From Mesobacillus sp. S13 (lineage in GTDB: Bacteria; Bacillota; Bacilli; Bacillales; Cytobacillaceae): a stretch of 64,000 nucleotides of DNA. Numbering within the stretch: position 1 is the stretch's first letter; each line of letters begins with the position of its first letter. The position numbers and the translations under genes are program-made. Positions 1-64,000 of this stretch are shown here, piece after piece. The stretch covers positions 3,925,001 through 3,989,000 of the forward strand of contig NZ_CP084622.1 of assembly GCF_020422885.1 (NCBI RefSeq), read 5' to 3'. The notes below the pieces were generated by a model. That model was not told the DNA's origin. It saw nothing but the letters and a program-made list of their open reading frames with translations, and made no database searches.

Positions 1-660
1 TGATTGGAGCGGCTTATTGTCAAGAAGATCGGCAGTAGGTTCCTTCAGGTACAGTCTTGGTTCTGCGTTCAATGCCTTCAGCAGCTCCCTGCCCTGGCGC
101 TTGTTGAGACCCGATAACGGCAGCAAATCAGCACCGCCATCTCCGTACTTTGTAAAGAATCCAGTCACAGCCTCGGCAGCATGGTCTGTCCCGATCACTA
201 GCAAGCCATCCTGTCCCGCAATGGCATACTGAGTAATCATCCTCATCCTTGCCTTCGCGTTCCCCTTGTTAAAGTCCGTCATTCGATCACCAATCGCTTC
301 CTCGAACTGTGTATTGAAGGTATCAACCGCAGGCTGGATATTGAAGGTGATGGTTTGATCAGGCTTAATGAAGTCCAGTGCTTTCTGTGCATCTTCCTCG
401 TCTTTTTGTACAGCATATGGAAGTCTGACAGCCACGAATTTGGCGTCCTTGCCTTCTGATCGCAATTCCTCTGCAGCCAGCTGCGCCAACCTTCCAGCCA
501 AAGTGGAGTCCTGGCCGCCACTGATTCCTAAGACGTATCCTTTTGCCCTTGAAGCAAGCAAATATTCTTTTAAAAATTGCTTTCTTTTCTTGATTTCCTC
601 TTGGGGATCAATATTGGGACGAACATCCAATGCTTCTATAATCTGTTTTTGCAAGCTCAT
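1..660 (-). CDS. nadE: NH3-dependent NAD+ synthetase, 3' end cut by window edge
   Basis: Final step of NAD biosynthesis: ATP-dependent amidation of nicotinate adenine dinucleotide in the cytoplasm. The minus-strand frame opens with ATG at 660 behind the ribosome site GGAGGTTTAAT and stays open to the window edge, giving 220 codons of a family usually about 270 residues long. The N-type ATP pyrophosphatase P-loop GISGGQDST lies near residue 44, and the NadE-typical segment EPTADLL lies near the visible end. No glutaminase domain precedes it, so ammonia is the expected nitrogen donor. The gene is divergent from the lactonase at 936. The reading is firm; only the C-terminus is missing. Confidence 0.93.
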
Positions 661-935
661 ATTAAACCTCCTAAACACTATTACTAATCACCATGCTCTT
701 CGCTCACTCAATTTGGTAAAAGGTTTTGCGAGAACACTATTATCAAAAAGCATATCCCTAAAAAAGTCCAAAGTCCAGATTTTGGTCAGGGAATCTAACA
801 TACCAATTTACAAGTTGAAATCCACATGTACTATTTTACCCATTCACTCTCTGTACGTAACATTTTGTTCGCCAGTATTTTTTTGCTAGACTATAACTTA
901 GACTAAAAATGCTAATCAAATTGGAGGCATTCATT

Positions 936-1991
936 ATGGCAACCCATGATACATTCAAAGGCTATTTTGGTACATATACAAAAGGGGACAGCGAGGGCAT
1001 CTACTCTTTTACCCTTGATAGAGTGAGTGGCAAGATTCTGGACGTAGAACCAGCAGCAACCCTGGAAAACCCTACTTACCTGACAGTCAGTGACGACAAT
1101 CGCTTTCTTTATGCTGTCGCAAAGGAAGGCGGCACTGGAGGTGTGGCATCCTTCGGTATCGTGGAATCCGGAAAGCTATCTTACATCAATTCGCAGCTTG
1201 CGCCAGGAGCTTCACCCTGCCATGTTAGCGTGAACAAGGAAAACAGCCAGCTTTTATCTGCTAATTACCATAAAGGATCTGCTGATTCCTACCTGTTGAA
1301 CTCAGAAACTGGCAGTATTGAAGAAGTCTTATCCAGCGCGGTGCATGAAGGCTCAGGACCTGATGAGCGCCAGGAAAAAGCGCACACCCATTATGCGGGC
1401 TTCACCCCGGACGGCAACTATGCAGCAGTAGTCGACCTTGGCATCGACCAGTTGATAACCTATAGCCTGGATAATGGCCAGCTGATTGAGAAGAGTGTAC
1501 TGCATATTGCACCAGGAAGCGGTCCAAGACATCTTGTTTTTCACCCTAACCACAAGATTGCCTTTTTGATGACAGAATTCAGCTCTGAGGTTCTCGTTTT
1601 AAAGTACAATTCAGAAGACGGCAGCTTCGAACAGCTACAGGCAATTTCCACCCTGCCTTCAGATTTTACCGAAAACAACCAGGGAAGCGCCATCCATATT
1701 TCCTCTGATGGGAAATACGTCTACGCAGCCAATCGAGGCCATGACAGTATTGCGATTTTCAAGGTGGATCCAGAATGCTTCCAGCTTGAGTTTGTCGAGC
1801 ATACGTCAACAGAAGGACACTGGCCAAGGGATTTTGTTCTCGACCCGAGCGAGAAATTCCTGATTGCGACGAACCAGAATTCCAGCAATGTCGTACTCTA
1901 TGCCCGTGACGCAGAAACAGGCAAATTGACTTTGCTGCAGTCTGATGTGAAGGTTCCAGATCCGGTCTGTGTAAAATTTTTGAATTACTAA
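936..1991 (+). CDS. Lactonase family protein (6-phosphogluconolactonase-like beta-propeller)
   Basis: A 351-residue cytoplasmic protein of the seven-bladed propeller lactonase family (Pgl/YbhE-like, Pfam Lactonase). Known members hydrolyse 6-phosphogluconolactone; the substrate here is not proven. Family features are the N-terminal GYFGTYT, the blade motif GSGPRHLVFHPN around residue 195 and DPSEKFLIATNQNS near the C-terminus. I chose ATG at 936 because GGAGG lies 8 bases upstream; an in-frame ATG at 909 has no ribosome site. It is a single gene ending at a hairpin near 2044-2071. Some family members act on other sugar lactones. Confidence 0.85.
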   Translation: MATHDTFKGYFGTYTKGDSEGIYSFTLDRVSGKILDVEPAATLENPTYLTVSDDNRFLYAVAKEGGTGGVASFGIVESGKLSYINSQLAPGASPCHVSVNKENSQLLSANYHKGSADSYLLNSETGSIEEVLSSAVHEGSGPDERQEKAHTHYAGFTPDGNYAAVVDLGIDQLITYSLDNGQLIEKSVLHIAPGSGPRHLVFHPNHKIAFLMTEFSSEVLVLKYNSEDGSFEQLQAISTLPSDFTENNQGSAIHISSDGKYVYAANRGHDSIAIFKVDPECFQLEFVEHTSTEGHWPRDFVLDPSEKFLIATNQNSSNVVLYARDAETGKLTLLQSDVKVPDPVCVKFLNY

Positions 1992-2043
1992 AAAGCTACT
2001 CATTTACGGATTGTTCTTCGTAAAGAGCCACTAAGCAAAAACA

Positions 2044-2071
2044 GGGCAGGTGCCATTAAGTGCACCTGCCC
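2044..2071. terminator. Bidirectional terminator between convergent genes
   Basis: Perfect 10-bp inverted repeat GGGCAGGTGC / GCACCTGCCC with an 8-base loop, placed between the convergent ends of the lactonase and the oxidoreductase. The T-rich tract on the plus side (CTTCTCTTT) is weak, and A-rich sequence lies on the other side. Confidence 0.7.
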
Positions 2072-2077
2072 TTCTCT

Positions 2078-3061
2078 TTATCTGTCGCTCGGGAACCTGA
2101 CACCCATTTGCGACCTTGCTTCATCAAGAATCTTCATGGTGATCCTCGAGTTCTCAAGTGAGTTATTATTAGATTCCAGTTTCCCTTGCTGAATCAGCGT
2201 AATGAATTCCTCTGCTTCATAGAACATATTATCATCCAGTTGTTCTCTCGATATATCTTCAGATTTCCCATTGCGATAAAGAATTTCCACTTTTTCCGGC
2301 GTGCTGATTTTATTAATCCTGATATTCCCGTTCTCACCGTGTATTTCGGAAGGAAGAGCCGAATCAGTGATTTTTGAAAACATGATGACAGCATCCATTT
2401 CATCATATTTCAAGATCAGGCTGCCTTCCCCATCCACTCCCGATTCTAGTACGTAACCATTTGCCTGAATCGACTTTGGCTCTCCAAACAGTACGACGAG
2501 CGGATAGATGCAATAGATACCGATATCCATAAGCGAACCTGCCGAAAACTCCGGGTTGAAGGCGTTCAGCACGGTACCTTCTTTATATTTGTCATAGCGG
2601 GACGAGTACTGGCAATAGCTTGCGAAATACCTTCTGATCGTGCCGATTTTATCCAGATTCTCCTGGACAGCCTTGAAGTTCGGCATCAAGGTTGATTTTA
2701 GCGCCTCCATCAAAACAACCTTGTGATCCTTTGCACTCTTGATCATCTCATCCAGTTCACGGCTGTTAGACGCAATCGCTTTTTCACAAAGAACATGCTT
2801 GCCATTTTCCATGAATGTAATCGCCTGGCTGGCATGCATGGAATTGGGACTGGCGAGATAGACAGCATCAATGGCATCACTTTTCGCCATCTCTTCCATG
2901 TCTGTAAAAATAGTATCCACTCCGAATTTGCTGGCAAATTCTGCAGCACGGTCCTCTGCACGTGAGTAAACTGCACTAAGCTGAAAATCCTTATGGTGGC
3001 TTGCACCTTTAATAAACGCTTCTGTAATCCAATTTGTTCCTACCACTCCGAAACGCACCAT
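2078..3061 (-). CDS. Gfo/Idh/MocA family NAD(P)-dependent oxidoreductase
   Basis: A 327-residue cytoplasmic dehydrogenase. The N-terminal Rossmann fold begins VRFGVVGTNWIT, with a short glycine motif that departs from the usual GxGxxG. The family signature around residues 90-100 reads GKHVLCEKAIASN, containing the EK(P/A) motif whose lysine contacts nicotinamide and substrate. A GSLMDIGIYCIYP segment in the C-terminal domain carries the conserved aspartate and tyrosine region. Members oxidise or epimerise sugars, inositols or aldehydes; the substrate cannot be told from sequence. ATG at 3061 follows GAAAGGGTG. It stands alone between a convergent lactonase and a two-component operon. Confidence 0.88.
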   Translation of the reverse strand: MVRFGVVGTNWITEAFIKGASHHKDFQLSAVYSRAEDRAAEFASKFGVDTIFTDMEEMAKSDAIDAVYLASPNSMHASQAITFMENGKHVLCEKAIASNSRELDEMIKSAKDHKVVLMEALKSTLMPNFKAVQENLDKIGTIRRYFASYCQYSSRYDKYKEGTVLNAFNPEFSAGSLMDIGIYCIYPLVVLFGEPKSIQANGYVLESGVDGEGSLILKYDEMDAVIMFSKITDSALPSEIHGENGNIRINKISTPEKVEILYRNGKSEDISREQLDDNMFYEAEEFITLIQQGKLESNNNSLENSRITMKILDEARSQMGVRFPSDR

Positions 3062-3140
3062 GTTGTTTCACCCTTTCAAATAGCAAAAGCCGTGGTCTAT
3101 GCCCGCAGCTTCTTTTCATCTTAACGAAAAGGAAAGTCAA

Positions 3141-4562
3141 TCACAAACTTTGTCCCTTTTCTACTGGTATTTCGATTATGAATTTTGTGCCTTTTCCCTG
3201 TTCGCTTTTCACAGAAATTTTCCCGTCATGCATCTGTACGAGCTGTTTGACAATGGATAAACCGAGACCGAATTCTCCAAACGGATTGCTCGTTCTCGAG
3301 ATATCTGCTTTGTAAAAGCGATGCCAGATTTTTTCGATTTCAGCCGGTTCAATGCCAATACCGGTATCCTCGATTTCAATCATCGTCTTTGGCCCAACCA
3401 TCCTGCCGCGAAGCCAGATTGTGCCGTTTTCAGTGAACTGGATACTGTTTTTCGTAATATTGATTAAAATCTGCAGAAGACGATCATAATCGGCATGGAC
3501 CATGGCTTTTTCATCTGCCTCAATTTCGATTCTGTTATGGCGTTCTTCTGCCTGAAACCCAAGCTGATCCTGGATGATCTCGAATACCTCGATTAATTCA
3601 ATGTCTTCTTTTACAAGCTGCACCTGGTTTGAGCGGATTTTATCATAATCAAGGTTCTCATTGACCAGTCGAATCAGCCGCTTCGTTTCCTGGCTGACCA
3701 GCTTGATGCCCCGCTCTTTTTCCTCCTCAGGAATCATATCGTTCCTGAGGCCCTCGATAATTCCGCTGATCGTCGTAAGCGGCGTCCTCAATTCATGAGA
3801 GACATCTGACATAAACTGGCGGCGCCGGTTTTCCAGGCTTTCGATTTCGGATTTCGATTCATTCAGCCTGCTCACCATACTGTTAAAATCGTTCGCCAAT
3901 TCACCGATTTCATCAAAATCCGACTTGGGCACTTTAACCGTATAGTCCCCTGCTGATACGGCGGATGTGGCTTCCTGAAGCTTTTTGATTCTATTGACAT
4001 GGATTCGCGCCAGAACCCAGCTTAGGAGGAACGAAACTCCCAGCGCAATCAGCATGGTATAAATCAAATACTTATTGATTTCCGTAATCATTTCCCGTGT
4101 CCCGCTGATTGGGGATGTCAGGAGAATGCCGCCAATGAAGTTTCCGCGATCAACATACGGCAAAACCACTAGGGTCACGGCACGGTCATACCGTTCGAGG
4201 TCATAATTTTTCACAATTGGCTTCCCGCTTGTAAGCTGACTCCACTCTTTTTCCGATAACTCAATCGCCGGCCCTCTCCATCTAATTGGATTCAGCAGCT
4301 GGATATTCTCATCGAATACACTGAATTGGATATCCCGGCCGAAAAGCACCCGGGCATATTGATTGATCACCTGGTCAGGACGTTCACCGCCCCGGTCAAG
4401 ATCGCGGAGGATATTTTCACCGTAAGAAATCAGCTCCTCCGTCTTATTTTTATAAACAAGCGTTTCCACATACTGTGTGAATACCAGGCTCAGGATTAGA
4501 AAGGCGACGATGATGATGCTGATATGGCTGATGAATTGCTGGTAGATATATTTAACCTTCAT
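3141..4562 (-). CDS. Sensor histidine kinase, two-component system
   Basis: A 473-residue membrane sensor kinase. TM1 is at residues 10-30, followed by an extracytoplasmic region of about 130 residues, TM2 near residues 165-185, a HAMP linker, a HisKA domain with phospho-acceptor motif VSHELRTPLTTISG around residue 255, and a HATPase domain with N box (NITKNSIQFT), G1 box (IEDTGIGI) and G2 box (FGLGLSIVKQ). Its ATG overlaps the stop of the upstream response regulator by four bases, so the pair is translationally coupled. The ligand is unknown. The catalytic motifs are intact. Confidence 0.93.
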   Translation of the reverse strand: MKVKYIYQQFISHISIIIVAFLILSLVFTQYVETLVYKNKTEELISYGENILRDLDRGGERPDQVINQYARVLFGRDIQFSVFDENIQLLNPIRWRGPAIELSEKEWSQLTSGKPIVKNYDLERYDRAVTLVVLPYVDRGNFIGGILLTSPISGTREMITEINKYLIYTMLIALGVSFLLSWVLARIHVNRIKKLQEATSAVSAGDYTVKVPKSDFDEIGELANDFNSMVSRLNESKSEIESLENRRRQFMSDVSHELRTPLTTISGIIEGLRNDMIPEEEKERGIKLVSQETKRLIRLVNENLDYDKIRSNQVQLVKEDIELIEVFEIIQDQLGFQAEERHNRIEIEADEKAMVHADYDRLLQILINITKNSIQFTENGTIWLRGRMVGPKTMIEIEDTGIGIEPAEIEKIWHRFYKADISRTSNPFGEFGLGLSIVKQLVQMHDGKISVKSEQGKGTKFIIEIPVEKGQSL

Positions 4563-5251
4563 GCCCCATCCGAACTTTCATCGAATTTATAGCCGACTCC
4601 CCAAACCGTATGGAAGAATGGCTGTTCAAACGTGCCGATTTTCTTCCTCAGGCGCTTAATGTGGACATCAACCGTTCGTTCATCCCCGTAAAATTGGTAT
4701 CCCCAGACACGCTCCAGCAACTGCTCTCTCGTGAATACCTGACGCGGGTGCTGGGCGAAAAATAGAAGCAGGTCGAACTCCTTTGGTGTCAAGTTGGTGA
4801 CTGGTTTCCCATCCAGCTTCACTTCACGTGTTTCTTTGTTAATTTTCAGTGCGCTCGTCCCAACCTCGCTGTGCTCATCGGGCTTCTGTTTTTGATACCG
4901 CCGGGCCACAGCCTTGATCCTCGCCATCAAAGCCAGCGGGCTGAAAGGCTTCGTCACATAATCATCGGCCCCCATTTCCAGTCCAAGAACCTGATCCGAT
5001 TCACTATCCTTGGCCGTCAGCATGATAATCGGCACATCACTGCCCTCCTGCCTGATCTTCCTGCACAGCATGACACCATCCATGCCAGGAAGCATCCAAT
5101 CAACAATCAGCAAATCCCAATCTTCGTCCTTATAAGCCTCATAGCCTTGGAGGCCATCATTCACAAATCTGCCTTCAATGCCCTCTTTTAAAAAGAACAT
5201 CTCAATCATCTCGCAGACACTTTCATTATCCTCAATCACTAATATTTTCAC
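4559..5251 (-). CDS. OmpR/PhoB-family response regulator
   Basis: A 230-residue DNA-binding regulator. The receiver domain spans residues 1-118, with acidic pocket ED near residues 7-8, the phosphorylated Asp in LLIVDWMLPG (about residue 52), Thr in MLTAKD and Lys in VTKPFSP. A winged-helix domain follows from about residue 130 (LTPKEFDLLLFFAQHP, WGYQFYGDERTVDVHIKRLRKKI). The start is GTG at 5251, with GAGGGG nine bases upstream. It is the first gene of the regulator-kinase operon. The 53-bp tandem array lies about 150 bp upstream of its start. Confidence 0.93.
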   Translation of the reverse strand: MKILVIEDNESVCEMIEMFFLKEGIEGRFVNDGLQGYEAYKDEDWDLLIVDWMLPGMDGVMLCRKIRQEGSDVPIIMLTAKDSESDQVLGLEMGADDYVTKPFSPLALMARIKAVARRYQKQKPDEHSEVGTSALKINKETREVKLDGKPVTNLTPKEFDLLLFFAQHPRQVFTREQLLERVWGYQFYGDERTVDVHIKRLRKKIGTFEQPFFHTVWGVGYKFDESSDGA

Positions 5252-5420
5252 AGTAATCCCCTCTATTCCGACTCTGTTATATATAAAGTATAGCGCAACG
5301 GAGACAGAATCAACTGTTTCACCTGCTGTTACAGATTATTTAACATGTTGGTCATAGTTTGTTCATGAATAAAAGGGATCCGTTGAGCTTTGTTAATTAG
5401 ATTCTATCAAACATGGGCTG
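5252..5420. other. Leader and promoter region of the two-component operon
   Basis: AT-rich, non-coding. The minus strand should carry the operon promoter, but no single -35/-10 pair stands out. An imperfect TGTTACAG/CTGTTTCA-like symmetry near 5310-5335 was seen and not interpreted. Confidence 0.3.
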
Positions 5421-6056
5421 CAATACGCTCTATTGGTTACACCATTCTCCTATTTTCTTACAAATCAAGACCCCAATACGCTCTATTGGTTACACTATTC
5501 TCCTAATTTATTACAAAGCAAGGCTTCAATACGCTCTATTGGTTACATCATTCTCCTAGTTTTTTACAAAACAAAGCTCCAATACGCTCTATTGGTTGCA
5601 CCATTCTCCTAATTTCTTACAAATCCTTGCTCCAATACGCACTATTGGTTACACTATTCTCCTATTTTCTTACAAATAAATGCTCCAACACGCTCTATAG
5701 GTTACACCATTCTCCTATTTTCTTACAAATCCTTGCTCCAATACGCTCTATTGGTTACACTATTCTCCTGTTTTCTTACAAATCATTGCTCCAATACGCT
5801 TTATTGGTTACTCTATTCTCCTGTTTTCTTACAAAACCTTACTCCAATACGCTCTATTGGTTACACCATTCTCCTGTTTTCTTACAAATCCTTGCTCCAA
5901 TACGCTCTATTGGTTGCACTATTCTCCTATTTCCTTACAAATCCTTGCTCCAATACGCTCTATTGGTTACACCATTCTCCTATTTTCTTACAAATCAAGA
6001 CTCCAACTTTCTCGATCGGTGACCTCCTTTTCTCATATTCTTGAATTTCTGGGCAC
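5421..6056. repeat. Tandem array of about 12 units, 53-bp period, with a CCAATA/TATTGG dyad
   Basis: The motif CCAATACGCTCTATTGG starts near 5420, 5473, 5526, 5579, 5632, 5685, 5738, 5791, 5844, 5897 and 5950, an exact 53-bp spacing, with a decayed twelfth unit near 6003. Each unit has a 6-bp perfect inverted repeat (CCAATA / TATTGG, five-base spacer), then TTACACYATTCTCCT and TTTTCTTACAAA. The whole unit is conserved, so this is a minisatellite and not repeats with unique spacers. It lies between the terminator of the CstB-like gene and the promoter of the response regulator. The plus-strand reading frames through it are by-products of repetition. Function is unknown. Confidence 0.95.
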
Positions 6057-6081
6057 TAATATGCTCTATCCCCATAATTAA

Positions 6082-6106
6082 AGCCAGCTCATCAATTGAG
6101 CTGGCT
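6082..6106 (-). terminator. Rho-independent terminator of the CstB-like gene
   Basis: A 10-bp inverted repeat AGCCAGCTCA / TGAGCTGGCT with a five-base loop just beyond the stop codon at 6113. It is followed on the minus strand by TTTAATTAT. Confidence 0.8.
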
Positions 6107-6112
6107 CTGGCA

Positions 6113-7498
6113 TTAACCCTTTTTAACTGGGAGTCCTTCTTTTTCCCATGCGGAGTAGCCTCCCTCGAGGTTGACTACATTCTTGAAGCCATTTTTCAAA
6201 AGCAGGCTTGTTCCGATTGCGGAGCGTGCGCCTGACTGGCAATGGGCGATGATTTTCTTGTCTTTTGGCACTTCGTCAAGCTTGTCGGTCAGGTTTCCGA
6301 GCATCATATGATGGGCACCGGGGATGTGGCCGCTATTCCATTCACTCTGATTGCGGACGTCGATGACAAAGTAGTTTTCGTCTACCATCATTCCTTTTGC
6401 TTCACTTGCGGTGACATTCTTATACTCTTCCAGGCTGCCGTCGAGCTCTTTCGGATCGACATACCCTGTGACCTGATCAAGTCCGATTGACTGCAGTGAT
6501 TTTTTCACGTCAGGCAATTTTTCCGGATCTACGATCAATACGATGTCCTGCTCATAACTTAATAGCCAGCCTGCCCAGTTCGTGAAGGAATTGTTGTAAG
6601 GGATGTTGATCGTGCCTTCAGCATGTCCACTGGCGAACTCATTTGCCGGACGGGTGTCGACAACCACCGCATCCCCTGCTTCAGACAATGATACTTTTGG
6701 AGTTTCCTCACGCCTGAGCAATTCAGGACCTACTTTATTAAGCTTTTTCATCTGGGCGAAGTATTTTGGAGGCTCCGGCTGACCCGCAAGCAGTTCCTCA
6801 ACGAATTTGTCCTCTTCTTTGATCTGGAATGCCCAGTTGAATTTTTTCTCATAGCCTAAAGTGGACATAGGGACAGCGCCAAGTGATTTTCCGCAGGCAC
6901 TTCCTGCTCCGTGTGCTGGCCATACTTGCAGGAAGTCAGACAGCTTTTCCACTTTCCGGAGCGATTCGAACATCTGGTGTGCTCCTGCTTCGGAGGTGTC
7001 CTTGATGCCTGCCGCCTTTTCTAGCAGATCCGGACGCCCGACGTCACCAACGAACAGGAAGTCTCCCGTGAAAATGCCCATCGGTTCATTGGCGCCGCCG
7101 CCCTTATCCGTCAGAAGGAATGAAATGCTTTCCGGTGTATGCCCCGGCGTATGGAGCACTTCGAAATAAACATTCCCGATATTGAATGTCGAGCCTTCTG
7201 TCAACAATTCATGCTCATACTGGTCGACATATTGATACTTCCAATCTTTATCCCCTTCATCGGATAAATACAGCTTTGCTCCATAGTGATGGGCAAGCTC
7301 CCTTGCTCCTGACAGATAATCTGCATGAATATGGGTTTCAGTTGCGGCTGAAATATTGAATCCTTCTTTTTTAGCGATATCCAGATAAGGCTGAATATTC
7401 CTTGCCGGGTCGATGACAATCGCCTCTCCCGTCCTCTGGCAGCCAATCAAGTACGACATATGTGCAAGCTGATCATCAAAAAATGACTTGAAATACAT
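6113..7498 (-). CDS. CstB-like persulfide dioxygenase / rhodanese fusion
   Basis: A 461-residue cytoplasmic enzyme with an N-terminal metallo-beta-lactamase domain and two rhodanese domains, the layout of staphylococcal CstB (persulfide dioxygenase-sulfurtransferase, about 444 residues). The MBL metal motif is THIHADYLSG (H56, H58, D60), with Tyr where many relatives have His. Further ligands lie in LHTPGHTPES, FTGDFLFVGDVGRPDLLE and VWPAHGAGSACG. The first rhodanese domain (about 270-345) lacks a catalytic cysteine (VLIVDPE). The second has CQSGARS with the cysteine near residue 420. Expected role: oxidation of low-molecular-weight persulfides to sulfite or thiosulfate. ATG at 7498 follows GAGGAGGAGC. 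A CstR-like half-site lies upstream at 7549. Confidence 0.88.
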   Translation of the reverse strand: MYFKSFFDDQLAHMSYLIGCQRTGEAIVIDPARNIQPYLDIAKKEGFNISAATETHIHADYLSGARELAHHYGAKLYLSDEGDKDWKYQYVDQYEHELLTEGSTFNIGNVYFEVLHTPGHTPESISFLLTDKGGGANEPMGIFTGDFLFVGDVGRPDLLEKAAGIKDTSEAGAHQMFESLRKVEKLSDFLQVWPAHGAGSACGKSLGAVPMSTLGYEKKFNWAFQIKEEDKFVEELLAGQPEPPKYFAQMKKLNKVGPELLRREETPKVSLSEAGDAVVVDTRPANEFASGHAEGTINIPYNNSFTNWAGWLLSYEQDIVLIVDPEKLPDVKKSLQSIGLDQVTGYVDPKELDGSLEEYKNVTASEAKGMMVDENYFVIDVRNQSEWNSGHIPGAHHMMLGNLTDKLDEVPKDKKIIAHCQSGARSAIGTSLLLKNGFKNVVNLEGGYSAWEKEGLPVKKG

Positions 7499-7548
7499 AT
7501 GAGCTCCTCCTCTAATTTTAATTAGGTTTACGAAGACTATACTCTCTT

Positions 7549-7564
7549 ATACCCCGCACCATAT
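7549..7564. promoter_or_regulatory. Weak CsoR/CstR-type operator candidate
   Basis: ATACCCCGCACCATAT, 50 bp upstream of the CstB-like start. The left half matches the operators at 30043 and 45545 (ATACC), but the right half is degenerate. A second partial site, ATACCTGTGCCGGGTGC, starts at 7582. Confidence 0.3.
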
Positions 7565-7667
7565 TTTTTAAAGCAAAAAATATACCTGTGCCGGGTGCTG
7601 CCTTGATTCCAATATATACCTATATCTGTATTTTAATCTGTTAAAAATTCTTCTTCAAATAAAAAGA

Positions 7668-7690
7668 ACCTGCTCCAAATCGGAACAGGT
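7668..7690 (-). terminator. Terminator of the MFS transporter gene
   Basis: A nine-bp stem (ACCTGTTCC / GGAGCAGGT on the minus strand, one G-U pair) with a five-base loop, followed by TCTTTTTATTT, directly after the stop codon. Confidence 0.85.
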
Positions 7691-8878
7691 CTACGTTCTT
7701 GCTGGCCTTTTCATCATAAAAATATAGAGCAGAATCGAAACAGAAACCGAGATGGCTGAAGCGATGTAGATGCTTCCATAGCCAAGCCAGTGACCGATTT
7801 GGCCAAAAGTCATCGCTCCGACCCCGACGCCCAAATCGAAAAAAGAGAAGAATGTTGCATTCGCCATTCCTTTGCGGTTCATCGGAGCATCCTGGACGGC
7901 CCATGCCTGCAATGCCGGCTGGACCGAACCGAAGCCGAATCCGTACAGACCGGCGGCGATGAACATCACCAGGCTGTTCGGCAGCCAGGCTAAAAGAATC
8001 ATGGCGATCATGATTAGAACTGTCCCGGGCAGGAAGACGGCACCATGTCCTTTTTTATCATAGAGTTTTCCCGCAAATGACCGGGAAAGCATCAAGGTCA
8101 TTGCAAAAATAAAGAAATACCATTCTATCCCTGCAATTCCCTTCTGCGCTGAGTAAAGCGGCAGGAATGAGGCGATACCTCCAAATGTCGTTGTAATGAA
8201 CAACAATAGCAGGGACGGCTGCAAGGCGGATTTTTCATATACGTCCCATCTGCGTTTCTCTGTAGTTTCTTCTGTTTTCTCTGCTTTTTTATAGGTAATC
8301 CGTGATGCAAGCAGGAATGCAGCAAGGCCCAGGAAGGCACTGATCAAAAATAACTGCTTGAATGTAATTGCCGCAGCAAGCGCAAGGCCCAGCGTCGGTC
8401 CCATCGCGAGCGCCACGTTCCCGGAAAGCCCGAAATACCCCATACCTTCTCCTCTGCGCCGCGGCGGGATTAAGTCGGTTGCAATCGTACCTGATGCTGT
8501 CGTGGAAAAACCCCATCCAACCCCCTGAATAATCCTCATTAAAAATAAAAAGGCAATGCCTGTTGCAAATCCAAATGAACCGACAGAAACCACGAAAACG
8601 GCCAAGCCTGTCAGGTAAATGAACCCTCTTCCTTTCGTTTCAAGCATCCGGCCTGCAAAAGGGCGTACAAGCAATGCCGAAAATGTAAAAATCCCAACGA
8701 CAAATCCAATTAATTGGTCGTTTCCGCCTAAGTGCTCCACAAACAGCGGAATCGTAGGCAAGGTCATTTGGAAACCCAGGAAGATGAAGAAATTCGCCAG
8801 GAAGATAAACACAAAGTCCTTGCTCCAAATTTTTTCAGTGCCCTGTGGTTGTTGAGCTGCTCCTGTTGTGTGATCCAT
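7691..8878 (-). CDS. Major facilitator superfamily transporter (drug-exporter type)
   Basis: A 395-residue inner-membrane protein with about 12 hydrophobic segments. It carries the MFS loop 2-3 motif GRMLETKGRGFIYLTG (form of GxLaDrxGrk) near residue 75, the motif-C-like stretch GYFGLSGNVALAMGPTLG in TM5, and a second-half loop motif GKLYDKKGHGAVF. These features fit the DHA1-like exporters; substrates cannot be inferred. ATG at 8878 follows GAAAGGATG. It is divergent from the DoxX genes across an interval with an FNR/Rex-like palindrome, which could serve either direction. Confidence 0.88.
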   Translation of the reverse strand: MDHTTGAAQQPQGTEKIWSKDFVFIFLANFFIFLGFQMTLPTIPLFVEHLGGNDQLIGFVVGIFTFSALLVRPFAGRMLETKGRGFIYLTGLAVFVVSVGSFGFATGIAFLFLMRIIQGVGWGFSTTASGTIATDLIPPRRRGEGMGYFGLSGNVALAMGPTLGLALAAAITFKQLFLISAFLGLAAFLLASRITYKKAEKTEETTEKRRWDVYEKSALQPSLLLLFITTTFGGIASFLPLYSAQKGIAGIEWYFFIFAMTLMLSRSFAGKLYDKKGHGAVFLPGTVLIMIAMILLAWLPNSLVMFIAAGLYGFGFGSVQPALQAWAVQDAPMNRKGMANATFFSFFDLGVGVGAMTFGQIGHWLGYGSIYIASAISVSVSILLYIFMMKRPART

Positions 8879-8983
8879 CTGCTTTCATCCTTTCAATTTT
8901 CACTACTTTTTCAGCCACTATCTCCAGATAATCCTGTAAAAAAGATCCATGTTCAATATTCCGTCAATTTGTTGTTGCGATTA

Positions 8984-8999
8984 TGTGAACATCTTCACA
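8984..8999. promoter_or_regulatory. FNR/Rex-type palindromic operator upstream of the first DoxX gene
   Basis: TGTGAACATCTTCACA is a perfect palindrome of TGTGAA-N4-TTCACA. It fits both the TGTGA-N6-TCACA consensus of Fnr/CRP-family proteins and the TTGTGAA-N4-TTCACAA core of Rex. A probable -10 (TATATT) lies near 9028-9033, so the site is in the upstream activator or -35 zone. Confidence 0.55.
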
Positions 9000-9079
9000 T
9001 TCAACTCATTTTTATTTCGAATTCTGATATATTGTAAGTGTAATCATTAATCACTTATTTTTGAAGGGAAGCGATTTAT

Positions 9080-9595
9080 ATGTTCGCTAAATGGTTAAGA
9101 GAAAACAATATTGCTGCTGGCCTGTTGACTGTGATTAGGGTATGGCTCGGATATAACTGGATGACTGCCGGTTGGGGAAAATTGACTGGTGAAGGATTTG
9201 ACGCTTCTGGATATTTGAAAAACGCTGTTGCGAACCCGGTAAAAGGTCCAGACGGAAACATGGTTTATGGATGGTATGTTAACTTCTTAGAAAGCTTTGC
9301 CATCCCGAATGTCGATCTTTTCAACTTCATCGTTCCGCTTGGAGAATTCCTGATTGGACTTGGACTTATCCTTGGATGCTTGACAACTGCTGCCATGTTC
9401 TTCGGACTAGTGATGAACTTCAGTTTCTTCCTTGCCGGAACAGTTTCTCATAACCCAACAGACATCTTCTTTGGCTTCATCATCCTGTTCTCTGGCTTCA
9501 ATGCTGCCAAATACGGCTTGGACCTCTGGGTGGTTCCTTTCATCCGCAAGACTGTATTCAAAAGAGAAGCTGAAACTGCCCATAAAGCAGTTTAA
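9080..9595 (+). CDS. DoxX family membrane protein (copy 1)
   Basis: A 171-residue membrane protein with four predicted transmembrane segments (about residues 10-28, 72-95, 98-125 and 130-150). It contains the DoxX-type pattern RVWLGYNWMTAGWGKLTGEGFDAS split by a loop, and GEFLIGLGLILGCLT. DoxX relatives occur in sulfur- or redox-linked membrane complexes, and B. subtilis has CatD of this family; the role here is not known. ATG at 9080 follows AAGGGAAGCGA. It is closely related to the gene at 9923, including its upstream sequence, so the two arose by tandem duplication. It ends at a strong hairpin, so it is probably transcribed alone. Confidence 0.86.
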   Translation: MFAKWLRENNIAAGLLTVIRVWLGYNWMTAGWGKLTGEGFDASGYLKNAVANPVKGPDGNMVYGWYVNFLESFAIPNVDLFNFIVPLGEFLIGLGLILGCLTTAAMFFGLVMNFSFFLAGTVSHNPTDIFFGFIILFSGFNAAKYGLDLWVVPFIRKTVFKREAETAHKAV

Positions 9596-9611
9596 CTGAA
9601 ATCTTATACCG

Positions 9612-9635
9612 AGAGCCAGGCAAATGCCTGGCTCT
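9612..9635 (+). terminator. Terminator of DoxX copy 1
   Basis: An 11-bp inverted repeat AGAGCCAGGCA / TGCCTGGCTCT with a very short centre, followed by TGTTCTATT. Confidence 0.8.
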
Positions 9636-9826
9636 TGTTCTATTACCCCCTATTCCCGTCCCCTCTTCATGCATTCCCAAATACCTATCTTCTAAGGATA
9701 GCTCTGATTTTTCTTTCCGCTGACGCTTTTTACCTCCTCTTTCATCGCAATCTCCTCCCCCATGAGTTTCCAGGGTTAATACCTCTGCAAAGTGTTCAAA
9801 ATCCTGACAATATGTTTTTTCCATTT

Positions 9827-9842
9827 TGTGAACAAAGACACC
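9827..9842. promoter_or_regulatory. Degenerate half of the FNR/Rex-like site upstream of DoxX copy 2
   Basis: TGTGAACAAAGACACC keeps the left half TGTGAACA of the palindrome at 8984 but has lost the right half. It sits 81 bp upstream of the DoxX start at 9923; the copy-1 site lies 81 bp upstream of its own start. Confidence 0.3.
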
Positions 9843-9922
9843 CAGCTCGCATTTTAAAATAGCAGATTAATATATTGTAGTGTAATCAAATAATACTTCA
9901 TTCTCGAAGGGAAGCGATTGAT

Positions 9923-10426
9923 ATGTTTGCTGATTGGTTAAGAGGTAACAAGTATGCTGCTGGCCTGTTGACTGTTTTAAGATTATGGCTGGGTTACAAC
10001 TGGATGGTTGCCGGATGGCATAAAATGACCGGGGAAGGATTTGACGCAACTGGATATCTGAAAAACGCTGTAGCGAATCCTGTTAAAGGTCCTGATGGCA
10101 ATATGGTTTATGGCTGGTATGTCTCGTTTTTGGAAAACTTCGCTCTGCCAAACATTGAGCTTTTCAACTTTATCGTCCCGGTCGGTGAATTCCTCGTCGG
10201 TCTGGGCCTGATCCTTGGCTGCCTGACAACTGCTGCAATGTTCTTCGGCTTAGTCATGAACTTCAGCTTCTTTCTCGCCGGAACCGTCTCCCATAACCCA
10301 ACAGATATCTTCTTCGGATTCATCATCCTCTTCGCTGGCTTTAACGCAGGAAAATATGGATTGGACTATTGGGTGATTCCATATATCCGAAAAACCATTT
10401 TCAAACAGAAAGCTAGCATAAAATGA
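9923..10426 (+). CDS. DoxX family membrane protein (copy 2)
   Basis: A 167-residue four-TM protein very similar to the preceding gene over its whole length; most differences are conservative and lie near the ends. The two share the promoter-proximal block TATATTGTA(A)GTGTAATCA and the ribosome-binding block GAAGGGAAGCGATT directly before ATG at 9923. This shows that the duplication included regulatory DNA. The function is unknown beyond the DoxX assignment. It is flanked by strong terminators on both sides, so the two copies can be expressed independently. Confidence 0.86.
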   Translation: MFADWLRGNKYAAGLLTVLRLWLGYNWMVAGWHKMTGEGFDATGYLKNAVANPVKGPDGNMVYGWYVSFLENFALPNIELFNFIVPVGEFLVGLGLILGCLTTAAMFFGLVMNFSFFLAGTVSHNPTDIFFGFIILFAGFNAGKYGLDYWVIPYIRKTIFKQKASIK

Positions 10427-10428
10427 AT

Positions 10429-10460
10429 GAAAGCCTCCTGAGTTTTTGCAGGAGGCTTTC
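10429..10460 (+). terminator. Terminator of DoxX copy 2
   Basis: A 12-bp perfect stem GAAAGCCTCCTG / CAGGAGGCTTTC with an eight-base loop, two bases past the stop codon. Confidence 0.85.
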
Positions 10461-10527
10461 AAAATTTATCGGTGGAAAACGATCTTGACTAAAATTGGAC
10501 TTCAATGAATGAAGAGAAACAATAAAT

Positions 10528-10556
10528 AAAAGGCCTGGTCACTGACGAGGCCTTTT
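10528..10556 (-). terminator. Terminator of the cupin gene
   Basis: A nine-bp stem AAAAGGCCT / AGGCCTTTT with an 11-base loop, directly downstream of the minus-strand cupin gene and flanked by a T-tract in that direction. Confidence 0.75.
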
Positions 10557-10563
10557 CATCTGT

Positions 10564-10923
10564 TTATATTGTCTCAAGATCGGATACCGTTCTTTCATTC
10601 AATTCGTCACCAGTATTCACAGTTGATTTCGGTTCAAAAAAGATAACATGCGCTTCTTCTTCAGCAATAGGGAGATGCTCCACTCCTTTAGGAACAATCA
10701 TGAATTCCCCTTCGTTCAGGTGAACATCTTGATCCCTGAACTTAAGCAGCAGCTTCCCTTTCATGACAAGGAACATCTCATCCTCATGTTCATGCTTATG
10801 CCAAACAAACTCACCCTTCAGCTTGGCGAACTTTACATGCATATCATTTATTTCCCCGGCGATTTTCGGACTCCAATGATCATTAAAAAGTGAGAACTTT
10901 TCATTTATATTTACTTTTTCCAT
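10564..10923 (-). CDS. Single-domain cupin protein
   Basis: A 119-residue cytoplasmic protein with one small beta-barrel. Cupin motif 1 is WHKHEHEDEMFLVMKGKLLLKF (His, His and Glu metal ligands, about residues 37-58). Motif 2 is GEFMIVPKGVEHLPIAEEEAHVIFFEP, carrying the third histidine. Such proteins bind a metal and often act on small organic acids or sugars, or serve as storage folds; no substrate is indicated. ATG at 10923 follows AGTTGGC with a GGGGGA tract just upstream. The next gene (10938) ends 15 bp upstream, so the two may be cotranscribed. Confidence 0.85.
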   Translation of the reverse strand: MEKVNINEKFSLFNDHWSPKIAGEINDMHVKFAKLKGEFVWHKHEHEDEMFLVMKGKLLLKFRDQDVHLNEGEFMIVPKGVEHLPIAEEEAHVIFFEPKSTVNTGDELNERTVSDLETI

Positions 10924-10937
10924 TTTGCCAACTCCCC

Positions 10938-11306
10938 CTATTGTCGGTAAGGAAACTCTGTATGAATCTCCCAGTACTTAGTGATTGCATTTCCCGTTGT
11001 TAAAATAAACCCAATCTGCACTTTTTCCGTTTCATTTTCAAAGGTTAAGATTCCGTGCGGTAAGTAATCATATGTAAATCCATTATCATACTTAAAAGTT
11101 CTTGGGCTTTCATTAATGGCTGAGATGATTTTGGCAATCTCGCGAGGGTCATTTATTACCTGGATGGTTGTGCCTTCCATCCCGCTGATTGTCAATTTGT
11201 CATATTCACCCGATAGGATTTTATGTTGATTAATCCAATATGCTGTTAAAAGGACGACACTCACTAGAATCAAAAATACTGTTATAAGCCTTTTTATTTT
11301 AGCCAT
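10938..11306 (-). CDS. Hypothetical single-pass membrane or exported protein
   Basis: I do not recognise the family. It is a 122-residue protein with an N-terminal hydrophobic segment (about residues 5-24, basic residues before it), then a soluble region with GTTIQVINDPREIAKIISAINES, which looks like the short alpha/beta modules of small Bacillus surface or lipid-facing proteins. No lipobox cysteine is present. I chose ATG at 11306 because GGAGGGGGAGG lies just upstream; an earlier in-frame ATG exists at 11357. It lies immediately upstream of the cupin gene in the same direction. Confidence 0.6.
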   Translation of the reverse strand: MAKIKRLITVFLILVSVVLLTAYWINQHKILSGEYDKLTISGMEGTTIQVINDPREIAKIISAINESPRTFKYDNGFTYDYLPHGILTFENETEKVQIGFILTTGNAITKYWEIHTEFPYRQ

Positions 11307-11387
11307 GCCTCCCCCTCCCATTTTCATTTTACCATTTGAGAAGGTAAAAAAGACCAATCACGAATGGATTGGCCTTATATTCCTTTT

Positions 11388-12647
11388 TTACATGACCAAG
11401 AGCTTAAAGATCGTCAAACCGATTCCAATCAGGAAGCCGCAGACGGCGCCGTTTACCCTGATCCATTGCAGATCTTTTCCTACATTGTTTTCCATCATAT
11501 CAATCAGTGTTTCGGTATCCAGCTTATCGAGATTTTCCCTGACAAGCTTTCCAATCTTGGAATGATTTCTTTCAATCAGACCGGCGATCTTTGCATGGAG
11601 CCAGCTTTCGATTGCTGTTACCTTTTTATCGTCTGCTTTGATTTCTTCAATGAATTTTTTCACCACTGGAGTAACCGTATCATCCACAAAGCTGTCTTTT
11701 TCGATGAAAGCAATTCCACGATCCTTCGCCTTAACCAGTACATCTTTTATTTGTCGAGTTAAATCCATCTCTTCGACCATCTTGTTTTTCCACGTCTGGA
11801 TTTCCGACATCAGAGCTTCACGCTCATTGAGATTCCCCAGTTCTTTGCGGATCTTATCCAGGATCATATGGCGGTAGCGATTTTCATCCTGCTGCAGGTT
11901 TTTCATTCTTTTTAAAATGAATGATTGCAAAATATTGCCGACCTTTTCCTCAGTGATCATATTGCTGAACGATTGAATCGCGAACTTTAATAGTCCGTCA
12001 GCTTCGGTCGTATCAATTGCCTGTTTTCCGAGCTTGCCAAGAACCATTTTCGCTTCAGGCTGCGACGCCCATTTTTCCGTTTCTTGCAGGACATAGTCAA
12101 ATGCAGCTGAATCATATTCTTTTGCAAGTATATGGCTGGATGCTTTTTGTAAAAACTCGGAAGAATCCGCTGAAAGCAGGAACCCTTTGATTTCCTGTTC
12201 AATTGCCGGCGCAAATCGTTCAACATCTATTTTCTTTACGACATCAAGACTGAATGCCTGGATGCTGTTTTTCACAGATTCTGAATGAAGCTCTTTTTCG
12301 ACCGTTTCGAAAATTTTGTCTAGAATATGAATCTGCTTGAACTTTTCCATGATGCTCTCTTTCGTGAGCCAATCATTTTCAAGCATGTTGATTAATGCGC
12401 GCGTTACTTTATCACGGTTTTTCGGCAAAAGCGCGGTGTGGGGAATCGGGATTCCCATCGGGTGCCTGAAGAGCGCCGTTACGGCAAACCAGTCAGCCAA
12501 ACCGCCGACAAGACCGGCTTCAAACCCGCCCATCAGCAATTTTCCAATCAATGAATCCTGAAACGGAATCATCGCGAGGAACCCCACACCCATAATCGCC
12601 AGCGAAATTGCCGCTAGATGTCTAGATCTCTTATCACTTTTTTCCAT
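11388..12647 (-). CDS. DUF445 family membrane-anchored protein
   Basis: A 419-residue protein with hydrophobic segments at the N-terminus (LAAISLAIMGVGFLAMIP and a glycine-rich GGFEAGLVGGLADWFAVTALF, the characteristic DUF445 N-terminal motif) and at the very C-terminus (VCGFLIGIGLTIFKLLVM). A long charged, helical middle lies between. The family resembles YheB-type membrane proteins; molecular function is unknown. ATG at 12647 follows AGAGGGAGAT; longer in-frame starts lack a ribosome site. It is a single gene, between the small hypothetical gene and the met operon terminator. Confidence 0.85.
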   Translation of the reverse strand: MEKSDKRSRHLAAISLAIMGVGFLAMIPFQDSLIGKLLMGGFEAGLVGGLADWFAVTALFRHPMGIPIPHTALLPKNRDKVTRALINMLENDWLTKESIMEKFKQIHILDKIFETVEKELHSESVKNSIQAFSLDVVKKIDVERFAPAIEQEIKGFLLSADSSEFLQKASSHILAKEYDSAAFDYVLQETEKWASQPEAKMVLGKLGKQAIDTTEADGLLKFAIQSFSNMITEEKVGNILQSFILKRMKNLQQDENRYRHMILDKIRKELGNLNEREALMSEIQTWKNKMVEEMDLTRQIKDVLVKAKDRGIAFIEKDSFVDDTVTPVVKKFIEEIKADDKKVTAIESWLHAKIAGLIERNHSKIGKLVRENLDKLDTETLIDMMENNVGKDLQWIRVNGAVCGFLIGIGLTIFKLLVM

Positions 12648-12808
12648 ATATCTCCCTCTGTTACTGTTAGAATGATGTGTAAAAGGCTGACAGCATCTTT
12701 TGAATGCTTGTTTCCCTTTTGTCATGTAAAAAAACAAAAGAGCTTCCTAAAATAGAGTCTCTTCAATATTTTAACCAATTTATAGGGGAGAAAGCTATTA
12801 AAAAGGAA

Positions 12809-12838
12809 AAGTCCCGGGAGTCGTTGCTCTCGGGACTT
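12809..12838 (-). terminator. Terminator of the metNPQ operon
   Basis: A 12-bp stem AAGTCCCGGGAG / CTCTCGGGACTT (one mismatch) with a six-base loop, 16 bp beyond the metQ stop. The minus-strand transcript runs into TTTTCCTTTTT. Confidence 0.85.
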
Positions 12839-12853
12839 CATATTATATCTCTC

Positions 12854-13681
12854 CTATTTCATCCACTCCGGCTTACCAAAGCCTTTGAATTCTTCATCGA
12901 TGATTTCCTCAAACTCAGGTGATTCTACGACTTCTTTGATGTCCTTTGCAAATTGGGCATCCTTGTCTTTTGTATTGATGACAACACGGTTGCGGTATTG
13001 GTCTGGCATGTTTTCAAGCTGAAGTGCGTCAAGCAGGTCCATTTTTGCTGCCAGGGCGAAATTGCCTGGTACAGCTGAAAGATCGACGCTTTCGACTGCT
13101 CTAGGAAGCTGTGCGGCTTCAATTGGCTTGAACTGCAGGTTTTTCACATTGTCTTTTACATCTTTTTCAGATACTGTCAGTGGGTCTGCATTCGGGTCTA
13201 GCTTGATTAATCCCGCATTTTCTAGGATCAAGAAAGCGCGTGCTGCATTTGTTGGGTCATTTGGAATCGCGATGGCAGCACTCTCTGCGATTTCATCCAG
13301 TGAATTGAATTCATTGGAGTAGATTCCCATTGGCGCAGTTGGCACGACTATGACTTCTGATAGTTCAAGCTTGTGTTCTTTTGCGAAGTTCTCCATATAG
13401 ACCTTGTGCTGGAACAAGTTAGCGTCCAGATCGCCTTTTGACAAAGCCAGGTTTGGCTGGATGTAATCACTGAATTCGACCACTTTCACTTCATAGCCCT
13501 TTTTCTCAAGAAGCGGCTTGATAGCTTTTGAGACCATGTCACTGTATGGACCGGATGTCGCACCGAATGTCACTTTTTTTGCGTCTGCCTTCGCATCGCC
13601 GCTGGAAGCCGAGTCGCTGCCGCATGCAGCAAGCAGCCCGATTGATAATAACAACACTACTGAAAAGAATAATTTTTTCAT
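12854..13681 (-). CDS. metQ: Methionine ABC transporter substrate-binding lipoprotein
   Basis: A 275-residue NlpA/MetQ lipoprotein that captures methionine outside the membrane for the MetNP transporter. The signal peptide ends in lipobox LLAACGS with the lipidated cysteine near residue 20. The mature part shows the family core VTFGATSGPYSDMV, LDANLFQHKVYMENFAKEH and IAIPNDPTNAARAFLILENAGLIKL. It is the last gene of a three-gene operon under a SAM-I riboswitch, 21 bp after the permease. ATG at 13681 follows AGGGGG. Assignment is firm; specificity for D- or L-methionine is not determined. Confidence 0.95.
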   Translation of the reverse strand: MKKLFFSVVLLLSIGLLAACGSDSASSGDAKADAKKVTFGATSGPYSDMVSKAIKPLLEKKGYEVKVVEFSDYIQPNLALSKGDLDANLFQHKVYMENFAKEHKLELSEVIVVPTAPMGIYSNEFNSLDEIAESAAIAIPNDPTNAARAFLILENAGLIKLDPNADPLTVSEKDVKDNVKNLQFKPIEAAQLPRAVESVDLSAVPGNFALAAKMDLLDALQLENMPDQYRNRVVINTKDKDAQFAKDIKEVVESPEFEEIIDEEFKGFGKPEWMK

Positions 13682-13702
13682 CTTAAAAGAACCCCCTAAT
13701 AT

Positions 13703-14371
13703 TTATCTTTTGTCTACTACTCTTGCAATCCTATCCCCGCCAAACTGGATTAGCTGGACGAGGCAGATAAGGATGATGACTGTTGTGATCATGATCGTAT
13801 TGTCGTAACGGTAATAGCCGAAGCGAATCGCCAGGTCACCCACTCCGCCTCCACCGACAATTCCCGCCATTGCCGAATAAGCAACAAGGCTGATGATCGT
13901 GATGGTCACACCCTGGACGATGCCAGGCTTTGCTTCGGGAATCAAGACATCTTTGATGATCATCCATGGAGTCGCACCTGTCGCAACCGCAGCTTCAATG
14001 ACTCCTTTATCAATTTCCCGGAAGCTTTGTTCTACGATTCTCGCAAAAAATGGAATCGCGGCGACCGATAACGAAACAGATGCCGCTGTCGGGCCGATTG
14101 TCGTGCCAGCGATCAAATTCGCAAGCGGCAGCAAGGCGATCAATAAGATGATGAACGGAACCGAACGGATCATATTGACGATGAAGCCGGCAATATTTTT
14201 AAAAAGCTGGTTCTCCAGGAACAGACCTTTGTCGGTGACAAACAGCAGCACTCCTGTTGGCAATCCAACAATAATGGCGACAAGGATGGAGATGCCGACC
14301 ATATAAATCGTTTCAAAAAATGCTTTATTCAATTCCGGCAACAGTTCAATCAGGCTATCAAGCAGCATCAT
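13703..14371 (-). CDS. metP: Methionine ABC transporter permease
   Basis: A 222-residue membrane protein with five or six hydrophobic segments, the MetI/MetP inner-membrane subunit. It carries the binding-protein-dependent transport EAA loop IEAAVATGATPWMIIKDVLIPEAKPGI around residues 125-150, which docks on the MetN ATPase. GGGGVGDLAIRFGYYRYD near the C-terminus is also typical of the family. Its start overlaps the end of metN by 14 bases, which implies coupled translation. It is regulated with the operon by the upstream S-box. Confidence 0.95.
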   Translation of the reverse strand: MMLLDSLIELLPELNKAFFETIYMVGISILVAIIVGLPTGVLLFVTDKGLFLENQLFKNIAGFIVNMIRSVPFIILLIALLPLANLIAGTTIGPTAASVSLSVAAIPFFARIVEQSFREIDKGVIEAAVATGATPWMIIKDVLIPEAKPGIVQGVTITIISLVAYSAMAGIVGGGGVGDLAIRFGYYRYDNTIMITTVIILICLVQLIQFGGDRIARVVDKR

Positions 14372-15374
14372 CCATCACCTCCAAGTTTTTCGTCCTTGCC
14401 GCTATGTAGGCAATCGCCCGGTCAATCTCCAGCTGATCTCCCGAAACCTCCATAATGAAAATCCCCAATGGAATATCCTGAATATACTCGATCTTCCCGT
14501 GCAGGATATTGCCGCGAACCTTATACGTCTGGAAAACATCAGATATGACTCCCTGCTCGGCAATCTCACCCTGGAAATAGATTTTGATGAGCTTTCCTTG
14601 CCGTTCCTCCAGCAATCTTTCCGGCAAATCGAATTGAAGGATGGAATTGACGAAGTCTTTTGTGAGCGACTGTTTTGGATTCGCGAAGACTTCATACACA
14701 TCTCCTTCTTCAATGATTTTCCCATCTTGCATGACAGCCATCCTGTCGCAAATCGTCTTGACGACTTCCATCTCATGGGTGATGAGGACGATCGTGATCC
14801 CTAGTTCACTATTAATCTTTTTAAGTAAGGAGAGAATCGATTTTGTAGTGCTTGGATCAAGAGCCGAAGTAGCTTCATCACATAAGAGCACCGAAGGGTT
14901 ATTCGCAAGCGCCCTGGCGATGCCCACCCGCTGCTTCTGCCCGCCTGACAATTGTGCAGGATAGACATCCTTTTTATCCGAAAGTCCGACCATTTCAAGA
15001 AGCTCTGTCACTCTATCATTGATTTTCGCCTTTGGCAGCCCGGCAGCTTTTAACGCGAACGCGATGTTTTCACTGACTGTTTTAGCGCTGACAAGATGGA
15101 AATGCTGAAAGATCATCCCGATTTTCAGGCGAGCTTTTCTCAGTTCACTTTTGCTTAAAGAAGTAAGCTCTACACCGTCAATATGTATCTCACCGGATGT
15201 CGGCTTTTCAAGGAGGTTCAGGCAGCGGATCAAAGAGCTCTTCCCAGCCCCGCTGTATCCGACAATTCCGTAAATCTCACCCTTTTCCACTTTTAATGAA
15301 ACATGGTCAACACCAGTTACCGAGCCTTTCTTCGTTTCATAAACCTTGACCAGGTTTTTCACTTCAATCATCAT
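14358..15374 (-). CDS. metN: Methionine ABC transporter ATP-binding protein
   Basis: A 338-residue ATPase. Walker A GYSGAGKSSL is near residue 40, Q-loop MIFQHFHLV follows, ABC signature LSGGQKQRV is near residue 140 and Walker B VLLCDEATSALD near residue 165. A C-terminal NIL (ACT-like) domain of about 80 residues follows from residue 255; in MetN this domain binds methionine and inhibits transport. I took ATG at 15374, with GGGGG 5 bases upstream; an adjacent ATG at 15371 is equally possible. It is the first gene of metNPQ, directly behind the riboswitch expression platform. Confidence 0.95.
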   Translation of the reverse strand: MMIEVKNLVKVYETKKGSVTGVDHVSLKVEKGEIYGIVGYSGAGKSSLIRCLNLLEKPTSGEIHIDGVELTSLSKSELRKARLKIGMIFQHFHLVSAKTVSENIAFALKAAGLPKAKINDRVTELLEMVGLSDKKDVYPAQLSGGQKQRVGIARALANNPSVLLCDEATSALDPSTTKSILSLLKKINSELGITIVLITHEMEVVKTICDRMAVMQDGKIIEEGDVYEVFANPKQSLTKDFVNSILQFDLPERLLEERQGKLIKIYFQGEIAEQGVISDVFQTYKVRGNILHGKIEYIQDIPLGIFIMEVSGDQLEIDRAIAYIAARTKNLEVMDDAA

Positions 15375-15401
15375 TAGCACCCCCGATTTTTAAAAATAAA
15401 A

Positions 15402-15430
15402 ATGCCTCTTTCATTCATAGAAAGAGGCAT
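15402..15430 (-). terminator. Riboswitch-controlled terminator of the met leader
   Basis: An 11-bp stem ATGCCTCTTTC / GAAAGAGGCAT with a seven-base loop, followed on the minus strand by TTTTTATTTTT. It lies between the S-box aptamer and metN and is the expression platform. Confidence 0.9.
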
Positions 15431-15447
15431 CGTAAACATCTATACGA

Positions 15448-15548
15448 CTTATCTTTCAGAATGAAAACATTCTGTAGGAAGTGGCACCTTTCCATAAAGG
15501 AGGTTGCCGGACGTCATTGGGCCTAATCCCTCAGTCTCTCTTGATAAG
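15448..15548 (-). ncRNA. SAM-I (S-box) riboswitch aptamer
   Basis: On the minus strand the leader shows P1 strands CTTATC and GATAAG at its two ends, the conserved AGAGNNGACTGAGGGA-type region (here CAAGAGAGACTGAGGGAT), GGCCCAATGACGTCCGGCAACC and GGTGCCACTTCCTACAG. These are hallmark S-box elements. SAM binding should favour the downstream terminator at 15402 and switch off metNPQ when methionine is plentiful. Confidence 0.96.
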
Positions 15549-15686
15549 TTTCTTATTAAATTAATTTCGATAATTGAAATATTAAGACTATCTGATTTAT
15601 TTGTCAATAAAGTTTTTTTCGTATTTTTTTCATGATATCGCTTACACCGTTGGCAGAGTAGGAAATTTTTTTTAAAAAAAGTAAAA

Positions 15687-15710
15687 CCCTTGTCTACGAT
15701 AAAACAAGGG
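15687..15710 (-). terminator. Terminator of the chromate-transporter pair
   Basis: A seven-bp stem CCCTTGT / ACAAGGG overlapping the stop codon, followed on the minus strand by TTTTACTTTTTTT. Confidence 0.75.
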
Positions 15711-16224
15711 CTCCGTATACTAGTGCACCTGCGATGACATAGGCGGGGTGTACTTTAAATTTTTCCATCAGCAAAAAACTGATTCCGCCAATCATGATCG
15801 TTTGCGTCAGGCCGACTCCTTCGTACGATGAAAAAAAGAAATCATAGGTCATGACCCCTAATAGCACGGCAATGACAGGGCGGACAACGATCGTCAGCCT
15901 TTTCACACGGGGGGAATCTTTATACTTCATCAACAATCCGAGCAAGCTGATCATTAAGATGAGGGATGGTGCCACTGTGGCGAATACCCCAACGATTGCC
16001 CCAAGGATTCCACCCTCTGCATAGCCGATGTATCCAGCCATCTTGGTTGCAATCGGGCCAGGCAGGGCATTGCCCATCGCTAGCACTTCACTGAATTCGC
16101 TGACTGTCATCCATTCATAACGATCGACAACTTCATTTTCGATGAGCGGAATGGAGGCAGGACCGCCGCCATATCCCAGTATTCCGGGAATGAAAAACGC
16201 TAAAAATATATGGAAATATATCAT
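15694..16224 (-). CDS. chrA: Chromate transporter, short-chain CHR half (second of pair)
   Basis: A 176-residue membrane protein, a single CHR domain with about five TM segments. The family signatures FFIPGILGYGGGPASIPLIENEVV near residue 10 and LAMGNALPGPIATKMAGYIGY near residue 50 are intact. Short-chain ChrA proteins work as two-gene pairs that export chromate or sulfate-like anions by proton coupling. Its ATG overlaps the stop codon of the partner by three bases, so the two are coupled. B. subtilis YwrA/YwrB have the same layout. Actual substrate is not known. Confidence 0.88.
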   Translation of the reverse strand: MIYFHIFLAFFIPGILGYGGGPASIPLIENEVVDRYEWMTVSEFSEVLAMGNALPGPIATKMAGYIGYAEGGILGAIVGVFATVAPSLILMISLLGLLMKYKDSPRVKRLTIVVRPVIAVLLGVMTYDFFFSSYEGVGLTQTIMIGGISFLLMEKFKVHPAYVIAGALVYGALVLS

Positions 16225-16796
16225 TGCTGCTCCCCTCCCGATTGTTTACTTTCTGCTGGAGCAGGATCTTTTTTCAGCAAGGCACCGAGCAGCAACACAA
16301 AAATCAGTATAGCCGGATGCAGATTCAGGAATTGAAGAAGAAGCAGACTGCCAATAAGAGCTATGGCCGTCCATCCCCAACCAAGCTTTGATTTGCCTGA
16401 CTTCTTGATGAAGTCCCATGTCAGGACAGCCAGCATGACGGCAACAACTGGCACAACAGCCTCAGCCATCCCTCTCACCCATGGCTCATCCTTATATGAG
16501 TTCAAGCCGGTCAGGAGGAGGATCATCAAGATAATCGCCGGAATCATTGTGGCAGCCAGGGCATTGATCATCCCCACAAATCCCCCTACACGATAGCCAA
16601 TGTAGCCAGCCATTTTTGTGGCGATCGGTCCCGGAAGCGCATTTCCTAAAGCGAGGATATCGCCGAATTCATCAGAATCCATCCATTTATATTTCTCTAC
16701 CACTTCCTTATGTACAAGCGGAATCGAAGACGGGCCACCGCCATATCCCAGGATTCCGACGCGAAAAAACGCTAAGAATAAATCCCTCTGTTTCAA
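16221..16796 (-). CDS. chrA: Chromate transporter, short-chain CHR half (first of pair)
   Basis: A 191-residue CHR-domain membrane protein, paralogous to the following gene, with FFRVGILGYGGGPSSIPLVHKEVV and LALGNALPGPIATKMAGYIGY in the same order. A charged tail with KKDPAPAES ends it. Together the pair makes the two inverted halves that long ChrA proteins fuse in one chain. ATG at 16796 is preceded by GAAGGTGAAG. A 21-bp tandem array begins about 230 bp upstream. Confidence 0.88.
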   Translation of the reverse strand: MKQRDLFLAFFRVGILGYGGGPSSIPLVHKEVVEKYKWMDSDEFGDILALGNALPGPIATKMAGYIGYRVGGFVGMINALAATMIPAIILMILLLTGLNSYKDEPWVRGMAEAVVPVVAVMLAVLTWDFIKKSGKSKLGWGWTAIALIGSLLLLQFLNLHPAILIFVLLLGALLKKDPAPAESKQSGGEQQ

Positions 16797-17024
16797 AACT
16801 TCACCTTCTCTTCTGTAATTGGTGCCAAAAGCAGTCTCTTTCTATAAATCTTATTTCTTTTATCTTATTATAGACTCCTATAATCGATACTGCATGTCAA
16901 ATTCACGTTAATTTACCGTCGGGGGGCTCATTTTTCGTAATTTTCGCATTGTAAATGGTTCAGATTCACAGGGCAATACAAGATATTGGCAAATTTTTAA
17001 TTTTTCCGACCTCTGTTTAAATTA
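16797..17024. other. Leader and promoter region upstream of the chrA pair
   Basis: Non-coding, AT-rich, with AATAGACTCC and TTATTATAGACTCC-like stretches. A minus-strand -10 is plausible near 16870, but no clear operator was seen. The 21-bp array begins at 17025. Confidence 0.3.
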
Positions 17025-17203
17025 TTTCGTCCACATTCACGATTATTTCGACCACTTTCACACATATTTCGACCACTTCTTGAATTATTTCGACCACATC
17101 CACGACTTTTTCGACCACTTCTTGAATTATTTCGTCCACTTTTACACATATTTCGACCACTTCTTGAATTATTTCGACCACATCCACGACTTTTTCGACC
17201 AAG
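17025..17203. repeat. Tandem array of nine TTTCGACCAC motifs, 21-bp period
   Basis: TTTCGWCCAC starts at 17025, 17046, 17067, 17088, 17109, 17130, 17151, 17172 and 17193, an exact 21-bp spacing. The 11-base segments between fall into three kinds (TTCTTGAATTA, ATCCACGACTT and TTTYACACATA) arranged in a higher-order order. Because 21 is a multiple of three, both strands look open over 60 to 75 codons, but the products are low-complexity and have no start context. The array lies between the MCP gene and the chrA promoter region. Function is unknown. Confidence 0.93.
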
Positions 17204-17236
17204 TAGGCATTCTGCAGTTCCGTTTGTATAATAAAA

Positions 17237-17264
17237 AGTACCACAGTCCTAGGACTGTGGTACT
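17237..17264 (-). terminator. Terminator of the chemoreceptor gene
   Basis: A 13-bp perfect palindromic stem AGTACCACAGTCC / GGACTGTGGTACT, eight bases beyond the stop codon and followed on the minus strand by TTTTTATTATAC. Confidence 0.88.
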
Positions 17265-17271
17265 CAACTAA

Positions 17272-18927
17272 TTATCTATCAAACTTAAAAACCGAAACGG
17301 ATTCATTCAATTCATTTGTCAGCTTCCTCAGGTCTGTCACCTTTTTAGAAAGGTTGCCGAAAGCGGATAATTGTTCCGTTGTGGATGCGGAGATTTCTTC
17401 ACTTCCAGCCGCTGTTTCTTCTACGACCGCACTGATGGATTCGACATTATGCAGTACCCTGGCTCCCAATTCCTTCGAAGCTTCCATACCTTTGACAAGA
17501 TGGGTTACTTTCTCTGAGATGCCGCTGACCTTCAATTCGATATTTTCAAAAGCAGACATTGTCAGGTTCATTGATTCCATCTGTTCTTCTGCGATTTCCC
17601 CGCCTTTGTTTACGGCCTCTCCGATTTCATCGAGTCCCGTCTTTAGAAGGTTGACCATATCAAAGATTTGCGTTGTGGCTCTGTTCGATTCTTCAGCCAG
17701 CTTCCTGACCTCTGAGGCTACGACCGCAAACCCTTTTCCTGCATCTCCTGCCCTTGCTGCTTCAATTGCCGCATTCAATGCCAACAGGTTGGTTTGATCT
17801 GCGATGGCCGAAACGGTCTGTGCCATATCCTGGATTTTTGCCGCATAGCCCGCAAATTGATCAGTTGCTGCCTGAATTGATGATGATGCCTCTTTGTTTT
17901 CAGTGATTAAGACCTTTTGCCCCTCGATCGCTTTTCTGCCTTCACTGATTGCATCAACCGCTTCTTTGCTATACGAGGAGGATTCCTGAGTGTGATCAAG
18001 GTTCAGCATGATTTCCTTATCCATATCATCAATCAGCTCGACCGATTGCTGTAAATCCTCCGATACTGTTTGGGCTCCTGCAGAAAGCTCATCCGTTGAT
18101 ACAGCTACCTGATTTGAGATTTCCGTCAGTGCGATGTTTTCTTGCTCGATTCCCCCTGCGAATTCCTCCACTTCCCTGCTGGCCATATTCACCTTTCGCA
18201 ACAAGGAAGTCAACTGGACTGCCATTAAATCAAATGATTCATTTAAGGTTCCTAGCTCATCTTCATGTTTATAAGGAACTTTTTCAATCATCAAATTCCC
18301 TTTGGCAATTTCTTGCGCATTTAAGGCAATCTTCTTCAACGGCCTGGTGATTGAGCTCGTAAGCCTGATTCCAATACCACCGGCAACGACCACTAGAAGG
18401 ATGCTTCCGATGATGGCCGCCAAGATGATGAATTGAATTTGGTTCTTTAAATCCTCCTGCAGAAAATCATAGTATTCATTGACCTGGATATTCAATAGAT
18501 GCAAGTCGTTCAGGATACCTTCACTGCGCAGTGACTGGCGCTTAACTTCAGCACTTACCTTTTCCTCAAGGGCTTTTTTAGCTTCAGACTCCAGGGCGGT
18601 AAACTTTCCAAGTGCCTTATCCAGCACGACCTTGCTGTTATCCTGTTGCATCACTTCCTTTGCCTTCGCAAAAGTCTGCGAAGTCTTCTCCATTTTCACC
18701 AAAGCATCCTGCTTATTTGCTTCTGTTGGATTGAAGGAAAAATTGCTTAGCGATTGCTTCGTGGCCGATGTTTCAGCCTGGAGATTCTGGACTGTCAGCA
18801 ATACCTGGACATAGTCTTGATTAGATGCCTGGACCATCAGCATTCTGTAAATGATGAAAGAAATCATCACGATCGATAAGCCAATGGCGAGCAATAAGTT
18901 CAATAGTAATTTCTTTTTGATTGTCAT
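17272..18927 (-). CDS. Methyl-accepting chemotaxis protein
   Basis: A 551-residue membrane chemoreceptor. TM1 is at about residues 7-28, followed by an extracytoplasmic four-helix-bundle sensor of about 135 residues, TM2 at about 165-188 and HAMP at about 188-245. The signalling domain has the hairpin tip [40 protein letters not shown] split over residues 375-415. It acts with CheW and CheA at the cell pole. It starts 23 bp downstream of a BMP-family binding lipoprotein in the same operon, which suggests the receptor may sense that protein's ligand. ATG at 18927 follows GGGGGAACC. Confidence 0.93.
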
Positions 18928-18950
18928 CTTGGTTCCCCCAGTTGCAGCTG

Positions 18951-19931
18951 TTAATCTAGCTGGATTGAAACTTCATTTGTTGATAATTGTGCTTCCAGGT
19001 CTTTTAATTTCTTGTCCTGTTCTGGTGTCAGCTTGATCACACGAATCGGCGCCAGCCCGATTCCTTTCTCATTTATGCCCAGCTCGATTTGCCTGGATTC
19101 GAGCTTCTTTTCTGACTGGAATTCCTTTACTACTTCGTATAAAGCGATATCCACATTTTTCAGCATGGAGGTAATGATTGCTTTTTCGGCAAAAAAGTAT
19201 TGGTCGCTATCCACACCAATCGCGAATTTTTTCCTCGCCTGCGCTTCCTTCAACACACCCACTCCGGTAAAACCAGCCGCAGCATAGAGGACATCCGCAC
19301 CCTCATCCATCATTCCGGAAGCAATCTTCCCTCCAAGCTCTGCATTGCCAAAGTCATTTGCGTAAGCAACCTTAACCTCGGCTTCTGAATTCACAGATTT
19401 TACTCCCTGCTCAAATCCCACTTTAAACTTGTGGATTAATGGGACATCAGCTCCGCCAACAAATCCAACGATCTTTGATTTTGATACCATTCCTGCTACG
19501 GCACCAGCCAGGAAACTTCCCTGCTCTTCCTTAAAAGTAATCGATGTGATATTGTCCAACTCTGATACCGAGTCGACAAGCACAAATTGTTGTTCAGGAT
19601 ATTTTTTCGCAACCTTCTCAAGGTCTTCAAGAACCATGAAGCCCAATCCGATGACAAGGTCATTCCCCTCTTCCACCAACTCCGTGAATCCTTTTTCGTA
19701 GCTTCCTGCTTCCTTCAGCTCCCGATAATCAAAAAGAATATCCAGTTCGTCTCGTGCCTTTGTCAGTCCAGCAAAAGCAGCATCACTGAAGGATTGGTCC
19801 CCAAGTCCGACGTCAGACAACATAATGCCAACCTTGACCCTTTCCTTCGCTTTCAGCTCTGTGCTTGCACATCCGCTGAGGCTGCCAACGAGGATAAATG
19901 AAATGAAAAGTATATTTATAATTTGCTTCAT
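18951..19931 (-). CDS. BMP family ABC-type substrate-binding lipoprotein
   Basis: A 326-residue lipoprotein. The signal peptide ends in lipobox SLSGCAS with cysteine near residue 21. The mature domain matches the basic membrane protein/PnrA class ([79 protein letters not shown]). This class binds purine nucleosides in several bacteria; B. subtilis Med also belongs. No permease or ATPase gene is adjacent. It is the first gene of a two-gene unit with the chemoreceptor, pointing to a sensory instead of, or beside, an uptake role (inference). Confidence 0.88.
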
Positions 19932-20077
19932 CTTGATGTAATGCTCCCTTATTAAAGATTTATATGTAATTCATCGACCATATTTATCATTTTTTAATGG
20001 ACTTAAAGAAAGTCTTTCTTTTGGTAATTTTCTAAAAAGAAGGCTCTGTCGATTATCGTGGAAGTTTGAGAATTCAT

Positions 20078-20258
20078 AAGCGGAGTATTTCCGGCTACTG
20101 TATATAAAGAATGCTTTTGAAGCCGAAATAGGCGGAGATATTCCGGTTAATTGCTAAAGATAAGACAAAATTAGATAATTTGGATTAAATAACCGGAATA
20201 GCGACCCTTATTTTTATGAAAACCAGGGGGTGTTTCAATTTTAAGCGGAATTTATCCG
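20078..20258. repeat. Decayed repeat array with CGGA-N5-TCCG dyads
   Basis: CGGAGTATTTCCG starts at 20081, CGGAGATATTCCG at 20133 and CGGAATTTATCCG at 20245, all CGGA-N5-TCCG palindromes. The first two are 52 bp apart. A related segment in reverse orientation (AACCGGAATAGCGACC) lies at 20191. It sits between the ktr terminator and the BMP lipoprotein, and is otherwise non-coding. Confidence 0.6.
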
Positions 20259-20316
20259 TTTATTTTTCAAACACTGTAAAAACAATATTCAGTTATAACC
20301 CAGCTAAAAGGAAAAA

Positions 20317-20340
20317 AGCAGGCTGTCTTAACAGCCCGCT
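20317..20340 (-). terminator. Terminator of the ktr operon
   Basis: A ten-bp stem AGCGGGCTGT / ACAGCCTGCT (minus strand, one G-U pair) with a TAAG loop, followed by TTTTTTCC. Confidence 0.85.
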
Positions 20341-20350
20341 TTCATTTGGA

Positions 20351-21007
20351 TTATTTTATTTTCGTAAACCTGTTCAAATCGCCATTTTCACCAAGGACAA
20401 TCAGGATATCCTCCGCTCTTAGTGTCTTCTCAGGATCTGGAGAGATGTCGACTTTGTTGGCCGTCTTCACGCCGATTACAGTGATATTATATTTGGCACG
20501 CAGATTGATTTCAATCAGGTTCTTGCCAGCCATGCTCAAAGGAAGTTTGATTTCCTCGATACTATAGTCATCCGAGAGCTCGATGAAGTTCAATACATTC
20601 GGTGATGCCATTAGCTGGTGGGCAACTCTTTCTCCCATATCTCGTTCCGGGAAAATGACTTTATCCGCTCCAACTTTGAACAATACTTGTGCATGGTGTT
20701 TGTTAAGAGCTTTGGCAACAACATTGGCGACTCCCATCTCTTTTAGAATGAGGACGGTTAGAATACTAGCCTGGATATCATCACCAATTGCCACAATGAC
20801 AGTATCGAAGTTCCTGATTCCTACCGCTTTCAAGGTTTGCTCATCGGTTGAGTCTCCGATGACCGCATGGGTCACAAACTCCTTATAGTCTTCGATATGC
20901 TGTTCACTTTTATCAATCGCAAGTACTTCATTTCCTTCATGATATAATGTGGTCGCCACACTGGACCCAAAACGTCCCATACCAATTACTGCGTACTGCT
21001 TTGCCAT
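20351..21007 (-). CDS. Potassium uptake regulatory subunit, KtrA/KtrC type (RCK)
   Basis: A 218-residue cytoplasmic ring-forming subunit that gates the KtrB-type channel. The N-terminal Rossmann RCK_N domain has GMGRFGSSVATTLYHEGNEVLAID (GxGxxG then Asp, ATP/NAD binding). From about residue 140 a TrkA_C (RCK_C) domain (SIEEIKLPLSMAGKNLIEINLR) is present, the fold that binds c-di-AMP in relatives. It begins 12 bp after the membrane subunit gene. In B. subtilis the ktrAB order is the reverse, regulator first. The riboswitch at 22535 makes KtrA more likely than KtrC as the functional match. Confidence 0.92.
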   Translation of the reverse strand: MAKQYAVIGMGRFGSSVATTLYHEGNEVLAIDKSEQHIEDYKEFVTHAVIGDSTDEQTLKAVGIRNFDTVIVAIGDDIQASILTVLILKEMGVANVVAKALNKHHAQVLFKVGADKVIFPERDMGERVAHQLMASPNVLNFIELSDDYSIEEIKLPLSMAGKNLIEINLRAKYNITVIGVKTANKVDISPDPEKTLRAEDILIVLGENGDLNRFTKIK

Positions 21008-21019
21008 AATAAAATCCTC

Positions 21020-22360
21020 CTACCCAATCATCACTTTTCCAGCTGGATATCGATAATGATCCTCTTTTCTTTTTTTCGCAATTGCATAAGCCAGTGTTAA
21101 CGGACCAACCCGGCCCGCGAACATCGTTATCGTTATTAATATTTTTCCGTATAATGACAGCTCAGGGGTCAAGCCCATGGACAGACCGACTGTTGAAAAA
21201 GCTGAGACCGTCTCAAATAATAGCACCAGAAACTCTTTGCCAGGCTCGGTAATGGTCAACACCATTGTAACCAAACCTATTAGAAAAAGGAAAATCAGTG
21301 TAACTGTCAATGATTTGGAAATGATAGTGTGATCCACCCTTCTTCCAAAAAATGTGACATCCTCCCTGCCACGAATTTGAGACCTTACAGCACCAACCAG
21401 GACTGCGAAGGTGGTGGTTTTGATTCCTCCCCCTGTAGACCCAGGCGAAGCACCGATGAACATAAGGAAGATGATCAAGAACAAGGTTGACTGCTTCAAG
21501 TCTGGGATATTCAATGTATTCGACCCTGCTGTCCTCGGTGTGACTGCCTGGTAAAACGCTCCGAATATTTTACCAGTCATCGTCATTGGCTTCAAGGTGG
21601 AAGGGTTGTTAAATTCCAGGATAAAAATCAGGAGCGCCCCTCCAAACACCAAAACAGCCGATAGTGCTAAAACGATTTTTGAATGAAGGGTAAGTCTCCT
21701 TGTCTTGCGATAGTCAAATAGCTCATTCATGACAATGAACCCAATCCCGCCCAAACTGATAAGAGTGATCATGGTGATATTGACAACAGGGTCTTCAGCA
21801 TATGCAGTAAGCCCTTTGAAGTCACCCATCAAATCAAATCCGGCATTATTAAAGTTCGAAACAGCATGGAAAAACCCAAAATATATCGCTTTTCCAGCAG
21901 CCATTTCTTGTGAAAATCGAAGAGATAGTATAATCCCGCCGGTAATTTCGACTACTGCTGTAAAAAGGAAAATTCGTTTGACAAGCCTGACAATCCCTTC
22001 TACAGTCTCGTTATTCAATGACTCCTGGATGATCAGCCTTTCTTTGAACGAAATCCTTTTACCTAAAATAAATGCAAGCAAAGTGGCAAAACTCATGAAA
22101 CCCAGTCCGCCAACCTGGATCATCGACAGGATGACCATTTCCCCAAAACGAGTAAAGGTATCACCTGTGTCCACGACGACAAGACCTGTTACACAAGTGG
22201 CCGAAGTTGCCGTAAACAAGGCATCCAAAATCGGAAGTCCTCTACCATCCACTGTGGATGCTGGCAATGAAAGCAATAATGTCCCTAAAAGAATAATGCC
22301 TCCAAATCCAAAAACAAGTACTTTCGGTGGATCTAATCTAAAAAACAATTTCCTGCGCAT
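21020..22360 (-). CDS. Potassium transporter membrane subunit, KtrB/TrkH family
   Basis: A 446-residue membrane protein with four repeated pore-loop units. Selectivity-filter-like segments include TATSATCVTGLVVVDTGDTF (residues about 50-70), FHAVSNFNNAGFDL, YQAVTPRTAGSNTL and FETVSAFSTVGLSMG. It imports K+ (with Na+ in some Ktr systems) and is gated by the RCK protein encoded directly downstream. ATG at 22360 follows GAAGGAAGG. It is preceded by a c-di-AMP riboswitch, which should repress it when c-di-AMP (high internal K+) accumulates. Confidence 0.93.
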   Translation of the reverse strand: MRRKLFFRLDPPKVLVFGFGGIILLGTLLLSLPASTVDGRGLPILDALFTATSATCVTGLVVVDTGDTFTRFGEMVILSMIQVGGLGFMSFATLLAFILGKRISFKERLIIQESLNNETVEGIVRLVKRIFLFTAVVEITGGIILSLRFSQEMAAGKAIYFGFFHAVSNFNNAGFDLMGDFKGLTAYAEDPVVNITMITLISLGGIGFIVMNELFDYRKTRRLTLHSKIVLALSAVLVFGGALLIFILEFNNPSTLKPMTMTGKIFGAFYQAVTPRTAGSNTLNIPDLKQSTLFLIIFLMFIGASPGSTGGGIKTTTFAVLVGAVRSQIRGREDVTFFGRRVDHTIISKSLTVTLIFLFLIGLVTMVLTITEPGKEFLVLLFETVSAFSTVGLSMGLTPELSLYGKILITITMFAGRVGPLTLAYAIAKKRKEDHYRYPAGKVMIG

Positions 22361-22476
22361 GATCCTTCCTTCTTTCCTTAGTATGAGGAATTATGCGTCT
22401 AATATTTCTTTGCAGGGACTTTGCTCGATCTGGAATTTAGAATAGTCGACATATCTAAAATACAGCAAAACAAAAA

Positions 22477-22513
22477 AGCCCCCAGAGGCTAAAAGATAGC
22501 AGCCTTGTGGACT
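22477..22513 (-). terminator. Intrinsic terminator of the c-di-AMP riboswitch
   Basis: Minus strand AGTCC-ACA-AGGCT pairs with AGCCT-CTG-GGGGCT around a ten-base loop, followed by TTTTTTG. It lies between the aptamer and the ktrB-like gene and is the expression platform. Confidence 0.85.
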
Positions 22514-22534
22514 TTATACATACTGTCACACAAG

Positions 22535-22676
22535 CTTCATCTTCCTCTTCTGCAACGCTTACGGAGTTAGCTGTCGGATTAGGGCTCAGAATAGCCCCGC
22601 CTGTTATCCAGGCCTCACCCCAAGTGGATTACTCCACAAAGTTGGTTCCCCCGCTCTATTCAGATTCAGCGATTTA
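22535..22676 (-). ncRNA. c-di-AMP riboswitch (ydaO/yuaA class)
   Basis: On the minus strand the conserved elements appear in order: AAATCGCTGAATCTG, AGAGCGGGGGAACCAA, CTTGGGGTGAGGCC, GGGGCTATTCTGAGCCCTAATCCGACAGCTAACTCCGTAAGCG (read in pieces) and a downstream terminator. This is the class that senses c-di-AMP and controls ktrAB (yuaA) in B. subtilis. Exact borders are approximate. Confidence 0.95.
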
Positions 22677-22986
22677 GAAATATGAAACTCATTTAATATC
22701 TTAAACTGCTGTAATCATACTCCTCTGCCATTCCCTTGTAAACATGAAAAGCAAGCCAAAAATGGCGTTTTTCGTTCATTTTCAACCATAAATGATAACA
22801 AATTATATCTTTTCTCACTGAATCACTGTTTTTCTTTATTTTTCATCTGAAAATATTGGGGGATAACTACTGATAACCGAGTTTATACCGGTTCATTTAA
22901 AGGTAAATAATAGGGTTGAATAAACACGGCAATTATTAAGGGTTGCTACTCATTTCTTAAATAAATTGTTCGGGAGGTTATCGTGG
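22677..22986. other. Intergenic promoter region between the ktr riboswitch and the lipid kinase
   Basis: AT-rich, non-coding, carrying divergent promoters. TTGATAACC-like and TATAAT-like words occur but no strong box was selected. The ribosome site GGGAGG for the lipid kinase is at 22972-22977. Confidence 0.4.
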
Positions 22987-23883
22987 ATGAAAGCCATGAT
23001 TATTTTGAATCCATCTTCAGGAAAGGAAAAGGCAGCGGACTACGCTGAAAAAATAGAGGAAACATTACGTGACCGATACGATGATATCGATATCCGAAGA
23101 ACCGAGAAAGAGGGCGACGCTGCGGCATTTGCAACTGAGGCCTGCATTTCTTTATACGATGGAATCATTGCAATGGGAGGCGACGGAACCATCAATGAGG
23201 CCATAAATGGGCTGGCTGAACAAAATCATCGGCCTTCTCTGGGAATCATTCCACTTGGCACGGTCAATGATTTTGCGCGGGCACTCAATATTCCGCTGGA
23301 TCCTTATGAAGCCATCGATATATTGAAAGAGCAAAACCTCCGTCCTGTGGATATCGGGAAAATCAATGACCATTATTTCGCGAATGTTATAGCATTAGGT
23401 TCCATTGCAGAAGCTTCCTACAATGTGAGTCCAGAACTGAAGACAAGATTTGGTTCCCTCGCTTATTTTATGGAAGGAGCAAAATCATTCCTTAAAGGCG
23501 AGGCAATCGATTTAGTCGTCGAACATGAAGGCGGAAAATGGGAAGGTCATACTTTCCTGCTGCTTGCTGCACTGACGAATTCTGTTGGCGGCTTCGAATC
23601 CCTTGCGCCCGAAGCAAGGTTGAATGATGGGAAATTTCATACTTTTATTATCAAGAAGGTTTCCGTTCCGAAAATCGCTTCGCTTGTTCCTTCGCTTCTA
23701 AAAGGAGAATTGGAAGAAAGTGAAGATGTCGAATATATACGGACTTCTTATCTCAATATTACATCTGACAAGGAGCACGTCGTGAATATCGACGGTGAAG
23801 AAGGCGAGCCATTGCCATTTAAGGCGAAGGTCCTTCCAGGACACTTGGATATTTTTGTTCCTTTTTTAAATAACAAAAACTGA
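22987..23883 (+). CDS. YegS/BmrU-family lipid (diacylglycerol-type) kinase
   Basis: A 298-residue cytoplasmic or membrane-associated kinase of the DAGK_cat family. The ATP-binding motif MGGDGTINEAINGL is near residue 65 and the second family block LGIIPLGTVNDFARALNIP near residue 95; the opening is MKAMIILNPSSGKEKA. Members phosphorylate diacylglycerol or related lipids. ATG at 22987 fits GGGAGG upstream; an ORF extension to 22966 has no ribosome site. It is monocistronic and converges on the M6 protease gene at a shared hairpin. Confidence 0.9.
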   Translation: MKAMIILNPSSGKEKAADYAEKIEETLRDRYDDIDIRRTEKEGDAAAFATEACISLYDGIIAMGGDGTINEAINGLAEQNHRPSLGIIPLGTVNDFARALNIPLDPYEAIDILKEQNLRPVDIGKINDHYFANVIALGSIAEASYNVSPELKTRFGSLAYFMEGAKSFLKGEAIDLVVEHEGGKWEGHTFLLLAALTNSVGGFESLAPEARLNDGKFHTFIIKKVSVPKIASLVPSLLKGELEESEDVEYIRTSYLNITSDKEHVVNIDGEEGEPLPFKAKVLPGHLDIFVPFLNNKN

Positions 23884-23909
23884 GCGAGAACGAGTCCCGC
23901 TCAGTTTTT
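23879..23909. terminator. Bidirectional terminator between lipid kinase and M6 protease
   Basis: An eight-bp stem ACTGAGCG / CGCTCAGT with an 11-base loop, flanked by AAAA on the left and TTTTTGTTTTT on the right, so it can stop transcripts from both sides. Confidence 0.9.
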
Positions 23910-23913
23910 GTTT

Positions 23914-25749
23914 TTACTTCACACTAGAATTAAAGTTATAGAAGAACTTAGCTGAGATCGAGCCATCTTCATTTTCCTTGATATCCGTTACGTGAATTCC
24001 GGAGTCAGCTGGTGTAGCACCATAGCCCTTCCAGAAGTAGTAAGAACCAGTGTGGACTTTACCGCTTACCGGAGTCAGCTTGCTTCCAGTCTTGAAGAAG
24101 TCAGTTGCGTCACCGCGGTTTAGGTTTCTTTCAAGATCATACTTGCCATCCGCTTGAAGGACAGATAGACCATAGTGTGTTACCACTTCACCATTGCTAG
24201 CAGTTTGTGACTGATTGAACTGGAAGCGCTTGTTCATCCAGTTTTCGACGTTATTCGGACGGAATCCAGCAGTCTGGTAAATATTGATGACATTTTCATC
24301 AACATGCCATGCCACTAATCCATGAGCGTCTTCACCCTGGCGTACCATCCCTTTATTGAAGCCCTCTTGCTGCATATTTTCGAACAGGAAGTATTCAGTT
24401 CCGTTTGAACCTGGAACTTCCATTTTAACGATGCCATTATCAGCATCGGCCGCATTAGCTGCCGGTAGAGTGATTTCCTGAACGCCGCTCTCAGGTGTTA
24501 CTTCGATTGGCTCTGCCCAGCCTAAGAAAATCTTAGAGAACGGATCGAAGTGAGTTGGAGAGTTTCCGGAATAAGCCGATTTATTAGGATAGCGCATCCA
24601 AGAACCGCCGGCCATCATCGAGTAGTTACCAACACCTTCAGATGAGTAAACAGTATCATAGAAATCAGGAAGTCCAAGTGCATGTCCAAACTCGTGCGCG
24701 TAAACGCCTGTTTGAGCAGGGAAAGGACCCGTTTTTAACTCTTCTTTATATGAGTTAGTTGCTGTATCAAAACCAGATACGTTACCGCCGATACCCGGCT
24801 GGATGTTGTAGTTGTTTACGACTACTTCATCGTATGTCATGTCCTCTGCAACTGTTTTGTTAATCCATTCACCCTGGGACATGCCAGCATGAGCGTCAGC
24901 TGGTTTGCCAGTTTCATAGTATTTCCCATAATAAAGCGCGCTTAGCAAACTCCACTTATGTGACCAGAACTGAGCTGGATCACGGCTGAATTCAGCGCCT
25001 GTGCCTTCATGGATTACGAAAATATTTGGAACTTCACCATCAATGGCATACTGTGAGAAGTCAACTTGGTCATCCGCTGCTTTTAACAGATCACGAATGA
25101 ACTCGCCTGTATGGGCATCTCCATTTACGTTACCAAGCTTATATACTCCACCTTCTGCATAAGTACCTTCCTGGTCAAGGTAATATGAAGCACCTCTAGG
25201 CATCTCTACCCAGGCGAAATCGGTATTTTCTTTACGAACAAGGTTTACCTTTCCATAACTTGATTCCTTGTAAGCATTTTGCATCGTACGGTTCTTTGGA
25301 ACGTCTGCACCATCATATTGCTCGAATTGCTCTAGCTCATACGGATTGTACTCAGTGCCAAAAATCAGGTCCTCATAATACTTGGCAGGTACTTGTCCTG
25401 GCATGTCGCCAACCGGCTCATCACCATCAGGATATTTAGCTAACAATACAAGCACAGGAACATCGCCCGTTGCTTTCTTATAATCGACATGATTATCTCC
25501 TGGCTGCTGGAACTTCGCACCTGTTTTAGCCATTTTCTCAGCAGGATCGGCTTTGGAAAGATCAATCCCTAATTCCTTTGCTCTATCAACTAGCTCCGGA
25601 GCTGCACCTACATGGTGAGCAAGGCTTAGTTCATATTTACTTTGCGGTTTGACAGCAGAATCAGTTGAGCTGACTCCAGCAAATACCGCACTTCCTGCCA
25701 AAGCTAGAGAAAGTGCTGATGTAGAAAGAACTTTTAACACATTATCCAC
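23914..25749 (-). CDS. Secreted M6 metalloprotease, immune inhibitor A type
   Basis: A 611-residue exported zinc protease. The signal peptide is about residues 1-24 (SLALAGSAVFA, AxA-like cleavage). The catalytic motif HEFGHALGLPD at residues 352-362 is the HExxHxxGxxD zinc site, and a Met-turn-like YSMMAGG follows. InhA of the B. cereus group cleaves host and matrix proteins; B. subtilis Vpr/Bpr-type roles do not apply. It is shorter than InhA1 (about 795 residues), lacking much of the C-terminal region. ATG at 25749 follows AGGGAGTGG. Three ScoC-like motifs lie upstream. In B. cereus PlcR and other RRNPP regulators act on the inhA family, and a PlcR-like gene is present 22 kb away in this window. 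Confidence 0.93.
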   Translation of the reverse strand: MDNVLKVLSTSALSLALAGSAVFAGVSSTDSAVKPQSKYELSLAHHVGAAPELVDRAKELGIDLSKADPAEKMAKTGAKFQQPGDNHVDYKKATGDVPVLVLLAKYPDGDEPVGDMPGQVPAKYYEDLIFGTEYNPYELEQFEQYDGADVPKNRTMQNAYKESSYGKVNLVRKENTDFAWVEMPRGASYYLDQEGTYAEGGVYKLGNVNGDAHTGEFIRDLLKAADDQVDFSQYAIDGEVPNIFVIHEGTGAEFSRDPAQFWSHKWSLLSALYYGKYYETGKPADAHAGMSQGEWINKTVAEDMTYDEVVVNNYNIQPGIGGNVSGFDTATNSYKEELKTGPFPAQTGVYAHEFGHALGLPDFYDTVYSSEGVGNYSMMAGGSWMRYPNKSAYSGNSPTHFDPFSKIFLGWAEPIEVTPESGVQEITLPAANAADADNGIVKMEVPGSNGTEYFLFENMQQEGFNKGMVRQGEDAHGLVAWHVDENVINIYQTAGFRPNNVENWMNKRFQFNQSQTASNGEVVTHYGLSVLQADGKYDLERNLNRGDATDFFKTGSKLTPVSGKVHTGSYYFWKGYGATPADSGIHVTDIKENEDGSISAKFFYNFNSSVK

Positions 25750-25776
25750 TCCCTATTAGAATATTTCTATTAACTA

Positions 25777-25912
25777 AATAGTATAAAATATTCAGTATAT
25801 TCTAAATAGGGAAAAAGTATCGTTTGATAGTATTTCTCGTGAGTCGAAAGACTTAACTTTCAACAGCAGCTATAAATATTTACTATTTTGCCATAATAAA
25901 CCAAATAGTATT
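25777..25912. promoter_or_regulatory. Cluster of ScoC(Hpr)-like RATANTATY motifs upstream of the protease gene
   Basis: AATAGTATA at 25777, GATAGTATT at 25826 and AATAGTATT at 25904 match or nearly match the ScoC consensus RATANTATY, within 165 bp of the start codon. ScoC represses extracellular protease genes in B. subtilis. The surrounding AT richness raises the chance rate. Confidence 0.4.
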
Positions 25913-25956
25913 TTATTTATGAGAATTGTTAGTAAGGTTCGGACAACTTTCCCCGT

Positions 25957-26466
25957 TTCTCCTTCAAACCTGTCTTAAGTTGGATCATCTTTTGACAGCT
26001 TTACATGCTTTTCCTTCAAACCTGTCTTAAGTTGGATCATCTTCTGACAGCTTTTCACGCTTTTCCTTCAAACCTGTCTTAAGTTGGATCATCTTTTGAC
26101 AGCTTTCCACGCTTTTCCTTCAAACCTGTCTTAAGTTGGATCATCTTCTGACAGCTTTTCACGCTTTTCCTTCAAACCCGTCTTAAGTTGGATCATCTTT
26201 TGACAGCTTTCCACGCTTTTCCTTCAAACCTGTCTTAAGTTGGATCATCTTCTGACAGCTTTTCACGCTTTTCCTTCAAACCTGTCTTAAGTTGGATCAT
26301 CTTCTGACAGCTTTTCGCGCTTTTCCTTCAAACCTGTCTTAAGTTAGATCATCTTTTGACAGCTTCGTCCCTCTCCACCTGAAACCTGTCATAATACCGA
26401 CGCTTTCTTGACAGCTTTGAGTCTCTCCACCTGAATCCTGTCATAATAACGAATGTTTCCTAAAAC
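25957..26466. repeat. Tandem array of ten units, 52-bp period
   Basis: CCTGTC (CCCGTC in one) starts at 25969, 26021, 26073, 26125, 26177, 26229, 26281, 26333, 26385 and 26437, an exact 52-bp spacing; the last two units are diverged. The core is CCTGTCTTAAGTTGGATCAT, then CTTYTGACAGCTTT, so each unit has a dyad AAACCTGTC...GACAGCTTT (one mismatch) around 19 bases. It lies between the 3' end of the TauE gene and the protease promoter. No reading frame crosses it. Function is unknown. Confidence 0.95.
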
Positions 26467-26511
26467 AGAAAAAAGCCTCGCACGAAGCGAAGCTTTTTTC
26501 CAAACTGACTG

Positions 26512-27288
26512 TTACAGGATATCCATCCAAATCTTGATGGCTGTTCCTAAAATCAACACTGCAAGAATGTATTGCAGGATTTTCGTATTTACTTTCTTAC
26601 CTGCGTTTGCACCAAGTGGTGATGCGATCAGACTTGCGATAACCATGATCAATGCTGGCCAAAATTCTACCTGACCCGTGGCAATTTTACCTACTGTAGA
26701 TCCAATGGAAGAGATGAATGTGATTGCCAATGAAGTGGCAATTGTCATTCTGGTTGGAATCTTCAACACAACCAGCATGATCGGAACCAACAAGAATGCT
26801 CCGGCTGCGCCTACGATACCTGCTCCAATCCCTACGATAAATGCGAAGAATGCTGCCAGCCATTTATTGAAGCTAACCTGGTCAAGCGGGATATCATCTA
26901 CTCCTTTTTTCGGTACAAACATCATGATTGCCGCAATTAATGCCAGGATACCATAAACGAGATTAATGCCGCCTTCGGACAAGAACCCAGAGCCATAGCT
27001 TCCGATCAAGGAACCGACAAGAATCGCCGAACCCATATAAATGATCAATGTCTTATTTAAGTATCCACCCTTACGGTAGGCCCAGACGCCACCAATTGTA
27101 GCGAAGAAAACCTGGACCGCACTGATTCCGGAAACCTCGTGGGCACTGAATGCCGCAATGCCGAACAATGGCGGAATGTATAATAGCATAGGGTATTTAA
27201 TGATTGAACCGCCAATTCCAACCATTCCGGAAATATAAGAACCGATAAAACCAATTAGAAAGATGACAATAAGAAACGTGAAATCCAT
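26512..27288 (-). CDS. yrkJ: TauE/SafE family sulfite/sulfur-anion exporter (YrkJ-like)
   Basis: A 258-residue membrane protein with about eight hydrophobic segments. The TauE repeats are [20 protein letters not shown] in the first half and [20 protein letters not shown] in the second. It likely exports sulfite or a related sulfur anion produced by persulfide oxidation. It is the last gene of the yrkE-yrkF-yrkH-yrkI-yrkJ order seen in B. subtilis. ATG at 27288 follows AGGAGGAAGC. A hairpin near 27362-27382 separates it from the TusA gene, so it may have an additional promoter or be expressed by readthrough. Confidence 0.9.
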
Positions 27289-27361
27289 CGGGCTTCCTCC
27301 TTTTTTTACAAAGCTACTTTCTTAAAAAAGCTGTGAAGCCACTCCTTTTTCAAAAAACAAA

Positions 27362-27382
27362 AAAGGAGACGAGCTCCCCTTT
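27362..27382 (-). terminator. Terminator or attenuator after the TusA gene
   Basis: Minus strand AAAGGGGAG and CTCCTTTT form a stem with a short loop followed by TTGTTTTTTG, directly after the TusA stop at 27390. Confidence 0.65.
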
Positions 27383-27389
27383 CGTTCAA

Positions 27390-27617
27390 TTACGCCTTCT
27401 TCATCCAGAACTTGAACACACCGTTCTCTTCTTCGTGCTTCAGAAGTTCGTTTCCAGTGGATTGTGCCCAAGCTGCTAGATCTTTTACAGCGCCTTTATC
27501 AGTTGTGTGGATTTCTAGTACTTCTCCAGATTGAAGGTCAGTGATCGCCTTCTTTGTTTTTACGATTGGCATTGGACAAGCTAGTCCTTTTGCGTCTAAT
27601 ACTTTTGCTACGTTCAT
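27390..27617 (-). CDS. yrkI: TusA-type sulfurtransferase (YrkI-like)
   Basis: A 75-residue small cytoplasmic sulfur carrier. The active-site motif CPMPIVKTKKAI (cysteine near residue 14) carries persulfide sulfur, preceded by KVLDAKGLA. It is one of two TusA modules in this operon; the other is fused to a rhodanese at 28868. ATG at 27617 follows AGGAGG. It lies 88 bp after the YrkH-like gene, in the same direction. Confidence 0.93.
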   Translation of the reverse strand: MNVAKVLDAKGLACPMPIVKTKKAITDLQSGEVLEIHTTDKGAVKDLAAWAQSTGNELLKHEEENGVFKFWMKKA

Positions 27618-27705
27618 GTAAAAATCCTCCTTGGTTGTTTAAAAAGTTTTTAGGGTTGTTTTTAAAGTAGTATTCTCCGGGGAGCAAAGCCCCCTCATAA
27701 GAGAT

Positions 27706-28827
27706 TTATCTTACCGCACAGCGGTTTGGTCCAATTTCCATTTCTCTTTGCTTCTCATCGTCTGGGTTGATTTTCCCCATGTTTGTTTCACGGATTTCCT
27801 GATATGCATTTGGCTGTGGAGGCAGGTTCTCCGTTACAAGTCTGCGGAATTCAGCCTCATCTTCGATATTCAAACCGTGGTTCTTCGCAAAAAGAGTACC
27901 TAATTTTTCAGAAACGCTGCCGTTTTCGTTCAACTCTTCAATGATCATGAAGTGTGCAGGCAGAACGACAAGCTCATCAGAAAGCTGCTTGTAGCGATTG
28001 TATAGAGAGTTTCTTAGGTCCGTTACCCAGTCTTCAGCTTTTCCAGCCAGATCAGGGCGTCCAATTGAGTCAATGAATAGTATATCCCCAGATAGAAGAT
28101 ACTTTTCATCTACTACAAATGAAGTGGAACCGATTGTATGTCCTGGCGTGTATAGTGCATTGATGTCGATGTTTGTCTCACCGATTTTTACAAGGTTGCC
28201 ATCTTCAAGAGGCTGGTAGTTGAATGTAACTTCATCAGCATCTTTCGGAGGCAGCCAGTAAGTTGCACCTGTTGCTTCAGCAATTTTTCTGCCGCCAGAA
28301 ATGTGGTCTGCGTGCAGGTGTGTATCAAATACATGTTTGATTTCAACGCCAAGTTCTTTAGCGAAATCAAGATAAACGTCAGTCATTCTTGTCGCGTCGA
28401 TCAAAGCAGCTTCACCGTTTGAAACGACTGCGTAAGAAAGGCAGCCTTTACCGATACGTACGAACTGGTACATTGCTCCGCCATCCTTAAGGTCGCCAAC
28501 CTTGACTGGCTCAAGGTGTTCGCTCCACGCTTTCATTCCACCTTGAAGATAAGATACTTCACGGCCTGCTTCTTCCAGCATTTCTGCAACCATTACTGAA
28601 GAACCTTCTTTTGCACATACAACAAGAACTTCTTTATCAGTAGGTACTTTATCAAGGATTTCTTCTACTCCATCAAGAAGATCGAAGTAAGGGATGTTAA
28701 AGTACTCGAAATTTTCGCCTTCGATTTTCCAATCATTAAAGTCGCTCTCGTTACGGACATCAAGGATGAATAGTGGTGCTTTATTGAATACTTTTTTTGT
28801 TACTTCTTTAGACGTCATTGCTTTCAT
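27706..28827 (-). CDS. yrkH: Rhodanese/metallo-beta-lactamase fusion (YrkH-like persulfide enzyme)
   Basis: A 373-residue cytoplasmic protein. The N-terminal rhodanese domain (residues 1-110) has a CAKEGSS active-site loop (cysteine near residue 72). The C-terminal MBL domain has [10 protein letters not shown] (metal motif HxHxDH), YTPGHTIGS and [18 protein letters not shown]. Order is rhodanese then MBL, the reverse of the CstB-like protein at 6113. Such enzymes couple sulfur transfer to persulfide oxidation. A close paralogue lies at 43340. ATG at 28827 follows GGGAGG. Confidence 0.92.
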
Positions 28828-28867
28828 TACACTTTACCTCCCTGGGTATGTTTTTTCCTAAAAATAA

Positions 28868-29446
28868 TTACTGAACTTTCGTTTCAGTTGGGCCATTCCA
28901 TTCAGACATGCCTGGTACGACGTTCCAAACCTTGTCAAAGCCTTTGCCTGCAAGTGTCTGGGAAGCCATATCACTTCTGTTGCCTGTGCGGCAAACAACC
29001 AGGATTGTCTTGGACTTATCAAGTTCTTCGAGTCTGTTTTCAAGGTCCCCAAATGGGATAGAAACGGCATTTGGAATATGGCCAAAGGCATATTCAGCCG
29101 GTTCCCTTACATCAAGGACAACAACATCCTCGTTTGCTTCAAGCTTTTTGACAACATCGTCGTTTGAAACAACATTCGGATATTTTGTTTCTTCTTGTTC
29201 TTCACCAGCGCCGCCTTTGCGGATATAGTGTTTTAGAACATCTCCTTCTTCAATGGTTCCAAGGTACTGGTTGCCAGAGCTTTTTGACCACGCCTGGATA
29301 TCTGCTCTAGAACCTTTATCCGTTGCAAGCACCTCTAAAACCTCGCCGGGATTTAAATTGTTGATTGCTTTCTTCGTTCTGACAATCGGCATTGGGCATG
29401 CAAGCCCTTTTGCGTCGACTGTAGCATTTGTCTTAACAGTTTCCAT
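28868..29446 (-). CDS. yrkF: TusA-rhodanese fusion protein (YrkF-like)
   Basis: A 192-residue cytoplasmic protein. A TusA domain (residues 1-75, CPMPIVRTKKAI) is joined by a short acidic linker to a rhodanese domain (residues 95-190) with active-site loop CRTGNRSD. The linked sulfur-carrier cysteines suggest direct intramolecular persulfide relay. It has a paralogue at 44892. ATG at 29446 follows GGAGGTCG. It lies second in the operon, 27 bp after the DsrE-like gene. Confidence 0.93.
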   Translation of the reverse strand: METVKTNATVDAKGLACPMPIVRTKKAINNLNPGEVLEVLATDKGSRADIQAWSKSSGNQYLGTIEEGDVLKHYIRKGGAGEEQEETKYPNVVSNDDVVKKLEANEDVVVLDVREPAEYAFGHIPNAVSIPFGDLENRLEELDKSKTILVVCRTGNRSDMASQTLAGKGFDKVWNVVPGMSEWNGPTETKVQ

Positions 29447-29473
29447 TTGTCGACCTCCAATTAATAGTATCTA

Positions 29474-29953
29474 TTAGATGAACAGGTTGACGTTTCCGTC
29501 TTCTGCATCAGCAAGGTAAGCTGCTACACCGGCAAACTCAACGCCATCCATGATTTCTTCTTGAGTAAGACCAAATAAGTCTACTGTCATCTGGCAGGCA
29601 ACAAGTTTTACATCCTGTTCTTTAGCCATTTCAATCAAGTCTGGAAGCGGCATTGCATTGTGCTTCTTCATGACATCCTTGATCATTTTAGGGCCAAATC
29701 CTGCATAGTTCATTTTTGACAACCCTAATTTATTCGCGCCTCTTGGCATCATCTTGGCAAACATCTTTTCAATGAAGCCTTTATCTGCCTGGATCGGCTC
29801 ATCTTTTCTTAGAGCATTCAAACCCCAGAACGTATGGAAAATTGTCACTTCATGATCATAGGCAGCAGCACCATTAGCAATGATATATGCAGCCATGACT
29901 TTATCATAATCCCCACTGAATAAAATGATGGTTGTTTTTTTCTGTTCTCCCAT
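29474..29953 (-). CDS. yrkE: DsrE/DsrF-like family protein (YrkE-like)
   Basis: A 159-residue cytoplasmic protein of the peroxiredoxin-like DsrE/F/H family. It has the N-terminal strand IILFSGDYDKVMAAYIIANGA, and the conserved cysteine in VACQMTVDLFGL near residue 117. These proteins accept and pass persulfide sulfur to TusA. First gene of the yrk-type operon behind a CsoR/CstR-like operator. ATG at 29953 follows GAGGGGGAAAAAAG. A shorter paralogue (129 residues) lies at 44488. Confidence 0.92.
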   Translation of the reverse strand: MGEQKKTTIILFSGDYDKVMAAYIIANGAAAYDHEVTIFHTFWGLNALRKDEPIQADKGFIEKMFAKMMPRGANKLGLSKMNYAGFGPKMIKDVMKKHNAMPLPDLIEMAKEQDVKLVACQMTVDLFGLTQEEIMDGVEFAGVAAYLADAEDGNVNLFI

Positions 29954-30022
29954 TATCTTTTTTCCCCCTCTTTAATTACGGTAACGGGTATTTATGACTG
30001 CAAAAAAATATAATATCTTTTC

Positions 30023-30038
30023 TAACGTGATTACGTTA
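30023..30038. promoter_or_regulatory. Second palindrome (TAACGT-GATT-ACGTTA) in the yrk leader
   Basis: A perfect six-base inverted repeat with a four-base spacer, starting five bases from the CsoR/CstR-like box and inside the 5' untranslated region or start zone. It may be a separate operator; I do not recognise the protein. Confidence 0.45.
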
Positions 30039-30042
30039 TTAA

Positions 30043-30058
30043 ATACCTCACAGGGTAT
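30043..30058. promoter_or_regulatory. CsoR/CstR-type operator of the yrk-like operon
   Basis: ATACCTCACAGGGTAT is an inverted ATACC/GGTAT-type dyad. The same 16-bp form recurs at 45545 and 37292. CsoR-family repressors such as CstR bind G/C-tract dyads of this type. It overlaps or directly follows the -10 of the promoter at 30059-30087. Confidence 0.7.
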
Positions 30059-30087
30059 ATATTATAAAAGATTAACCACTTTGTCAA
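30059..30087 (-). promoter_or_regulatory. sigma-A promoter of the yrk-like operon
   Basis: Minus strand TTGACA at 30087-30082. A -10 is either TAATAT with a 17-base spacer or TATAAT with 15. The operator at 30043 sits at the expected transcription start. Confidence 0.75.
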
Positions 30088-30468
30088 CCGTAATTATGAA
30101 TTTTTTATGACTTTATTATTCAATACGAATTTTCCCCTTGGAAATTCGCATTCTGAACGCGCGGATATTATTATCATATGTTGCCCTTGATGTATTGTTG
30201 ATTGGTATTTAAGTTGGAAGGAAATTATTATTGGACAATAAATAGATCTAGCTGAAGACGATATGATATAGGACAATAAATAGATAGCCGAAGACAATAT
30301 AATAATATAGAAGAAAATAATTTTCCTGAAGAAATAATGAAATAATATGGGTTCCAAAATGTGAGGTCAATAAGCAGAAGAAATAGTGGAATAATAAAAA
30401 AAGAAATCCAAGCCCTGAAAAAAGATCTTTATAATTAGCAGATTGTAAAGATTGTGAGTCAGGCTTGA
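30088..30468. other. Purine/AT-rich intergenic region without a supported gene
   Basis: It holds two short direct repeats GGACAATAAATAGAT at 30233 and 30271. An 87-codon minus-strand frame has a skewed composition and no ribosome site, and was not accepted. The last part (30404-30473) contains an imperfect CAAGCC...GGCTTG pairing followed by T-rich sequence on the minus strand, possibly the ccoS terminator. Confidence 0.4.
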
Positions 30469-30603
30469 TTATTCTTCATCAAGCATTCTATATTTAATAC
30501 TTTCATCGTAAAGCCCGTTTTTCTTGCTCCAAGCCCAGATGATTCCTGCAGAAGCAGTGAATGCAATCATAACCAATAGTAAAATCCAAGCTCCAGGTGC
30601 CAT
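30469..30603 (-). CDS. ccoS: CcoS/FixS-like cbb3 oxidase assembly small membrane protein
   Basis: A 44-residue single-pass protein. The sequence begins MAPGAWILLLVMIAF, has TM about residues 5-24, then IIWAWSKKNGLYDE and ends KYRMLDEE. CcoS/FixS proteins share the N-terminal TM, a tryptophan near the membrane exit and an acidic tail, and are needed for cofactor insertion into cbb3 oxidase. ATG at 30603 follows AGGAGGTGGAAAA. It is divergent from the cbb3 structural genes that begin at 31092. Confidence 0.75.
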   Translation of the reverse strand: MAPGAWILLLVMIAFTASAGIIWAWSKKNGLYDESIKYRMLDEE

Positions 30604-30747
30604 TTTTCCACCTCCTATTGTTAAATATCCTATACTATCGAATTACTCTAACAGAATTTCCGGAAACCGTCCAGAGTATTTTTCAGGGGTTGTAAAAAGA
30701 AACCTTTGAGATTACAATGTGTTCAAATTCAATTGGGAGGTATAAAA

Positions 30748-30870
30748 ATGGACCATCAATCCCTGGGCTTTTACTTCGATTTCCTTTATTACATCGGAGT
30801 GCCTATCCTGATTATCTTCGTCCTTGATTCACTTCGCAAAAAGTATAATAAAAATGAAGAACAGAATTAA
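30748..30870 (+). CDS. Small single-TM protein upstream of ccoN (possible CcoQ-like subunit)
   Basis: A 40-residue protein: short N-terminus MDHQSLGFYFDF, one TM (YYIGVPILIIFVLDSL), then a basic/acidic tail KKYNKNEEQN. ATG at 30748 has GGGAGG nine bases upstream, and a strong terminator follows at 30880. Size, topology and position before ccoN fit CcoQ (FixQ), but similarity is too short to prove it. CcoQ otherwise appears absent from the cluster. Confidence 0.55.
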   Translation: MDHQSLGFYFDFLYYIGVPILIIFVLDSLRKKYNKNEEQN

Positions 30871-30879
30871 AATCCCCTG

Positions 30880-30911
30880 ACAGAGTGAAACCATTCCACT
30901 CTGTTTTTTTT
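30880..30911 (+). terminator. Terminator after the small TM gene
   Basis: Stem ACAGAGTG / CACTCTGT with a nine-base loop followed by TTTTTTTTT. It separates the small gene from ccoN. Confidence 0.9.
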
Positions 30912-31091
30912 TGTCAAAAATGTAAATAAAGCCTGTTTATTTCCAGTTAGACAGCAAGTATAAAACAATTGGATAACACTATAAAAAACTTGAATAACTT
31001 AAGTTCTCCTTGGAATGTATCATGTAACATAGCAGATTGTGAAGAAATTGTGAAATTTATGTGTTTATTTTATGAACAAGGGAGTGTCAAA

Positions 31092-32465
31092 ATGTTTACA
31101 GACGAAAAATGGAGTTCATCCAAGAATTGGTTCATCGCTGCTGTCTTTTGGATCATCATCGGCATGAGCATGGGACTTCTTACTGCAACAAAACAAATCT
31201 GGCCAGAATTGTTGAACAATCGCTGGACAACTTATGGGCATGTTCGCTCGGCGCACGTCATGCTCGTTATCTACGCCTGGTTATCAATGGCTTATGTAGG
31301 ATCCATGTTCTACATGATTCCCAAGCTTGCTAAAACGAAGGTTTATAGCGAGAAACTGGGTAATTTCGCTTTAGTATTTTATAACATTGTCATTTTAGAA
31401 GGATTCTTCGCATTGCTTTTTGGCCAGACCGAGGTCATCGAGTATGGTGAATTTCCACTTTGGGTTGACGTTCAGCTTCTTGTCGCAATCGGACTTGTAG
31501 CTTATAACCTTTTCAAGACAGTTGGACGCCGCCAGGAAAAAATGCTTTATGTCAGCCTTTGGTATTTCCTCGGATCATTGCTATGGCTACCACTGACCTG
31601 GATTGTCGGCAACTTCCCGGCACAATGGATTCCAAGTGGGGTACAGCAAGGATTGATGGGCTGGTTCCTTGGACATAACGCAATTGGCTTGTGGATGACA
31701 ACGGTGGGTGTTGGACAGATTTACTACCTGCTTCCTAAATTGACTGGCCGCCCTCTATACAGTCACCAGTTATCGATGATTGGTTTCTGGGCAATTGCTA
31801 CATTTTATGTTTGGAACGGTCCTCACCACTTGATGAATGGACCAATCCCAGGCTGGATTTCAAAAGCCGGAGTTATTCCTTCAATCGTTCTATTGATACC
31901 GGTTTGGGCTGTTTTAGCCAACTTTTGGGGAACAATGAAAGGATCCTGGTCACAGACAAGAACTAGCGTACCGCTTCGTTTCACCGTTGCGGGAACAATA
32001 TTTTATCTTTTCGCCTGTCTTCAGGGACCACTGCAAGCCCTTCCATCAGTAAGTTCAGTCATTAAGTTCACTCACTGGACTGTTGGGCATGCACATATGG
32101 GACCATTCGGCGCGTTTTCTTTCACATCTTTCGCGGCAATTTATTACATCCTGCCTAAAATCGTTGGACGTGAAATGTTCAGCAAGAGAGCAATGGAAGC
32201 ACACTTCTGGTTCTCTACTGTCGGTTTCCTCGTATTCGCATTCTCATTGTGGATCGCTGGTGTAGTACAGGGATTCGCATGGATCGACGGCATACCATTC
32301 CTGCAAACTGTATTGATGATGGAGCCTTACGTACAAGGCCGCGCAATCGGTGGAACAATGATGTATGTAGCTCAGTTCTTCCTGGCATGGAATATGTATA
32401 AAACTATTAAACTTGCAAAACTTGAGAAAAAACAGCAAGCACAGCAGCAAGCTGCTACTGCTTAA
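31092..32465 (+). CDS. ccoN: cbb3-type cytochrome c oxidase subunit I
   Basis: A 457-residue membrane protein with about 12 TM segments, the heme b / b3-CuB subunit. Key histidine motifs are RSAHVMLVIYAW, GHNAIGLWMTTVG, WNGPHHLMNGPIPGW (paired His, CuB side) and HWTVGHAHMGPFGAF. cbb3 enzymes reduce O2 with high affinity and pump protons. I start at ATG 31092 behind AAGGGAGTG. A 41-codon extension to 30969 lacks a ribosome site and a hydrophobic start. First gene of the operon ccoN-ccoO-cytochrome c-Fe/S protein-propeller cytochrome. Confidence 0.93.
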   Translation: MFTDEKWSSSKNWFIAAVFWIIIGMSMGLLTATKQIWPELLNNRWTTYGHVRSAHVMLVIYAWLSMAYVGSMFYMIPKLAKTKVYSEKLGNFALVFYNIVILEGFFALLFGQTEVIEYGEFPLWVDVQLLVAIGLVAYNLFKTVGRRQEKMLYVSLWYFLGSLLWLPLTWIVGNFPAQWIPSGVQQGLMGWFLGHNAIGLWMTTVGVGQIYYLLPKLTGRPLYSHQLSMIGFWAIATFYVWNGPHHLMNGPIPGWISKAGVIPSIVLLIPVWAVLANFWGTMKGSWSQTRTSVPLRFTVAGTIFYLFACLQGPLQALPSVSSVIKFTHWTVGHAHMGPFGAFSFTSFAAIYYILPKIVGREMFSKRAMEAHFWFSTVGFLVFAFSLWIAGVVQGFAWIDGIPFLQTVLMMEPYVQGRAIGGTMMYVAQFFLAWNMYKTIKLAKLEKKQQAQQQAATA

Positions 32466-32480
32466 TGAGGAGGGAACACG

Positions 32481-33023
32481 TTGGAACGTAAACCATCAGC
32501 TGTATTAATCGTTGCTTTAATTCTATGGACTTTCGGTGTAGCCGGAACCGTCATCCTTCCCCTCTTCGATCAGGAAATCAACTCTGCGACTGCGAGCGGC
32601 GAGCTCCGCAATTATCCAGAGGATTCTGCTGAAGCAAGAGGAAGAGAAGTTTATGTCCAGAACGGCTGCCAGACTTGCCACACCCAATTTGTAAGAGCAT
32701 TGCCTGCCGATACAAACCAGAATTTAGGACCTGTATCAAAAGGCGGCGACTATAAATATGATTTGCCTCATCTATTGGGCTCTAACCGTACCGGCCCTGA
32801 TTTAATGTGGGTTGGATTGAAGTATAACGAGGACTGGCAGCGCCAGCACTTGATTGATCCACAATCAACAAGCCCTGGAACAATCATGCCATCCTTCGAT
32901 TACCTTACCAATCAGGAACTGGATGATCTTGTCGCTTATTTAATGAGCCTCAAGCCAACAGAAGAAAGACTGGAAGAATACAAGAAAGAACGGGAAGAAG
33001 CAAAATCAATGGACCATAATTAA
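32481..33023 (+). CDS. ccoO: cbb3-type oxidase subunit II, monoheme cytochrome c
   Basis: A 180-residue membrane-anchored cytochrome. N-terminal TM (PSAVLIVALILWTFGVAGTVILPLF) at residues 4-28, then heme motif CQTCH near residue 61. CcoO-type motifs include YVQNGCQTCHTQFVRALPADT, GPDLMWVGLKYNEDWQRQHLIDP and IMPSFDYLT, with methionine as axial ligand. It starts at TTG 32481, 8 bases after GAGGAGGGA, as do other genes here. It passes electrons to CcoN. Confidence 0.93.
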   Translation: MERKPSAVLIVALILWTFGVAGTVILPLFDQEINSATASGELRNYPEDSAEARGREVYVQNGCQTCHTQFVRALPADTNQNLGPVSKGGDYKYDLPHLLGSNRTGPDLMWVGLKYNEDWQRQHLIDPQSTSPGTIMPSFDYLTNQELDDLVAYLMSLKPTEERLEEYKKEREEAKSMDHN

Positions 33024-33107
33024 GATCCATTACCGCTCATTGCCTTGAACCCAGATAGTTCAGGGTAATGAGCACCCATATCAGTATTCATAAGGCAGGT
33101 GTAAAAC

Positions 33108-33503
33108 ATGAAAAAAGAATATCAGCAACATGACAGCAAAGAGGGAGACATTGTCTCTGGTATTAAAATTGAACACAATAAAGTGCCGAAGCTCCTGGTC
33201 GCTGTATTTTATGTTGTCGCCATCTGGGCGATCGGGTATGCAATCTTCATGCCTGGAAAACTTGCAGTCGAACCTGCGGCGGCTCCCCAGGATAATAAAG
33301 GTGAGCTCATTTTCGAGGGTACTTGCCTGAGCTGCCACGCTACTGGTGCAGCACCTGACTTGAGAGGTGTAACCGACAGGATGCCGGAAGAGGACATCAA
33401 AAATGTCATTAAAAAAGGCCGTAACACTATGCCTGCGATTGGTCACCTTTATACAGAGAAAGAAATCGATAAAGTTTATGAATACTTAGAGGATTACAGA
33501 TAA
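33108..33503 (+). CDS. CcoP-like membrane cytochrome c with a single heme
   Basis: A 131-residue protein. A TM at about residues 28-48 (PKLLVAVFYVVAIWAIGYAIFMP) resembles the CcoP N-terminus. One heme motif, CLSCHATGAAPDLRG near residue 74, is followed by MPAIGHL with the Met ligand. Canonical CcoP has two hemes and about 290 residues, so this is a short, monoheme form or a separate electron-transfer protein. ATG at 33108 follows AGGCAGGTG. It lies 84 bp after ccoO, in the same operon. Confidence 0.85.
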   Translation: MKKEYQQHDSKEGDIVSGIKIEHNKVPKLLVAVFYVVAIWAIGYAIFMPGKLAVEPAAAPQDNKGELIFEGTCLSCHATGAAPDLRGVTDRMPEEDIKNVIKKGRNTMPAIGHLYTEKEIDKVYEYLEDYR

Positions 33504-33518
33504 GGAAGGAGGATTTTC

Positions 33519-34130
33519 GTGGGTAAAACTATAACAAGATGGGCATTTTTCATCATTATTTTCACTCTGCCGTTCTGGAACGGTTTCAGGATGGACATCG
33601 ACAACGAAAAGCTATTCTTGTTCGGCTTCCAATTATCCTATGAAGCTGGCTACTTATTTTTCGTTTTCTTATTCTTGTTCCTGATGGCTTTCCTGGCACT
33701 ATCGATGATCGTGTACAGGGCGTTTTGCCAGTATGCATGCCCTCACAATACCTTCAGCATGCTTTTGAACAAAATTGAAGCAAAACTAGGTGACAAGGGC
33801 AAAGCCGTAACATTCCTGCTGGCTTTCGTTGTAAGTATCTTCATGGCTTACGCGACAGTGAGCTATTTCTACGACCCAATGACAATCTGGGAATCGCTCG
33901 TTAATTTTAAAATGAACAAATACTTCTTCCTTGTCACTTCAACCGCTGTTCTATTTACAGCTTTATCTTACAAGGCAAGAAACTCTTTTTGTAAAGTTTG
34001 CCCATACGGACTTGCTCAGGGCATTTCCCGTGTGGACGACAAAACCCAATGGCTTACCCATCCAGGTGTATGGATTACATGGGGCACAACGACTGCCCTT
34101 GTACTAGTCCTGCTTGTTGGATGGTTCTAA
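33519..34130 (+). CDS. Membrane 4Fe-4S-binding protein (NapH/CcoG-like)
   Basis: A 203-residue protein with about five TM segments. Two cysteine clusters occur, FCQYACPHN near residues 68-73 and FCKVCPYGLAQG near residues 150-156, the CxxxCP/CxxCP halves typical of NapH, NosR and CcoG/RdxA-like membrane proteins. Full ferredoxin CxxCxxCxxxCP repeats are absent, so it keeps only the integral core. GTG at 33519 follows AAGGAGGATTTTC. It probably moves electrons or helps maturation within the cbb3 cluster (inference). Confidence 0.8.
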   Translation: MGKTITRWAFFIIIFTLPFWNGFRMDIDNEKLFLFGFQLSYEAGYLFFVFLFLFLMAFLALSMIVYRAFCQYACPHNTFSMLLNKIEAKLGDKGKAVTFLLAFVVSIFMAYATVSYFYDPMTIWESLVNFKMNKYFFLVTSTAVLFTALSYKARNSFCKVCPYGLAQGISRVDDKTQWLTHPGVWITWGTTTALVLVLLVGWF

Positions 34131-34158
34131 AGAAAACCGAAGCGAGGTGAGATCATAC

Positions 34159-35748
34159 ATGAATAAAATCTTGAAAATGTCAGCATTCGCACTACTGTCA
34201 ATTTCTCTTACTGCCTGCTCTGAAGCTGCAGTAAAAAATGCATCTCTTGATGATGTAAACAAAAAGGATCTTCCACCGATCCATGAAGACTATTCATCAA
34301 ACTGGTGGAAAGACCAGCCGAACGGGAACGCAGATACCGATACAGATTGGGACGGAGAAGGCTGGATCCTCTCATCCAATGAAGTTAGTAACGGTGTTGC
34401 CATCGCAGATATCAAAACTGGTAACGTGGTCAAATACTTTCAAAGCTCAGGTACTCCCCACCACGTTCATTTAAACAAAGAGCAGACATGGGCTTTTGCG
34501 ACACAACGTTATGGAACAAGCGTTTTAGCCATTAATATGGAGACACTCGAGTCCCATAACATCGATTTTCCAGGCTTTGAAGATGCACCTGCTCCGCAGC
34601 ATATGACGATGTCAATGGACGGCAAGTATGCTTTCACTTCTCTGAATGGTGTAGGAGCTGTCGGAATGATTGACGCCAACACGGCAGAATTAGTGAAAGT
34701 GTTCAAAGACGTTGGTAAAAAGCCAAGGGATTTGAACGTCACTCCTGACGGCAAAAAACTGTTTGTCAGCTTGCAGGCAGAATCGTTCATCACTGTCATA
34801 GACATCGAAACAGGTGATATGAGGTACCTTGAAAGAACAGAGACTGACTACGGAAAAGGTACAGGTTCGGGTCTCGACATGTCAAATGACGGCAAACTCG
34901 TTGCTGTTTCCAATACAGCTGACAATGAAGTTGCCCTTTATGATGCAGAGACTGAGAAGCTTCTTAAAAAATTTGGCGATATCCCTAAACCAGTTAATGT
35001 TAGCTTCATGGGTGATACTTACGATTTAGTTACAGGAAACCGTAATGATGGTTCAATTTCCATCATCGATGCAGACAAATTGAAGTTCGTCAAAACCATC
35101 AAGACAGGTCCTGGGACGAACATCCCTTACCTCGGTCCAGACGGACATTGGTATACTTCACAGAATGGTGCCGGTTATTTAACTGTTATGGATCCGGAAG
35201 ACAACTATAAAATTGTCAGGAAAATCTGGGGTGTCCAGAATATCCACTGGCTCGCTTGGAGTCCAGATGGCAGCATGATGTTTGGTTCTAACTGGGGAGA
35301 CAAAACCCTCACAAAAATTGATTTGACAAAGAAGAAGGATTTCAGACAGACAATTCCTGTTGGTTTGAATCCAAACGGAATCGCAATCAAGACAAATGTT
35401 CCTAAAGACCAGCTTGTAAAATATCAGAAAGAAATTAATGCAGAAGAAGCGAACAGAATCAAGAAAGCTTCAACTCTTGTATTCCCTGACGCGAGAAATA
35501 TCAATGAAGAAGCGTTCCTTGGAACTTGCTTACAGTGCCACGATATTGGCCGTATCATGAGAAACAACAGTAAAGGATCTGAGGCATGGACTTCAGTTGT
35601 AGACCGCATGAAAGGGAACGGAGCAAAAATGACCGATGAACAAAGACAGCAAATCATCGATTACCTTGCTTCCGATGAGCATAAGTCGCTTTCCATCCAA
35701 ACAGAACTGGAAATGGAACTGGCTGAACAAAATAAGGATAAAGAATAA
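34159..35748 (+). CDS. Beta-propeller / cytochrome c lipoprotein (cytochrome d1-like propeller)
   Basis: A 529-residue exported lipoprotein. The signal peptide ends in SLTACSE (lipidated Cys near residue 20). A seven- or eight-bladed propeller of the YncE/heme-d1-like class spans about residues 60-410, with repeated blades such as VGMIDANTAELVKVFKDVGKKPRDLNVTPDGKKLFVS read in parts. A C-terminal c-type cytochrome has CLQCH at residues 457-461 and DRMKGNGAKMTDEQRQQIIDYL behind it. Architecture recalls NirN/NirF or cd1 nitrite reductase, but the heme is C-terminal and d1 ligands are not established. ATG at 34159 follows AAGCGAGGTGAG. It is the last gene of the cbb3 operon. Confidence 0.8.
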   Translation: MNKILKMSAFALLSISLTACSEAAVKNASLDDVNKKDLPPIHEDYSSNWWKDQPNGNADTDTDWDGEGWILSSNEVSNGVAIADIKTGNVVKYFQSSGTPHHVHLNKEQTWAFATQRYGTSVLAINMETLESHNIDFPGFEDAPAPQHMTMSMDGKYAFTSLNGVGAVGMIDANTAELVKVFKDVGKKPRDLNVTPDGKKLFVSLQAESFITVIDIETGDMRYLERTETDYGKGTGSGLDMSNDGKLVAVSNTADNEVALYDAETEKLLKKFGDIPKPVNVSFMGDTYDLVTGNRNDGSISIIDADKLKFVKTIKTGPGTNIPYLGPDGHWYTSQNGAGYLTVMDPEDNYKIVRKIWGVQNIHWLAWSPDGSMMFGSNWGDKTLTKIDLTKKKDFRQTIPVGLNPNGIAIKTNVPKDQLVKYQKEINAEEANRIKKASTLVFPDARNINEEAFLGTCLQCHDIGRIMRNNSKGSEAWTSVVDRMKGNGAKMTDEQRQQIIDYLASDEHKSLSIQTELEMELAEQNKDKE

Positions 35749-35789
35749 CAAGAAAGCTGCAGCGAAGTATACCATTGCTGCGATAAAGA

Positions 35790-35828
35790 AAAATCCTAAT
35801 GCTTCTCAACAGGAAGCATTAGGATTTT
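35790..35828. terminator. Bidirectional terminator between propeller cytochrome and LysR gene
   Basis: A 16-bp perfect stem AAAATCCTAATGCTTC / GAAGCATTAGGATTTT with a seven-base loop; it overlaps the stop of the LysR gene. Confidence 0.92.
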
Positions 35829-36708
35829 CATCTAATTTCCTTATATAGTCCCATAATCTCTCATGAAGATTAGATTTGAACTGTTTATCCTTCCTTAACA
35901 GGAAGAATGGACGAAAACGATCCCTGTCTTTGAACGGACTGACCCTAATCTGTGTTGAATGAATTTCAGGACAAATAGCCAGTTTGGAGAAGACAGCGAC
36001 ACCAAGCCCGTTTTTAACACCTTCTTTGATGAGGGTATTGCTATTATACACAAGGACAGATTTCGGCTGGATATTCAACCCTTTCCATAAGTCCAGTGTT
36101 GCCTGCCTCATCGCACAGCCTGGTTCCCTGATCAGCCAGGTCATTTCTTCGAGCTTTGCAGGATCCTGGTTTTCTGGGTCTACCCTGAGCTGTGGAGAAA
36201 CACCAAGAACGAGCAAGTCATCATAAAACTCATGAGAAATAAAGTCATACCGGCCAGCTTGTCCCTCGACAAGAGCAAGATCAATTTCCGATGCATACAG
36301 TAAGTCTGTGATATGAACAGATGTACCGATAGTAATTTGGATTTGGTCGCTTGTTATATCAGGATTTAGCTTTATGAAATCCTGTATCATTTTCGAGATC
36401 ATGCATTCACCGATCGTATTGCTGCAGCCAATCTTGATTGTTTGGCTGGAATCTCCTTCTGCAAGGATATTTTCCAGTTTTTCATTCAATGCGATCAACT
36501 GCTGGCCATGTTCATATAATCTTTTGCCGGCTTCTGATAATTTGATTTTACGATTGGCCCTAATGAATAACTGTTTATTATAATAAGCCTCTAACTGGCT
36601 GATTTGATGGCTAACGGCGGGTTGTGAAAGGTTCAGCATCTTACCTGCCTGGGAGAAGCTCTCATATTTTGCGGCAGCAATGAAAGTCTTTAAGTGTTCC
36701 AAATTCAA
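35806..36708 (-). CDS. LysR-family transcriptional regulator
   Basis: A 300-residue DNA-binding regulator. The N-terminal HTH (MNLEHLKTFIAAAKYESFSQAGKMLNLSQPAVSHQISQLE, read as pieces) is typical of the family, followed by the effector domain with a conserved IKIGCSNTIGECM start near residue 90 and periplasmic-binding-protein fold. The ligand is unknown. It is divergent from the small gene at 36751 and convergent with the cbb3 operon. CysL-like members are possible given the sulfur context, but this is a guess. Confidence 0.9.
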   Translation of the reverse strand: MNLEHLKTFIAAAKYESFSQAGKMLNLSQPAVSHQISQLEAYYNKQLFIRANRKIKLSEAGKRLYEHGQQLIALNEKLENILAEGDSSQTIKIGCSNTIGECMISKMIQDFIKLNPDITSDQIQITIGTSVHITDLLYASEIDLALVEGQAGRYDFISHEFYDDLLVLGVSPQLRVDPENQDPAKLEEMTWLIREPGCAMRQATLDLWKGLNIQPKSVLVYNSNTLIKEGVKNGLGVAVFSKLAICPEIHSTQIRVSPFKDRDRFRPFFLLRKDKQFKSNLHERLWDYIRKLDENPNASC

Positions 36709-36750
36709 TATGATCGCACTCCTTTATACTTTAGAAATGGAGGGAATAAA

Positions 36751-36936
36751 ATGAAAAAAGTAGATATCGTCATTACCGTTCTTGTATTATCTGTCTTTAT
36801 CTTCGGCTTGATGTACTTTACCAAAGATGATTCCGTCACTTATCGCGATGTTAAGTTTGAAATCGCCTCACTGGCCATTTTATCCACTGTGTCCCTGTTC
36901 ACCTATTTCGGTATCAGAAGAAATTTAAATCATTAA
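36751..36936 (+). CDS. Small two-TM membrane protein of unknown function
   Basis: A 61-residue protein with two hydrophobic segments (IVITVLVLSVFIFGLMYF at about 5-22 and FEIASLAILSTVSLFTYFGI at about 36-55), starting MKKVD and ending RRNLNH. ATG at 36751 follows GGAGGGAATAAA; a longer frame from 36694 has no ribosome site. I do not recognise a family. It is divergent from the LysR gene across 42 bp, so LysR may control it. Confidence 0.65.
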   Translation: MKKVDIVITVLVLSVFIFGLMYFTKDDSVTYRDVKFEIASLAILSTVSLFTYFGIRRNLNH

Positions 36937-36993
36937 TTGGTATTATACCATACGGGGTTTAAGTTTGTGATAGAAAAATATAGTTGAGGATAG

Positions 36994-37018
36994 CCTAGGA
37001 GAACTCCTAGGTTTTTTT
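36994..37018 (+). terminator. Terminator of the small two-TM gene
   Basis: Stem CCTAGGAG / CTCCTAGG with an AA centre followed by seven T, 58 bp beyond the stop codon. Confidence 0.9.
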
Positions 37019-37053
37019 AATATCAGAATTTATATCATTTAAACTTAGAGAAT

Positions 37054-37177
37054 TGTCCAGACCAGCGCCTAGCCAGTTTTCATCCCCGAGATTGCTTCCT
37101 CGAGTATCTTGCGAGAAGCATCAGCTTTGAGCAGCTCGAGACGTTTGTCGGGGCTGACCAAGGCGCTAGCGCTTTTC
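37054..37177. repeat. Interspersed repeat-like element with AGCGCC ends
   Basis: The segment starts near TTGTCCAGACCAGCGCC and ends at AAGGCGCTAGCGCTTTT. Inside, CCCCGAG pairs with TCGGGG across CTCGAG. Bacillaceae genomes carry many copies of repeats of this style (a CTCGAG core with GCGCC/GGCGC ends and TCGGGGCTGACCAAGGCGC). Only this copy is in the window, so membership is inferred from recollection of the family and not shown here. Confidence 0.5.
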
Positions 37178-37291
37178 TTATGTTCCATGAAGCAGTATAC
37201 TAGCAATCAAAAAGAAGTAAATAGCACAGCCTGAAAAAGCGAGAGAATAAAATTGAAACTTAACAACAGTCATTATACAATAAAACACATA

Positions 37292-37307
37292 ATACCAACA
37301 TGGGTAT
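37292..37307. promoter_or_regulatory. CsoR/CstR-like operator upstream of ccdA
   Basis: ATACCAACATGGGTAT has the same ATACC-N5-GGGTAT design as the yrk operator at 30043. It lies 75 bp before ccdA. TATAAT at 37347-37352 is a probable -10, so the operator is upstream of the -35 or at its edge. Confidence 0.55.
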
Positions 37308-37381
37308 TACTTCTTTATTCTTCATTAAAACTTAACAAATACATCATATAATAGATACTAGAAAAGGAGTGACTACTTATA

Positions 37382-38095
37382 ATGACAGATATCGGGTTAT
37401 TTTTTGCCTTTACTGCTGGAATTTTATCATTTTTCTCACCATGTGTTTTCCCTCTCCTTCCTGCTTACATAACTCATTTGACTGGCGGAAAGATTGAGGG
37501 CTCAAAAGTTGCAGTCGATCGCGCAACACTTTTCACTCGTTCTTTTGGTTTTATTGTCGGGTTTAGCCTGATTTTTATCGTCATGGGCGCGTCGGCCTCT
37601 TTCCTTGGACAGGTATTTGCCAATTACCGGACAATCGTCATGCAAATCGCTGGATTGCTGATCATCATTTTCGGACTGCAGATGGCCGGCCTGCTGAACA
37701 TTAAATTTCTGATGATGGAGAAAAAAGTCCATTCCGATACGAAATCGAAAGGCGCTTTCAGTTCTGTATTCCTTGGAATGGCGTTCGCGAGCGGATGGTC
37801 ACCTTGTGTCGGACTTGCACTCTCCTCCATCCTGCTTTTAGCGAGTTCTTCCGATACTTTATACCAGGGAATGTATCTGCTGACTTCATATTCTCTTGGA
37901 ATGGCCGTTCCTTTCCTGATCATATCTTTTGTTATTTCTTATTCTTTGAAAGCAATCAAGAAGATCAACAAATATCTATCTAAGCTCGCACTCGTGAATG
38001 GTATGATCATGGTTGGAATGGGCTTCCTCGTCCTTTCCGGCCAAATGCAAAAAATAAGCGCCTGGCTGTCTGCTTACAGCTTATTCGGATTTTAG
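37382..38095 (+). CDS. ccdA: Cytochrome c biogenesis protein CcdA (thiol-disulfide membrane carrier)
   Basis: A 237-residue six-TM DsbD-type protein that carries reducing equivalents across the membrane. Its two active cysteines lie in FFSPCVFPLLPAYI (about residue 23) and GWSPCVGLALSSIL (about residue 140), the family hallmark. Reduced CcdA recharges ResA-like thioredoxins for cytochrome c maturation; a ResA-like gene ends this cluster. ATG at 37382 follows AAAAGGAGTG. First gene of the cluster ccdA-RR-HK-osmC-(membrane)-resA. Confidence 0.93.
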   Translation: MTDIGLFFAFTAGILSFFSPCVFPLLPAYITHLTGGKIEGSKVAVDRATLFTRSFGFIVGFSLIFIVMGASASFLGQVFANYRTIVMQIAGLLIIIFGLQMAGLLNIKFLMMEKKVHSDTKSKGAFSSVFLGMAFASGWSPCVGLALSSILLLASSSDTLYQGMYLLTSYSLGMAVPFLIISFVISYSLKAIKKINKYLSKLALVNGMIMVGMGFLVLSGQMQKISAWLSAYSLFGF

Positions 38096-38155
38096 AATCC
38101 TGCTGTAGCTCTTCAAAATGCTGATTCAAGGCAATGTCAAGGAGTGACCTGTGCT

Positions 38156-38851
38156 ATGAGGCAAGAACTGATTGGCAAAAGTGTACTGGTTGTCGAAGAT
38201 GATCCTAAAATCCGTACGCTTGTAAAAATTTATTTAACGAATGAAGGCTACGAGGTCCTGGAAGCGGACAATGGGATTGCCGCACAGGAAATGATTGAAA
38301 AATATGATCCTTGCATCCTGATCCTTGACCTTATGCTCCCAGGCAAGAGCGGTGAGGAGATTTGCCTCTGGCTGCGTAATGACCTGGAAAGTATGATGCC
38401 TGTCATCATGCTGACAGCAAAAGCTTCTGAAAAAAGCATGATTGAAGGCTTTAAGCTCGGTGCCGATGATTATGTCGTAAAACCTTTCAGTCCTGCCGAG
38501 TTGATGGTCAGGATAGAAGCGGTGCTAAGAAGGACGGCAAGCCGTTGCGGAAAGCTGACTTTTACCGGACTAACTATTAAACCCGCTAAAGGGCAGGCAA
38601 TGGTCAATGGCGAAGCACTCGATTTGACCAATTTTGAGTTCAGGCTTCTCCACATGTTCATGCAGCATCCCGGCCAAATCCTGTCGAGGGCGCAAATACT
38701 TGACACTATCTATGAAAACAGCGAAAAGGCCGTCACGGAGCGGACGATCGATGTGCATATCAAGAACCTCCGGGAAAAAATCAAAGAAAAAACGCCGAAA
38801 GATTATATTCAGACAGTAAGAGGGATGGGGTATAAATTTGCGGCGAATTAA
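38156..38851 (+). CDS. OmpR/PhoB-family response regulator
   Basis: A 231-residue regulator. Receiver domain residues 1-120 have the acidic pair EDD, phospho-Asp in LILDLMLPG and Lys in VVKPFSP. A winged helix follows (LTNFEFRLLHMFMQHPGQILSRAQ, VTERTIDVHIKNLREKI). I take ATG at 38156; GTG at 38144 is a weaker alternative. AAGGAG lies 11 bases before ATG. It is followed by its kinase with a 14-bp overlap. It lies 60 bp after ccdA, so thiol-redox sensing is plausible but not shown. Confidence 0.9.
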   Translation: MRQELIGKSVLVVEDDPKIRTLVKIYLTNEGYEVLEADNGIAAQEMIEKYDPCILILDLMLPGKSGEEICLWLRNDLESMMPVIMLTAKASEKSMIEGFKLGADDYVVKPFSPAELMVRIEAVLRRTASRCGKLTFTGLTIKPAKGQAMVNGEALDLTNFEFRLLHMFMQHPGQILSRAQILDTIYENSEKAVTERTIDVHIKNLREKIKEKTPKDYIQTVRGMGYKFAAN

Positions 38852-39905
38852 AAGGATCACGAACTTGTTATTATCGAAGCTGGTTGCCGTCAATAGCATC
38901 GTCATCCTCCTGGTCATCATGCTTGCAGGAATATCAGTAAAAGATTATGCCTGCTTTCTTGTTAACCATGAACAAGTGACCGGCGCGCAGCTTGTTGATA
39001 CATTGAATTCATTTCTTATAAAAGTAAGCATCATCGCTTTTATCGCAGCAGGGCTTTTGCATTATTTTTCAGTCAGGAAGATTGTGAACCCTGTGAAAGC
39101 AATGGCAGCTGCTGCAAATCAAGTTAAAGCAGGTAAAATCCCGCCGAAAATCGATGTTCCTGCAAGCGGGGAACTAGGTGAACTCATAACAAGCTTTAAT
39201 GCCATGACAGAGACACTTTCTGTAGTCCAATTAAGGCGAGAAGAAATGTTAAGGGATATCGCCCATGAATTAAGGACCCCGCTGACGAATATCAATGGCT
39301 ACCTTGAAGCACTCCATAATGGTGTATTGACGGGGGACAGGGAGCTCTTCGGCTCTCTTTTGGATGAATCCAAGAGGATTACAAGGATTGTTGACCTGAT
39401 CACTGAGCTAGATGCCTGGAGCCAGGAGTCACAATTTCCGGAGAAGCAGTTTGAAGAATTGGACATAAAACAGGTTTTGGCCGAATCAATTGCGGCCTTC
39501 CACCTCAAGCTGTCGGGCAGGTTCGAGTCATTCAGCCAGCAAATCGAACATGCTACGGTTGTTGGCCATAAGGATGGCTTGAAGCAAGTTCTGGCCAATC
39601 TGCTCCAGAATATCATCGATTATGATAGCGGAGGTCACCTTGATATTAAGGGACAGCTTGATGCTGAAGGATACAGGATTACTTTTACCCATGAAGGAAC
39701 GTATATTGATCCAGATAAAAAAGAGCTTATTTTCGAGCGGTTTTACAGGCTTGAAGAATCGCGGAGCACAAAAGCGGAGGGTGCCGGACTCGGACTGGCC
39801 ATCGCCAAAAGCGTCATCAGCGCACATGATGGGAAAATCGGCCTTGATACAGATGCGCATCAGCACTCATTCTGGATCAGCCTGCCAACTCGTTCCAATT
39901 CTTAA
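38838..39905 (+). CDS. Sensor histidine kinase
   Basis: A 355-residue membrane kinase. TM1 is residues 14-32 and TM2 about 55-77, with only a short extracytoplasmic segment containing one Cys. HAMP follows, then HisKA with RDIAHELRTPLTNINGYLEAL (His near residue 142) and HATPase with NLLQNIIDYDSGGH (N box) and AEGAGLGLAIAKSVI (G2). The G1 box THEGTYIDPDKKELIFERFYR is degenerate. TTG at 38838 begins the gene and overlaps the regulator. Signal unknown. Confidence 0.88.
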   Translation: MRRIKRITNLLLSKLVAVNSIVILLVIMLAGISVKDYACFLVNHEQVTGAQLVDTLNSFLIKVSIIAFIAAGLLHYFSVRKIVNPVKAMAAAANQVKAGKIPPKIDVPASGELGELITSFNAMTETLSVVQLRREEMLRDIAHELRTPLTNINGYLEALHNGVLTGDRELFGSLLDESKRITRIVDLITELDAWSQESQFPEKQFEELDIKQVLAESIAAFHLKLSGRFESFSQQIEHATVVGHKDGLKQVLANLLQNIIDYDSGGHLDIKGQLDAEGYRITFTHEGTYIDPDKKELIFERFYRLEESRSTKAEGAGLGLAIAKSVISAHDGKIGLDTDAHQHSFWISLPTRSNS

Positions 39906-39972
39906 TCAATCCTTAACAATACGATTGCATACTGATCAGTAAATGTAGTTTTGTATTGAAGGAGAGATTTTC

Positions 39973-40386
39973 ATGGAATTTACTTATTATAATGAAAAAC
40001 TGATCGGACAATTAGAATACGGGTTCCTTCCAATTTCCCCGAATACTGAGATGGGCTACAGGCCTATGGAACTTTTCGTATCTTCATTGACTGGGTGCAG
40101 TACCTCGGTACTGGCAAATATTCTTGAGAAGAAGAGAATAGACTATAAAAGAATGGACGTCATAGTGTCAGCAATCCGAAACACCGAAGAGGTAAACCGG
40201 ATTGAACAGCTGACCTTCAATGTGGCCGTCCAGACAGACACAGAGGATAAGCAAAAGCAAGCTGAGAAGATTGCCGGCCTTGTCCTCAAAAACTGCGGCA
40301 TGATCCAATCTGTCATCGGAAGCATCGACATCCACTATCAGATTGAGTTCACGCCAGATCAGCCAAAAAAAGGTGATGTTGCTTGA
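39973..40386 (+). CDS. OsmC family protein
   Basis: A 137-residue cytoplasmic protein. The OsmC/Ohr-type active region MELFVSSLTGCSTSVLANILEKKRIDYK has one Cys near residue 42. In place of the second Ohr cysteine, NCGMIQSVIGSI contains a C-G near residue 115. The family has peroxidase or thiol-related functions. Ribosome site GAAGGAGAG lies before ATG at 39973. It lies within the thiol-redox cluster and its stop overlaps the next start. Confidence 0.85.
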   Translation: MEFTYYNEKLIGQLEYGFLPISPNTEMGYRPMELFVSSLTGCSTSVLANILEKKRIDYKRMDVIVSAIRNTEEVNRIEQLTFNVAVQTDTEDKQKQAEKIAGLVLKNCGMIQSVIGSIDIHYQIEFTPDQPKKGDVA

Positions 40387-40994
40387 ATTATATAACGATT
40401 GGCAGGTTCACGCTGCCGGCAGATTTGCTTGCCGCGTTTGCTGCCATTTTTATTGGAGCCCTGATTTATCGGGCAAGGGAGAAAAAGAGCATAGGAGACT
40501 GGTATTGGAATAGCTTCTTCATCTATATAGCGATTTACAAGCTTAGCTATGCCGTTTTAAATTTTAAGATGTTCCTGGATACTCCCTTCTCCCTCCTTTA
40601 TTTCAACGGAGGTACGGAAGGCCAGATTCTTGCTTTTGCAGGCATTTCAATCTACTTATATTTGATTTCAAGGAAAAAGGAGAACCTGGTTTTTGTACCT
40701 GAATATCTGCCAGGCTACTTCCTTTTCTTCCTTCTCTATTGGACTGGATTATTCGCGTTTTCAGAGGATTTCATTGCCGCTGGAGTACAGGCCATCCTAT
40801 TCATTGTCTTTGCCGGGATTTATTTTAAAAGAATGGAACTAAACACGGAATATGCGATACTATTCCTGATGGTGGAGGCTCTGATTCTCAGCCTTTTTTC
40901 CGATTTACTTGCAGTAGAGAATCTGCTGATTTTCGCACTAGGAATTTACTTAATCATGTTTCAGCGTTTTAAAAAGGAGGATGCTCAGCATTGA
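40383..40994 (+). CDS. Multi-pass membrane protein of the thiol-redox cluster
   Basis: A 203-residue membrane protein with about six TM segments, starting at TTG 40383 within the stop codon of osmC. It has a charged RAREKKSIGDWYWNSF stretch after TM1 and no obvious catalytic motif or cysteine pair. It is not a confident family hit for me. Its 4-base overlap with osmC and with the ResA gene (TTG at 40991) shows strong translational coupling, so it likely takes part in the same membrane redox process. Confidence 0.75.
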   Translation: MNYITIGRFTLPADLLAAFAAIFIGALIYRAREKKSIGDWYWNSFFIYIAIYKLSYAVLNFKMFLDTPFSLLYFNGGTEGQILAFAGISIYLYLISRKKENLVFVPEYLPGYFLFFLLYWTGLFAFSEDFIAAGVQAILFIVFAGIYFKRMELNTEYAILFLMVEALILSLFSDLLAVENLLIFALGIYLIMFQRFKKEDAQH

Positions 40995-41578
40995 ATAAAA
41001 ATCTTTTATCATTCGCGATTTTAGCATTGGCTGTCGTCATTTTGATCGTGAATATCTGGAAACCAGGGGCGACCGAGGGCGAAAAGGATACAACAGCACC
41101 AACAGGTGATTCCGTTGAAACGACCGAGGATATTCCGGGCGCTAAGCTGTCTTCATTGCGAGAAGGCGCAGAGGCACCTGACTTCGAACTCAATACGCTT
41201 GAGGGTGAGAGCATCAAGCTGTCTGATTACCGGGGCAAAAAAGTGATCCTGAACTTCTGGGCTACATGGTGCCCTCCATGTAAAGCCGAAATGCCGCATA
41301 TGCAAAATTTCTATGAAGACTATAATGACCAGGGCGTTGAAATTCTAGCCGTCAACCTGACGAACATGGATAAAGGCGAGGAAGAAGTCCAAAAATTCGT
41401 CGATGAATATGGGTTGACCTTCCCAATTCCGATGGATGAAGAAGGATTCGCCGGAACCACCTATCAGGCATTTACGATCCCAACAAGCTACATCCTCGAC
41501 GAAAACGGAGTAATTACGAAAAAAATCGTCGGCCCGATGGACGAGAATATGATGAAGGACCTTACTGGGGTTAAATAG
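40991..41578 (+). CDS. ResA/TlpA-like membrane-anchored thioredoxin
   Basis: A 195-residue thiol-disulfide oxidoreductase. Residues 1-23 form an N-terminal TM anchor, followed by an acidic linker and a thioredoxin fold with the active site FWATWCPPCKAEMP (about residues 93-102) and IPTSYILDENG (cis-Pro region). It faces outside and reduces the CxxCH cysteines of apocytochrome c, taking electrons from CcdA. TTG at 40991 has AAGGAGG upstream. This matches the CcdA role and the c-type cytochromes of the nearby cbb3 operon. Confidence 0.88.
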   Translation: MNKNLLSFAILALAVVILIVNIWKPGATEGEKDTTAPTGDSVETTEDIPGAKLSSLREGAEAPDFELNTLEGESIKLSDYRGKKVILNFWATWCPPCKAEMPHMQNFYEDYNDQGVEILAVNLTNMDKGEEEVQKFVDEYGLTFPIPMDEEGFAGTTYQAFTIPTSYILDENGVITKKIVGPMDENMMKDLTGVK

Positions 41579-41579
41579 G

Positions 41580-41607
41580 AAAGTCACGGCTGGGAGCCGT
41601 GACTTTT
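41580..41607 (+). terminator. Terminator of the ccdA-resA cluster
   Basis: Stem AAAGTCACGGCT / AGCCGTGACTTTT with a GGG loop, followed by TTTTT. Confidence 0.9.
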
Positions 41608-41628
41608 TTGATTGGTTTTTGGTTTTTA

Positions 41629-41718
41629 TGGACATTTTGGCGTTGGGTTTCCTCTGAAATGTCCATTAAACCTTATTTCTTGGACATTTTGATGCTGCTC
41701 CGCCTCTGAAATGTCCAA
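41629..41718. repeat. Two-unit direct repeat with GGACATTT/AAATGTCC dyads, 52-bp spacing
   Basis: The first unit TGGACATTTTGG...GAAATGTCCA spans 41629-41665, and the second TGGACATTTTGA...GAAATGTCCA spans 41681-41717. Starts are 52 bp apart, both followed by AATAAACC or TTAAACC. Each could form a hairpin with an eight- or nine-bp stem. It lies between two convergent genes. Confidence 0.75.
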
Positions 41719-41732
41719 TAAACCAATGCATT

Positions 41733-43163
41733 CTACGTGCTTAAGATTTTCTGCTCTCGAACGGCTTTGAATGTCCCTTTTTCTTTTAAGAATTGCTTAA
41801 TAACATCCACTGCATGAACATCATGATAAGTTTTATCTGCTTCAGCGCCTTTAAACAGCTGTTTGCCTGCCCCTACAATCTTGTATTTCTTCGTCAGATC
41901 GATCTCCTGCCCACCTATGAGCAGCTTCTGAATTCTGTTCCCTTCCGGATTGTATGGCTTGAAGGACATGAATAACCCTGAGGACCTGAGAATATATCCG
42001 CCTTTTTGCTTGAACGGATCCCTTGAAAACACCATTTCCAGATTCTTCTCGAGGGCATTCATCAGGCGCTCTCCTGTCATCTCAAGAGTGAACATTTCCG
42101 GGTTTGTCGGGATGATGGTGTGCAGCTCATACTCAGTAATATCTCCTGCTGGGACTGGCGTACCATATCTCCACCCATGCGAAAATGCCAAATCGCTATC
42201 GTAGGCGTGACGATATGCATCTGTGATCAGTTGATCCATCGGGGCTTCATTCAAGGTCATTCTGTGTAAAATAGACTCTGTCTTTCCAACGACATTACCC
42301 CGCTCCTTACTGTACGGTTCTAATATCTCTGCAATGATTCCCACCATTTCCTTATCTTCAGGAAAGCTCTCATCGATTGGCACTAGTTCGTATCGATAGT
42401 CTTCCATTTTGCCGTCTTCAAGAGTGATATCCAGTTTTCCAAGGAATGATGCACTTGAACCAGCCTGAACGACAAGAGTATCGTTGACGGTAATTGCCTC
42501 TTCTACCCTGTCATGGCTGTGTCCCGACAAGATGATATCAATGCCATCAACAAGAGTTGCCAGTTCAACATCAAGAGGAAGGCCCATATGGCTTAACAAC
42601 ACAACTAGGTCTACCTGCCCCTTCAAGGCTTCCACACAATCACGCGTTTCCTCCACCCCTCTAGAGAACGCAAGGCCTTTTGAGAAGCTTTCAGGCATCG
42701 TCTCGTCGACATAAGGATAAGTCAGTCCAATGATACCGACCTTGACACCCTCTAGCTCCTTGATGATATATGGCTTCATAAACGATTCATTTGTTTCTTG
42801 ATCTTTTACATTGCAAGCAACGGAGGGAAACGGCAATGCTTTTACAAGAGAAGACAACTGTTCTTTTCCGTAGGCAAAATCCCAGTTCCCAGGTACCCAG
42901 CCATCCAGCCCTATTTTCTCCAATGCTGGTAAAATTGCTTCGCCTTTCGACGCTACTAATGGAAGTGTCCCATGAAACAGGTCTCCTCCATCCAGGAATA
43001 GAACATTCTTTTCTTGAGATTTAAGATCCTTGATGTACTTCGAAATCCTTGGAAAACCACCTGTTTTACGAAGTTCAGGCTGGTTCTCTTTCCAGAATAG
43101 TTCATGATGGAGTTCCAGGCTCCCATGTGTGTCGTTTTGCTGTATAATCGTCAATTTTGTCAT
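41733..43163 (-). CDS. 5'-nucleotidase / metallophosphatase (YunD-like)
   Basis: A 476-residue cytoplasmic metal-dependent phosphoesterase. The N-terminal calcineurin-like domain has QQNDTHGSLE, LFLDGGDLFHGT, GNWDFAYG (GN[HW]D class; here Trp replaces the usual His), LLSHMGL and SGHSHD. A C-terminal 5'-nucleotidase domain with AVDVIKQFLKEK follows. No signal peptide is seen in the chosen start at ATG 43163, which has GGAGGAGAGG upstream; the long N-terminal extension to 43256 is rejected. Substrate in the nucleotide or UDP-sugar class is inferred. Confidence 0.85.
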   Translation of the reverse strand: MTKLTIIQQNDTHGSLELHHELFWKENQPELRKTGGFPRISKYIKDLKSQEKNVLFLDGGDLFHGTLPLVASKGEAILPALEKIGLDGWVPGNWDFAYGKEQLSSLVKALPFPSVACNVKDQETNESFMKPYIIKELEGVKVGIIGLTYPYVDETMPESFSKGLAFSRGVEETRDCVEALKGQVDLVVLLSHMGLPLDVELATLVDGIDIILSGHSHDRVEEAITVNDTLVVQAGSSASFLGKLDITLEDGKMEDYRYELVPIDESFPEDKEMVGIIAEILEPYSKERGNVVGKTESILHRMTLNEAPMDQLITDAYRHAYDSDLAFSHGWRYGTPVPAGDITEYELHTIIPTNPEMFTLEMTGERLMNALEKNLEMVFSRDPFKQKGGYILRSSGLFMSFKPYNPEGNRIQKLLIGGQEIDLTKKYKIVGAGKQLFKGAEADKTYHDVHAVDVIKQFLKEKGTFKAVREQKILST

Positions 43164-43254
43164 AGTTTCCTCTCCTCCATTGCTAGTTAAAGCTCTTTCC
43201 ATAAACCTCCTGAATTGCATGATGCTTATGGAAAAAGCCTTTTGCCTTATATGC

Positions 43255-43286
43255 AAAAGGAGTACCCTGCATTAGGTACCCCTTTT
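43255..43286 (-). terminator. Terminator of the second yrk-like set
   Basis: Minus strand AAAAGGGGTACC / GGTACTCCTTTT with a seven- to eight-base loop, about 50 bp beyond the stop of the MBL gene at 43340. Confidence 0.75.
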
Positions 43287-43339
43287 TTACAATGTCAAAG
43301 CTCAGTGCCTCTTTTCCCGAGTCGCCGCTGCTTTTCAAA

Positions 43340-44461
43340 TTATCTTACTGCGCATCGGTTCGGACCGATTTCCATTTCCCGCTGTTCTTCGATATCTGGA
43401 TTGATTTTACCCATATTCATCTGCCTGATTTCCTGGTAGGAGTTAGGCTGAGGCGGGAGATTTTCGGTTACTGTCTTCCTGAACGTCTCTTCGCTGTCGA
43501 TTTGCAATCCGTGGTTCTCGGCGTACAGCACGCCAAGTTTTTCGGAAATGCTGCCATCATCATTCATCTCATTGATCCCCATATAGTGGGCCGGCAGGAC
43601 AAGTAATTCATCGGCAAGTTCTTTGTAACGCTGATACAAAGTATTCCTCAGGTCGCCTACCCAGTCCTGAGCCAGGCCGGCCAGGTCAGGGCGTCCGATT
43701 GAGTCAATGAAGAGAATGTCACCGGTCAGCAGGAATTGATCATCGATGATGAACGAAGTACTGCCAATTGTATGGCCCGGAGAATACAAAGCCTGGATCA
43801 CAGTGTTTCCAACCTTGATTTCATCGCCATCCTGAAGAGGTTCATATTGGAATGTCACTTCTTCTGCATCTTTAGGCGGAAGGTAGTACTTGGCTCCCAC
43901 TTTATCAGCAAGCTTCTTTCCGCCGGAAATATGGTCAGCATGGAGATGTGTATCAAGCAAGGCAACCAGCTTGAAGTCCTTCCCTGACATGAATTCCTCA
44001 TACTGTTCAATCATCCGGTTTGTATCAATGATGGCAGCCTCGCCATTCGATTCAACAAGATAGGAAAGACACCCTTTCCCGATACGGACGAATTGATAGA
44101 GCGATCCGCCATTTTTAAGGTCACCAATCTTAATAGGCTCCAAATACTCACTCCAGGCTTTCATACCGCCTTCAATAGAGTATACATTCGTGTAACCAGC
44201 CTCTTCAATTTGCTCGGCAACAAACTCAGACGAACCACCTTTTGCACATACGACGTAAATGTCCTGGTCTTTAGGCAATACATCCTTTATTGGATCAATA
44301 CCTTCAAGAAGGTCAAAGTACGGCGTATTATGGACTTTTACATTGCGGCCTTCGATTTTCCAATCATCGAAGTCATCTGTATTTCTTGCATCAATGATAA
44401 ACAGGTCATCATGGTTTATGACTTTTTGTGCTATTTCTTTTGCTGTGATTGTCTTTACCAT
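43340..44461 (-). CDS. Rhodanese/metallo-beta-lactamase fusion (second YrkH-like copy)
   Basis: A 373-residue paralogue of the protein at 27706, same length and domain order. Rhodanese loop CAKGGSS, MBL motif [19 protein letters not shown] and [18 protein letters not shown] are intact. It differs through many substitutions but shares the C-terminal end [21 protein letters not shown] (residues read in parts), so the copies are old paralogues. It lies last in a three-gene set after the TusA-rhodanese and DsrE genes. Confidence 0.92.
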
Positions 44462-44487
44462 CTGATTCCTCCTGTTTTGCTTTGAGT

Positions 44488-44877
44488 TTAGAATGTCAAT
44501 GTAATGTTAGCATCGCTAGCGAAGTGAAGGAATGAAGCAGCTCCGCCAACGTCAATGCCATCAACGAACTGGTCTTTTTGAAGTGACATTACGTCCATTG
44601 TCATCTGGCAGGCAATCATCTTTACGCCCATTTCAGCTGCCATTTCAACTAGTTGGTCAACTGGAGGAACATTTTCTCGTGCGAAACCTTCTTGGAAGTG
44701 CTCTGTACCTGCTGGCATAGGAAGTTGTTTGTGGGCTTCCTTATGGATCAAGTTCAAGCCTTCAAATGTGAAGAAAATTCCTACTTCTGCGTCTGTTGCT
44801 GCTGCCGCAGTCGCGATATTGAATACTTTATATGCATCGAACATTCCGCCATTAGAGGCGATGATAGCTACTTTCAT
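44488..44877 (-). CDS. DsrE-like sulfur-carrier protein, short form
   Basis: A 129-residue cytoplasmic DsrE/F-like protein. Core motif [11 protein letters not shown] with the conserved cysteine near residue 95 matches YrkE. It starts [22 protein letters not shown] at 44877 follows AGGAGGAACC. It sits between the TusA-rhodanese and the MBL gene and is related to but shorter than 29474. Confidence 0.9.
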
Positions 44878-44891
44878 TATTTTGGTTCCTC

Positions 44892-45470
44892 CTATTTTTC
44901 AACCGATGTTTCGGTAGGACCTGTCCAGCCCTTCATCCCTGAAACAACATTTATTGGTTTCTTAAATCCTTTTTCGGCAAGCTGTTTCGCCGCCATATCA
45001 CTTCTTGATCCGGAACGGCAAATGATGTAGACATCCTCTTCAGGGTCCAATTCATTGAAACGCTGCTCCAGTTCTCCAAGCGGAATTGATTTTGCATTAG
45101 GAATGTGTCCAAAAGCATATTCAGCAGATTCCCTTACATCGAGAATGCTTAATTTCTCTTCGCCTTCCATCTTGGCCAGTACTTCTTCAAGTGTAGCTGT
45201 ATGCGGGTGTGGCGATTCATTGTTCAGTTCTTCATCTCTGGCTTTGCGAAGATAATGTTTGAGCACATCTCCATCTGTGATTGTACCAAGGTATTGATTG
45301 CCAGTACTTTCAGCCCATGCTTTCAGGTCGGTAGTCGAACCTTTATCTGTAGCCTGTACTTCAATAACCTGGCCAGGCTCAAGCTCATTCATTGTTTTCT
45401 TCGTTTTGACAATCGGCATCGGGCAAGCCAGACCTTTTGCGTCCAGTACTTTATCCGCAGAAATTGACAT
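44892..45470 (-). CDS. TusA-rhodanese fusion protein (second YrkF-like copy)
   Basis: A 192-residue paralogue of 28868. TusA motif CPMPIVKTKKTM near residue 16 and rhodanese loop CRSGSRSD near residue 150 are intact, with the same linker layout. First gene of the second set, 67-ish bases downstream of a CstR-like operator. ATG at 45470 follows AAGGGGGAT. The order here (TusA-RHD, DsrE, RHD-MBL) differs from the first locus. Confidence 0.92.
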   Translation of the reverse strand: MSISADKVLDAKGLACPMPIVKTKKTMNELEPGQVIEVQATDKGSTTDLKAWAESTGNQYLGTITDGDVLKHYLRKARDEELNNESPHPHTATLEEVLAKMEGEEKLSILDVRESAEYAFGHIPNAKSIPLGELEQRFNELDPEEDVYIICRSGSRSDMAAKQLAEKGFKKPINVVSGMKGWTGPTETSVEK

Positions 45471-45544
45471 AGTAATCCCCCTTCCTAAAGTTTAGTATTC
45501 ATAAATTCGCGGAATCCATACTGCAAAGTGTATCCCTAGTTTAT

Positions 45545-45560
45545 ATACCCCACAAGGTAA
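45545..45560. promoter_or_regulatory. CsoR/CstR-type operator of the second sulfur set
   Basis: ATACCCCACAAGGTAA, the same ATACC-N5-GGTA design as 30043. It lies 75 bp upstream of the TusA-rhodanese start, near minus-strand TATATAA. Confidence 0.6.
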
Positions 45561-45774
45561 AAACTATGCGTATATTGTAAAAAAAATAAAAAGAAACAGC
45601 AACCATTTTGCTTCGATGCGTTTCCTGCTTATTCCTTGCCAAAATAGGTACCTTGGATAAAATAAAATTGCCTTGATTTCACCTTACCCACTCTGAAGAA
45701 CCACGGGGTATGCTTACCTGGTACACACTGATTAAAATCTGGATCGTCATTGCAATCGAAAAGAGGTAAAAAAA
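45561..45774. other. Intergenic stretch with no supported gene
   Basis: AT-rich sequence between the second sulfur set and the BNR lipoprotein. A 60-codon minus-strand frame is present, but it starts inside the terminator of the neighbour and has no ribosome site. Confidence 0.4.
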
Positions 45775-45799
45775 AGCCACAGCAAACGATGCTGTGGCT
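45775..45799 (-). terminator. Terminator of the TVP38-lipoprotein operon
   Basis: A ten-bp stem AGCCACAGCA / TGCTGTGGCT with a five-base loop, followed on the minus strand by TTTTTTT. Confidence 0.9.
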
Positions 45800-45803
45800 C
45801 CTC

Positions 45804-46802
45804 CTATTCAATTCTTCCGTTAATCAAAAGCTGATTCCATGTTTTACCGCCATCCTTGGATTCGTAAAGATCGTTCAAGATGGTGATAAAAGCAATCGTG
45901 CCGTCCTGCTCAGGATCAGCCGCTATATAGGTAATCGGATTGTCATACTTCAGGTTGGGGATAGGAAGCTCCTCCCCTGTACCTTGCTGCCCTACTGGAA
46001 GTCTGACTAGCTTAATTTTTTCATGTTCTACAGGTGCGATATACAAGTTCTCCTTGGAATAAGCAGCTGCCGTTACCATTTGATAATCTCCTTTTCTTTC
46101 CATCGTTGTGCCAAAATCGTTCGAAACAAAAACTCCTTCCCTCGTTGCCATCGCTAAGGTGCCTCCGTTTTCAGGGTGAACCGCAATCATACCCAGGCTG
46201 TTTGCATCGAGGCCATTAAGCTCCACAGGTTCCCATGCCCCTCCTTTATCTTTGGATACATAAACACCTCGTTCCAGCTCGGAGTTGGGTTCCTCGTTTA
46301 TCAAGTAATAGACGTTATCGCGAAAGCTTGCAGACAGGAAGTGAAAATCGCTCTCTCCATAAAAAGCTATTTTTTCAAGTGTCTTGCCGTTGTCCGTACT
46401 TTTCACAAGGCCTAGCGGGTTTTTAAGGTCCGATCCTTGTGCTGGATGACCGCTTGCTACAAATCCATCTTCAACAGCCTGAAATCCCATATAATCATGG
46501 TTTTCGTCCGTCATTTCAAGCCATTCACCATTTTTATAAATCTTCAAGCCCTGGTGGGAGGCAACATATAATCCGTCATCATTTCCCGGGTAACCAATCC
46601 CATGGATATGTTCGATCGTTTGTGGATCTGCCTTTAAAATAAAGTCAGTCTGCGGTTCCTTTTGTGATGTATTTTTCTCCTCGGTTTTATCCTTACTTTC
46701 ATCAGTAGCAGGCTGAGCCTGTTCATGATTTTCTTGACCTGAACATCCGGTGAACAGGATTGCGGCAAGGATAGGAATCAAAACTGATCTTAATTTATAC
46801 AT
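45804..46802 (-). CDS. BNR/sortilin-like beta-propeller lipoprotein
   Basis: A 332-residue exported lipoprotein. The signal peptide ends in LFTGCSG (cysteine near residue 20), followed by a long acidic, Glu/Gln-rich linker. The propeller has several Asp-box/BNR-type repeats: STDNGKTL, SKDKGGAWEP, SNDFGTTMER and SKDGGKTWNQ. It resembles the F510_1955 glycosyl-hydrolase-like family, for which function is unproven. ATG at 46802 follows CGGAGGTAG. It lies 5 bp after TVP38 in the same operon. Confidence 0.82.
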   Translation of the reverse strand: MYKLRSVLIPILAAILFTGCSGQENHEQAQPATDESKDKTEEKNTSQKEPQTDFILKADPQTIEHIHGIGYPGNDDGLYVASHQGLKIYKNGEWLEMTDENHDYMGFQAVEDGFVASGHPAQGSDLKNPLGLVKSTDNGKTLEKIAFYGESDFHFLSASFRDNVYYLINEEPNSELERGVYVSKDKGGAWEPVELNGLDANSLGMIAVHPENGGTLAMATREGVFVSNDFGTTMERKGDYQMVTAAAYSKENLYIAPVEHEKIKLVRLPVGQQGTGEELPIPNLKYDNPITYIAADPEQDGTIAFITILNDLYESKDGGKTWNQLLINGRIE

Positions 46803-46807
46803 TTTTA

Positions 46808-47371
46808 CTACCTCCGTTTTTTTCTCTTTGTTGTCCAATAATAGTAGCAAATCCCGGCTGCTGCCGCAAAAATTGCTGCAGCAAGCTGATATTGTGTTTC
46901 CCAGCCAATAACAGTATGAACGGAGTATGCCTCGATTAAGAGGGCAGGAATTTTGCCAATTGTACTCGAAGCTGCAAAAGCCCATGTCCCTATCTTGCTG
47001 TATGAAGCGGCAAGGGTGACGAGTCCGGATGGCGCGAACGGAAAAAGCCTTAAGACAAGGACCAGCACAAACGCCTCCATGCCCTTTGTTCCCTTTAGCT
47101 TTTCCAATAATTTAAATCCTTTTATAGAACCGATTTTGCCACTCAGGCTTTTAAGCCCCTTACGATACAGTATAAAACTTAAGACAGCTCCCAATGCTTC
47201 CCCTAAAGTGGAAAGAACAAGCCCCCAGAAAAATCCAAAGAAAACGATGTTCGCAGCTGTCACAAAAGCGCTTGGGATGATACCTGCTATCGCGATGACT
47301 ATGCTGACTGCAAGGCTAATGATAGCGGCTATCCAAAATGGCTGGCCGGATAAAGCTTCCAATAATGACAT
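46808..47371 (-). CDS. TVP38/TMEM64 family membrane protein
   Basis: A 187-residue membrane protein with five to six TM segments and the SNARE-associated/DedA-like core RLFPFAPSGLVTLAASYSKIGTWAFAASSTIGKIPAL around residues 110-150. Members move or maintain phospholipids in the membrane. First gene of a two-gene unit with the BNR lipoprotein. ATG at 47371 follows GGAGGC. Confidence 0.85.
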   Translation of the reverse strand: MSLLEALSGQPFWIAAIISLAVSIVIAIAGIIPSAFVTAANIVFFGFFWGLVLSTLGEALGAVLSFILYRKGLKSLSGKIGSIKGFKLLEKLKGTKGMEAFVLVLVLRLFPFAPSGLVTLAASYSKIGTWAFAASSTIGKIPALLIEAYSVHTVIGWETQYQLAAAIFAAAAGICYYYWTTKRKKRR

Positions 47372-47474
47372 ATACAGCCTCCAGTATTTTTCAAAACTTT
47401 GTCACTGCTTCTGCTAAGTTTTTGCAAATTATCCCGGTAAGATTTATGTATACCTGAAAGGAGCTGACCAAGAC

Positions 47475-47729
47475 ATGAAAAAACTTACGTTAAGTTTATT
47501 AGGCGCAGCATTGATATTTGGAGCAAGTACTGCTGCCTTTGCAGAAGAAGGGACAGAAGGAAAAGGAACATTTAATTTTGGTCAAATGAAGACGTTGATC
47601 GAAAAGATGCACCCAGGCATATCCGATGAAGGAGTCAAGCAAATGTACAATGACTGCCACGGAACTAATGGCGCCATGCCTAGCAAAAACTTTAATATGA
47701 TGGATAGCGACCATATGAATAACCTGTAA
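47475..47729 (+). CDS. Small exported protein of unknown function
   Basis: An 84-residue secreted protein. The signal peptide MKKLTLSLLGAALIFGASTAAFA-EE has an AFA cleavage site near residue 23. The mature 61 residues contain FGQMKTLIEKMHPGISDEGV, then one Cys in NDCHG, and end HMNNL. ATG at 47475 follows AAAGGAGCTGACC. No family is recognised. The mature part is rich in Met and His, which can bind metals (inference). It has its own terminator. Confidence 0.75.
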   Translation: MKKLTLSLLGAALIFGASTAAFAEEGTEGKGTFNFGQMKTLIEKMHPGISDEGVKQMYNDCHGTNGAMPSKNFNMMDSDHMNNL

Positions 47730-47762
47730 ATACAACTCCAGCATTTCATTCGACTAGCAAGA

Positions 47763-47792
47763 AGGGTTCTGGATAAAATCCAGACCCTTTTT
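47763..47792 (+). terminator. Terminator of the small exported-protein gene
   Basis: Stem AGGGTTCTGGAT / ATCCAGACCCT (one bulged T) around AAA, then TTTTT. Confidence 0.88.
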
Positions 47793-47859
47793 CTATGTAC
47801 TGAATCTATCTTAGCTTAAGATGACGCAGAAAACATAAAGAAAAGAATTGCGTAAAAAA

Positions 47860-47887
47860 ACAACCTAACCAAATCGGTCCAGGCTGT
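47860..47887 (-). terminator. Terminator of the repeat-peptide gene
   Basis: Minus strand ACAGCCTGGACC / GGTTAGGTTGT with a GATTT loop and G-U pairs, then TTTTTTT. It lies 13 bp beyond the stop of the 47901 gene. Confidence 0.75.
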
Positions 47888-47900
47888 CTCAAAAGTTTGC

Positions 47901-48404
47901 TTAAACTAATACTTTATTATGTTCATGCTGTGATGGCAAATCGGCTATCATTGTGCCATCTTGCGAATGCTGTGATGGCAGGTCGGCTATCATTGTGCCA
48001 TCTTGCGAATGCTGTGATGGCAAATCGACTATCATTGTGCCGCCTTGTGAATGCTGTGATGGCAGGTCGGCTATCATTGTGCCATCTTGCGAATGCTGTG
48101 ATGGCAAATCGGCTATCATCTTGCCGTCTTGCGAATGCTGTGATGGCAGGTCGGCTATCATTGTGCCATCTTGCGAATGCTGTGATGGCAAATCGGCTAT
48201 CATTGTGCCGTCTTGCGAATGCTGTGATGGCAAATCGGCTATCATTGTGCCATCTTGCGAATGCTGTGATGGCAAATTGGCTATCCTCTTGCCGTCTTGC
48301 GAATGCTGTGATGGCAGGTCGGTCAGGTTCTTATCGGCGGAACCTAAACACAACACTCCTGCAACAAAAGCTGCTATAAGGGGCAAAATCAATGTTCTCT
48401 TCAT
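47901..48404 (-). CDS. Exported peptide-pheromone precursor with ten tandem PapR-like units
   Basis: A 167-residue protein with an N-terminal signal peptide (MKRTLILPLIAAFVAGVLC). From residue 28 to the end it is ten 14-residue units, consensus ADLPSQHSQDGTMI. The heptapeptides are seven ADLPSQH plus one each of TDLPSQH, ANLPSQH and VDLPSQH; LPSQH is invariant in all ten. The last unit ends LPSQHEHNKVLV. It resembles PapR, whose mature peptide is ADLPFEF in B. cereus, but PapR is about 48 residues with a single copy. ATG at 48404 has AGGAGG; the gene lies 26 bp after the PlcR-like gene and is transcribed with it. Units alternate GAT TTG and GAC CTG codons for Asp-Leu, indicating selection on the protein sequence. 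Confidence 0.85.
   Translation of the reverse strand: MKRTLILPLIAAFVAGVLCLGSADKNLTDLPSQHSQDGKRIANLPSQHSQDGTMIADLPSQHSQDGTMIADLPSQHSQDGTMIADLPSQHSQDGKMIADLPSQHSQDGTMIADLPSQHSQGGTMIVDLPSQHSQDGTMIADLPSQHSQDGTMIADLPSQHEHNKVLV
47922..48330 (-). repeat. Coding tandem repeat, 42-bp period, about ten units
   Basis: GCTGTGATGGCA recurs at 42-bp intervals from about 47926. The repeat encodes the 14-residue units of the gene at 47901. As 42 is a multiple of 3, other frames on both strands also stay open (160 and 157 codons on the plus strand), but only the minus frame has a ribosome site and a signal peptide. Confidence 0.95.
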
Positions 48405-48430
48405 TTTATACCTCCTACGCCGGTAAAACA

Positions 48431-49318
48431 TCAACAATACTTCAATAATTTTTCCATCTCATCTCTTACTAAACTAGCAAACTTCTCATTTTTCTGCAGC
48501 TTGAATATCGTGACTGCTTTTTCAAGATATTCCTTACCTTTGTTTTCTTTACCCAATTTAATGTAATTCATGCCTGTTTGGTAACAAAGTTCTCCAAATA
48601 AATACATGTTTTCTTCATATATACAGTTATCGATTCCTTTGCTGGAATAGATGAGGGATTCTTCATATCTCTCAAGCTTTGATAATGCCTGGGCAAGCCC
48701 ATAGAGAATCCTTAGCCAGATTCTTGAATCTTGGACTTGAGGGAGCTCTGTCAATTGGTTCAAAGCTTTTTGAAAAAGCCCGACAGCCTCGTCCAGGTTC
48801 CCGCTATCCTTTTCAATGATTGCCATGCTCGTCAAAATCTCAATTTCCCGTTCTGTCATTGCAGCCTCTTTCTGATGGGTCATGTCCAAAGCCTGAACAA
48901 GCAGGTCAATGGATTTCTGTCTATCATCTTCCAGGTAATAGCTGCATATTCCCTGGTGCCATACCAGGAATTGATTGTATGATGTATGTTTGAACAGTGG
49001 ATTATCCTGTTCCTTCTGGATGATTTCATTGATTGCGGCATAATCCCGTTCTCTTTTATACTTTTTTATTAACTCCGTAACCGCGATCGCGTAATTGTAT
49101 GTATCAGTAGAAGCGATATCGAAAAAATGGTTAAGCTCAACTTCAAGCTTTGTTGCCATTTTTAATAATTGATCGATTGTTGGATATTTCTCTTCTTTTT
49201 CAAATTGAACGATATCCTCTTCAGAACAGATCCCTTCAGCCAACTGTGCCTCAGTCAAACCTTTAAAAACCCTAGAAGACCTAAGAATTTTCCCGAAGTT
49301 ATATCCAACCAGGCTCAT
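48431..49318 (-). CDS. PlcR/NprR-like (RRNPP) transcriptional regulator
   Basis: A 295-residue cytoplasmic regulator. The N-terminal HTH (about residues 10-65, GLTEAQLAEGICSEEDIVQFE) is followed by five to six TPR repeats (for example LDEAVGLFQKALNQL, YEESLIYSSKGID, KGKEYLEKAVTIFKLQ). PlcR is 285 residues with the same HTH position and TPR spacing, and the corresponding GLTxxQLxExIC segment is shared. Such regulators bind an imported heptapeptide pheromone through the TPR domain. The adjacent 47901 gene encodes the likely cognate peptide. Promoter words TTAACA and TAATTA lie upstream near 49330-49375. The targets are unknown. Confidence 0.9.
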   Translation of the reverse strand: MSLVGYNFGKILRSSRVFKGLTEAQLAEGICSEEDIVQFEKEEKYPTIDQLLKMATKLEVELNHFFDIASTDTYNYAIAVTELIKKYKRERDYAAINEIIQKEQDNPLFKHTSYNQFLVWHQGICSYYLEDDRQKSIDLLVQALDMTHQKEAAMTEREIEILTSMAIIEKDSGNLDEAVGLFQKALNQLTELPQVQDSRIWLRILYGLAQALSKLERYEESLIYSSKGIDNCIYEENMYLFGELCYQTGMNYIKLGKENKGKEYLEKAVTIFKLQKNEKFASLVRDEMEKLLKYC

Positions 49319-49429
49319 CCCCTACACCCCATTTAATAGTAATTATATTTATATTATCACAATGTTAATAACTTTTAAAAATCGGAAGAGAGTACCCGGA
49401 TGCAAATTCTGTATTTCCCAATCCAGGCG

Positions 49430-49588
49430 TTATTTTAGATAAGTGAAATAGGGCAGTATCAGCACAGCCATGGAAAGCAGGCCAACTACAATCGCTCCTG
49501 CCTTGTTTTTTTGCTTCCAGATCGTCACTGCAAATGCGAGGGAGTACAACGATACCAATAGCACCCCTCCCCAAATCCAATAAATCAT
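49430..49588 (-). CDS. Small two-TM protein of the ger operon (D-subunit-like)
   Basis: A 52-residue protein, MIYWIWGGVLLVSLYSLAFAVTIWKQ (read in parts), with two TM segments separated by KQKNKAG, ending PYFTYLK. ATG at 49588 lies one base beyond the gerC stop at 49590, so it is the last gene of the ger operon. Small two-TM D proteins are known for some Bacillus germinant-receptor operons and modulate receptor activity. Length and topology fit; sequence similarity was not tested. Confidence 0.6.
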   Translation of the reverse strand: MIYWIWGGVLLVSLYSLAFAVTIWKQKNKAGAIVVGLLSMAVLILPYFTYLK

Positions 49589-49589
49589 T

Positions 49590-50843
49590 TTAATCCCTCA
49601 CCTCCCGCAGCTCTGGCAGCTTGGTCTGCCTGCCAAACTCGCCAAATCGGATATCAACATTCACATTGATTTCAGCATCGGGATACGATTTCATCCAGTC
49701 AAAATCCCTGAATTCCTGGAGAGTCCAAAATCCCTTCCTAATCGGAACCGACAAATGGAAAGTATCGCCTTTGAATTCTTCTTGAGTATATTTAATGTAT
49801 TGTGTTAGATGTTCTTCCATTGTTTTTGTCATCGACTTCTTCAATTCAGCTACTTTATCATTATTTTTTGCAAAATTGACCATACTCGGATCACTGAGTA
49901 TTTCAACATAAACCGGAACCCTTATATCTATAATTGCTTTACCGTTTCGCTGCTTGAAGTCATAGCTATTCTTCCTTTGTTTAGCGACTCTTGCTGAGAT
50001 TCGATACCTTTCATCAAATGGATCCTTGAAAGTCGTCTTAAAATCTTCTAATTCCCAAGTATTGTCCAGCAGGGAGGAGATCCGTGTTTCTTCTCCTGTT
50101 ATTTTTCCAATCATCATTCCTTCTTTAAAAACAGCAGATCCCATGAACTGTGTGTCATTTGTTTTTCCGCCAAATTGGACTTCCCCTGCCATGAAGTCAT
50201 CATCAGAAATAATCTCTTTATCTCTTTCCTTCTCAGTTGAAGCATAAATCGCCAGGAATAAATCTGCGTCAGTTTCTGCCACCTGGAAAAAGCCATTCAA
50301 ATCAGTATTCGGAATCATTCCTGTCTCTTTTCCCCTCCTGATCATGAACTCAAAATATTTATGTGGCCTGGTCTCAAGTAATGGGTTATTGTTCAAGATG
50401 AATTTTTCGGCACTTTCTTTTGTTATGACCAATTCTGTGGTCCTTTTAATTTCCCTGTCTTTCGCTGCTGAGTAGATCACCCTGATAAAATCAGGTTTCC
50501 TCGCTAACTCCTCCGATACAATGATGACACTTAATAAGTCATAGGAAATTTCCTTTGAGATGACTGTATTCGCTGTATTCCGTGAACTGATGAAATCATC
50601 GGCCACAAGCGAAATGACTTCCTCCGGAGATTCAGTTGATCCACCTCCCGATTGCTGCGAACCTACCTCAGGATTGGCGACTAAATACGTCACCTTGATT
50701 TTCCCTTCCTTTTCGTGTGCATCAAGACCAATACCAATCACATAGGCTTTTTGGTCAAGTTCGGTCTTATCCCAACAGCCTGTCAAAGAAAAGGTAATGA
50801 TGATCATCATAGAGATTTTAATTAGATTCTTGAACTGTCCCAT
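49590..50843 (-). CDS. Germinant receptor C subunit (Ger(x)C lipoprotein)
   Basis: A 417-residue spore-membrane lipoprotein. The signal peptide ends in SLTGCWDKTEL (lipidated Cys near residue 23), the highly typical GerxC N-terminus, and the GerC domains follow (VIGIGLDAHEKEGK, PHKYFEFMIRRGKE, WTLQEFRDFDWMKSYPDAEI). It acts outside the inner spore membrane with the A and B subunits. ATG at 50843 follows GGGGAGATT. It overlaps the gerB end by 26 bases. Confidence 0.92.
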   Translation of the reverse strand: MGQFKNLIKISMMIIITFSLTGCWDKTELDQKAYVIGIGLDAHEKEGKIKVTYLVANPEVGSQQSGGGSTESPEEVISLVADDFISSRNTANTVISKEISYDLLSVIIVSEELARKPDFIRVIYSAAKDREIKRTTELVITKESAEKFILNNNPLLETRPHKYFEFMIRRGKETGMIPNTDLNGFFQVAETDADLFLAIYASTEKERDKEIISDDDFMAGEVQFGGKTNDTQFMGSAVFKEGMMIGKITGEETRISSLLDNTWELEDFKTTFKDPFDERYRISARVAKQRKNSYDFKQRNGKAIIDIRVPVYVEILSDPSMVNFAKNNDKVAELKKSMTKTMEEHLTQYIKYTQEEFKGDTFHLSVPIRKGFWTLQEFRDFDWMKSYPDAEINVNVDIRFGEFGRQTKLPELREVRD

Positions 50844-51927
50844 TTTTAAAATCTCCCCGTATCTTCGCAATTAGCCACATAAGCGGCGGCAGTAAAAAAA
50901 ATACCGGACTGACCATCATCAATATGTTTTGCCTCATGTTATAAAGTACGATTGATGGGCTGTCTGGTGCGAGACCAAATAAAATGATCAGTGTCGTTAT
51001 TAACGGTATCAAATATTCAGATTCCTTAATATTCAGGATTCCTGCCAGAAGTACCGCACTGATATATAAATAAAATGAAAACCTTATGAAAGTAGCCACG
51101 AGCCAAAATGGGAAGAATAAGGTTTCTACATTTTGCAGGAAGCCAACCTCGATATACCTGATTGTTTCATGGAAAGGGTAACTTAGCATCTCGGCCGTTG
51201 AGTAATCAAAAAGCATCACAAATGTGACCATTGCCAGGCTAATTTCCAGTGTGACCATAATCAATCCCAAAATCGTCCCTTTTTTAAAATCCTTGAAAGA
51301 TACTACCAGCGGAGCAATCAACCCGATAAAAAACAAATCCGAAAAGATGGATACATTTTTGGCAGAGGCCTTAAGTATCTCCATACTGCCTTCACCTAAA
51401 ATCGGAAAAATATAATCAAAGTGGCCAGTATTCAAACTGACTAGTATCGCAATGAATAATGTGATTTTCAAATAGGGCAGCAATACCCAAGCCACAGTTC
51501 CAATCTGCTCAATTCCCCTCTTAGCTCCATAGCCGCAGACCAGCATCAAAATGACATAAATGATACTGGGAGGAGTCTTCGTGAAATACATGGTGCCAAT
51601 TATATCAACGTATATACCGGTATCAACGGTAATAGAAGCAACTCCTGCCACCAGGAGAAGAATAGAAATGATTGTCCCGAAAAACTTTCCAAATATGTGG
51701 ATGATGACCTCATGCAGATTCTTGCCTTTATGAGCTGACAAAACTTTAATCAACAGGATGACCGGGATAAAAGCCATTACGCCCATCAGCAAAACGACGA
51801 TCCATCCGGCGTTCCTTGCATTTTCGTAAATAATTGTGGGAGTATCGTCACTAAGCTTGGTACCAATTGTTAAGGCAATGATCGCCACATATTCTTTTAT
51901 CCCAATTTTCCCCTCGTTTCGTTTCAT
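50818..51927 (-). CDS. Germinant receptor B subunit (GerAB/spore permease)
   Basis: A 369-residue membrane protein with about ten TM segments of the APC-like spore permease family (GKIGIKEYVAIIALTIGTKLSDDTPT start, GAKRGIEQIGTVAWVLLPYLKITLF). The B subunit is thought to bind germinant and form the transmembrane sensor. Its start overlaps the gerA stop by four bases. Assignment is to a ger family locus; the ligand cannot be inferred. Confidence 0.92.
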   Translation of the reverse strand: MKRNEGKIGIKEYVAIIALTIGTKLSDDTPTIIYENARNAGWIVVLLMGVMAFIPVILLIKVLSAHKGKNLHEVIIHIFGKFFGTIISILLLVAGVASITVDTGIYVDIIGTMYFTKTPPSIIYVILMLVCGYGAKRGIEQIGTVAWVLLPYLKITLFIAILVSLNTGHFDYIFPILGEGSMEILKASAKNVSIFSDLFFIGLIAPLVVSFKDFKKGTILGLIMVTLEISLAMVTFVMLFDYSTAEMLSYPFHETIRYIEVGFLQNVETLFFPFWLVATFIRFSFYLYISAVLLAGILNIKESEYLIPLITTLIILFGLAPDSPSIVLYNMRQNILMMVSPVFFLLPPLMWLIAKIRGDFKNGTVQESN

Positions 51928-53474
51928 TGCTTATGCCCCATCGCTTTTTTTTGTGAATCAGAGGTTTTCAAAAATCCCGGGCGGAGTTTCTCATTTTTCA
52001 CAAGCCGCCGAAAAATAGTATCCTTGGACGATTTATAACTTGGAGACAACGGTGCTAAATATGGAACACCGAAGGATTTGAGTGAAACCAAATAAAAAAT
52101 GCCTGCAGCAAAAAATGCTGTCATCCCATATATCCCCAAGAATGCTGCACTCAGGATAAAAGCAAAACGGATGAGCCGTACAGCGAAGTTCAGGCTTAAA
52201 TCTGCAACCGCAAAGGAACTCAGGCCGCCTAGTGCCACCACAATAATGACAATCGGGGAGATGATATTCGCCTCAACGGCAGCCTGTCCAAGAATGAGCG
52301 CACCAACAATACCGATCGTCGGACCGATTGGACTGGGCACACGCAGTCCCGCTTCTCGGATCAGCTCAAAAGCAGCTTCCATAACCAAGATTTCAATCAC
52401 TGCAGGGAATGGCACTTTCTCTCGGGAAGAGGCAATCGCAAGCAGTAAATCCGGCGGAATCATTTCCGCATGAAAGGTGGTAATCGCAATATAGATGGCT
52501 GAAGTGAAAAGCGTAATGAATAGCGCAACCATTCTTAAGGCTCTAGTGAAATTGCCATAATGAATTCTCAAGTAGTGATCTTCGGGACTATGGAAAAAAG
52601 ACCAGAACGTCGCAGGCAGAACCAGGCTATCAGGTGAGTTGTCCATAAGCAAAGCAATATAGCCATCTTCAAGGAAAGAGGCGGCCCGATCAGGACGTTC
52701 CGTTGTCAACACACTTGGAAACAGCGAGTAATTCCGCTCCTCAATGTATTCCTCCAGCAGCGAAAGGTTTTGAAGGGCATTAACCTCAAGACTGCCCAAT
52801 CGCTCCTTGATATTGTCCACCAGCTTTTCATTGGCAAGACCACGAATATACAGAATGTAAACATCATTATGCGAGCGCTGGGATACTTCGATCACTTCGA
52901 CAATCAAATTCTCATTCTTGATTTTCTTCCTGAGCAGGGAGATGTTTGCCACTACTTTTTCATTGAAGGCCTCTTTTGGTCCTTTAATTAAAATTTCGCT
53001 CTCGGGTTTTTCAATGGCCCTGCTCTGGAAATCAGGACAATCAAGGATATATCCCTTTGCTTCACCATCTAATATCAGCAGGGCATTGCCTTTATTCACA
53101 TCCTTGACAGCATCCTTGAAAATCTCAATTTCATGGACCATTTGGATGGAAACAACATCTTTTACCCTTTTATTTGCCGAGGTGTTTTCCGTCAAAGGCT
53201 TGAGGATGTTTTCTTCTATACTCTTAACATCTGAGATTGTGCTGATGAATATAAGAGCTGCATTTTTACCGAAGCCCTCAAGGTGCATTTCCCGCAATTT
53301 TACGTCCTTGTTGTCAGGAATGCTGTAGAGTTTTTTGATCACTGACAGATTGTCTACAAGATTGCGTGAAAACTTCTGATTCTTCAGGTCATCCTGCTCT
53401 CCAGTCAGCTTTTCCGCCGAGGGAGAAGGTTGTTTTTGCGGTTTGTTGATCAGCCTGAGCATTTCCTTTAACAA
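51924..53474 (-). CDS. Germinant receptor A subunit (GerA family)
   Basis: A 516-residue protein with a large soluble N-terminal domain and four to five TM segments in the C-terminal half. GerA hallmarks include RPDRAASFLEDGYIALLMDNSPDSLVLPATFWSFF read in parts, FPAVIEILVMEAAFELIREAGLRVPSPIG and LGGLSSFAVADLSLNFAVRLIRF. TTG at 53474 has GGGAG upstream. It begins the A-B-C-D operon. A sporulation-specific (sigma-G) promoter is expected; TGTATG-16-CATAGCA around 53515-53560 is only a weak candidate. Confidence 0.92.
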   Translation of the reverse strand: MLKEMLRLINKPQKQPSPSAEKLTGEQDDLKNQKFSRNLVDNLSVIKKLYSIPDNKDVKLREMHLEGFGKNAALIFISTISDVKSIEENILKPLTENTSANKRVKDVVSIQMVHEIEIFKDAVKDVNKGNALLILDGEAKGYILDCPDFQSRAIEKPESEILIKGPKEAFNEKVVANISLLRKKIKNENLIVEVIEVSQRSHNDVYILYIRGLANEKLVDNIKERLGSLEVNALQNLSLLEEYIEERNYSLFPSVLTTERPDRAASFLEDGYIALLMDNSPDSLVLPATFWSFFHSPEDHYLRIHYGNFTRALRMVALFITLFTSAIYIAITTFHAEMIPPDLLLAIASSREKVPFPAVIEILVMEAAFELIREAGLRVPSPIGPTIGIVGALILGQAAVEANIISPIVIIVVALGGLSSFAVADLSLNFAVRLIRFAFILSAAFLGIYGMTAFFAAGIFYLVSLKSFGVPYLAPLSPSYKSSKDTIFRRLVKNEKLRPGFLKTSDSQKKAMGHKQ

Positions 53475-53567
53475 ATTCCATCTACTCCCTGCCAGTCGGA
53501 TTGCTTATTTCCTTTTCTTAACTTTTACTAAACTGCTATGATTTATGAGTTTTTACCATACAAAAAA

Positions 53568-53585
53568 CCCAGGAAAAATCCTGAG
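53568..53585 (-). terminator. Terminator of the DedA gene
   Basis: Minus strand CTCAGGA / TCCTGGG (with G-U pair) around TTTT, followed by TTTTTTG. Confidence 0.7.
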
Positions 53586-53589
53586 CTTG

Positions 53590-54180
53590 TTATAAGTTCT
53601 TTTGTTTTGGTGCTGCCAGTATGTAGACTGCACCTCCCCCTAACGCAATGATGCTGATAGGAATGATGAACGGTTTGGCGATGTCCTTGATTTCAGAACA
53701 ATTTTCACCTAGGACGATGCCTAGATAAAGGAAGAATACTGTCCATGGAATCATTGCCGCAATGGTATAGAATGTGAACTTGATGGCTGACATGCCCGCA
53801 ATCCCCGCAGGTATCGAAATGGCATGCCTGACCACCGGAATGAACCTTGCCGAGAAAATGACTCCAGAACCATATTGATTGAACCATTTTTCCGATACTT
53901 CCAAGTGGTGCTTGTTGATGAATAAGTATTTCCCGTATTTCTCCAGCACCGGACGGCCGCCAAAATAGCCAAGCCAATAGAGGAACAGCTGCGCGATTGT
54001 CCCGCCGATCGTCCCAGCAACAACTGCACCAGTAAAACCGATGGTTCCTTCTGAAATCATATAACCGCCATAGCCAAGGACGATTTCACTTGGAATGACC
54101 TCAAGCATCAATCCAATAGCAATCCCAATATAACCAAGGCTCGACAGCCAGTCCAAGACAGCCATGATAAATTCTTGCAT
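53590..54180 (-). CDS. DedA family membrane protein
   Basis: A 196-residue membrane protein with about five TM segments and DedA signatures: YIGIAIGLMLEVIPSEIVLGYGGYM, GGTIAQLFLYWLGYFGGRPVLEKYGKYL, and ARFIPVVRHAISIPAGIAGM (conserved Arg). DedA proteins affect lipid carrier recycling and membrane potential. I start at ATG 54180, with GGAG eight bases upstream; the longer frame to 54204 is weaker. Confidence 0.88.
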   Translation of the reverse strand: MQEFIMAVLDWLSSLGYIGIAIGLMLEVIPSEIVLGYGGYMISEGTIGFTGAVVAGTIGGTIAQLFLYWLGYFGGRPVLEKYGKYLFINKHHLEVSEKWFNQYGSGVIFSARFIPVVRHAISIPAGIAGMSAIKFTFYTIAAMIPWTVFFLYLGIVLGENCSEIKDIAKPFIIPISIIALGGGAVYILAAPKQKNL

Positions 54181-54255
54181 GTGCACCACTCCAATTCCTT
54201 TCACTCTTTAAAAATATATTTATGAATGTCCAAGTTTATCTCACTTTAGGCAAGA

Positions 54256-54287
54256 AAAAGAACCTGCCCAATTTGACAGGTTCTTTT
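54256..54287 (-). terminator. Terminator of the 68-residue protein gene
   Basis: Stem AAAAGAACCTG / CAGGTTCTTTT with a ten-base loop; on the minus strand it is followed by TTCTTG. Confidence 0.8.
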
Positions 54288-54298
54288 AAAAAGGAACG

Positions 54299-54505
54299 TC
54301 AGCTGCGCCAACCGCCTCTGAATAAGACTCTAAGACCGATAAAGATAATGACAAAAGCGAAAAGCACGATAACAATAACACCAATAATTCCAAAGATGCC
54401 AAGTCCCGAAAGAGTCAACAGCAACGGTCCGAATTCAATCAGTGCCCAACCAGCAAGCATACAGGCGAGAAACAGCAACACATTGGATCCCCAGTTGAAT
54501 GACAT
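54299..54505 (-). CDS. Small glycine-rich two-TM membrane protein
   Basis: A 68-residue protein with two TM segments (NVLLFLACMLAGWALIEFG and LGIFGIIGVIVIVLFAFVIIFIGL) and a basic tail FRGGWRS. ATG at 54505 follows AGGAGGGATTATG. No family recognised. It is monocistronic, with its own terminator, and divergent from the YugO gene. Confidence 0.75.
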   Translation of the reverse strand: MSFNWGSNVLLFLACMLAGWALIEFGPLLLTLSGLGIFGIIGVIVIVLFAFVIIFIGLRVLFRGGWRS

Positions 54506-54715
54506 ATCATAATCCCTCCTTTTCTATCCAGAATATGTATGTACGGGTAATTGGTACGGGCTAGTGAACTATTCTTGAATTTTTTGTGTAAAAAAGAATC
54601 TGCTCGACGAAAATAGAATTACATAAATTTGGTTAATTCCGTTTTTGAAGGGAAAAACAAGGGAAAAGTAAATACTGCTTTCATACATACAACGAGAAGT
54701 AAGAGGGGGACTAAG

Positions 54716-55711
54716 ATGTCTAATCACTTATATATGCGTTTCATAAAGCTGCCAATAATAGCAAGGATCCTTATGATTGCCTCTTTAATGATTACTCTGT
54801 TTGGGGTAGTCATTCATTTTGTTGAACCAAGAAGCTTTCCGACTATCTTTGATGGTGTTTGGTGGGCGATCATCACTGCATCAACAGTAGGATTCGGAGA
54901 TTTTTATCCCGTTACGACTTGGGGACGAATCACGGCAATCCTGCTCCTGCTGATTGGAACAGGATTTTTATCATCCTATTTCATCCATCTATCAGCTGCG
55001 ACGGTTACCAAACAAAATGCATATGCAGAGGGAAAGGTAGGCTATAGGGGAAGTGGCCATATCATCATCATCGGTTGGAACGAAAGGTCTCGCTCTGTCC
55101 TTCGATCTCTCATACAGGCGGATGAAACCATCATATTAGTTGATGATACACTCGGGACAAATCCCATTATGGATGACAATGTACATTTTATCAGAGGCCG
55201 TGCAAACAAGGATCAAACCTTACTTGATGCCGGCATTACTACGGCCAGCAAAGTGATTATAACTTCAGACCAGAACCTGGATGAGCTGCAGGCAGATATG
55301 AATACGATCCTCACACTGCTTGCGATCAAAGGATTAAACCCGGATATCCGCTGTATTGCTGAAATTCAAACTGGTGAACAAATCAATAATGCTAGAAGAG
55401 CGGGAGCTGATGAACTGATTCCTGCAAATGCTTTGACCAGTGCCGTCCTGTTAAACAGCATCGCCTCTGAGGAGGTTGTGAATCCTTTATTGGATATGCT
55501 TGGGGAATTGAACGGAAAACGCTTGGCTTATATTGAAGCCGAAGCTTCCCTGATTGGCAAGAATTTTCAGGATGCTAGCCAATTTTTGCTGAAAGAACGG
55601 AATGTTATATTGATTGGACGTAAAAGAGGGGATGACGTAATCGTCAACCCCAAGAACAATATCAAAATTAGGTACGATGATCAGCTACTCGCCATTTTAA
55701 ATGACGATTAA
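54716..55711 (+). CDS. yugO: Potassium channel with RCK domain (YugO-like)
   Basis: A 331-residue two-TM ion channel. TM1 (IARILMIASLMITLFGVVIHF) is followed by the pore helix and filter TASTVGFGDFYP (K+ signature TVGFGD) and TM2 (ITAILLLLIGTGFLSSYFI). A cytoplasmic TrkA-N Rossmann domain follows from about residue 110 (HIIIIGWNERSRSVL). In B. subtilis YugO supports potassium-based electrical signalling in biofilms. ATG at 54716 follows GAGGGGGACTAAG; an upstream ATG at 54629 is a poor start. It converges on yugN. Confidence 0.92.
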   Translation: MSNHLYMRFIKLPIIARILMIASLMITLFGVVIHFVEPRSFPTIFDGVWWAIITASTVGFGDFYPVTTWGRITAILLLLIGTGFLSSYFIHLSAATVTKQNAYAEGKVGYRGSGHIIIIGWNERSRSVLRSLIQADETIILVDDTLGTNPIMDDNVHFIRGRANKDQTLLDAGITTASKVIITSDQNLDELQADMNTILTLLAIKGLNPDIRCIAEIQTGEQINNARRAGADELIPANALTSAVLLNSIASEEVVNPLLDMLGELNGKRLAYIEAEASLIGKNFQDASQFLLKERNVILIGRKRGDDVIVNPKNNIKIRYDDQLLAILNDD

Positions 55712-56112
55712 TGCAACAAAGCAGATTCTACTTCGCGGACAAGCGAACGACCTACTTCAATGTACTTTTCTGGAAAGCTCGCATCCTTATCGACCGGTTC
55801 CTGGAACTGGTTGAAGGATGCGCTGGCATTCCCAATCTCCGCATGGTCATCGATCCCACGCTGATATTTATGGGAAAGCAGGAAAGGGCGCTCAAATTGA
55901 ACAGTACAGCCCTTCGAATCAAGCTGACCATCGATCGCCTTGAATGGAAGCCTCAAAAATTGGTACCCAACTTCGTCATCTATCTTATAATCAAACGCCC
56001 CATGGTCGTAATCCCAGTTTCCTCCGATTGAATATCCCAACGGTTTCAGCATCTGCTCCAGTTTAAAAAGATCAAAATGTTTGCCCTCAAGCTCAGATTG
56101 TATCTCAATCAT
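55708..56112 (-). CDS. yugN: YugN-like family protein
   Basis: A 134-residue cytoplasmic protein, MIEIQSELEGKHFDLFKLEQML (read as pieces) with GGNWDYDHGAFDYKID and EKYIEVGRSLVREVE near its end. The YugN family has no known function. Its stop overlaps the yugO stop by four bases. ATG at 56112 follows GAAAGGCGG. The gene lies between yugO and pgi as in B. subtilis. Confidence 0.88.
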   Translation of the reverse strand: MIEIQSELEGKHFDLFKLEQMLKPLGYSIGGNWDYDHGAFDYKIDDEVGYQFLRLPFKAIDGQLDSKGCTVQFERPFLLSHKYQRGIDDHAEIGNASASFNQFQEPVDKDASFPEKYIEVGRSLVREVESALLH

Positions 56113-56230
56113 TGGTCGTTTCCGCCTTTCCACGTGTTTTTGCTTAGTTTTAACCAAAAGCAGACATTTAATGAGCGGTGACCGCTTCAATTGGCCCGAA
56201 TTCTAGCTGATGATCGAGGGTCTTTTCAAG

Positions 56231-56343
56231 TTTATTGGCGGAAAAATAATTTTATTGGCGATTTCTACAGTTTTATTGGCGAAAATTTATTTTTATTGGC
56301 GATGTTCACAACTTTATTGGCGATTTTTTAAATTTATTGGCGA
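56231..56343. repeat. Tandem array of six TTTATTGGCG motifs at 20-21 bp spacing
   Basis: TTTATTGGCG starts at 56231, 56251, 56272, 56292, 56313 and 56333. Spacings alternate 20, 21, 20, 21 and 20 bp, with an average close to two helical turns. The intervening 10-11 bases are AT-rich and not conserved. It lies between the pgi terminator and the yugN start. Function is unknown. Confidence 0.85.
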
Positions 56344-56391
56344 ACTGGAAATTTCGCGCGATCTTTTCCAGCTTTCAAAAAGCACATTATA

Positions 56392-56422
56392 AAAAGGAGC
56401 ACCCAACATGGGCACTCCTTTT
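56392..56422 (-). terminator. Terminator of pgi
   Basis: Stem AAAAGGAG / CTCCTTTT extended by GCACCC/GGGCA around a short loop; on the minus strand TTTTTATAATG follows. Confidence 0.8.
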
Positions 56423-56428
56423 CCAACT

Positions 56429-57778
56429 TTATTTAAGTCGCTTTTCCAATTCTGCTTTCTTTTCTTCGAAGCCTGGTTTTCCAAGCAATGCGAACATGTT
56501 CACTTTGTATGCTTCAACGCCTGGCTGGTCGAATGGATTTACGCCAAGCAGGTAGCCGCTCATTGCGCAAGCCTTTTCGAAGAAATACACAAGGTAGCCG
56601 AATGTGTACTCGTCAAGCTGCGGAATCGTCAGTACCAGGTTAGGTACGCCACCGTCAGTATGGGCAAGCATTGTTCCCTCGAATGCTTTGTTGTTGACGA
56701 AATCAACGCTCTTGCCAGCAAGGTAGTTCAAGCCATCAAGATCGCTTGCCGCTTCTTCAATTGTCAATTCATGGCGAGGCTTTTCCACCTTGATGATGGT
56801 CTCGAACAAGTCTCGTCGGCCTTCCTGGACATATTGTCCTAGTGAGTGAAGGTCTGTAGAGAAGTTCGCTGAAGATGGATAGATCCCCTTCTGGTCTTTC
56901 CCTTCACTTTCGCCGAACAGCTGCTTCCACCATTCAGAGAAGTACTGAAGCGATGGCTCATAATTGATCAGCATTTCGATCGTCTTGCCTTTATTGTAAA
57001 GTGCGTTGCGAACTGCAGCGTATTGGTAGGCAGGATTCTCTTCAAGCTCTGATTTGCCAAAGTCTTCCCTCGCCTGAGCCGCGCCTTTCATCATCGCTTC
57101 AATATCTGAACCGCTGACAGCGATTGGCAATAAACCTACTGCCGTCAAGACAGAGTAACGTCCGCCGACATCATCAGGTATCACGAATGATTCGTAGCCT
57201 TCCTCATCAGCAAGAGTTTTCAATGCTCCGCGTGCTTTATCCGTTGTCGCATAAATGCGCTTGCGGGCCTCATCGACTCCATATTTTTCTTCGAGCATCT
57301 TGCGGAAAATACGGAATGCGATCGCAGGTTCAGTCGTTGTTCCAGATTTTGAGATGACATTGATGGAGAAATCTTTGCCTTCCAACAGGTCCATCACATC
57401 TGTCATATAAGTTGAGCTGATGTTGTTACCGATAAAAATGACCTGAGGTGTTTTGCGCTTTTCTTTTGGAAGAGCGTTATAGAAGCTGTGCTGTAAAAAC
57501 TCTAGCGCAGCACGTGCTCCGAGATAAGAGCCGCCAATTCCTACTACGAGCAGGACATCAGAATCACCCTTAATCTTTTCCGCTGATTTCTGGATGCGTG
57601 CAAATTCTTCTTTATCATAGTCTACAGGCAAATCGATCCAGCCTAAAAAGTCGCTGCCTGCACCAGTCTGTTCATGCAATGAATGATGGGCTACTTTTAC
57701 AAAATCCCTTAAGTATGTAACTTCGTGTTCTCCAAAAAAGCTAAGCGCCTTTGAGTAATCAAAACGAACATGTGTCAT
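56429..57778 (-). CDS. pgi: Glucose-6-phosphate isomerase
   Basis: A 449-residue cytoplasmic enzyme that interconverts glucose-6-phosphate and fructose-6-phosphate. Sugar isomerase (SIS) fold with [38 protein letters not shown] (phosphate-binding SKSGTT), and [29 protein letters not shown] with the conserved E and H. Length and motifs fit the Bacillus type. ATG at 57778 follows GGAGGATCAGAC. Confidence 0.97.
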
Positions 57779-57974
57779 GTCTGATCCTCCATTATTTTAT
57801 ATTCTCTATCACTTTATCGAAATGAATCCCAATAATCAAGAAACACTCTCAGATGTAAGCGTGCCCAATTGTGAAATTTTAAGTAAACTTTAAAAAATGT
57901 ATTTTTCGACATAACCGGGCAGCCTACTTTTGACTTTTGATCCAGAGATAGAAAAATTAAACGCCTATTGACGA
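57779..57974. other. Promoter region of pgi and 3' end of the sortase operon
   Basis: Non-coding. An AT-rich segment with TTACTTAAAATTTCACAATTG is present on the minus strand; no strong terminator is recognised for the sortase gene. Confidence 0.3.
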
Positions 57975-58688
57975 TTACGGAAGTTGCTTCGCCTTAACAA
58001 TCAGCCTGTGCGTCGCTGTATCGATTGGAGTGCAGGTAATGAGAGTCAAGGTGTTTTCATCTTTACTGCCGTTTAGCACAGAAACATCCTGTGGTTTAAC
58101 TACTTGAGTTTCATAAACTTTGTATTGATAAGTTCGATTTTGGGACTTAACAGTCACGACATCACCAGAACTGATCTCGTCCAGGCGGTTGAACATCCTG
58201 CCATATGAACGGCTGCGATGAGCAGCAATTGCACTGTTTCCAGAGGTCCCTGGTAGTGAAGTACCATTTAGCAGACCTGAAGCTACATCAAGGTTCCGTT
58301 CCGATGCACCATAAAGAATCGGTAAACGCAAATCGATTTTATCTATTTCGATTACACCAAGCATACCGGTATTTTTGGGCTTTGAGTTTTCCTTTGATGA
58401 GTCATTTGTGATGGATAAATCATTAACCGCCTGGTGATCCCCTTTTTCTTCGGCTTGAACTGCAGTATTCTCCTCTTTCACTTCAAAAACTTCATTAAGT
58501 TCATCCAGGCTTTCTTTAGCTGCCTCTTCGTTCATAGCGACAGTAGCTGCTTCTGTTTCAAATGTACTTGCTTCCCACTCGCTAATCAATTTCTCCTGCT
58601 GATAGTCAGTATATAAATTTGATAGGGATGGATATAAAAACAGCACCCCTCCAGATAATATAAGAATTAAAGACAGGACTTTTTTCAT
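57975..58688 (-). CDS. Class D sortase
   Basis: A 237-residue membrane transpeptidase with an N-terminal TM anchor (LSLILILSGGVLFLYPSL) and a long acidic linker. The sortase barrel contains IAAHRSRSYGRMFNRLDEI (catalytic His near residue 157), TLITCTPIDTATHRLIVKA (catalytic Cys near 219, Arg near 228). Class D enzymes often recognise LPNTA-like signals, yet the neighbouring substrate bears LPKTG, so a dedicated pair is likely. ATG at 58688 follows TTGGAGTG. It is cotranscribed with the LPXTG protein. Confidence 0.9.
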   Translation of the reverse strand: MKKVLSLILILSGGVLFLYPSLSNLYTDYQQEKLISEWEASTFETEAATVAMNEEAAKESLDELNEVFEVKEENTAVQAEEKGDHQAVNDLSITNDSSKENSKPKNTGMLGVIEIDKIDLRLPILYGASERNLDVASGLLNGTSLPGTSGNSAIAAHRSRSYGRMFNRLDEISSGDVVTVKSQNRTYQYKVYETQVVKPQDVSVLNGSKDENTLTLITCTPIDTATHRLIVKAKQLP

Positions 58689-58752
58689 TTTGATCACTCC
58701 AATTTTCATATTAAGTCAAAATAAAGAGGGGAATCTCTTCCCCCCTCATCCT

Positions 58753-60576
58753 TTAGTTCCTGATTGGCTTTCTCATTCTTAATCCTGTACCGGCAGCCAT
58801 TAGAAGGAAGCCTAAAATATAGAACATCATTTTGCTGCTTTCACCTGTTTTTGGAAGTACGCTTCCGTTCCAGTCTTGCGTAACGTCCCCTCCGGAATTG
58901 TTATCATTATTGCCAGTTTTCCCAGTTCCATCATCCTCGTCAACATCGGTTTCATCTTCAACGTCTGCTTCATTATCAATACCGAGGACTGCTTCATCAA
59001 TTTCTAAGTGGATAACCTGATCTTCTAATTCAAAAGAAAGCATGCTTAGCGCTATAAATTTAGTCGTTCCATCTTCAAACTCAATCTCTATTCCCTGAAT
59101 ATCTGTAACATCCAGACCATTGGCCAAAATTAGTTTCCAGAGGTTGTTAATCTTGATGAGTTCAAGCTTCTCGCCGCCATTCATTAACAATGTCAAGTTT
59201 ACAACTGTTTCAATATCCAGATTAAAAGTGATATACATTTCTTTGACTATTTCGATAACATCCGGTGATTCTCCATCTTGATCGGAATCTTCATCGTCAT
59301 CTCCCGTTCCATCCCCTGGTTCTTCTGTGTTATCATCTTCAGGTAATGCGCAGTCCTCTATCCAATAATTAATGGATCCCTCCGCTTCTACTCCTACTCT
59401 AATGTCTTCGACGTCATAGAATCTTTCAGCACCTGATTCAAATACAAGCTTAAATTCCGTGATATCATCCTTTGCAAATTCCCCATCATCTTTAAGCTTA
59501 TATAGCGGGGAGTTACCTGGATTGGACATTTCTTTCCATTCACCATTTAATTTAACAAACACACTCTCAACTGGAGCAACGCAGTTTTTTAGATGAAGAT
59601 GGATTTCCGTGCTTTTGTTGCCATTCTCTTCACCCTGATCATCACTGTTGCCATCACCTGGTTCCTCCGTTCCATCGCCAGGGTTTTCTGTCCCATCTCC
59701 TGGGTCCTCTTCACCGTCACCCGGATTCTCCGTACCATCGCCAGGTTCTTCAGAATTGTCATCTTCTATAGAGCAGCCTTCAAGCCAATAGTTAATGGTT
59801 CCTTCCGCTTCTTTTCCTTCCCTAACCTCATCCATGGAATATTCTTGTTTAGTTCCTGACTCAAAAGTTAGCCTGAAAGCAGTAATATCATTCTTTACAA
59901 ACTCACCACCATCTTTCAGTTTATACAGTGGCGAGTTACCCGGGTTGGACATCTCTTTCCAACTTCCCTTTAACATGACCTCTACTTTTACCACATCTTC
60001 TGTGCAGTTTTTCAAATGCAGATGTATCTCTGTACTTTTATTGGCATTTAATTTAGTACCTTTTTCAGAATCCTTTTCTTCCTTGTTTGAATCACCATTT
60101 TCTTCTTGTGTAGATTCATCGTTTTCGTCTTGAGTTGACTCAGCGTCTTCTTCTTGGGATGGATCATTGTTTTCTTCTTGAGTCGACTCATCATTTTCTT
60201 CTTGAGTTGACTCATCGGATTCTTCTTGTGTTGATTCATCGTTTTCGTCTTGAGTTGACTCAGCGTCTTCTTCTTGGGATGGATCATTGTTTTCTTCTTG
60301 AGTTGACTCATCATTTTCTTCTTGAGTTGACTCATCGTTTTCGTCTTGAGCTGACTCATCGGATTCTTCTTGTGTTGATTCATCATTTTCTACTTCATTT
60401 GACTGATCGTTTTGTTGTTGAGTTGATTCTTTGGCTTCGATTTCAACTTTTGTGTTTCCTTCATTATCCGACGCCGCATCTCCATTCTCATTTGCTAGTG
60501 CCGGTATTGTCAGTGAAAATAACATTAGGAATGCAATCGAGACTGCTGATAATTTTTTCATAAAAGTCTTTTTCAT
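58753..60576 (-). CDS. LPKTG-anchored surface protein with acidic octapeptide repeats and novel domains
   Basis: A 607-residue exported wall protein. Signal peptide (residues 1-29, ALA cleavage), then 13 acidic octapeptides like DESTQEEN (about residues 62-165). Two near-identical beta-type domains of about 95 residues follow, each beginning NKSTEIHLHLKNC and ending NYW(L/I)E(G/D)C, with WKEMSNPGNSPLYKL in the middle and an acidic PGDGTEEPGDG-type linker between. A third, diverged copy (without Cys) precedes residues 560. The wall signal LPKTGESSKM is at 574-578 with a hydrophobic tail and basic end. ATG at 60576 follows AAAAGGGGAC. It is preceded by a c-di-GMP riboswitch. The domain pair has no family known to me. 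Confidence 0.9.
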   Translation of the reverse strand: MKKTFMKKLSAVSIAFLMLFSLTIPALANENGDAASDNEGNTKVEIEAKESTQQQNDQSNEVENDESTQEESDESAQDENDESTQEENDESTQEENNDPSQEEDAESTQDENDESTQEESDESTQEENDESTQEENNDPSQEEDAESTQDENDESTQEENGDSNKEEKDSEKGTKLNANKSTEIHLHLKNCTEDVVKVEVMLKGSWKEMSNPGNSPLYKLKDGGEFVKNDITAFRLTFESGTKQEYSMDEVREGKEAEGTINYWLEGCSIEDDNSEEPGDGTENPGDGEEDPGDGTENPGDGTEEPGDGNSDDQGEENGNKSTEIHLHLKNCVAPVESVFVKLNGEWKEMSNPGNSPLYKLKDDGEFAKDDITEFKLVFESGAERFYDVEDIRVGVEAEGSINYWIEDCALPEDDNTEEPGDGTGDDDEDSDQDGESPDVIEIVKEMYITFNLDIETVVNLTLLMNGGEKLELIKINNLWKLILANGLDVTDIQGIEIEFEDGTTKFIALSMLSFELEDQVIHLEIDEAVLGIDNEADVEDETDVDEDDGTGKTGNNDNNSGGDVTQDWNGSVLPKTGESSKMMFYILGFLLMAAGTGLRMRKPIRN

Positions 60577-60692
60577 ATTCTCGTCCCCTTTTCTAGTGTT
60601 ATTAAAAATTTGCGCAATAAAAGACTGAATATTCAGATATTAATTGCGGCACTTAGCCTCCTTCCCGATAAAATTCACCATTATAATTAGAC

Positions 60693-60730
60693 AAAAAAAG
60701 CCGCCGGGAATTTACTTTTCCATGGCGGCT
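60693..60730 (-). terminator. Expression-platform terminator of the c-di-GMP riboswitch
   Basis: Minus strand AGCCGCC / GGCGGCT with a long loop, followed by TTTTTTT, directly downstream of the aptamer. Confidence 0.85.
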
Positions 60731-60812
60731 GGACGATCATAGCTGCACTTTTGCAACCTTAGACTCCTGGCTTTGCGTCCCAGCTTTTCAGCAGGTTTGC
60801 TATTAGCATGAG
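60730..60812 (-). ncRNA. Cyclic di-GMP-I (GEMM) riboswitch aptamer
   Basis: Minus strand pattern GCAAACCTGCTGAAAAGC, then GGGACGCAAAGCCAGGAG, TCTAAGG and GCTATGATCGTCC matches the GEMM core GCAAACC-GAAA-GGGACGCAAAGCC. It precedes the LPXTG protein and sortase genes. Borders are approximate. Confidence 0.92.
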
Positions 60813-60905
60813 TGTTGTTTTTTACTTATGTAAAATATTCCTCGGCTTCCTTGTCTTACATTCTAAGACTTACCACAGTTACCCAGCGACTTAAACATAT
60901 AGTCC

Positions 60906-60934
60906 TATTAAATTAATTGGTAAATTTTTCTCAA
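60906..60934 (-). promoter_or_regulatory. sigma-A-like promoter of the LPXTG-sortase operon
   Basis: Minus strand TTGAGA, 17 bases, TTAATA, upstream of the c-di-GMP leader. The match is partial. Confidence 0.5.
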
Positions 60935-61028
60935 GTTTCATTAATTCACCTTGAATAGGGATATATTCAGTATTTCACCCTTCTTCCAAAAGAGCTTTCT
61001 CTAAGATTTTTGACCTAAAGAAAAGACT

Positions 61029-61058
61029 AAGGACCCAGGGTTATACCCCTGGGTCCTT
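61029..61058 (-). terminator. Terminator of the alcohol dehydrogenase gene
   Basis: A 12-bp stem AAGGACCCAGGG / CCCTGGGTCCTT with a six-base loop, eight bases after the stop. The following T-tract is weak. Confidence 0.8.
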
Positions 61059-61065
61059 CAGTAAT

Positions 61066-62229
61066 TTACAACGACAGACGATAAATTTCCATTACATCGT
61101 CTTTATTCAATTTTGCAAAGTTGCCGAATTCCCCATTGACCATTGCTTTGTCAGCCATTATTTCAAGCTTGCTGTCATCAATGTCATAGTCAGCAAGGCG
61201 TGACGGTGCGCCAATGCTGTTCCAGAATTCACGCAGCTTTTCAATTCCTTCTAATCCTGCTTCTTCGTCGGTCTTGCCTTCTGGATTCACGCCGAAGACC
61301 CTGACAGCCATCTTCTTGAAACGTTCTGGTTTTATCTTAAGGTTATGCTTCATCCAGTTCGGGAACAGAATCGCCAGACCGCCTCCGTGAGGGATATCAT
61401 AAACGGCTGATACGGCGTGTTCGATATTATGCGTCGCCCAATCTCCTCGGTATCCCATATTGAGGATTCCATTCAATGCCATTGTTCCTGAATAAAGGAT
61501 CGTTGCGCGGTATTCATAGTTTTCCAAATCTGCAAGCAGCTTTGGAGCTGTTTCCATCACTGTTAAAAGCAAGGATTCACACATGCGGTCCTGGAACTCA
61601 GTGTTTTCGGTCAAGTGGAAATAGTGTTCAAATACATGTGACATCATGTCCACAATTCCATAAATCGTCTGATCCTTCGGAACGGTGAAAGTGTTCACGG
61701 GATCAAGGATGGAGAATTTCGGGAATGTGACCGGGCTTCCCCAGCCATACTTTTCATTCGTTTCCCAGTTGGTGATAACAGAACCTGCATTCATTTCAGA
61801 GCCAGTGGCTGCCAAAGTTAGTACTGTGCCAAAAGGAAGAGCTTCTGCTGCAAAAGCCTTCTTTGTGACAAGGTCCCAAGCATCTCCATCATATTTTGCA
61901 CCTGCAGCGATTGCTTTTGTGCAGTCAATGACACTGCCGCCGCCTACTGCCAGCAAAAATTCGATTCCCTCATCTTTGCAAATTTTCACGCCTTTATGCA
62001 CAGTCGACAGACGAGGGTTTGGTTCCACACCTGGAAGTTCGTGTACTTCTGCCCCAACCTCTTTTAGGGTGTCCATGACAGAATCATAAAGACCATTGCG
62101 TTTGATGCTGCCACCGCCATAAACGAGCAGGACTTTTTTACCGTATTGAGGAACTTCGTTTTTCAATTCCTCGAGCTGGCCTTTGCCAAATATCAGTTTC
62201 GTTGGATTGTAAAAAGTAAAGTTATCCAT
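61066..62229 (-). CDS. yugJ: Iron-containing alcohol dehydrogenase (YugJ-like, butanol dehydrogenase type)
   Basis: A 387-residue cytoplasmic NAD(P)H-dependent dehydrogenase. It begins [22 protein letters not shown] and carries family blocks [45 protein letters not shown] and [28 protein letters not shown] (read in parts), whose Asp/His residues bind iron. It fits the YugJ/YugK type. In B. subtilis it lies near yugL (pgi) and yugO, the same neighbourhood as here. ATG at 62229 follows GGAAGGTG. Confidence 0.92.
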
Positions 62230-62321
62230 TTAAATCACCTTCCTCTAGGGATAATTATGTTCTTTTTCTAAAAGCATTGCAAAAAATACACTTCTTAATG
62301 TGCTCCAATATGCTGCGAAAT

Positions 62322-62346
62322 GTTACAAACTTTTTCTTGAGGGTAG
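62322..62346 (+). promoter_or_regulatory. Possible sigma-B promoter of yuzA
   Basis: GTTACA, 13 bases, GGGTAG, 88 bp upstream of the start. It resembles the GTTTAA-N12-14-GGGTAT consensus with one -10 mismatch; confidence is low because the -35 is poor. Confidence 0.35.
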
Positions 62347-62433
62347 GTAATAAATAGAGGACAAATGAATAATTCATTTCGTGCTGAAACAATCTATAAA
62401 AGAACAAATTTAATCTTAAGGGAGGAAACATCC

Positions 62434-62667
62434 ATGAGCGGTATTCAACGAGCAGCACTAGTACTTACCATTATCGGAGCCATCAACTGGGGCTTAGTAG
62501 GATTCTTCCAATTTGACCTTGTTGCAGCTATTTTCGGCGGACAGGATTCAGCATTGGCTCGAATCATCTATGGATTAGTCGGTCTTGCCGGTCTTATAAA
62601 CATCGGACTTCTATTCGCACCAAGCGAAAGAGAAGAAAGAGCGGCAGAACCGAGAGCTACTCGATAA
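62434..62667 (+). CDS. yuzA: DUF378 family two-TM protein (YuzA)
   Basis: A 77-residue membrane protein, starting MSGIQRAALVLTIIGAINWGLVGFFQFDLVAAIFGGQ (read in parts), the typical DUF378 sequence with INWGLVG and ARIIYGLVGLAGLI. ATG at 62434 follows GGGAGGAAACATCC. It is next to yugJ, as in B. subtilis, where the gene is yuzA. Function unknown. Confidence 0.9.
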   Translation: MSGIQRAALVLTIIGAINWGLVGFFQFDLVAAIFGGQDSALARIIYGLVGLAGLINIGLLFAPSEREERAAEPRATR

Positions 62668-62681
62668 TTGAATTTCACAAG

Positions 62682-62709
62682 AAAAACCCGCCAAGGAAGG
62701 CGGGTTTTT
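62682..62709. terminator. Bidirectional terminator between yuzA and rocD
   Basis: An 11-bp stem AAAAACCCGCC / GGCGGGTTTTT with a six-base loop between convergent genes. Confidence 0.92.
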
Positions 62710-62716
62710 CTCATGC

Positions 62717-63913
62717 TTATGATAATACTTTCTTGATTCTTTGTATGGCCCAATCCAGTTCTTCCTGGCTGATGACAAGCGGCGGAGCGAAACGGATGAC
62801 CGTATCATGCGTTTCTTTGCAAAGCAGCCCTTCCTCTTTCAGCTCTTCACAATACTTTCGTGCAGGTTCTGTTAACTCGACACCAATGAACAAGCCGCGG
62901 CCGCGGATATCCTTGATGATAGGATTGTCGATTTCACGGAGCTTGCTAATGAAATAGTCACCCAGTTCAAGGGAACGATCAGCAAGCTTCTCATCGATCA
63001 AAACATCAAGGGACGCGATGGAAACTGCGCAGGCCATTGGATTGCCGCCGAAAGTGGATCCGTGGGAGCCTGGGTTGAATACTCCCAGTACATCATTGTC
63101 GGCAACGACAGATGAGATCGGGAACACCCCACCGCCAAGTGCCTTTCCAAGGATGTACATATCAGGCTCGATGCCCTCCCATTCACATGCGAACATTTTT
63201 CCGGACCTCGCAAGACCAGCCTGGATTTCATCGGCAATGAACAGGACATTGTTTTCTTTACATGCCTCGAACGCAGCTTTCATGAAACCCTCTGGCGGAA
63301 TGACGATTCCCGCTTCACCTTGAATCGGTTCAATCAGAAACGCTGCAGTATTAGGAGTGATTGCTTCTTTCAGTGCGTCTAGGTCACCATAAGGAACCAG
63401 TTTGATCCCTGGAAGCATGGGGCCGAAGCCTCGTTTGTATTCTTCTTCAGATGATAAGGAGACCGCCGTCATTGTGCGGCCATGGAAGTTGCCGATACAT
63501 GCGATGATTTCAGCCTGATTGTCCGCAACGCCTTTGACATCATAAGCCCAGCGGCGAGCTGTTTTAATAGCCGTTTCAACCGCTTCAGCACCCGTGTTCA
63601 TAGGCAAGGCCATTTCTTTATTCGTTAACTTGCAAATCTTTTCATACCATGGTCCAAGCTGGTCATTGTGGAATGCTCTTGAAGTTAGCGTAACACGGTC
63701 AGCCTGGTCTTTCAGCGCCTGGATGACCTTCGGATGGCGGTGCCCCTGATTGACAGCTGAATACGCACTCAGCATGTCCATATATTTGTTGCCTTCAGGA
63801 TCCTCTACCCAAACTCCTTCTGCCTTTGAAATGACGATTGGCAGCGGATGATAGTTATTCGCACCATACTTTTGAGTCTGCTCGATCAGCGAGCTAGTTT
63901 TTGTTGTTGTCAT
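62717..63913 (-). CDS. rocD: Ornithine aminotransferase
   Basis: A 398-residue PLP enzyme that converts ornithine to glutamate-5-semialdehyde. Class III aminotransferase motifs: [69 protein letters not shown] (read in parts; PLP-lysine in LGKALGGG), and [16 protein letters not shown] at 63913 has GGAGGAAGG upstream; a longer frame to 63952 is a poor start. It resembles the RocD/arginine catabolic type. No other roc gene is in the window. Confidence 0.95.
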
Positions 63914-64000
63914 GAACCTTCCTCCGTTCCAATGAAAAAATTGGTTAGACAATCATATTGTAACCTGTAAGCTCTTTCATTTTAACCCCCTAAAAGAGAA

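Follow-up and report, generated by a model that had tools for sequence, protein, structure and literature searches.

A probable multi-copy pheromone system formed by a PlcR-like regulator and a ten-copy PapR-like precursor in Mesobacillus sp. S13

A gene for a PlcR-like regulator followed directly by a gene whose product strings together ten near-identical short peptides raises the question of whether the downstream product is a pheromone precursor in which the signal has been multiplied, and whether the regulator is its receptor. The pair lies within a 64,000-nucleotide stretch of the Mesobacillus sp. S13 genome (contig NZ_CP084622.1, positions 3,925,001 to 3,989,000), referred to here as the window; positions are those of the window and features are on the reverse strand unless stated otherwise. 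The regulator gene (48431..49318) encodes 295 residues with an HTH followed by a TPR domain (RNPP_C), consistent with a PlcR-like receptor, and after an intergenic gap of 26 nt (48405..48430) the precursor gene (47901..48404) encodes 167 residues carrying ten ADLPSQH-type peptides; the ORF coordinates reproduce both lengths and the gap as given in the initial annotation. The short gap is consistent with a single transcript, and the two genes are probably cotranscribed. Upstream of the regulator lies a conserved, promoter-like element of putative function, AACATTGTGATAATATA (49350..49366), and beyond it, together spanning 49430-53474, GerAC spore-germination-type genes and a 52-aa membrane-like ORF, a gene order that aligned upstream regions suggest is common to most Mesobacillus relatives.

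Sequence and model comparisons assign the regulator to the RNPP family, with a Pfam RNPP_C match of 72.2 bits (cut-off 26.5), PlcR as the best solved-structure match (E 1e-19) and an AlphaFold model that matches PlcR along its length. The TPR peptide-binding domain of the RNPP/RRNPPA receptors is present, as is an N-terminal HTH, which is spanned by both the sequence and the model alignments to PlcR; the Pfam HTH_3 match itself falls below its cut-off (17.2 vs 23 bits). One feature may count against a receptor of this type: PlcR residues Asn159 and Asn201, one of which is presumably the groove Asn of the family, align with Thr163 and Gly207 of the regulator, and in the clade described below these positions mostly lack Asn, being Thr in 46/70 and Gly in 67/70 members. 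In RNPP family receptors a conserved Asn in the groove holds the peptide backbone (PMC3601957, in its available text).

The precursor begins with a basic start and a hydrophobic stretch (hydropathy score 2.8), giving a predicted signal peptide of approximately residues 1-23 (MKRT...GSA, 48336..48404) with the cleavage site after GSA placed by eye. By these N-terminal features it resembles the Sec-exported small propeptides encoded next to receptor genes in this family, and its possession of at least two peptide copies within one predicted exported product beside a receptor gene is the arrangement of multi-copy RRNPPA propeptides. The tandem array (47925..48323) had been described as ten units of 14 residues; ten cores are indeed present, but only nine belong to full 14-aa units, the tenth being a 7-aa core followed by a C-terminal tail, EHNKVLV (47904..47924), and similar tails occur in many relatives' precursors. 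Tandem Repeats Finder reported a single array at 47925-48316 with a period of 42 bp, 9.3 copies and 90% matches. Spacers are of the SQDGTMI type, and the heptapeptide tally agrees with the earlier one, ADLPSQH accounting for seven of the ten and TDLPSQH, ANLPSQH and VDLPSQH for one each. Antisense to the array is a 157-aa ORF (47953-48426, forward strand) with a repeated PSCECCDG, to which the precursor search gave a weak match; it is probably a by-product because the 42-bp unit contains no stop in that frame. The Asp-Leu codons of the units alternate between GAT TTG and GAC CTG, which had been read as a sign of selection on the peptide. This reading was rejected because pN/pS within the window gene is alike for core (0.17) and spacer (0.19), and the alternation looks like two linked codon states propagated by unit duplication. 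That the window gene's core is no more constrained than its spacer was counted against the pheromone reading; it is comparison with other species, and not the window gene, that indicates constraint on the peptide.

Within the genus, 20 of 21 genomes carry the regulator, and exactly these 20 also gave a match to the precursor, with both genes missing from G017. Complete arrays held 2 to 12 copies, and arrays were interrupted by Ns in L008 and by a contig end in L017 and L019. With assembly breaks or Ns inside the arrays of L008, L017, L019 and L048, copy numbers from short-read assemblies are to be taken as lower bounds. In the family set a core-bearing ORF lay 0-62 nt downstream of all 64 distinct regulators scoring above 300 bits, with at least two copies in 62 of them, among the matches listed. 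A stricter analysis of the family and order sets together, the latter sampling 397 genomes from which the stronger matches and part of the weak ones were fetched, used one fixed search rule requiring the precursor to start within 450 nt downstream of the regulator, after removal of duplicates by the last 150 regulator residues. Among the matches listed, 78 distinct regulators scored at least 300 bits; 76 of them had a precursor downstream, and in 69 cases it was multi-copy. In 1560 trials with shuffled downstream DNA one single-copy match and no multi-copy match appeared, and on the reverse strand a precursor was found for 0/78 regulators. The search for both genes as a pair, recommended by the initial annotation, therefore supports its pairing of a PlcR-type regulator with a multi-copy PapR-like precursor, the two being kept together across relatives. 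For 61 lower-scoring regulators the rule found a precursor downstream in 7 (one with two copies) and on the reverse strand in 2, so that the precursors of some paralogues lie elsewhere and would be missed. The paralogous regulators L023, L024, L027 and L029 have single-copy precursors of 38-44 aa beyond the regulator, on the opposite strand and convergent, which end in DLPNQH or DLPFEH; DLPFEH closely resembles the ADLPFEF of PapR. A protein-database search with the precursor returned only one relative and genome searches returned many more; the precursor search matched 36/193 genomes, some low-scoring matches (for example L057, L058 and L061) being unrelated repetitive proteins.

In a tree of 105 deduplicated regulators of at least 250 bits, among the matches listed, 70 formed a clade (support 100/99) in which 69 systems are multi-copy, their arrays ranging from 2 to 16 copies; the one remaining row has an assembly gap. 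The clade covers three family codes (f1, f30 and f42), and the 35 rows outside it comprised 13 with one copy, one with two (L209) and 21 with none by the search rule. A single origin of the multi-copy clade is likely, though not proven given the midpoint root and the long branches of some rows. The highest copy number among the systems compared belongs to Cytobacillus purgationiresistens (L086), in which 16 copies of GLPTQH are encoded downstream of the regulator ending at 3388 and the array ends at the stop codon; in this system and in L084 some units run GLPTQH-GLPTQH with no spacer. Single-copy relatives (L187, L188 and L190-L194) have 39-aa precursors that end exactly at GLPSQH-stop or GLPNQH-stop, several starting 150-158 nt downstream of the regulator. 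Cross-talk between genera is conceivable because the GLPSQH-ending precursors share LPSQH with the window peptide.

Copy number differs even between close relatives (10 in G000, 5 in G003 and 6 in G005), and spacers of one precursor resemble each other more (0.71) than spacers of different precursors do (0.49), a mark of ongoing unit duplication. The last copy in L011 and L012 lacks the final His (DLPSQD and DLPSQL), as if terminal copies decay. Variation of this kind would also arise if the array were a neutral product of replication slippage in which one copy is enough and the others have no function of their own. However, all 69 readable arrays of the clade retain at least two copies, among the matches listed, and core residues are constant in nearly all copies while the spacers diverge, so that a purely neutral array appears unlikely. 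A functional counterpart, which we offer tentatively and regard as possible but somewhat doubtful, is that multiplication became permanent after one origin, with no reversion to one copy among the 69 systems, and that gain and loss of units would act as an evolvable gain control setting the quorum threshold while promoter and receptor stay untouched.

Core statistics were taken from 70 multi-copy systems, namely the 69 of the clade and L209, in which the core mostly reads [D/G/E]-[L/I/Y/M/F]-P-[S/T/V/P]-[Q/E]-H. The search pattern fixes Pro and His and restricts the residue before Pro, leaving the decayed units of L011 and L012 uncounted, so that conservation at these three positions is partly built in. 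Across the 21 DLPSQH systems entropy was 0.00 bits at Ser and 0.04 bits at Gln, compared with mostly 2 to 3.4 bits at spacer positions, and the two residues before LPSQH varied rarely (Asp 0.96, Ala 0.88). The last copy ends at His-stop in 31 of the 70 multi-copy systems and, because these and the single-copy relatives end exactly there, the mature peptide very likely terminates in His and would approximate ADLPSQH. Release of internal copies would then need cuts on both sides. The head-to-tail units of L084 and L086, together with the His-stop ends, make it very likely that the essential part comprises six or seven residues at most. Counted against the pheromone reading is the position of the window cores, internal and ahead of a 7-residue tail, unlike that of PapR. 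With three of the ten window cores differing, the variants TDLPSQH, ANLPSQH and VDLPSQH might carry different messages, making the precursor a source of mixed signals and not only an amplifier, and the available text of one report describes two different peptides of the single Phr3T propeptide that bind with different affinities (PMC11343458). Differences in the 21 DLPSQH systems are nevertheless rare and fall mostly in the two residues before a near-constant LPSQH, and mixed signalling is on this evidence quite improbable.

Peptide and receptor residues were compared in 83 pairs. Glu at core residue 5 was accompanied by Asn or Ser at receptor position 243 in 15/15 pairs, and any other residue by Glu or Asp in 67/68, the exception being L151 (GIPSQH, Ser243); position 243 aligns with PlcR Gln237. 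Gly at core residue 1 went with Glu or Asp at receptor position 250 in 34/34 pairs, and where core residue 1 was Asp or Glu the receptor residue there was non-acidic in 40/43. By plain correlation columns 243 and 250 rank first among 161 columns. With the tested columns masked during tree building, a Pagel test of residue 1 against column 250 gave a likelihood-ratio statistic of 24.05, first of the 97 columns with at least five rows per acidic state and followed by column 214 with 19.01, whilst residue 5, tested against column 243 only, gave 12.71. Uncorrected for the number of columns, these three values correspond on a chi-square distribution with 4 d.f. to approximately 8e-5, 8e-4 and 0.013. 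An independent-pairs test was not significant (residue 1, about three of five pairs agreeing and none disagreeing; residue 5, one of two agreeing), and the switch at position 5 amounts in practice to a single event. A further departure from the position-243 pattern is the distant paralogue L027 (DLPFEH), in which the equivalent residue, read by eye, is Glu. Co-variation is thus supportive of a pheromone-receptor model but does not amount to proof. That the repeat protein instead functions uncleaved, as a secreted metal-binding or surface protein with His residues might, and is merely controlled by the regulator, would fit its export-type appearance, its repetitiveness and the one His per unit, but is hardly credible when single-copy relatives comprise little beyond a signal peptide plus a lone core that runs up to the stop, 31/70 arrays stop exactly at a core, spacers and copy number vary freely as the core does not, and core residues co-vary with those of the receptor.

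The locus is very likely a real multi-copy pheromone system, and we have high confidence in its reading as a PlcR-like receptor with a ten-copy PapR-like precursor that would be processed to LPSQH-ending signals. By analogy with PlcR-PapR and the tandem Phr propeptides, the precursor would be exported by the Sec pathway and cut into several short peptides ending in LPSQH, internal copies through two-sided cuts; an oligopeptide permease would take the peptide back in, and it would bind the TPR groove of the receptor. Many copies would presumably raise the amount of signal per translated precursor. The genome encodes six SBP_bac_5 oligopeptide-binding proteins and two M4 proteases, so that candidate importers and proteases exist, none of them linked to the system.

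Targets of the regulator were sought through its own promoter region. Most of the 22 upstream regions aligned share the element AACATTGTGATAATATA, and its sole match in the window at up to three mismatches is the promoter of the pair itself. Genome-wide, eight matches at up to two mismatches were found compared with one for a reversed control pattern, the only exact match again being the pair's own promoter. Five of the seven other matches were inspected and formed no coherent target set, and the element may be merely a core promoter. A PlcR box (consensus from PMC2464732), as expected of the PlcR regulon in the narrow sense, was not found upstream of the pair, and the window contains five sites with two mismatches against 5.83 expected, a chance frequency. 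The initial annotation had suggested that the regulator could control an M6 protease. The M6-like ORF (23914-25749), with a Peptidase_M6 match of 49.8 bits at residues 341-408, lies 22 kb from the pair, and neither the promoter element nor the PlcR-box search in the window supported it as a target.

Taken together, the quorum-sensing systems compared here form a natural series in copy number per precursor, against which the single-copy relatives from outside the clade can be set. Such a series would make testable whether copy number sets the dose and threshold of the signal, and why tandem pheromones persist. It also points to a blind spot in detection: RRNPP_detector, according to the available text of its description, has an upper propeptide size limit of 100 aa (PMC10075063), and 29 of the 70 multi-copy precursors are longer than this if the first possible start is used, or a few fewer with a later start. 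Assemblies that break inside arrays add to this blind spot.

Among known systems the yeast alpha-factor precursor likewise holds several copies of one signal separated by spacers, a likeness limited to copies and spacers, the proteins, processing and receptor being unrelated. PlcR is activated by PapR, and the PlcR-PapR system of the Bacillus cereus group resembles the present pair in receptor fold, in domain order, in a precursor gene directly downstream and in the first four residues shared by ADLPFEF and the window peptide. As described in the available text of PMC3519770, the PapR precursor is short (45 aa) and carries one copy of its peptide, at the C-terminus, whereas in the window precursor ten His-ending copies lie internally and a tail follows, and no PlcR box occurs above chance in the window. 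The single peptide at the extreme C-terminus that marks PapR in the narrow sense is not found and, because of the ten internal copies and the 7-residue tail, the precursor is called PapR-like in its use and is not filed as PapR. The PlcRa-PapRa system of B. cereus resembles the present pair in that a PlcR paralogue is served by a heptapeptide internal to a longer, 93-aa precursor, but differs in having one copy, CSIPYEY, and a precursor gene upstream of the regulator (PMC3519770, same text). Gene-internal multiplication of a pheromone, as first proposed for this locus, is supported here but is not new. The principle is already known because repeated propeptides have been published for RRNPPA systems including PlcR-type ones, and two systems have been shown to mature (PMC9765709, PMC11343458 and PMC5199041, as far as their available text goes). 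In those texts, the description of repeated Phr autoinducers dates from 2016 (PMC5199041), and up to six peptide copies were reported in AimR, NprR, PlcR and Rap propeptides, with repeats in 3/15 outsize PlcR propeptides (Felipe-Ruiz 2022, PMC9765709); these share with the window precursor several mature-peptide copies per propeptide, but at no more than six copies compared with up to 16 in the 69-system clade. The tandem propeptides of Phr3T and Phr105 from Bacillus phages have internal copies that are freed by extracellular proteases, both active, two-sided cuts having been proposed and tested for Phr105, and up to eight copies in other Phr are mentioned (PMC11343458, available text). Maturation is thus known there and predicted here, and those systems differ in their two copies and in Rap receptors that lack an HTH. 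A literature search on the peptide cores, covering titles and the starts of abstracts of open-licence papers, returned nothing on bacterial signalling, and the available text of that literature, including PMC13001229, PMC12700828 and PMC7425212, contains no description of the clade, which does not establish its absence from print. What appears new is a PlcR-type clade in which multiple copies are the rule, with up to 16 per precursor, and the system is notable because copy numbers exceed those found reported.
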